From the IMG/VR virus record IMGVR_UViG_3300034072_001460, positions 1 through 21,848 of that record: a stretch of DNA of 21,848 bases, one strand, 5' to 3'. This document shows, piece by piece, positions 1-21,848 of the stretch. This DNA comes from a virus. A program made the position numbers and the translations under genes. Numbering within the stretch: the stretch's first letter is position 1; every line of letters begins with the position of its first letter. The notes beneath the pieces were generated by a model. The model saw only the letters and a program-made list of their open reading frames with translations, made no database searches and was not told where the DNA came from.

Positions 1-661
1 GTGAAGATGACTGTGCGCGTAACGTAGCACGCAGCATGCCACACCGTGAAAACCAAGCTTTTACATAAGCCTGAATGGTTAACGAGCTGTTGCAGCGGCG
101 ACCGGGTGTAAAATTTGCCGACATGGCTGTGACTGGCCATAAATACGGGTGGCGGGATCAGCGGGACATTTTGGGCCTCTGCGGGACAAACCCTCGGGAA
201 ATCGGGCGTTTTGAGGCCCTATGAGGCCACTGGAGGCCCGCCAGCCCACAAACGCCATTCTGGCCAAAAATAGGTCCCTCACCTACCCCTGGACGCCCGG
301 AAACCCGCAGAAATGCGTGGGCTGGTCCTCAGAGAGTCCGGATGACAGGGGGTGCTCGTCCGAATGCGGTAACCCATTGTTAATAAAGCGTTACCGACTG
401 ACATAGCGCGATAATCATTCGGACGCATTCGGACGCAATATCGCTCTGAAACCGCCCCGTGCATCCCATCCCGGAGCGCCCATCGTGGCCTTGCCGGAGC
501 GCACCTGGATAGCCTGCTGATCGGACCGCCGCGAGGCCCATATCCCGCATCGCCAGAGCCGCCGTAACCACCCTTCAGGGGCAGGTCAAAGCGGCCATGT
601 GGAGGCTGAAAATGCCTGCGGCGAAGGTTATAGGAATTTGTGAAGTGTGGTTCCACAGGCC
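1..661. other. Left non-coding segment, possibly near a phage end
   Basis: I see no convincing gene in this 661-base stretch. The reading frames present have no good ribosome binding site and no recognisable protein. It lies just beyond the last gene of the leftward operon. It holds short repeats: GCGGGA occurs at about 152, 161 and 181, with GCGGGACA repeated exactly 20 bases apart (161-168 and 181-188). A GGCC-rich patch runs from about 173 to 240. CGGTAAC and GTTACCG form an inverted pair between about 367 and 396. A nested repeat lies at 357-444. Since all leftward phage genes finish here and the late genes leave to the right, it could contain or adjoin the phage end with transposase binding sites. 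That is inference: no host/phage boundary or target duplication can be seen. Confidence 0.4.
357..444. repeat. Nested direct and inverted 10-mer repeats
   Basis: CATTCGGACG occurs as two directly abutting copies (416-425 and 426-435) and once inverted as CGTCCGAATG (357-366). The tandem pair is bracketed by the inverted pair GCGATA (408-413) and TATCGC (439-444). Between the inverted and direct copies lies another inverted pair, CGGTAAC and GTTACCG. The arrangement resembles an operator or a transposase end-binding array, but the binding protein is unknown. Confidence 0.5.
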
Positions 662-886
662 CTAGTCCAGTTCCACACCGGTCGGTGCCGTTGCAGGGGC
701 GTTGCCGCGGCCTTGCATGGACGTGGCAAGGCGGTTGAACAGGGCCTGCACCTCAATCTTGAACTGAGGCAGTGTCATCCCTTCTGCGACAGCTCGATCG
801 ACGATGGTGTTGACGCCGTTCCGCAGTTCTAAAGGTGCTGCCAGGGCTTTCGACAACGCGTCATGCCAAGGATCTGGGTCGTTCAT
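662..886 (-). CDS. Small hypothetical protein, last gene of leftward operon
   Basis: This would be a 74-residue soluble protein with an amphipathic helical middle (about residues 20-55) and an Ala/Pro/Gly-rich tail. I do not recognise it. It starts at ATG 886, 114 bases after the stop of F, so unlike most genes here it does not overlap its neighbour, and the sequence before its ATG has only a weak Shine-Dalgarno match. Codon use looks like coding sequence (balanced composition, many GC-ending codons) and no competing frame is better. In Mu the gene after F is G (virion morphogenesis, about 150 residues); this one is too short and shows no resemblance I can defend. It could be a small head or decoration factor or a leftover from the inversion that separated F from I. 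Confidence 0.5.
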   Translation of the reverse strand: MNDPDPWHDALSKALAAPLELRNGVNTIVDRAVAEGMTLPQFKIEVQALFNRLATSMQGRGNAPATAPTGVELD

Positions 887-1000
887 TGCCTATACTCTTT
901 TGCTGGTGTATGCAGGTGGCTCAGTGCGTGCGACACGGTGCATCTCCCTGCCGTAGCACTGGCGAAAGCCAGGAGCGCCATGTGAGGGAAACGGGAGTCC

Positions 1001-2215
1001 TCACCACGCACTGAACCACTCCACGATAGCGGCGAAACGGCGGACAAGGGCGGCGACCTCGTTTGCGCCAACCCGATGCATGCTGAGCACATAGAGCTCG
1101 TCGCCTTGTTCGGTCGCCTTGACTGTGGCTCGCCACCACTGGCCGTCCGATTCCCACAGCAGCCGAACCTTCCTGTCATCCTCGCGGAGCGCATGGGCAG
1201 GGTTCGAGATGATCTCTGGCAGCAGACGATAATCGGCGATCGTCAACTCGGCATGGCGGCGCTTCTGCTTTTCCAGGGTCTGCAGCGAGAAGCGCACGGT
1301 GCGCGCGGTCGCGCCGATGGCAGCTGCCTGGTCAGCCGTGAGCGCGGCGATCGGGAAAGGCTGATCGGGTAAGGCGGCAAACTGATCAAACGCCGGATCG
1401 GCGACGATCTCCCGGATGGTCTGCTGAGCAGCTTTCGCCAGGCCTGCCTGAGCCGCATCCTCGACCGATTCGAGCGCCTTGTCGGCGATCGCGCGCAGAT
1501 GCGCGGTGCCGGGATTGTAGCTGAAGCCAGGATCTATGCCCTTGGGCACCATGATCGGGTCGGTCCTGCCGGCAGGATAGAAGCGCTCCCGCGCCGATGG
1601 CGGCAGATCTGTCGTGACCTTCCACCCGCGCCGTTTGAGCATCCCTTCCGAAACCTGTTCGGGCAGGCAATTGCAGCCCCACCCGTTGGGCGGGAAATGC
1701 TCCTGCCACCATGGGTGGTCGACCGGCAGGATGATGCCGTGCCAGCTCAGGTGATCAGGGCGTGGGTGCTTGCGCGGATGGTCCGACCGGTAGCGCAGAT
1801 AGGGGAACAGCTCTTTCTGCGCCTGGAAGCGTCGCCAGCGGCCCGCTGCGATGCTCATTCGGATATTGGTCCGGTAGATGGTCCGCAGGCGGCGATCGTT
1901 GACGATGATCGGCTGGTCGGTGCCAGTAAGCGCCGGGTCAGAGACCTCACCCCACCAGCCAGCGCGCTTGAGCTCCGGCAGAATGTTCGCCTTCCAGGTC
2001 TCAAAGGTGCCGCCATCGCGAATGACCTTGTCGAGCGATTTCTGCACCGCTGCCAGCAGATCGAGCTTGGCGATCTTTGCCACGGTAAAGGCACGGGAGT
2101 GCTCCTCGTGCATCATCTCCGACCATCGCACGGTCGGGCGCAGCTCCTGCCGCTCCTGCCAGACCCGGACCGTGTTTTCCGGGCTGAGATACATGGTTGG
2201 GCGCAGTTCAGGCAT
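1001..2215 (-). CDS. F: Mu F-like head morphogenesis protein with C-terminal PBECR-like nuclease region
   Basis: This 404-residue minor head protein belongs to the phage Mu F family, whose members associate with the portal during capsid assembly and can travel with the virion. Residues about 100-185 hold the family signature: a basic helix with RTIYRTNIRMS, then RPDHLSWHG, LPVDHPWW and PPNGWGCNC. Residues about 307-383 are an extra domain with VRFSLQTLEK, RHAELTIADYRLLPEII and a strand-rich WRATVKA...ELYVLSMHR stretch. This resembles the PBECR (phage barnase-EndoU-colicin E5/D-RelE) nuclease domains known to be fused to MuF proteins. The start is ATG 2215, which overlaps the stop of the upstream gene by 8 bases, as at several other junctions here; the open frame extends further but without justification. 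F and portal calls are firm; the nuclease call is pattern-based. Confidence 0.88.
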   Translation of the reverse strand: MPELRPTMYLSPENTVRVWQERQELRPTVRWSEMMHEEHSRAFTVAKIAKLDLLAAVQKSLDKVIRDGGTFETWKANILPELKRAGWWGEVSDPALTGTDQPIIVNDRRLRTIYRTNIRMSIAAGRWRRFQAQKELFPYLRYRSDHPRKHPRPDHLSWHGIILPVDHPWWQEHFPPNGWGCNCLPEQVSEGMLKRRGWKVTTDLPPSARERFYPAGRTDPIMVPKGIDPGFSYNPGTAHLRAIADKALESVEDAAQAGLAKAAQQTIREIVADPAFDQFAALPDQPFPIAALTADQAAAIGATARTVRFSLQTLEKQKRRHAELTIADYRLLPEIISNPAHALREDDRKVRLLWESDGQWWRATVKATEQGDELYVLSMHRVGANEVAALVRRFAAIVEWFSAW

Positions 2216-2462
2216 GCGTTCGCGTTTCCTTCCAGCGCTGCCAAGCTGCAGCATGTTCGGGACACAGGTCCTTCTCAGGTGCCGGGCTGGTGGTGCAGCG
2301 CGAGCAGATCGGCGCGTCGCAGGTACCGCTCTTGCGGCGGGGCACCTTCCAATCACACTCTAGATCCGCGCGACCGCCGCACTGGACGCATTTCGGTCGA
2401 CGCCGGGTGCCGCAGATAATCGCGCCGGTGCCATCGGGCAGACGGACATGCTCGCAGGTCAT
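2208..2462 (-). CDS. Small Cys-rich, probably zinc-binding protein
   Basis: This is an 84-residue protein with ten cysteines/histidines suited to metal binding: CEH near the N terminus, a CVQC pair, a lone Cys in a basic stretch, CDAPICSRC, and CPEH close to the end. The spacing suggests two small zinc ribbons or a treble-clef-like fold. It begins at ATG 2462, overlapping the stop of the methyltransferase gene by four bases (ATGA), and its own stop overlaps the start of F by eight, so it is translationally coupled on both sides. The family is not one I can name; similar Cys-rich proteins are common among phage accessory genes. It could act with the adjacent methyltransferase or be an independent DNA- or RNA-binding protein. 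There is no direct evidence for either. Confidence 0.75.
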   Translation of the reverse strand: MTCEHVRLPDGTGAIICGTRRRPKCVQCGGRADLECDWKVPRRKSGTCDAPICSRCTTSPAPEKDLCPEHAAAWQRWKETRTHA

Positions 2463-3034
2463 GATGCGGCCTCGACCTTCTCGACCTCGTTGCCCCAAGC
2501 TTCCCAGCCAGGGCGCTTCGTTCTGGCGAACAGCTCGATGCGCGGGCGATCGCCGAAGAGACGGACGATGTCGTCGGCGATGCGATCGGGCTTGCGGCTA
2601 TGCTCGCGGCGCGGCTCGACGACCAGCTGGCGGACACCGGCATCCAGGCGCGGCATCGTGCCCGTCACGCCGAGAAGGCAGATCTCCGGGTTGGCGCGGG
2701 TGTAATAGCCGGTGCCCATGGCATAGCCTTCGCCAGACGGGTTGAGCTTCGCCCAGGTGAACCCGACGGTGGCATATCGGAAGCCCCAGCGGCGCAGGGT
2801 TTCGAAGGCCTTGTCGAGCAGCGGGTCGATCGCCCACAGAAAGCAGGCGCAGTTGCCGCTCGCCAGCTCGCCGACGGGCAGCGCCGCGATCTCCCCCCAG
2901 GGCATCGTGTCGTAATGCTGGTTGGGATTGCGACCCTCGCCCTTCTCAGACCAGTTATTGAAGCCCCAGGGAGGATCGGCATAGATGATGTCGAAGCCGA
3001 ACATCGGGAGATTGGCGAAGGGGCTGTCACTCAT
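2459..3034 (-). CDS. MT-A70 family DNA N6-adenine methyltransferase
   Basis: This 191-residue enzyme should transfer a methyl group from S-adenosylmethionine to adenine N6 in DNA. The catalytic DPPW motif is at residues 20-23, right after the strand FDIIYA, as in the compact phage members of the MT-A70 family. Further family marks are the QHYDTMPW segment, CFLWAIDP, a TWAKLNPSG stretch, TRANPEICLLG, and a basic HSRKPD motif near residue 145. There is no target recognition domain or restriction partner, so it is an orphan methyltransferase. It overlaps its neighbours by 8 and 4 bases and lies in the head operon between portal and F, so it would be made late, when it could mark DNA about to be packaged. 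In Mu, late DNA modification is done by the unrelated Mom; a similar anti-restriction role is plausible but inferred. Confidence 0.9.
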   Translation of the reverse strand: MSDSPFANLPMFGFDIIYADPPWGFNNWSEKGEGRNPNQHYDTMPWGEIAALPVGELASGNCACFLWAIDPLLDKAFETLRRWGFRYATVGFTWAKLNPSGEGYAMGTGYYTRANPEICLLGVTGTMPRLDAGVRQLVVEPRREHSRKPDRIADDIVRLFGDRPRIELFARTKRPGWEAWGNEVEKVEAAS

Positions 3035-3368
3035 CGCTGAGAAAACTCGGCTCGAAATCAGCCTCTTCGACGTCCTCGCACTCGGGCGCTGGTAGCATTT
3101 CCTGCGGCAACGCGGCGCGGATCGAAGCGGGAAGCTGCCAGTTTTCCTTGGGCTGGCGCAATGCCGCCACTTCCGCTGTGCAAGGCGTAAACTGGTAGAT
3201 CGAGCTTCCGCCGATCAGAACGGCAGGGAGCAGCTGACCTTGGAACAGCGGTTCGATCGACATGAGCTTGGTGCCAAAGCGCTCAACCTCTTCGACACGA
3301 CCGACGATCGTCCGGTGGCCAAGGATTTCGACAATCGCATAGTCGCCGGCAGGTAATTGATCAGTCAC
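3027..3368 (-). CDS. Conserved-type phage hypothetical protein
   Basis: This 113-residue protein starts at GTG 3368. That start is supported by a GGGAG Shine-Dalgarno about seven bases upstream and by an 8-base overlap (GTGACTGA) with the preceding gene, the same coupling seen at two downstream junctions. The N-terminal half is strand-rich: GDYAIVEILGHRTIVGRV, EVERFGTKLMSIEPL, then GGSSIYQFTPC. This pattern (a hydrophobic strand with GHR, EVERFGTK, and a FTPC ending) recurs in small uncharacterised phage proteins. The C-terminal quarter is acidic (about residues 95-113) and probably disordered. The function is unknown; the small beta domain might bind DNA, nucleotides or another protein. It sits between the portal and the methyltransferase. 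Confidence 0.75.
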   Translation of the reverse strand: MTDQLPAGDYAIVEILGHRTIVGRVEEVERFGTKLMSIEPLFQGQLLPAVLIGGSSIYQFTPCTAEVAALRQPKENWQLPASIRAALPQEMLPAPECEDVEEADFEPSFLSDE

Positions 3369-3630
3369 GACACATCTCCCATCCGAGCCGCTCACGTGCG
3401 GCGGCGCACCAGTTTCTCAGGGCGACGGAGGCGCAATCCGGGTAAGCTGGGTTACAGTGAGCGGAGATGCCAGCAAGCCGGATGCTGAAGCCGTCCTCGC
3501 GGTGCCTAGTCCAGCCATCCTCCAGCTGCATCTGCACCGAATAGATCACGCTGATCGCGGGCAACTGGCGCAGCAGGCCTTCGACCATGCCGAGCGCATA
3601 GGCTAGCTGAGGGAGCGTTGCGCGGGTCAT
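3361..3630 (-). CDS. Hypothetical protein
   Basis: This is an 89-residue soluble protein with no family I recognise. An N-terminal helix (LPQLAYALGMVEGLLRQLP) is followed by a strand-like SVIYSVQMQL and a Cys-containing C-terminal half (four cysteines, including HCNPAYPDC). It begins at ATG 3630, overlapping the previous stop by four bases (ATGA), and its stop overlaps the GTG start of the next gene by eight. These couplings are the main evidence that it is a real gene. Its place in a run of small genes between portal and F suggests an accessory role instead of a core virion part. Confidence 0.68.
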   Translation of the reverse strand: MTRATLPQLAYALGMVEGLLRQLPAISVIYSVQMQLEDGWTRHREDGFSIRLAGISAHCNPAYPDCASVALRNWCAAARERLGWEMCRD

Positions 3631-3845
3631 TTCCGCGCCTTGGCTCTTGCCCGTGCGCGGCGCTTTGCCCTCTTACCGAGCGGCTCGGGTACCGTGATGT
3701 GGACGATGTCTCGCCTCGCTCGAACGACGCTCCGCCGCGATCGTTTCTCGTCGCTTGCATCCCGAACCACCGGAGCGGCGATCGGCCCAAGGGTCGCACT
3801 GGCCAATAGCGTCAATGCAGCTAGGATAGTGGGGTTTGATCTCAC
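3627..3845 (-). CDS. Small secreted or membrane protein with Arg/Lys-rich tail
   Basis: This 72-residue protein starts at GTG 3845, overlapping the portal stop by four bases (GTGA). Residues about 6-27 form a hydrophobic, Ala/Leu-rich segment that could be a signal peptide or a single membrane anchor. The rest is strongly basic and ends in a run of Arg, Lys and Ala (RAKRRARARAKARK). A membrane anchor plus a polycationic tail could bind phospholipid head groups, DNA or the cell envelope. I do not recognise a family. Possible roles include an accessory lysis factor or DNA-associated membrane protein, but nothing in the sequence decides between them. The 4-base overlaps on both sides support its being translated. 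Confidence 0.62.
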   Translation of the reverse strand: MRSNPTILAALTLLASATLGPIAAPVVRDASDEKRSRRSVVRARRDIVHITVPEPLGKRAKRRARARAKARK

Positions 3846-5914
3846 GCTCCACCCTCCCGGTTCTCTTCCGCCAGGCGCATCGCGAATGCAGCGCGCTCGA
3901 TGCTCTCGCGTAGCGGCGCATCGTTCATGAGCGCGGTTGCCTCGGTATCGAGCAGCTTGAGCAGCTCGGTGGACGTGGCGGCGGCAGCGATGCGGTCGAA
4001 GATCGTGCCTGTCATTGCTGCCGTGACGCGATCGTCCTCGGCGGCGATCAGCTCGTCGATCAGGGTGTTTTCAGGCGACTGCTCGACATAGTCGGGATCG
4101 CCTTCGGCCAGGCTCACGCTGCGGATGGTGTCCTGCCAGTCGTCGACGATCGGTTCGAAGATCTCGGGACCGAACAGCAGCTCGCCGGTGAACGGCTCGA
4201 CCTTTGCCAGGTCGACGTCGCCCGGATCGTAGGTGAAAGTGACGTGCGGCAGATAGCTGGGGAAATCCCAGCTCGCGCCAGCCTCGCGCATAGTGCGGTG
4301 CCGGTTGGCGATGTAGCCGTCCCAGAAATGCAGGACGACAGCGCCCTTGTCGCCGAGCCGATCGACGACGCGCGGGCCGCCCGGCATGACGCGCAGCGGC
4401 TCGCGGTAGAAGCCGAAATCGTCGCCCATGCCGAACCAGTTCACTGGCCTCTTCGAATAGGCCACGGTGACATGCATGTCGGCGGGATCCACCACCGTCT
4501 TGAAGCCCTGCTTTCGCGCCCAGGCCACCAGCTTGTCGCCGTTGACCAGCTTGCGATGAACGTAGAGCGGGCGCGGATCATCGGCGGCGAATTCCGTGAC
4601 GGGCTGGAGCGGCTCGCGGCGGTTGTCCGTGAGCAGCAACTGCGGTGCAGAGGCAGGATCCGGATCGGCCGGATTTGCGGTCGGCGGCTTCGCCTGCTGG
4701 ACGCGGACATAGCCATCGCCATAGGTGTCCTGGAAGCTCTCTTCGTCGCGCTCCCAGCCCAGACCCTTGAGGATCGTATCGGTCTCAGCCTCGAGCTTGG
4801 TGTTGGTTTCAGCATCGACATCGCGCATCACGCGCGGCGAAGCGACATCGGGACCATAGTTGAACTCGGTCCACCAGCGCGCCGGGCCAGCGTTGAAGCT
4901 GTCGGACAGCAGATCCGCGTCCGACTTCACGACTTCCAGCTTCACGTCCGCATGCACCTCGGCCTGGCTGCGCGAGGAGCCGTCCTGGGTGGTCATGGTC
5001 TGGCTGAGCACTACCTTGGCGATGCATTCGTCCATGTAGCGGCAGAGCTGCTCATAATCGGCCACGCCACTCTTAGCGACCTGCAGCAGCTCGATGACCA
5101 TGCGCTCGGGGATCGCGATGCCGGTATCGGTCTGGATGGCCTGCAGCGCGGCGAGCAGGTTGTTGACCTGGTCCTGCGGGGTGCCGGCAGGATATTTGCC
5201 GATCGCGGTCGGCGCGCCGAACTTGTCGAGGAAGTTGTTCCAGAAGCGCAGGCCATTGCGCTTAAACAGCGTCGGCCAGTAGAGCCACTCGGCCAGGCCG
5301 CGCCCGTAGATCTCGTCGTCGTCGCTGGCGCCTGCGGTCGCCACCCAGAATTTGCGATCGGGCAGCAGCTCGCCGTTCCAGTTGACGCGGGTGATGAGCC
5401 GCAGATTGCCGGCGTCGTCATAGCGGAAGCGCCGGGCATGACGGACGCGCAGATCCGCGAACTGGAATAGGCCGTCTCGGACCTCCCACAGGCATTCGGC
5501 CACCGAATAGCCGTAGAAGGTGGCAAACAGCATCTTGCGGGTGACGCGGTCCCAGCCCAGGCGGACGAGGTTGTCGTTGAGCTTCTCTGCCGCCTCGACC
5601 GAGCGAGGGTCGTTCTCATCGCCGGGCAGAACGTTCCAGTTGCGCGAGACCACAGCGCCGATGCGCTGCTGAAGCGTCGACATGACCTGGTCGTCTTCCA
5701 GGATGACATCGTAGACGCCCCAGTCGATCGCCATGCTGATGCGCGGGTCGCGCGGCTGCTGCAGGCCAGTGACAAACGGCCTGGTGATGTCACGCCCATC
5801 CGAAGTCGTGGCTATCGGGCGCATCAGGGCCTGCATCGTGCCCGTCGGCTCGGCGATGCGTCGGGCGATCACGCGGGTGCTGCTGCTGGAAAAGGGTCGA
5901 GGCCTGCGGGCCAT
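3842..5914 (-). CDS. DUF935 phage portal protein fused to an Acb1-like 2H phosphoesterase domain
   Basis: This 690-residue protein is the Mu gp29-type portal, which forms the ring through which DNA enters and leaves the capsid. Residues about 25-440 carry the DUF935 portal signature, including DWGVYDVILEDDQVMSTLQQR, RNGLRFWNNFLDKFGAPTAIGKYP and SQTMTTQDGSSRSQAEVH. The Mu protein is about 510 residues, so this one is much longer. Residues about 448-595 form an added domain with two HxT motifs, H481-V-T483 and H557-V-T559, each in a hydrophobic strand, preceded by LYVHRKLVN. This is the hallmark of 2H phosphoesterases and resembles Acb1, the phage enzyme that degrades CBASS cyclic nucleotides. 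A helical, acidic tail (about 610-690) follows. ATG 5914 has a GAGGT site upstream. Portal call firm; Acb1-like call strong by motif, activity untested. Confidence 0.92.
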   Translation of the reverse strand: MARRPRPFSSSSTRVIARRIAEPTGTMQALMRPIATTSDGRDITRPFVTGLQQPRDPRISMAIDWGVYDVILEDDQVMSTLQQRIGAVVSRNWNVLPGDENDPRSVEAAEKLNDNLVRLGWDRVTRKMLFATFYGYSVAECLWEVRDGLFQFADLRVRHARRFRYDDAGNLRLITRVNWNGELLPDRKFWVATAGASDDDEIYGRGLAEWLYWPTLFKRNGLRFWNNFLDKFGAPTAIGKYPAGTPQDQVNNLLAALQAIQTDTGIAIPERMVIELLQVAKSGVADYEQLCRYMDECIAKVVLSQTMTTQDGSSRSQAEVHADVKLEVVKSDADLLSDSFNAGPARWWTEFNYGPDVASPRVMRDVDAETNTKLEAETDTILKGLGWERDEESFQDTYGDGYVRVQQAKPPTANPADPDPASAPQLLLTDNRREPLQPVTEFAADDPRPLYVHRKLVNGDKLVAWARKQGFKTVVDPADMHVTVAYSKRPVNWFGMGDDFGFYREPLRVMPGGPRVVDRLGDKGAVVLHFWDGYIANRHRTMREAGASWDFPSYLPHVTFTYDPGDVDLAKVEPFTGELLFGPEIFEPIVDDWQDTIRSVSLAEGDPDYVEQSPENTLIDELIAAEDDRVTAAMTGTIFDRIAAAATSTELLKLLDTEATALMNDAPLRESIERAAFAMRLAEENREGGA

Positions 5915-5918
5915 GGTG

Positions 5919-7478
5919 TTACCTCACAAATCCGGAACGGGCACCGGCAGAGCCGAACCCGCGCGTCGAGACAGGCCCTGAGGCCAGATGGGTGCTGCGC
6001 TGGCCCGCCGAGTAGAATTCCATCGGGCCGATATCCTCGTCCGAAGCGGCCACGAAATGCATGAGCGCGATCGCGTCGTCGCCGTGCCGTTTGCCGCTGT
6101 CGCCATCGGCCTTGCTGACCTTGCCGCGATCCGGGATCATCGGGATGCCGCGCACGAGCTTGATCATGCGCAGATCGTCCATGACGCCCTCATCCCAGGG
6201 GATGAGAAGCATCTGATCCTCGATCGCCGATCGCAGCTTCGGCATAAAGGCGAGATAGGTCTTTTCGGACGTCTGGACGGCCTCGACGCGGTCAAAGCCC
6301 CAGCGCTGCTGCATGGCCTCGGCCAGGGCCGAACCATTGCCGCGCGCGTCCATCTTGCCGCAGGCGAACATGGGCACACGCGAGATGATCCAGTTGAGGA
6401 TCAGCTCCTGGTCCTTGAACGGCACATTGCGCATCTCGAGCAGGAACCGCGCGACGCGGCGCATCCTGTCATCGCGCTGGCCGAACACTACCGGGGAGAC
6501 GTCACCGTTGCGGGCAAAGTCCTGGCCGAAATAGGTCGGCCTGGTCGGATCGAAGTCGTCCAGATAGGGCGCGACCTCGGTCTCCAGGAACTCCAGGACC
6601 CAGCTGGTTCGATATTCCTCGCTGTGACGCTCGAACCCATCCGGGCAGGCCAGGCGAATGACCGGCAGCTCGTGCGACATAGCCTGCTCAATGGTCGCGC
6701 GCGCCAGGTAGATGCCGGATCCGCGCGAGGGAACGACGTCCAGCTCCTGTTCCGCAGCTGCGCCATAGCGCTTGCGGAGCGATGCTTCCCACGCCGCCTC
6801 GGCCTCGGGTGACCATTTCTGGCCGGTGCGCAGGCAGATGCGCTGGTAGAGGCCCTGGCGCAGCGCGTCTTTCAGCGTCACCCGTTGGACCACGCCTTCG
6901 CGCTTGCCGCTGCGAATATCCTCGATCAGCTCGTTATAGGCGTTGTCCGCGCCGTTATGGGTGGAGATGACCACCACCTTGCCGCCCCACATGGTGAGCG
7001 CCATGGCCGCGTCGAGCAGATCGTTGAACTGGTCATGAAACGCGGCTTCATCGATCAGGACCTTACCCTGCATACCGCGTAGCGATCGCGGTTTGGACGA
7101 CAGCGCGACGATCTTGTGGCCGGACGGCAGATCGATGCGGAAGGCGTTGATGCCCTCATCCGATCCGTCGTTATGCAGGAATTCCTTCGGCTCTGTGGCC
7201 AGCTGGTCGAACGCCTGCAGGAAGTCCCCGCAATAGCCGATGAACTCGCGCGTCATGTCCTTGTTGTAGGCGATGTAAAAGAAATCCTGCCCGCCCTGGG
7301 CTGGCGCAGCGGTCAGCACGGCGTCAGCCCCGAAAGCATAGGTAAGGCCCGTGCGGCGCGACTTTTCGCTGACGAACAGCTGATGCTGGTCGCTGAGCTG
7401 GATCGCCTCGATCTGATATGGCATCAGCAGCGACGGGAGATCGTCGATTGGTGCAAGGGAACCGACCTTCGCGCTCAT
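5919..7478 (-). CDS. Mu gp28-like large terminase subunit (ATPase/nuclease)
   Basis: This 519-residue motor protein pumps DNA into the prohead and cuts it at headful completion. The ATPase part shows an atypical Walker A-like SEKSRRTGLTYAF near residues 37-49, a Walker B VLIDEAAF at 140-147 and a coupling motif VISTHNG near 170-176, the pattern of Mu-type terminases. The C-terminal RNase H-like nuclease part has an acidic residue in TYFGQDFARNGD and a second in RHGDDAIALMHF. The start is ATG 7478, with a 4-base ATGA overlap with the upstream gene; a longer open frame to 7577 lies inside that gene and is not used. It is followed after four bases by the portal, the usual packaging order in Mu-like phages. 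Confidence 0.93.
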   Translation of the reverse strand: MSAKVGSLAPIDDLPSLLMPYQIEAIQLSDQHQLFVSEKSRRTGLTYAFGADAVLTAAPAQGGQDFFYIAYNKDMTREFIGYCGDFLQAFDQLATEPKEFLHNDGSDEGINAFRIDLPSGHKIVALSSKPRSLRGMQGKVLIDEAAFHDQFNDLLDAAMALTMWGGKVVVISTHNGADNAYNELIEDIRSGKREGVVQRVTLKDALRQGLYQRICLRTGQKWSPEAEAAWEASLRKRYGAAAEQELDVVPSRGSGIYLARATIEQAMSHELPVIRLACPDGFERHSEEYRTSWVLEFLETEVAPYLDDFDPTRPTYFGQDFARNGDVSPVVFGQRDDRMRRVARFLLEMRNVPFKDQELILNWIISRVPMFACGKMDARGNGSALAEAMQQRWGFDRVEAVQTSEKTYLAFMPKLRSAIEDQMLLIPWDEGVMDDLRMIKLVRGIPMIPDRGKVSKADGDSGKRHGDDAIALMHFVAASDEDIGPMEFYSAGQRSTHLASGPVSTRGFGSAGARSGFVR

Positions 7479-7894
7479 GGCCTGCGGCCCTTCCAGCGCT
7501 GGCGAGTGTTGCGCGCGCGGGGCGACGTCATCGGCTGCACCCAGGCAATCTCGCCCCTGGCGACGGACGCCAGCCATTCGCGAACGTCTGCCTGCCCGGA
7601 CATGCCATCGAGCGCGACCAGGTCAAAGTGTAGCGGGATATGCGCGACGCGGCGGGGCCGGTAATGGTCCGACACCCGGATGATCCAGCAGCGCTCCTGG
7701 CTGTCGGCCAGGTGCACGTACTTGGTGCGAGAGCCCTTTGATGCGGCTGCTGCCCTAGTCGCCCGCGAGCACTTGATGGCCAGCACCCGGAAACCGAAAA
7801 CCTTGGCATCCTGTGCGATCGCGAACGCCAGCGACGCAATGTCGCCGGGGCCGTTCGTGCTCAGGCCAGCAACGATGCGGCGCGGCTCGGTCAT
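7475..7894 (-). CDS. Unknown protein with an RVSDH-type phage domain
   Basis: This 139-residue protein is not one I can name. The N-terminal half has a TNGPGDIASLAFAIAQDAKVFGFRVLAIKCSRA stretch that looks like an alternating helix/strand fold. The second half has TKYVHLADSQ, WIIRVSDHYRP and HFDLVALDG followed by a helix ending GEIAW. RVSDH segments preceded by a tyrosine-containing strand occur in several uncharacterised phage proteins, but I know of no established function. The last 25 residues are basic. It overlaps both neighbours by ATGA and sits between DUF6527 and the large terminase, splitting the two terminase subunits. A role in packaging or a moron carried in the packaging operon are both possible. 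Confidence 0.7.
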   Translation of the reverse strand: MTEPRRIVAGLSTNGPGDIASLAFAIAQDAKVFGFRVLAIKCSRATRAAAASKGSRTKYVHLADSQERCWIIRVSDHYRPRRVAHIPLHFDLVALDGMSGQADVREWLASVARGEIAWVQPMTSPRARNTRQRWKGRRP

Positions 7895-8229
7895 GCGTCA
7901 TCGCCCCACGGAACCATGGGCACCGTCTGGCCCGCGAGGTGATGAGTGCTGTCACCACAGAACTGCCATTGCCCATCGCGGATAAAGCTGTGGCAGACAT
8001 CGGGCGGGTCACCGTCTTCCCTGACAAAATGCGGGTCGACGGCGCGGCCAGTCCGAATGAGCAGGCTCGGCGAGAAAGTCGGAGCACCAGGGTTGCCGTT
8101 GAAGGACCATGCGGCACCATTCGCCAGCGGTTTGCTGACCGCGATGTAGTGCACCTCGTCGCAGCCAGGGCAGCGAGCCATATACCCGCCTTCCAGCTGG
8201 TTGAGATAAGGGCCGAACAGAACGGTCAT
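7891..8229 (-). CDS. DUF6527 family protein
   Basis: This 112-residue protein matches the DUF6527 family, small metal-binding-looking proteins often found in phages (sometimes mis-named after ammonia monooxygenase). The marks are a CPGC knuckle near residues 20-23 followed by an aromatic strand, [14 protein letters not shown], then [27 protein letters not shown] near the C terminus. The two Cys pairs and the conserved histidines could bind zinc. The biochemical role is unknown. It overlaps the upstream GapR-like gene and the downstream unknown by four bases each, so it is expressed with the terminase genes. Confidence 0.82.
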
Positions 8230-8468
8230 CCCAGCCCCAGCGCCGCCTTGTAGGTGTCCAGGATCGCGGCCATTTCCTGCCGGTCGTGCGGCTCCATCCT
8301 GCGGAGCTGCACGATCTGGCGCATGATCTTGGCGTCATAGCCCTGGGATTTGGCCTCGTTGTAGGTGTCGCGGATATCGTCGGCGACGCCCTTGCGCTCT
8401 TCTTCGAGCCGCTCGATGCGCTCGATGAACAGGCGGAGCTGGTCGTCGGCTCTGATAGCTTCACTCAC
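8226..8468 (-). CDS. GapR-like (DUF2312) DNA-binding protein
   Basis: This 80-residue helical protein closely follows the pattern of GapR/DUF2312: [22 protein letters not shown], then [25 protein letters not shown] and a C-terminal [15 protein letters not shown] helix. Caulobacter GapR forms a clamp on overtwisted DNA ahead of replication and transcription and stimulates topoisomerases. The start is GTG 8468, with a GGGAGA site five bases upstream; it follows the small terminase gene by 13 bases and overlaps DUF6527 by four. A phage copy placed among packaging genes might help with supercoiling during replicative transposition or packaging, or imitate host chromosome organisation; both ideas are inference. 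Family identification is strong. Confidence 0.9.
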
Positions 8469-8481
8469 GGTTTTTCTCCCT

Positions 8482-9015
8482 TCAGGCTTTCAGGCCGAGC
8501 AGCTTGGTCTTCACGGCCAGGATGGTTTCCTCGGTTGCGCCACGGCTGCGCAGCTCGCCTTCGGCCTCCCTGGCCGCGCGTTCGTTCTGCTCGAGGCGGA
8601 TGGCGCGCTCGCGCTCGGCGTCGATCTTGTCGGCGACGACCAGGTCCTTCAGCGCCTTGATGAGGCCCATGGCATCGCCCAGCTCGAGCTTCTCCTGGCC
8701 GCCCATGCGCGCGGCGATGATGGAGAGATTGTTGCGCGCGAGGTGGAGCAGCATCCGGTTGCGCTTTTCGTTCTCGTCACCAAACTGGCCGTCGACTGCC
8801 TCGGCCATGCCGCGCACGGCCTTTTCGCGTTCCACCACGCGGTGCCAGTCGCGGCGGCGCTTGGCCCAGCGGCCCATGGACGATCGCGCGATCGTGTGGC
8901 CGTGGCTTGCTGCCAGCTCGACCAATGCATCGGTGGTGAACTTGCGCTTCACAGCCTCGTCCAGCTCATCCTGGACGTCTGCCGGCAGTTCCTCGACGGA
9001 AGACCAGCGGGCCAT
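8482..9015 (-). CDS. DUF3486 small terminase subunit (Mu gp27-like)
   Basis: This 177-residue protein is the Mu gp27-type small terminase subunit, which recognises phage DNA for packaging. It begins with an Arg-Trp motif ([11 protein letters not shown]) followed by a helix-turn-helix region around residues 10-60 ([27 protein letters not shown]), as expected for DUF3486. A long helical middle (about 60-165) with charged heptad-like stretches should mediate oligomer ring formation. It lies one base after the VpaChn25_0724-type gene and directly before the GapR-like gene, in the usual position upstream of the large subunit, although three small genes intervene here. Confidence 0.9.
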
Positions 9016-9016
9016 G

Positions 9017-9307
9017 TCAGCGGCCTGTTCTGTGGCGGTAGATGCCGTCGACGATCAGGCGGCTGGCAGCGACATCCTCGCCGTCGGGCTGGATCTCGGC
9101 GAGCAGGTAGGGCGGAACATCCTCGATCCGCACGAAGCCTTCCTTCGCCAGCCAGCGCAGCTCCTCGGCAACGTCCCGGCGCGCGACGCGGTGCCCGACC
9201 TCGGCCAGCAGCGTCGCGAGGTGATGATCGTTATGCTCGCCACCGATCTCAGCGAGGAGGTCGATGATCGCGCGGCGGACGAGCGGGCGGATGGCGGGCG
9301 CGATCAT
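9017..9307 (-). CDS. VpaChn25_0724-type phage protein, winged-helix-like
   Basis: This 96-residue protein matches the small phage family often labelled VpaChn25_0724, which usually sits just upstream of DUF3486 in B3-like phages. Evidence is the pattern RAIIDLLAE, a NDHHLATLLAEVGHRVARRDVAEELRWLAKEGFVRIED segment that reads as a winged helix-turn-helix, and the GEDVAASRLIVDGIYRH ending. Its role is uncharacterised; a DNA-binding or terminase-accessory function fits the fold and place. It overlaps the DUF2730 gene by ATGA at its start and abuts the small terminase gene at its end. Confidence 0.82.
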   Translation of the reverse strand: MIAPAIRPLVRRAIIDLLAEIGGEHNDHHLATLLAEVGHRVARRDVAEELRWLAKEGFVRIEDVPPYLLAEIQPDGEDVAASRLIVDGIYRHRTGR

Positions 9308-9684
9308 GACTTGCCAAGCCCTTGCTGGACCAGCGTGTGCAGATAGTCGTTTTGCGTCTCGAGCTGGTGTTGCATCGCCCTGACAGATGATTCCACCGAG
9401 CCGAGGCGGTCGCGAACGTCAGATATCGAGTTCGCCAGACCAGCGCGCGTCGGTTCCCGCTCAAGGTCGCGCATCACGTTATCGATGCGGTTCTCATTGG
9501 TGGTGATCCGGGTGACCAGACCTGACACTTGGTCGGTCAGATCGCGCAGCTCTGTTTCATGTTCCTTCAGGTCTGCGCGCGACGGGAACTTGGTCTGTAG
9601 CCAGGCAAAGCCGCCGAGCAGGATCAGCGGCGTCATGGTAGCAGCGATCGGCCACAATGTCTGGATGATCTGCCACCAGCTCAC
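9304..9684 (-). CDS. DUF2730 membrane-anchored coiled-coil protein (Mu gp25-like)
   Basis: This is the first gene of the late leftward operon. The preferred start is GTG 9684 (126 residues), because GGAG lies nine bases before it; an ATG at 9702 adds six residues but has no good ribosome site. Residues about 8-29 are one membrane segment (PIAATMTPLILLGGFAWLQ). The rest, about 35-120, is a long coiled coil with heptads of Leu, Val and Ile (ETELRDLTDQVSGLVTRITTNENRI). That architecture and the position just before the VpaChn25_0724 and DUF3486 genes fit DUF2730 proteins of Mu-like phages. Function is unproven; being next to the expected lysis region, a role at the inner membrane is likely. A putative control module lies 115 bases upstream. 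Confidence 0.85.
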   Translation of the reverse strand: MSWWQIIQTLWPIAATMTPLILLGGFAWLQTKFPSRADLKEHETELRDLTDQVSGLVTRITTNENRIDNVMRDLEREPTRAGLANSISDVRDRLGSVESSVRAMQHQLETQNDYLHTLVQQGLGKS

Positions 9685-9722
9685 AGCACAACGCTCCAGC
9701 ATTCGAATCTGGAGCTGGTCGG

Positions 9723-9814
9723 GATGGCGGAATGCATTGGGTGGGCCTCATCGAAAAGCGATGAAGCATTGCTAAGCGGGATAGCTCGCGTGGATCAGGG
9801 TGAGCGAGCTTACC
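9723..9814 (-). promoter_or_regulatory. Putative late control module (copy A)
   Basis: The non-coding gap between mor and the DUF2730 gene holds a 16-base imperfect dyad, GGTGAGCGAGCTTACC (9799-9814, plus strand), with GATAGCT at 9780-9786 and GATGGC-3 bases-ATGCAT at 9723-9737. The same three blocks, in the same order and nearly the same overall length, occur at 21190-21280. The dyad overlaps the mor stop codon. I infer an activator-dependent promoter for the leftward late operon, with Mor as the likely binder by analogy with Mu; the exact -10 and start site are not assigned. Confidence 0.5.
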
Positions 9815-10310
9815 GGGGCGTTCCGTCCCAAGGTTCGAACATCTCGATCTGGCGTGGGTCGCGCAACGAAGGGCGGCGCAGTGGTTCGGCGTCTGCAGCC
9901 TCCCGGCTCCGGTTCACGAGCTGGGAAACATAGGTCCTGGCAGTGCCCAGGATCCGCGCCGCTTCGGCGACTGTCATATCGCCATTTCGCACGGATGCAA
10001 TGATGGGCGCTCGGCGCGCCTCGGTGAGCGCCGCCCTGGCGACAGGCACATCGATCTCCTGACGACCATAGACATGGCTCATGATCCGCGTCAGCCGGGC
10101 GTTCAGAACCTCGCGCAGGCAGTTGCGCTCAGGGTCGACTGCGACATAGATTTTCTGGCCCCCGAAGCGCTCGACCACCCGCAGAGCATCATAAGCTCCG
10201 ATATGATCGGCCATTTCCACCAGCTGGTCGGGCCAGCGCCGGGTGACCGCAACATCGTGCGGGATCGGCAGGTCCTCCAGCTTCATTCCAGGGAAATAGG
10301 CGACCGACAC
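9810..10310 (-). CDS. mor: Mor/C-family transcriptional activator
   Basis: This 166-residue protein is the likely middle/late gene activator. It has the Mor layout: a helical dimerisation part with IGAYDALRVVERFGGQKIYVAV (about residues 37-58), a short linker with YGRQEIDVP (81-89), and a C-terminal helix-turn-helix, RNGDMTVAEAARILGTARTYVSQLV (about 108-132). Mor and C of Mu bind imperfect dyads and recruit RNA polymerase to promoters lacking a good -35. The start is GTG 10310, chosen because GGAGGG lies eight bases upstream; the open frame continues further into low-complexity Arg-rich sequence inside gemA. It is the last gene of the early/middle operon and is followed by the control module it may recognise. 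Confidence 0.87.
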   Translation of the reverse strand: MSVAYFPGMKLEDLPIPHDVAVTRRWPDQLVEMADHIGAYDALRVVERFGGQKIYVAVDPERNCLREVLNARLTRIMSHVYGRQEIDVPVARAALTEARRAPIIASVRNGDMTVAEAARILGTARTYVSQLVNRSREAADAEPLRRPSLRDPRQIEMFEPWDGTPR

Positions 10311-10314
10311 GGGA

Positions 10315-11016
10315 TCAGCCCTCCGCCTGCGGCGTCTGGGCGGCGCGCGCCTTTTTGGCGCGCCAGCGCTGGCCGAGGAATCGGATCGCCTCGTCCATCT
10401 CCCGCTCCGACCAATGGTGCATATTGGCATGCGAACCGATCTCGCGCCGGGCCAGCTCGATCGGGAACACCATCACCCTGTCGGCGCAGAGCCGGTCGAG
10501 GCATTTCAACACCGCAACCCTGTCCGCATGGGCATGGGTGAAGCCCGGTATGGAGGCTTCCAGCGACCGGACATCGGCATCGTGCGGCCAGACCACCCCG
10601 GCGCGCGTTGCAATGGCCTTGAGCGCCTCGATCACCGATGATGCATAACGGAAATCGACAAAGCGCAACGCCGACAGGCCCGTCTGGCGCTTGACGAAGG
10701 CATTGAGGGCCGGATCGCCTGGTTCGTCGATCTCCCCCAACCAGTAAAGGCTCCACCACAGCGCCTTGATCTTGCCCAGATGCGGGCGATCGGCGCGGCC
10801 CGGCTTCCAGCCACCGTTGAGTCCATCGAGCAGCTTACCCAGCTGGCCATCGGTCAGCCTGGAGAGCGAGCGCTGGCCGCTCACCTGCTCGATGCGATCG
10901 CGGCGCGCATCTTCGTCCAGGCCGAGCCGGTTGCATGCCGCCATGATCGCGCGGATCTTGCGGGTCCGCGGATCATTGCCGGCTGTGCGGCGCGAAGGCT
11001 GAGCCTGACGGGTCAT
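10315..11016 (-). CDS. gemA: GemA/gp16-like regulatory protein (DUF1018)
   Basis: This 233-residue protein matches the Mu gp16/GemA family (DUF1018). The N-terminal part has RKIRAIMAACNRLGLDEDARRDRIEQVSGQRSLSRLTDGQLGKLLDGLNG, the family hallmark, followed after about residue 78 by HLGKIKALWWSLYWLGEIDEPGDPALNAFVKRQTGLSALRFVD. The C-terminal half adds helices ending in a basic, Ala-rich tail. In Mu, GemA modulates host gene expression and DNA supercoiling/replication during early growth. It overlaps the upstream winged-helix gene by ATGA and lies five bases before mor, as in other Mu-like phages where gemA and mor are adjacent. Confidence 0.88.
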   Translation of the reverse strand: MTRQAQPSRRTAGNDPRTRKIRAIMAACNRLGLDEDARRDRIEQVSGQRSLSRLTDGQLGKLLDGLNGGWKPGRADRPHLGKIKALWWSLYWLGEIDEPGDPALNAFVKRQTGLSALRFVDFRYASSVIEALKAIATRAGVVWPHDADVRSLEASIPGFTHAHADRVAVLKCLDRLCADRVMVFPIELARREIGSHANMHHWSEREMDEAIRFLGQRWRAKKARAAQTPQAEG

Positions 11017-11321
11017 CGGCTATTGTCCGGCAGGACGATGCCACAGACCTCGCCACGCCGTTGCATCTCGGCTTTCAGGGCCTCGGTCGAGCAGCCGCGC
11101 AGATCGACCTGATCGACATGATCGATCGGCACATAGCGGCCATGGTGGTCATCGAGCTTGCGCAGATAGCCGTCGCGAACGAGGGCTGACAATCGACTGT
11201 AGATGCCGCCCGTGGATTTGAGGCCCTCGATCCGCATCAGCTCGCGGATGGTCGGCCCACGGCGATAGGTGGCAATAAACGCCCTGATATTATCGAGCGT
11301 GCGGAGTTGGTTCTCTGTCAT
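11013..11321 (-). CDS. LexA-like winged-helix DNA-binding protein
   Basis: This 102-residue protein begins with a domain very like the DNA-binding domain of LexA: LRTLDNIRAFIATYRRGPTIRELMRIEGLKSTGGIYSRLSALVRDGYLRKLD (about residues 6-58). There is no autocleavage domain; the C-terminal 40 residues are short and polar. It is therefore a stand-alone winged-helix regulator. Overlaps of ATGA at both ends place it in the early operon between a small unknown gene and gemA. The target is unknown; self-regulation of the operon is one option. Confidence 0.8.
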   Translation of the reverse strand: MTENQLRTLDNIRAFIATYRRGPTIRELMRIEGLKSTGGIYSRLSALVRDGYLRKLDDHHGRYVPIDHVDQVDLRGCSTEALKAEMQRRGEVCGIVLPDNSR

Positions 11322-11533
11322 TGACGGATATCCATCTTTCGAGATTGCGGTGCCAGCACGCCCGCGCCGCGCAGCTCGAGGTTGTCCTGGTGCAGAATCT
11401 GGTTCGTTGTGCGGCTGGCCTGAAAGCTGCGGATCAGTGCCCGAATGATTTCAGCTGAGCGTTTGTCGCCACCACGGTCCAGACGGGCGGCAAGAGCCTG
11501 CGCTTCGCGAAGGCTCGCGCTGTGGCGTGGCAT
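11318..11533 (-). CDS. Small basic hypothetical protein
   Basis: This 71-residue helical protein (SLREAQALAARLDRGGDKRSAEIIRALIRSFQASRTTNQILHQDN in the middle) is not recognised. It is rich in Arg and Ala and has a heptad-like core, so a small dimer or nucleic-acid binder is possible. It starts at ATG 11533 directly on the stop of the gene before (TGATG), and its stop overlaps the winged-helix gene by four bases. The couplings are the chief support. Confidence 0.65.
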   Translation of the reverse strand: MPRHSASLREAQALAARLDRGGDKRSAEIIRALIRSFQASRTTNQILHQDNLELRGAGVLAPQSRKMDIRQ

Positions 11534-11838
11534 CAGTTCACGCTCCCCGTCGCGGGAGTGAGCGCGGCATTCTGCCAGCGCACCGCCTCAGCCAGCATGT
11601 CGCAGAACTGGTCCAGGCCGTCGGGATCCAGCGCCATCGTGGTCTGGCGACCGTCTTCGACAAGCGACAGGATGATCAAAGGGGTGCCGTTGATGAACTT
11701 TGTCGCAATGCCGGCAGCGCCGCGAACAACGTTGCCTTCGGCGTCGTGGATAGGCTGGGCCGGGCCGGAACAGACAGAAGCGGCCATGAAATGGATGGCA
11801 ACGCTTACCGGAACAGGCTTGGGAGGTGTGCTGGTCAT
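11533..11838 (-). CDS. Hypothetical early protein
   Basis: This 101-residue protein has a strand-rich first half (VPVSVAIHFMAAS and GIATKFINGTPLIILSLVEDGRQTTMALDPDGLDQFCDMLAEAVR) with a final amphipathic helix. I do not recognise it. Start ATG 11838 overlaps the upstream stop by ATGA, with GGAGGCGCAGC just before it as ribosome site. It shares genomic position with small unknown genes between gam and gemA in related phages. Confidence 0.7.
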   Translation of the reverse strand: MTSTPPKPVPVSVAIHFMAASVCSGPAQPIHDAEGNVVRGAAGIATKFINGTPLIILSLVEDGRQTTMALDPDGLDQFCDMLAEAVRWQNAALTPATGSVN

Positions 11839-12149
11839 GCTGCGCCTCCCGCACCATCATTGGCCGGAGCCGAGCTGACCAATGCCAGACCGACTGGTGC
11901 GACCGGATCATCTATGGCCTGCTGCAGCAGGGCCATCAGTTGACGGGCATGGAAGACCTCCAGGCAGATTTCTGCCTGCTTCTTGAAATCGACCGCGACC
12001 AGATAGATCAGGCGCTGTCCCTGCACCAAGCCAGCACCCACAGCGATCGATTCCTCAATCCCGGTGCCATCCTCCAGGTCCTGAAAGCCGGGTTCGGTGA
12101 TGTTCACCCGTGCCTCAACCCACGTGACCTCAATCGTGGGGCCGGTCAT
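11835..12149 (-). CDS. Hypothetical early protein
   Basis: This 104-residue protein follows gam with an ATGA overlap and a strong GGAGGCGCAGC ribosome site encoded in the end of gam. It has alternating strand and helix segments (TIEVTWVEARVNI, GQRLIYLVAVDFK, AEICLEVFHARQLMALLQQAI) and a Gly/Ala-rich tail ending GGAA. The composition and layout resemble the next gene (11533-11838), and both carry an amphipathic helix near the end, so they may be distant relatives; that is tentative. No function is assigned. Confidence 0.7.
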   Translation of the reverse strand: MTGPTIEVTWVEARVNITEPGFQDLEDGTGIEESIAVGAGLVQGQRLIYLVAVDFKKQAEICLEVFHARQLMALLQQAIDDPVAPVGLALVSSAPANDGAGGAA

Positions 12150-12730
12150 GCTGCGCCTCCCTCGACATCGACCAGCTCGGGATCCGCCTCGCGCTTTCCG
12201 GCGCGATCGATGAAGAACTGGTCGGCCTGGGAAACGGCAGCGCCCAGCGTGGCCAGGCGCTCGGCCATCGGATCATCCTCGCCCTTGCGCAGCGTCTTGA
12301 TGATCGCCTGTTTGTCGAGCTCGAGCTTAGTGCGGATGTAGGGATTCGCGTTCTCTTCGAGCGCGGCACGGATCTTCTCGATGAAGTCCTCCTGGTTCAC
12401 GCCCTTGGGGAGCTTGAGCGAAGGCGTATTGGTCCGCTCGCCGATGATGGCACCCGCCAGCTCGATCGACTTGCGCTTGCCTTCGGTCAGCTGATCCTTG
12501 GCGACGGCCCACCAGGCGCGCAGCTGTTTGAACAGTTCCTTCTGCGCCTGCTCAAGCGGGGCGACCATCGCATCGCGCGCGCCTTCGATCTGCTGGATCG
12601 AGGCATCGGCATCTGCCTTCAGCTGGTCGACGGTGGCCTGCATCGCCATGTATTTGTCGATCGTCGCGGTCGCCTCCTGGATGGTCTGGGGCGCAATCTG
12701 TGTGGGGGCCTTGCGGCGGGCAGCAGCCAT
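12146..12730 (-). CDS. gam: Gam-like host-nuclease inhibitor
   Basis: This 194-residue protein is the Mu Gam homologue, a Ku-like protein that binds DNA ends and protects phage DNA from exonucleases such as RecBCD-type or AddAB. The N-terminal helix (ATATIDKYMAMQATVDQLKADADASIQQIEGARDAMVAPLEQAQKELFKQLRAW, about residues 18-75) and the GAIIGERTNTPSLKL segment (about 92-107) fit the family. The start ATG 12730 is chosen over a much longer open frame reaching 13117, which runs antisense-free through neighbouring genes and is not plausible. It lies two bases after the Zn-ribbon gene and overlaps the next by ATGA. Confidence 0.9.
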   Translation of the reverse strand: MAAARRKAPTQIAPQTIQEATATIDKYMAMQATVDQLKADADASIQQIEGARDAMVAPLEQAQKELFKQLRAWWAVAKDQLTEGKRKSIELAGAIIGERTNTPSLKLPKGVNQEDFIEKIRAALEENANPYIRTKLELDKQAIIKTLRKGEDDPMAERLATLGAAVSQADQFFIDRAGKREADPELVDVEGGAA

Positions 12731-12732
12731 GG

Positions 12733-12945
12733 TCAGTTCCTTTCGGCTTCGGGATCGGTGGGGGTCGGGATGTCGGGCGAAACGAGCGGGATCGCGGTGC
12801 CGCACAGGGCGCATTCGGCCATGACGCGACCGACCTCCCACTGGCGACCGCCGCATCCGGGGCAGACGTTGTCGCCGGTGCTGCGGTAGAGCACGAGATA
12901 GCCGCGCTCGCCCTGGACGGCGCGATAGTCGGTGCAGACTGTCAT
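12733..12945 (-). CDS. Small zinc-ribbon protein
   Basis: This 70-residue protein carries two Cys pairs, CPGC at about residues 28-31 and CALC at about 45-48, separated by a short strand region (GRQWEVGRVMAE). This is the geometry of a zinc ribbon. The N terminus also has a Cys, and the tail is Pro-rich and acidic. It starts at ATG 12945, overlapping the upstream stop by four bases, and ends two bases before gam. The role is unknown; a small regulator or DNA-binding accessory for the early operon would be reasonable. Confidence 0.72.
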   Translation of the reverse strand: MTVCTDYRAVQGERGYLVLYRSTGDNVCPGCGGRQWEVGRVMAECALCGTAIPLVSPDIPTPTDPEAERN

Positions 12946-13187
12946 GACCGTGCACCCGCTGCGCGTAGCAGCTTTCGACCAGCGGCCTTGATCTTGATCC
13001 CGAAATACGGCTGCTGCTTCCAACCGGCAGGCGGAGCCTTGGCTCGGACGATACGAGCGAGGCCTGCTCGCTCCAGCTCCCGCCCGGCATTGGCCTGAGA
13101 GAAGCAGTAGATGTCAAAACCCGTGGTCTCGCTCAGAGCGGAGAGCAGCTCGTGCGCAACGGGTGAAAGTGCAATCTGGTGGTCCAT
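12942..13187 (-). CDS. Small hypothetical protein, possibly winged-helix-like
   Basis: The protein would have 81 residues from ATG 13187, seven bases after AGGAG. An in-frame ATG two codons upstream (13193) overlaps the previous stop (ATGA) but sits only one base from that ribosome site, so I prefer the inner start. The sequence (IALSPVAHELLSALSETTGFDIYCFSQANAGRELERAGLARIV, then a GWKQQPYFGIKIKAAGRKLL strand/helix) reads like helix-turn-helix plus a short wing, suggesting a small winged-helix protein. No family is recognised. It is tightly coupled to its neighbours. Confidence 0.68.
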   Translation of the reverse strand: MDHQIALSPVAHELLSALSETTGFDIYCFSQANAGRELERAGLARIVRAKAPPAGWKQQPYFGIKIKAAGRKLLRAAGARS

Positions 13188-13189
13188 GT

Positions 13190-13327
13190 TCATGCTCCTG
13201 GTGAGGCGGTTGCAACAATGAGGGCGGTGCCCAGGACGATCGCGGCAGCGGTGGGCAGCACCACGGTCAGCACGAAGCTGAGTGGGGTGAAGCCCTGCTG
13301 GCCGATCTTGGCGATCAGGCGGCGCAT
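13190..13327 (-). CDS. 45-residue single-span membrane protein
   Basis: This short gene encodes 45 residues: a basic start (MRRLIAKIGQQG), then one long hydrophobic stretch (about residues 13-41, LSFVLTVVLPTAAAIVLGTALIVATA) and a short tail. It starts at ATG 13327 inside the end of the regulator gene (13-base overlap) and its stop overlaps the next possible ATG by four bases (ATGA), matching the tight packing of the operon. Length alone makes it easy to miss, but frame, overlaps and clean hydrophobic profile support it. It is an inner-membrane protein of unknown job, N-terminus probably inside. A holin-like or regulatory membrane peptide is conceivable. Confidence 0.62.
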   Translation of the reverse strand: MRRLIAKIGQQGFTPLSFVLTVVLPTAAAIVLGTALIVATASPGA

Positions 13328-13728
13328 GGCGCGGTCTCTTCGGCCTGATCCAACGCGGTGTCGGTGTTGTTCGGGCAGGCCGGGCAGGCCTGGTAGTAAA
13401 GGTTCTCCACCGCATTGCGCGGGAAGCCCTTCTTGCGTCGCAGGTTCATGCAGGAAGCCAGCGGAATCGTGTCATTCCACACAGGGCAGAGAACGTCCTC
13501 ATTGCCCCAGGCCGCGCGGACCAGGCGTTCGATCTCGGGATAGCTGCCCGCATAGTTGCGATTGAGGACCCGCGAGATCACCCCCGCGTTGCGATTGATC
13601 TTCTCTCCGGCCTTGCGCTGATTGGTTGCATCGGCAGCGCTCGCCAGAAGGCGGACCCATGCCGGCATATCCGCGCCCCAAGCTGCGGTGGCGCGCTGGA
13701 TATTGGTGACGGTAACCTTACCAGACAT
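13315..13728 (-). CDS. Helix-turn-helix regulator of Mu-like phage type
   Basis: This 137-residue protein has a Cro/lambda-repressor-like helix-turn-helix at about residues 35-62 (NQRKAGEKINRNAGVISRVLNRNYAGSY), preceded by AAWGADMPAWVRLLASAAD. The segment AAWG...CPVWN...Cys resembles a small group of transcriptional regulators found early in Mu-like phages, where conserved cysteines follow the DNA-binding domain (here C81, C93, C115 and C118, possibly a metal site). Start ATG 13728, three bases after the upstream TAA. Its target is unknown; by position it is made with the transposition genes. Confidence 0.8.
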   Translation of the reverse strand: MSGKVTVTNIQRATAAWGADMPAWVRLLASAADATNQRKAGEKINRNAGVISRVLNRNYAGSYPEIERLVRAAWGNEDVLCPVWNDTIPLASCMNLRRKKGFPRNAVENLYYQACPACPNNTDTALDQAEETAPCAA

Positions 13729-13730
13729 GG

Positions 13731-14414
13731 TTAATCCTTCCGGTCAAAAAAAGGGGAGGCAGAGGCGCAGGCAGCAGGGCGGGTGCCGCCCGGCGGGCGA
13801 CCGCGAGGGCCAAGGGCAAGGTGCAGCTGCGCGCTGTTGTTGTGGTCGATAATGCGGGTGTAGGGCCTGCCGTCGATCACCACCCGGCTCACCGATGGAT
13901 GGTGAGGGCCGGTGTCGAGAACGATCCGGTATTTGCGGTGTGGCGCGCCCGGCGGATCGATCCGTTCCAGATAGCCTGCCCGAACCAGCTCACCTAGATA
14001 TTTGAGTGCGCTGTAGGTGTTGGTCTCTGCGGCGAGGACCAGCATGGGCAGCTCGAACACCTTGAGCACCCGCACGGCCGTCCAGATGCGCTGGCGCATG
14101 TTGGCGGGGGTGAACCGCTGGCCCAGCGGCTTGATGGGCACATCCTCAGGCGCGATTTCATAGCGCCGGGCGAAGCCGTTCATGCTGATTTCGCACTGGC
14201 GGCCAACATGGACCAGTAGGCCAGACGACCGCCATTTGCGCAGCCAGCGCGTCACGACGACAGGATCAAAGCCGGAGCGGCGCACGATATCGCCAATGCT
14301 CATGGGATCGGCAGCGACGCGCAGCAGCGACCAGAGCACATCGCGCGCGGTGTGTTCGCACGTGCTGTCCAGGGGCTGGACAGGCGCAGGCAGAATGGTG
14401 GCGGGGAAGTTCAT
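13731..14414 (-). CDS. Tandem winged-helix DNA-binding protein
   Basis: This 227-residue protein seems to contain two winged helices. One is at about residues 25-80 (ARDVLWSLLRVAADPMSIGDIVRRSGFDPVVVTRWLRKWRSSGLLVHV) and another at about 105-160 (RIWTAVRVLKVFELPMLVLAAETNTYSALKYLGELVRAGYLERI). The C-terminal 60 residues are strand-rich then low-complexity. Start ATG 14414 overlaps the B stop by ATGA with a GGAGGC site before it. Proteins of this kind sit right after B in other Mu-like phages and are uncharacterised; a part in transposition or replication control is inferred from position. Confidence 0.75.
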   Translation of the reverse strand: MNFPATILPAPVQPLDSTCEHTARDVLWSLLRVAADPMSIGDIVRRSGFDPVVVTRWLRKWRSSGLLVHVGRQCEISMNGFARRYEIAPEDVPIKPLGQRFTPANMRQRIWTAVRVLKVFELPMLVLAAETNTYSALKYLGELVRAGYLERIDPPGAPHRKYRIVLDTGPHHPSVSRVVIDGRPYTRIIDHNNSAQLHLALGPRGRPPGGTRPAACASASPFFDRKD

Positions 14415-15214
14415 GCGCGGCCTCCCTGGATGCGGCGGATCTGCAGATCGCCGGTCATGATCGGACGGTTGCCCCACCAGGCGCGGTCGGGATTGGCCTG
14501 GCGCTCATCACGAGCGATTGTGTCAGCCTCGATCAGGTTGGTGACGATGCGCCGGGTGCAGCCCCGACAGGCCTGTTTGAACAGCAGCGCCAGATCGTCG
14601 GCGATTTTGGCCCTGAGGCAGTAATGATCGCGCAGGGCCAGCGTATCTTCGTCGCTGGCGGGCTGGGCGGCGGTGGCCACGCGGATGCGGTTGTCGAACC
14701 GCTCCCATTCCTTCAGCTTGGCAGGAAGATCCTCTTCGCCGATCATCATGATGGCGATCGATGTTGCGTCGTGGATGTCGCGGATGATCTCGACCGCCTG
14801 GCGCTTTACCAGGAAGTCCATCTCATCAATCACCAGCGGGCGGGGAAAGATGGTCAGCTGCTCGATGATCTGTTCGAGGATCTTCGGTGCGGTGCGCGCC
14901 AGCTTGTTGATGCCGAGCGACGTTGCGATGGCTTCGAGCAGGGTGCGCTGGGTCCAGACCGATTTGGCGCAGACATAGGTGGCGTTGGTGCGCGCCGCGG
15001 CAAAGGCCGCGCCGACGGACTTGCCATAGCCCGAATAGCCGTAGAGCATGCCAAGGCGCGGCGAGTCACGGCCCACGGCCATGCAGTCCATCAACGTGCG
15101 CAGCGCAAGCTGCATGTTGGTCAGTGGTGCCTGGCGACCCTCGATCGGCTCACTGCCTCCGGGCAAGATCAGGCCGCCCCCCGCTTCCAGTAAACTTTGC
15201 CCGTTGTGGTTCAT
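14411..15214 (-). CDS. B: MuB-like AAA+ ATPase, transposition target selector
   Basis: This 267-residue AAA+ ATPase should coat target DNA, activate transposase A and confer target immunity, as MuB does. Walker A is GYSGYGKS (residues 59-66), Walker B is PLVIDEMD (126-133), and a sensor-1-like strand IAIMMIGEE follows (153-161). It is shorter than MuB of Mu (about 312), as in other B3/D3112-like phages, with little sequence before the ATPase. ATG 15214 has AGGAGC six bases upstream. It lies 21 bases after A and overlaps the next gene by four. Confidence 0.92.
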   Translation of the reverse strand: MNHNGQSLLEAGGGLILPGGSEPIEGRQAPLTNMQLALRTLMDCMAVGRDSPRLGMLYGYSGYGKSVGAAFAAARTNATYVCAKSVWTQRTLLEAIATSLGINKLARTAPKILEQIIEQLTIFPRPLVIDEMDFLVKRQAVEIIRDIHDATSIAIMMIGEEDLPAKLKEWERFDNRIRVATAAQPASDEDTLALRDHYCLRAKIADDLALLFKQACRGCTRRIVTNLIEADTIARDERQANPDRAWWGNRPIMTGDLQIRRIQGGRA

Positions 15215-15235
15215 GGTGTTGCTCCTGCTTGAGGG

Positions 15236-17083
15236 TCAGCCAGCCTTGCCGGACATCTGCCCGGCGGCGGTGTTGGTGAAATCGGTGGGCGCAGGCTGGA
15301 CAGACCGGGGCGCGAAATGCGCGATCATGATCTTCTCAGCCTGGTAACTGGTGCTCTCGGTGAAGCTTCTGGCCCATGCCACTTCCTCAGCATCGACAGC
15401 CTCACCACGGGCATGCGCGGCCAGCAGGGCATCGACATGCGCGACCCGCTGGCTGATGTTCATTTCTGCCCAGCTGGTTGCTGCGGCATCTGCCTGGCCT
15501 TTGGTGCTGGCCTTGCGGGTGCGCTTTGGTTCGGCAGGCACCGCCCTGGCCTGGTCGGCGACCGCAGCATCGTTCCGGGCGTTGCGCGCGACCGGTAGCG
15601 TGCTGAGCTTGCCGGCAGCCTTGGCATCGGCCATCAGCACGTTGAGCGCCGCCTGTTCCGGCTTGAACCGACGTTGCTTGGCGAGCAGCTCGGCCCGCTG
15701 AACCTTCAGCAGCTGCGCCTGGTCAGCCCGTGCCTGGCGTGCGAACTCCTGTTCGCTGAGGCCCGAGCGCTGGACGTTGACAGCCGTGCCGATGAACGTC
15801 CTGTCCTCTGCATCGAAGATGAACAGCGCGCCCAGATCTTCCTCGTCGCGGCGAACGACGACGGACCTGCCGATATAGGCCGCGCATTCCGCAGACCAGT
15901 AGCGGCCGCCGTTCCAGGCAATGCCGCGCTTGCCGACAATGCGCGGACCGACCAGGGCAGACAGGGCCTTAGTGAGGGTCTGTTCGTCCGGTGCCCTAGC
16001 GGCCAGGCGGCGGGAGCTTTGCTCCTTCGCCATGGGCGACATTTTCAAGGTGCTGTGATTGCGTTGGTAATATGGGCCGGATGCCCAGTTATCGAGTGCC
16101 TCTTGCAGCTGGTCCGCCGACATTTGCGCGACGATGACGGGCTTGCCAGTTGCCTTGCGCGCGCGGGCGCGCAGCACCTGCGCCTCGGCAACATTATGGC
16201 CGATATAGCCCGGCATGATTTCTGCGCGCTGACGGGTGAACGTGCCAAAGACACGTTCAACGAACGGCTTGAGGTCCGGACGGGCTGGAGGCAGATCGTG
16301 AAGATCGATCCCCAAGATCTCCAGCGCACTCTTTATCGACTTGTTGATGAAGCCGCTGCCCTGATCGGTGAAGATGATCGTGGGCATGACGCCCCAGGCG
16401 CGGATGGTGTCGATGAGGAAACGGCGGACGCTCTGCGCGCTTTCAGACTTGCAGACCATGAATCTGGCGCGACGCGAATATCGATCGACAATGCCCAAAA
16501 CAGCCTTGCGCCCTTCGGTCGTCATCACATCGGCGGGAGTCGTATCGATCTCCCACATATGATGCGCATAGAGCGCAGAGCCAGACATCGTGCCTACCGA
16601 TGCCCTGAACTTGTTCTTGAACGCATCGGGATCGCGCAGCGACGCGAGCAGCGGCTTGTTGGCCTTCTCATAGGCTGCGATGAATCGGCGCAGCGACCGC
16701 GCCGATGGCAGCTCCACGAACTCGGTGGCCAGCATTTCCATGATGACCGAGGCCGACCATTTGTGGACAGCCAGGCACGCCTGCACCGCATCGGCCACTT
16801 CCGGATGCGCGGCCCACCAGCTGGGGCGACCCTTGCCATCGTGCGTGTTGCTGGCTGTTGGCCGGGCCTTGCGCTGGCCCGCCCAGCGGGCCTTCAGATC
16901 AGCCTGGGCGCTAGCAGGCAGAGACGAGATGGCGAAATGGCGGCCGCCTTGCTGACGTGCTTTCTGCTGATACTCCCACTGATATCTGTCCGCCCATGCC
17001 AGCACCCGGCGCGCCGATGTCGGCATGCCTTCGAGCTTCAGGTCAGCGATCTGCTGGGCAGTGAGGTGTGTCTGGCGCTTCAT
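15236..17083 (-). CDS. A: Mu-type DDE transposase A
   Basis: This 615-residue transposase integrates and replicatively transposes the phage. An N-terminal Mu-type helix-turn-helix (about residues 1-75, HLTAQQIADLKLEGMPTSARRV then GGRHFAISSLPASAQADL) precedes a second DNA-binding part. The RNase H-like core has the catalytic triad D180 (HMWEID), D240 (IIFTDQG) and E276 (FVERVFG). A beta-barrel-like region (about 380-435) follows, then a helical, Lys/Arg/Ala-rich tail (450-600) that in Mu contacts B. Start ATG 17083 overlaps the upstream HTH gene by ATGA. The first 83 codons are a near copy of that gene, at DNA level too. Confidence 0.95.
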   Translation of the reverse strand: MKRQTHLTAQQIADLKLEGMPTSARRVLAWADRYQWEYQQKARQQGGRHFAISSLPASAQADLKARWAGQRKARPTASNTHDGKGRPSWWAAHPEVADAVQACLAVHKWSASVIMEMLATEFVELPSARSLRRFIAAYEKANKPLLASLRDPDAFKNKFRASVGTMSGSALYAHHMWEIDTTPADVMTTEGRKAVLGIVDRYSRRARFMVCKSESAQSVRRFLIDTIRAWGVMPTIIFTDQGSGFINKSIKSALEILGIDLHDLPPARPDLKPFVERVFGTFTRQRAEIMPGYIGHNVAEAQVLRARARKATGKPVIVAQMSADQLQEALDNWASGPYYQRNHSTLKMSPMAKEQSSRRLAARAPDEQTLTKALSALVGPRIVGKRGIAWNGGRYWSAECAAYIGRSVVVRRDEEDLGALFIFDAEDRTFIGTAVNVQRSGLSEQEFARQARADQAQLLKVQRAELLAKQRRFKPEQAALNVLMADAKAAGKLSTLPVARNARNDAAVADQARAVPAEPKRTRKASTKGQADAAATSWAEMNISQRVAHVDALLAAHARGEAVDAEEVAWARSFTESTSYQAEKIMIAHFAPRSVQPAPTDFTNTAAGQMSGKAG

Positions 17084-17093
17084 GCGTCGCCCC
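16836..17093 (-). repeat. Direct repeat copy 1 (5' end of transposase A)
   Basis: About 258 bases covering the first 83 codons of A and its GGGGCGAC ribosome-site region recur, with the same orientation, 332 bases away at 17168-17425. The flanks of the repeat (codons 1-27 and 45-73) are almost identical in DNA, while codons 28-44 differ strongly. Confidence 0.9.
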
Positions 17094-17415
17094 ACATTTC
17101 ATCGGCGAAGGTCTGCAATGCGGCTGCAAGCGCCCTGCAGGCGCGATCGCCGAGCGACCGACCCGGCCCATCGTGCGTGTTGCTGGCCGATGGCGCGGCC
17201 TTGCGCTGGCCCGCCCAGCGGGCCTTCAGATCAGCCTGGGCGCTGGCAGGCAGAGACGAGATGGCGAAATGGCGACCGCCCTGGTTGTCGGGCTTTGCGA
17301 TAAACTCCCAACCACGATCTTCCGCCCAGCTGCGCACCCGGCGCGCCGATGTCGGCATGCCTTCGAGCTTGAGGTCAGCGATCTGCTGGGCAGTGAGGTG
17401 TGTCTGGCGCTTCAT
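17080..17415 (-). CDS. Stand-alone Mu-type HTH protein duplicated from transposase A
   Basis: This 111-residue protein is made almost wholly of the Mu-type helix-turn-helix domain found at the start of A. Residues 1-27, 45-73 and 77-83 are identical to A, while 28-44 (SWAEDRGWEFIAKPDN against AWADRYQWEYQQKARQ) and the last 27 residues differ. It has no catalytic core. In Mu the c repressor and A share related N-terminal DNA-binding domains, competing for the same operator/enhancer. Here the repressor is of another kind (S24), so this small protein may play that competing or enhancer-binding part; this is inference. ATG 17415 shares one base with the preceding stop (TGATG), and the end overlaps A by ATGA. 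Confidence 0.85.
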   Translation of the reverse strand: MKRQTHLTAQQIADLKLEGMPTSARRVRSWAEDRGWEFIAKPDNQGGRHFAISSLPASAQADLKARWAGQRKAAPSASNTHDGPGRSLGDRACRALAAALQTFADEMWGDA

Positions 17416-17425
17416 CAGTCGCCCC
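17168..17425 (-). repeat. Direct repeat copy 2 (stand-alone HTH gene)
   Basis: Second copy of the segment described for 16836-17093, at a constant 332-base offset with no net length change. It includes the GGGGCGAC sequence before the start codon, so the ribosome site was duplicated with the coding part. Confidence 0.9.
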
Positions 17426-17930
17426 GGACCTCGGCCAAAAAGGCGGCGCGCGCAGCGAGCAGGCCGGCGCGCAAACGCGCGGGCAGCGATGGCCAGGTGG
17501 GCGACGGCGCGGCTGGCGACGGCACCGGCAGATATTGCAGCTCCCTGGGCCAGCGGGCGCAGCGACCCGGCCACAGGTGGATGGGGTCAAAGCCCAGAGC
17601 AGCAGCATAGGTGAGCGCATCCTGACGATCGAGCACCAGACTCCAGCACAATGCCCCGACGCAACGGCCATCATAGCCCTTGGCCTCAGCCGTGGCGGAC
17701 AGGCGATCGCGCAGCCAGAGCGGGTCATAGTCCAGAATGTCGTCATCGCTGACGCCCAGGAAATGCGCGAAATCGCGCCAGATCAGCCGCCAGTGGATGT
17801 TGCCGGTGCGGTCATCACGATGCCGGGGCAGGATGACAAAGCCGTCATCGGCGGGCGTGCGGCGCGTGCCATCTTGGGATAGAACAAATGTGGTGCGATC
17901 GGTGGACGCATTGTGGTAACGGTAAGTCAC
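17415..17930 (-). CDS. Hypothetical early protein between ner and the HTH copy
   Basis: This 171-residue protein begins at GTG 17930, overlapping the ner stop (GTGA), with GGAGG six bases upstream; the longer open frame to 17957 is not needed. The first half mixes strands and aromatic residues (YRYHNAS, GFVILPRHRDD, IHWRLIWRDFAHFLGVSDDDILDYDPLWLRDRL), the second half has an Ala/Leu/Arg-rich helical end. I do not recognise a family. Its slot between ner and A is filled in several Mu-like phages by small unknown proteins. A regulatory or transposition-linked role is guessed from position only. Confidence 0.72.
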   Translation of the reverse strand: MTYRYHNASTDRTTFVLSQDGTRRTPADDGFVILPRHRDDRTGNIHWRLIWRDFAHFLGVSDDDILDYDPLWLRDRLSATAEAKGYDGRCVGALCWSLVLDRQDALTYAAALGFDPIHLWPGRCARWPRELQYLPVPSPAAPSPTWPSLPARLRAGLLAARAAFLAEVRGD

Positions 17931-18205
17931 GCTGCGCCTCCGACATTCTGGAAGCACGCACCACGACGGTAGTTCAGTCTTGGTTGTGGGCGCTTGCGCG
18001 AGCCGTCAGCATTGTAACGGGAGGGCCATATGGAGTGAGCAGGGATCTTGAGAAATTCGGAGATAGCCTGCTCCGCACGAGCATCAGGGCGAAACAATGC
18101 ATGCGCGATCGATTGTGGTTTCAGGCCACTCCGTCGAGCTATCGCAGACAAGTTTGACCCTCTCTTCCGGATCAAAGCCTTTAAGTCTTCCGCGTGCCAA
18201 TTCAA
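17927..18205 (-). CDS. ner: Ner-like DNA-binding regulator
   Basis: This 92-residue protein is a Ner/Nlp-type regulator, which in Mu turns down early and repressor transcription in the lytic cycle. The signature is W-H (residues 3-4), DLKALIRKRGSNLSAIARRSGLKPQSIAHALFRP (a helix-turn-helix, about 7-40), and the characteristic IWPSRY at 59-64. The tail after residue 70 is an unusual basic extension. I chose TTG 18205 because AAGGA lies eight bases before it and the protein then begins LNWH, as in the family. An upstream in-frame TTG at 18226 would add seven residues. First gene of the leftward early operon; faces the repressor gene across a short control region. Confidence 0.85.
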   Translation of the reverse strand: MNWHAEDLKALIRKRGSNLSAIARRSGLKPQSIAHALFRPDARAEQAISEFLKIPAHSIWPSRYNADGSRKRPQPRLNYRRGACFQNVGGAA

Positions 18206-18246
18206 GATACCATTCCTTATGTGCAATTACACCTTGCATGGTATCT
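18205..18246. promoter_or_regulatory. Inverted repeat in the ner/repressor control region
   Basis: AGATACCAT (18205-18213) and ATGGTATCT (18238-18246) form a perfect 9-base inverted repeat with 24 bases between. It lies between the divergent ner and repressor genes, overlapping the likely ner start and ribosome site. This is where the operator for Ner or the S24 repressor is expected, but I cannot tell which protein uses it; promoter boxes for either gene could not be placed with confidence. Confidence 0.5.
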
Positions 18247-18278
18247 CGTAGGACGTCAAGCCTAATTGGAGATAATTT

Positions 18279-18953
18279 GTGGTAAATTTGAGCGCCTGGG
18301 ATGATGCGGCGCGACGACGGCTCGTTGCTCATGCTCGCAAATTCGGTCGTCAGGAGGACCTGGCTGCGGCGGCGGGTTTGCCAAAACCGACCCTGCAAAA
18401 GCTGCTTAGCGGAAGTGCCGAGCCTAAGATTTCGACGCTGTTGGCTGTAACTAATGCGCTGGGTATCAGCCTGGATACGATTCTGAACGGGGCTAATGAG
18501 CTGACGACCATGCAGGATTACGAGGTGTTCGTTGCAGCTCCCGTTGCTATTCCAATGCATGATGTTGCCTTCTCAGCCGGACCGGGTGCAGAAGCTTTGC
18601 TTGCTGGCGACGGAGATGCTTCAGCGGTTTTTCCTGAGGCTTGGCTGCGCGAGCAGTTCGGGAAGGTTGATGACTTGCGGCTTGTCAGGGCCTCCGGCGA
18701 CTCTATGGAGCCGACGATTACAGACGGTCAGTGGGTCATGATAGACGTGGCACGGAAGACTGGGGACGGGATTTACGCCGTTCGTGTTGCCAACGACCTG
18801 TTCATCAAGCGCCTGCAATTCCAGACCACCCGCGTCTTTGCGATCAGCGACAATCCGGCATATGAGCTGTTCATCATCAATTTGGAGGACAAGGCGGATC
18901 GCGACGCATTCCAGGTAATCGGTCGTGTGGTTTGGACAGGAAAGATGTTGTGA
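18279..18953 (+). CDS. S24/LexA-like phage repressor (cI-type, self-cleaving)
   Basis: This 224-residue protein is the likely lysogeny repressor. An N-terminal helix-turn-helix (about residues 24-66, RQEDLAAAAGLPKPTLQKLLSGSAEP) is joined to a C-terminal S24 peptidase domain. Catalytic Ser142 sits in SGDSMEP and Lys177 in DLFIKRL; the likely cleavage bond is A100-G101 in AFSAGPG. Such repressors cleave themselves when RecA is activated, so DNA damage may induce this phage, in contrast to Mu's heat-sensitive, ClpX-controlled c repressor. GTG 18279 has TTGGAG seven bases upstream. It is transcribed away from ner, and its stop overlaps the next gene by GTGA. Confidence 0.92.
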   Translation: MVNLSAWDDAARRRLVAHARKFGRQEDLAAAAGLPKPTLQKLLSGSAEPKISTLLAVTNALGISLDTILNGANELTTMQDYEVFVAAPVAIPMHDVAFSAGPGAEALLAGDGDASAVFPEAWLREQFGKVDDLRLVRASGDSMEPTITDGQWVMIDVARKTGDGIYAVRVANDLFIKRLQFQTTRVFAISDNPAYELFIINLEDKADRDAFQVIGRVVWTGKML

Positions 18954-19609
18954 CCGATGGCGAAGCGGACATGGGTTCGGGATCGCCAGAAGAGGCCAGT
19001 TTCGCCCAACGGAACAGGCTGGTCCTTCTGACGGGTCTCGCGCTCGCCCTGGCCCTATGGTTGCTTTACGAGGCCGGAGAGAAAGGGCTGCTGGGCGAGC
19101 CTACCGCCGAAAGGTCATCTGTCGAGCGGATCGCATGGCAGTTGCTGCCTGACGGAAGCCAGTTCGCCATCTCGGCGTCGCCGGTCGTTTCGTCCAGCTC
19201 AAGCATGACGGAACACAGGAGCGCCATGCGCTGTTGGCCGCAAGACAATCAGTTTTCGTGTGTTTCGATCACCAAATCGTCTGGTGCTCTCAGTGCGTTG
19301 AATGTGTCGAGCTATTCAACAGACGATCTGCCAGGCTATCTGCTGCCGATCTTTGATCAGGACGGCTACACCTGCAGCACCGTGCTCGGTTCCCCGCAGG
19401 AGAGCATCGGGAACGGCAGCGCGACTCTCACCTCGAACCAGCTGCGCAGCCTGGATGATCGCTGGTCGCGCAAGTTCGTGACCCGGTTCATGGCTGAGAA
19501 TAGGGTCAAGGGGCAGTGGTTCGATTGCCTGACGGTGTTGCGCGAGGTATCATCGGGCAGCCTGGAAACGCTTGGCACGACGCTGATCACCAAGAGCGTG
19601 CTGCCATGA
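18950..19609 (+). CDS. Unknown membrane protein co-translated with the repressor
   Basis: This 219-residue protein starts at GTG 18950, overlapping the repressor stop (GTGA) with AGGAAA upstream; an ATG at 18932 within the repressor is in frame but less likely. One membrane segment (about residues 24-41, LVLLTGLALALALWLLY) follows a short acidic N terminus. The remaining 175 residues should face outside; they are Ser/Thr-rich with four cysteines (95, 104, 142, 193) that could form disulfides. No family is recognised. Because it is coupled to the repressor it should be made in lysogens, which suggests a lysogenic conversion or superinfection-exclusion role; that is inference. Confidence 0.75.
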   Translation: MTDGEADMGSGSPEEASFAQRNRLVLLTGLALALALWLLYEAGEKGLLGEPTAERSSVERIAWQLLPDGSQFAISASPVVSSSSSMTEHRSAMRCWPQDNQFSCVSITKSSGALSALNVSSYSTDDLPGYLLPIFDQDGYTCSTVLGSPQESIGNGSATLTSNQLRSLDDRWSRKFVTRFMAENRVKGQWFDCLTVLREVSSGSLETLGTTLITKSVLP

Positions 19610-19629
19610 CGGCAATTGCCACCATTTCC

Positions 19630-19657
19630 AAAAAGCCGCTATAAGCCCCGTAGAGCG
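19630..19657 (-). terminator. Possible intrinsic terminator for the leftward cassette
   Basis: On the minus strand, CGCTCTA and TATAGCG (one mismatch) can pair around a 7-base loop, followed by GC and then five T residues (plus strand A's at 19630-19634). It lies between the two converging transcription units, 90 bases past the stop of the leftward gene. The stem is modest, so the call is tentative. Confidence 0.35.
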
Positions 19658-19725
19658 CCTTTCCCGCCCCAACCCAGGCAAGGGTAGCCGAGACCTCGTC
19701 ACCATAGCTGTACAGAATGCACAGC

Positions 19726-19750
19726 GCACTCTGGGCGCATCGCAGAGTGC
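19726..19750. terminator. Perfect 8-base hairpin between converging genes
   Basis: GCACTCTG (19726-19733) and CAGAGTGC (19743-19750) form a perfect 8-base stem with a 9-base loop. It touches the stop codon of the leftward gene and has no T-run on either side, so it may be a bidirectional or Rho-assisted end signal, or simply an RNA 3' structure. Confidence 0.35.
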
Positions 19751-20028
19751 TAGTGGCGTTTCGTTTTGCGAGCTCGGCGTGTCTCGAACCAGAAAAATGC
19801 CACAATCGGCACTAGGCCGGCGATTACCATTGCGGCAATAACCAGTTCTGGTCGCAGCTCTGCCCGCGCAATCGCGATAAGGCAGATCTGGCAAATGGGC
19901 ACCAGCTGAATCGCTATGCGATCTGCCCTTGAAAGTCGCCGATGTGCAGGCGGCGGCTTTTCCAGAATTCGTGCGGTAGCTCGAATTAGATCGGGTTCAG
20001 CCCCCTTGCGCCCAGCTTCTTCCGACAA
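19750..20028 (-). CDS. Two-span membrane protein, holin-like
   Basis: This 92-residue protein has a charged N-terminal 35 residues and two membrane segments, about 37-58 (IAIQLVPICQICLIAIARAEL) and 60-82 (ELVIAAMVIAGLVPIVAFFWFE), then a basic tail (TRRARKTKRH). The size and hairpin topology are like small holins, but many other small membrane proteins look the same. Start TTG 20028 is supported by GGAGGG seven bases upstream, located over the stop of the previous gene. Last gene of a four-gene leftward cassette. No family is recognised. Confidence 0.65.
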   Translation of the reverse strand: MSEEAGRKGAEPDLIRATARILEKPPPAHRRLSRADRIAIQLVPICQICLIAIARAELRPELVIAAMVIAGLVPIVAFFWFETRRARKTKRH

Positions 20029-20031
20029 CGG

Positions 20032-20376
20032 TCATCCCTCCGCGAGCTGTGCATCAAAGCAACGAAACCTCGGCTCGGCGATGGCATAGCCCTTGCCATC
20101 AGTGAGGACATATTCCCACAGTCCGACTTTCAGGCGTGTGCCCACAGGGGCGTTAATCACTCCATCGTAGGCCATCGCGGCGAAGTCTGCTGCGTGTGCC
20201 TCAAGCCTGACAGCAATATCGGCGCCACGGCATCGAAGCTTCATGAACCAGGGCTTGTGCATTTCGGGTGGCTTTCCGATCGGCTCCATCAGGATCGCGA
20301 AGGCTTTCACCTCAGAGCACAACACTTCCCCGCCGGTGGTTTCGGTCTGTGCTGCGGCCTCCGGGATTCGCGTCAT
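20032..20376 (-). CDS. Hypothetical soluble protein of the accessory cassette
   Basis: This 114-residue protein starts at ATG 20376, overlapping the upstream stop by ATGA. It is soluble, with a strand-rich core (VKAFAILMEPIG, WFMKLRCRGADIAVRL, GTRLKVGLWEYVLTDGKGYAIAEPRFRCFDAQL). Three cysteines occur but not in a metal-site pattern. The compact beta-like core suggests a small domain that binds a partner, but no family is recognised. It lies between two membrane-protein genes of the same cassette. Confidence 0.65.
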   Translation of the reverse strand: MTRIPEAAAQTETTGGEVLCSEVKAFAILMEPIGKPPEMHKPWFMKLRCRGADIAVRLEAHAADFAAMAYDGVINAPVGTRLKVGLWEYVLTDGKGYAIAEPRFRCFDAQLAEG

Positions 20377-20714
20377 GGCAAGCACCTCGCATCAAGCAGT
20401 AGACGGGTCGCCCCGATTGCGTAGCCCAGGGCGCCAATGGCAAGGCCGGCAAATGACAGCTGGATTGCGAGCATTCTGAGTTTGCGTGCTTGGCTGCGCC
20501 GGATCCTGCCCACTAGCTCAGTCATCGATGCAGCCCTATGCTCGATCTCGTCATTTGAAAGGCTGCTGGTTTCAATGAGTGCGAGCATGCGTGTGCGCAA
20601 TCGGACGCCCTCCTCATAGCTGGCCTGAATCAAGTCCATCAGGTCCTGCTTTGCGGCTGAACTTGGATCGCCAGCCGCTCCGGCCTCCTTGCCGGCGTTA
20701 CGATGGTCGTCCAT
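20373..20714 (-). CDS. Coiled-coil protein with C-terminal membrane anchor
   Basis: This 113-residue protein has a polar N terminus, a long helical part (about residues 20-78, QDLMDLIQASYEEGVRLRTRMLALIETSSLSNDEIEHRAASMTELVGRIRRSQARKLRM) and a membrane segment near the end (about 82-104, LSFAGLAIGALGYAIGATRLLL). The topology is tail-anchored. ATG 20714 has GGAAGG seven bases upstream and follows the upstream stop by three bases. Unknown family. The helical body and anchor would suit a protein that senses or scaffolds at the inner membrane. Confidence 0.65.
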   Translation of the reverse strand: MDDHRNAGKEAGAAGDPSSAAKQDLMDLIQASYEEGVRLRTRMLALIETSSLSNDEIEHRAASMTELVGRIRRSQARKLRMLAIQLSFAGLAIGALGYAIGATRLLLDARCLP

Positions 20715-20717
20715 CGC

Positions 20718-21158
20718 TCAGCCTTCCACAGCCAGCATGCCAGCGGTCGCGAGGAATGCGCAGAAGCTCGCACCGCTCTGCATCTTCAGCACTTCGACAT
20801 TGTCCCTGGTGAAGGCGTCGAACTCCAACGCGAACTTGCCGGTGGCGCTGAGTTCGTTGATGGTCAGGGTGTAGCTGCCGGCCTTTTTCGCCTTCCTGGC
20901 GATGAAATTGCCCTTGGTATCCAGCATGAGCGCGACCTTGCCGGCATCATTGTCGCGGCCGAGCTGCACCTGCATTTCGTGAAGGTCGCGGTGCATTGCC
21001 AGCTTCTTCGCCAGGCCAGCGCCAATCTGGATGTTGATGTAGCGGACCTTACCGCCGTTCTTTCGGATGACGTGGCGGGCCTGCACCTTCACGCCGTCAT
21101 AAGGAAGGCTGACGGTCGTCTTGACCGGGCCGACGTAAGCTATCGTGTCAAAAGCCAT
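20718..21158 (-). CDS. Hypothetical protein, first gene of the leftward cassette
   Basis: This 146-residue soluble protein starts at ATG 21158 with AGGAGA five bases upstream; an extra 14 residues in the same frame are not supported. It is strand-rich (TIAYVGPVKTTVSLPYDGVKVQARHVIRKNGGKVRYINIQIGAGLAKKL, then GKVALMLDTKGNFIARKAKKAGSYTLTINEL), ending in a Met/Ala-rich helix. The repeating beta pattern suggests a small beta-sandwich. No family is recognised. A putative late control module sits 107 bases upstream, at nearly the same distance as the matching module lies from the DUF2730 start, so this cassette may be made late. Confidence 0.68.
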   Translation of the reverse strand: MAFDTIAYVGPVKTTVSLPYDGVKVQARHVIRKNGGKVRYINIQIGAGLAKKLAMHRDLHEMQVQLGRDNDAGKVALMLDTKGNFIARKAKKAGSYTLTINELSATGKFALEFDAFTRDNVEVLKMQSGASFCAFLATAGMLAVEG

Positions 21159-21189
21159 TTTCGTCTCCTGTGGAAGTCCGACCAGGAGA

Positions 21190-21280
21190 GATGGCCCCAT
21201 GCATCGCGCTTGCCTTTTCGCCTGATCCGGGCCAGACGATAGCTGCCTGACCGGTCTGGAACCGGGTGAGCCAGCTTACC
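21190..21280 (-). promoter_or_regulatory. Putative late control module (copy B)
   Basis: In the gap between the leftward cassette and the rightward I gene lie GATGGC-3 bases-ATGCAT (21190-21204), GATAGCT (21238-21244) and the dyad GGTGAGCCAGCTTACC (21265-21280). The dyad differs from copy A (9799-9814) at a single base. The total span is 91 bases here against 92 in copy A. Read leftward it precedes the gene at 21158 by about 107 bases; read rightward the dyad is 38 bases before the I start. It may serve either or both. Confidence 0.5.
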
Positions 21281-21317
21281 CCGATGGGCGCTGCGGACCA
21301 GGCCTAAGCCATGGTCC

Positions 21318-21848
21318 ATGGATCAGGCAATTTCCTTCAGCAGCGGCGCGGGCACCATCCGCATCTTCAAGCCGGGTAGCTTCACGTCGGTCGACGGGAG
21401 CCGCCACAGCTTTTCGCGTGACGACCTGGTGCAGGCCGCTGCCGCCTATGACGCGGAAGGCGACCCCGCGCCACTGGTCATCGGCCACCCGCTCACCGAT
21501 CATCCCGCCTATGGCTGGGCAACCGGCCTGCGCCTTGAAGGCGATCAGCTGATCGCAGAGGTCGACAAGGTCGCGCCCGAATTTGCCGAGGCGGTCAACG
21601 CCGGTCGGTACCGCAAGGTCAGCGCCTCGTTCTACCCGCCGACGCACCACGGCAATCCCAAGCCCGGCAAATGGTACCTGAAGCATATCGGCTTTCTCGG
21701 TGCCGCCGCCCCCGCCGTCAAAGGCCTGGGCACCGTCTCGCTCGCCGAGGGCGACGCCGACGGCCTGGTCAGCTTCGCGCTGCACGAATCCCCCGACAAC
21801 GATCCCAGCCAGGAGACTTCCAACGTGACCACCAAGACCGACGACAAG
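21318..21848 (+). CDS. I: Mu I-like protease/scaffold (partial, runs off the window)
   Basis: The open frame starts at ATG 21318 and is still open at the last base (177 codons seen). It matches the Mu I protein, a serine-type protease whose C-terminal part, made also from an internal start, is the head scaffold. The signature is an N-terminal beta part, LVIGHPLTDHPAYGWATGLRLEGDQLIAEV (about residues 53-82), FAEAVNAGRYRKVSASFY, and a YLKHIGFLGAAAPAVKGL motif (about 120-137), all usual in this family. The ribosome site before ATG 21318 is weak, and the nearby ATG 21311 is in another frame. In Mu I follows F; here it starts a new rightward operon and the major head gene should come next. Confidence 0.9.
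   Translation, partial: MDQAISFSSGAGTIRIFKPGSFTSVDGSRHSFSRDDLVQAAAAYDAEGDPAPLVIGHPLTDHPAYGWATGLRLEGDQLIAEVDKVAPEFAEAVNAGRYRKVSASFYPPTHHGNPKPGKWYLKHIGFLGAAAPAVKGLGTVSLAEGDADGLVSFALHESPDNDPSQETSNVTTKTDDK

Follow-up and report, generated by a model that had tools for sequence, protein, structure and literature searches.

An Acb1-like 2H phosphoesterase domain inserted in the linker of a DUF935 portal protein of a Mu-like phage

The DNA analysed, hereafter the window, is a stretch of 21,848 nucleotides from IMG/VR virus record IMGVR_UViG_3300034072_001460. On its minus strand lies a portal protein gene, with the terminase large subunit gene upstream and a Mu F-like minor head protein gene downstream. 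The features of this region are as follows.

5919..7577, minus strand: terminase large subunit, upstream of the portal (PF03237; PHROG 2)
3842..5914, minus strand: portal protein gene, 690 amino acids, with DUF935 core, Acb1 domain and C-terminal helical tail (ORF; Pfam PF06074 and PF23474; PHROG 113, portal; full-length homologues L002-L009 and L011)
4718..5716, minus strand: DUF935 / Mu gp29-type portal core, residues 67-399 (PF06074, E 7.1e-100; fold matches to the JBD30 and Mu portals)
4577..4594, minus strand: EFAADD linker motif, residues 441-446, directly before the Acb1 domain, at the end of the fast-evolving linker 401-440 (alignments; omega)
4130..4570, minus strand: Acb1-like 2H phosphoesterase domain, residues 449-595 (PF23474, E 6.9e-37; 7t27, Z 16.7; omega about 0.1)
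4562..4564, minus strand: Y451, equivalent of the base-stacking Acb1 Tyr12 (invariant in 95/95 sequences)
4466..4474, minus strand: first catalytic motif H481-V-T483, equivalent of Acb1 H44-x-T46 (alignment to T4 Acb1; His in 94/95)
4238..4246, minus strand: second catalytic motif H557-V-T559, equivalent of Acb1 H113-x-T115 (HxT/S in 95/95)
4154..4156, minus strand: E587, equivalent of the adenine-reading Acb1 Glu141 (E in 18/19 DUF935-fused domains)
4136..4138, minus strand: W593, equivalent of the lid residue Acb1 Trp147 (W in 15/19 DUF935-fused domains)
4097..4114, minus strand: SLAEGD motif, residues 601-606, after the Acb1 domain, resembling the FAE linker motif of DUF935 portals without Acb1; a putative head-protease site
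3845..4096, minus strand: C-terminal helical tail, residues 607-690 (about 85 residues), shared with the Acb1-less portal L127 (alignments)
1001..2356, minus strand: Mu F-like minor head protein, downstream of the portal and without a 2H domain (PF04233; PHROG 220)

Both the profile match and the Mu-type gene neighbourhood place the protein in the DUF935/Portal_Mu family (PF06074). Its core resembles the portals of JBD30 (8rka, Z 19.7) and Mu (9knu, Z 18.8) in a low-confidence full-length model (pLDDT 55), which was used for this core match only. Its gene content assigns the window to a Mu-like transposable phage: it also encodes homologues of the Mu transposase, a MuB-like ATPase, Gam, GemA and Gp27. 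Relatives were found in Sphingomonadaceae; a megablast search of the whole window against phages returned zero matches. An MT-A70 DNA methyltransferase is encoded between the portal and F genes (2459-3034, minus strand). The equivalent stretch of the relative L006 (8530-10311, 10287-10880 and 12309-13475) contains, in addition, ORFs that by eye resemble C5- and D12-type DNA methyltransferases, and the methyltransferase stretch between portal and F is likely an accessory, anti-restriction pocket. Other genes of the window include a DUF6527 protein near the terminase genes (7891-8229, minus strand) and, at 18279-18953 on the plus strand, a repressor-like protein that combines HTH and S24 peptidase domains.

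An initial annotation of the window had proposed that residues about 448-595 of the portal (4130-4575) form an added Acb1-like 2H phosphoesterase domain. Pfam sets its limits at residues 449-595, window positions 4130-4570, with a score of 126.8 bits against a curated cut-off of 27, and a separate genome search puts an Acb1 domain at the same site (E 3.6e-40); the match is far above chance expectation. The two HxT motifs are found where the annotation had placed them, 76 residues apart, and the upstream segment LYVHRKLVN, to which it had also drawn attention, contains Y451. An additional HxT, H539-R-T541, is not a feature of the family. PADLOC has no model for the window portal.

An AlphaFold model of the domain, built from 47 sequences (mean pLDDT 84), superposes on the FBB1 Acb1-cGAMP structure (7t27) with Z 16.7 and an rmsd of 2.0 Å over 135 residues, in line with the proposed assignment, and the best Foldseek match is 7t26 (E 6.6e-9). 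The next fold matches are a Burkholderia phage phosphodiesterase (Z 13) and LigT and other 2H enzymes (Z about 10 to 11). No paper describing the phage BCSR5 phosphodiesterase structures 9q2y and 9q2g was found. A Phmmer search of PDB sequences retrieved only the Pam3 portal (8hds, E 1e-26) and Acb1 (7t26, E 5e-7). 8hds is not among the fold-search matches listed, though the deposited Pam3 sequence includes the domain; this may hint that the domain is unresolved in the Pam3 virion, but as the fold library may lack 8hds the hint is given no weight here. The 2H fold and the LigT structures at Z about 10 would also suit a LigT-like enzyme whose task is the opening of 2',3'-cyclic phosphates or the processing of RNA ends during repair, and PHROG 755 is labelled 'RNA ligase', though the record of T4 57B, which is Acb1, has the same label. 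The Acb1 structures, however, match by a wide margin over LigT, and neither the LigT nor the 2_5_RNA_ligase2 Pfam profile (PF02834, PF13563) has a match in the portal at E up to 1. With the adenine-reading glutamate and the lid tryptophan retained, and none of the ORFs tested from the window recognisable as an RNA ligase or kinase, an RNA-end enzyme is quite improbable.

The nucleotide-binding residues Y12, W74, F107, E141 and W147 of Acb1 were named by Hobbs et al. 2022 (PMC9117128). In the alignment to T4 Acb1 (gene 57B, locus L019), F551 is the equivalent of F107. The portal domain has in common with Acb1 (T4 gp57B, FBB1; PF23474; 7t26/7t27) the Pfam family, the fold, the HxT/HxT tetrad and the equivalents of Y12, F107, E141 and W147. 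It differs from T4 Acb1, a free-standing protein of 152 amino acids, in being a domain of a portal, in the replacement of W74 and in that its activity is predicted. Three of the four residues of the stacking pocket Y12/W74/F107/W147 are kept; the W74 position is D518. As this position is acidic (D/E) in nearly all portal-fused Acb1 domains, specificity may differ, and another residue could replace W74 in its stacking role. The acidic residue could point to a main target outside CBASS, such as the 2'3'-c-di-AMP of Panoptes, ADPR-type signals or CRISPR oligoadenylates, and 2'3'-c-di-AMP is also cut by T4 Acb1 (PMC12657230). Against such targets, T4 Acb1 does not accept cA4 (PMC9117128) and most of the pocket residues are retained; we consider them improbable as the main substrates.

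The Acb1 domain is under purifying selection, with dN/dS about 0.1: omega against close relatives is 0.07-0.12, similar to that of the core, while the linker (401-440) gives 0.2-0.6 where measurable. The sequence and fold, the active-site residues, the phylogeny and the purifying selection thus agree on an Acb1-like 2H phosphoesterase carried by a DUF935 portal. The domain is probably a working enzyme. No activity measurement on any portal-fused Acb1 was found in the literature searched. A purely structural role, as a folded portal spacer without catalysis, finds some encouragement in the relative L005 (6001-8079), where the first catalytic motif carries a natural H481N substitution (CAT to AAT) in an otherwise intact gene. 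However, the tetrad is retained in 94 of 95 sequences and an otherwise similar portal, L127, lacks the domain altogether, which leaves this role very hard to credit.

The description as a portal-Acb1 fusion holds, for the domain is indeed joined to a DUF935 portal, but it needs refinement. The order along the window portal is core, linker, EFAADD, Acb1, SLAEGD and tail. In DUF935 portals without Acb1 (B3, JBD67, YPCBV-1 and others), alignments show the core leading through a variable linker to the C-terminal helical tail. Since this helical tail also follows the Acb1 domain, the domain is an internal insertion in the linker, rather than a C-terminal fusion, and the tail has been retained. FAE motifs are present in the linkers of the Acb1-less portals as TEFAEGD (B3), AEFAERA (JBD67), VGFAERD (YPCBV-1), ADFAELG (StM171), AAFAEAD (phiSHP3) and AEFAEGE (L132); they may be protease sites. 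The portals of Mu (gp29), B3 and JBD30 belong to the same DUF935 family, and the TerL, portal and F neighbours are alike in Mu and B3, but these portals lack Acb1 and the linker of B3 runs directly into the C-terminal tail.

For Mu gp29, the last 124 residues are missing from the virion structure, which the authors credit to protease I (PMC11915804); the portal chains are resolved over 369 to 383 residues for Mu and 405 for JBD30. The portal crown and wing are located inside the capsid (PMC11445458). Together with the missing end of gp29, this suggests that the Acb1 domain most likely hangs off the inner face of the portal via a flexible tether, or is removed by trimming. In the related contigs, whose records are fragments, no sequence matched a Mu-type head protease above the Pfam cut-off.

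Comparison with close relatives suggests that the domain comes and goes. L127 (G027) encodes an intact portal without Acb1, with 69% core identity to the window, and in the portal-core tree it pairs with the Acb1-bearing L008 (100/99) within an Acb1-bearing clade, which indicates a clean loss. The core of the window portal pairs with L002 (98/90; dS 0.08), while its Acb1 domain pairs with L003 (99/85; dS 0.08), against a dS of 0.45 to L002. The trees of core and Acb1 differ in this same respect, so the Acb1 segment appears to be swapped by recombination among close relatives. Clean presence or absence and apparent exchange mark Acb1 as an accessory module.

A survey of DUF935 portals for the fused domain found the whole fusion in 17 viral contigs and in 4 of 299 sampled Sphingomonadaceae genomes, which together have 14 strong DUF935 portals. 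None of the collected phage records spanned 80% of the portal, and at that sensitivity no DUF935-Acb1 fusion was seen there. A genome-contig search with the window portal as sole query gave nothing; with an alignment as query, it gave two hits, an Acb1-bearing relative from Sphingomonadaceae (L097) and a distant portal (L098). Acb1 is common on the DUF1073 portals (PF06381) of GenBank, as in phiPSA1, RHEph04, Ssp-JY39, Ssp-JY40 and Pam3, where the portal-Acb1 fusion likewise lies in the head gene cluster and the Acb1 domains are up to about 50% identical to that of the window. These are of a different portal family and their Acb1 usually ends the protein, whereas in the window a C-terminal tail follows.

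A tree was calculated from 95 Acb1 domains, chosen by similarity to the query, so that free-standing Acb1 proteins are under-represented. In it, the 19 DUF935 rows group together (support 82/54; present in 81% of bootstrap trees), nested within the DUF1073 rows and adjoining six of them (99/92), which bears out a kinship to DUF1073-portal Acb1 domains. DUF1073-portal Acb1 is the likely source of the window domain, and the simplest reading of the tree would be a single transfer from a portal of the DUF1073 family to one of the DUF935 family. The portal-core tree sets a branch of L063, L086 and L095 apart from the main Acb1 clade, so a transfer within the family, or loss, is also needed.

The portal is a late protein, and an Acb1 linked to it would thus be present in the infected cell when needed, no delivery step being required. 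The explanation we prefer, with a probability of about 0.6, is that of an accessory counter-defence Acb1, housed in the portal linker and acting against CBASS signals mainly on late-made subunits. It would cleave adenosine-containing cyclic di- and trinucleotides by the metal-independent two-step chemistry of Acb1, and would do so mainly from portal subunits and assembly intermediates produced in the late phase of infection, at which CBASS fires. The linker would tether the enzyme without disturbing the portal ring; in the capsid, Acb1 would be on the inside and may be trimmed together with the tail. In T4, cyclic nucleotide cleavage starts about 15 min post infection, coinciding with the late onset of CBASS; of nine other Acb1 proteins assayed, all were active (PMC9117128). 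A SMODS match above the cut-off is present in 31 of the 299 Sphingomonadaceae genomes, and in one of ten Acb1-bearing genomes, where it is marginal; this is too sparse for co-occurrence with CBASS to lend support. Instead of acting in the cytoplasm, a 12-fold ring and the enzymes on it might have the virion as their main place of action.

The principal competitor to late cytoplasmic action is delivery by the virion, in which Acb1, enclosed at the inner side of the portal, would be cut loose by the head protease at the motifs on either side and leave the capsid with the DNA, protecting the next infection from its start. That each virion might carry copies of the domain into the infected cell had been raised as a possibility in the initial annotation. 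Acb1 does occupy the region lost from Mu gp29, where protease I is credited with the loss (PMC11915804), and an [FL]AE motif follows Acb1 in most DUF935-Acb1 portals. The Acb1 partners sampled all belong to the phage head, being portals of the DUF1073, DUF935 and HK97 types and an XkdF protease, although exchange between neighbouring genes could yield the same bias towards head genes. Nor are portals known to be ejected, and the related, fragmentary contigs gave no Mu-type protease match above the cut-off. The minimum connector diameters of Mu and Pam3 are below the about 40 Å of P1 (PMC12810830), tight for a folded domain. Delivery is possible but unlikely, and less likely than late cytoplasmic action. 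Decidedly unlikely is a fuller version, in which the head maturation protease would excise Acb1 at putative [FL]A[AE] sites and the domain would be kept in the capsid and ejected with the genome, giving each virion a ready-made enzyme against CBASS or other signals. Late synthesis explains the data without delivery, given the location inside the capsid or loss in Mu, the narrow channels and the new synthesis of T4 Acb1 at about 15 min.

Part of this is already known: Acb1 on portals is recorded in databases, and the packaging and injection of 2H-portal and 2H-MuF fusions was proposed in 2022 by Iyer, Burroughs and Aravind (PMC9503650), who describe the same general architecture and make the same anti-signalling proposal. 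The window portal, with a 2H domain fused to a head protein, shares the architecture of these fusions. Their passage is silent on DUF935, on where the domain is inserted, and on its loss, exchange and phylogeny. What is new is the DUF935 architecture with Acb1 inside the linker, its grouping, the clean loss and the apparent exchange, for which no describing paper was found in the open-licence literature. DUF935-Acb1 portals make the published idea, that structural phage proteins carry active counter-defence enzymes, testable: with the domain found in L008 but not in its sister portal L127, and with H481N occurring naturally in L005, the comparison already exists in nature. Panoptes defence is triggered by active Acb1 (PMC12657230), so that loss of the domain or of its histidine could be selected in Panoptes-bearing hosts.

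Several other Acb1 architectures were encountered in the sample. L070 (2704-4488) is the single case of an HK97-type portal (PF04860) fused to Acb1, and L079 (814-1947) the single case of Acb1 fused to an XkdF-type protease domain. In L045 (1830-4223), one ORF combines a DUF1073 portal, Acb1 and a PBECR3 nuclease domain, and in L054 (3060-6518, 1153 amino acids) and L082 (1342-4059, 906 amino acids) a DUF1073 portal and Acb1 are followed by further sequence. L020, L059 and L080, contigs from one source (IMG/VR 2833881031), all have portal-linked Acb1, one on a DUF935 and two on DUF1073 portals.
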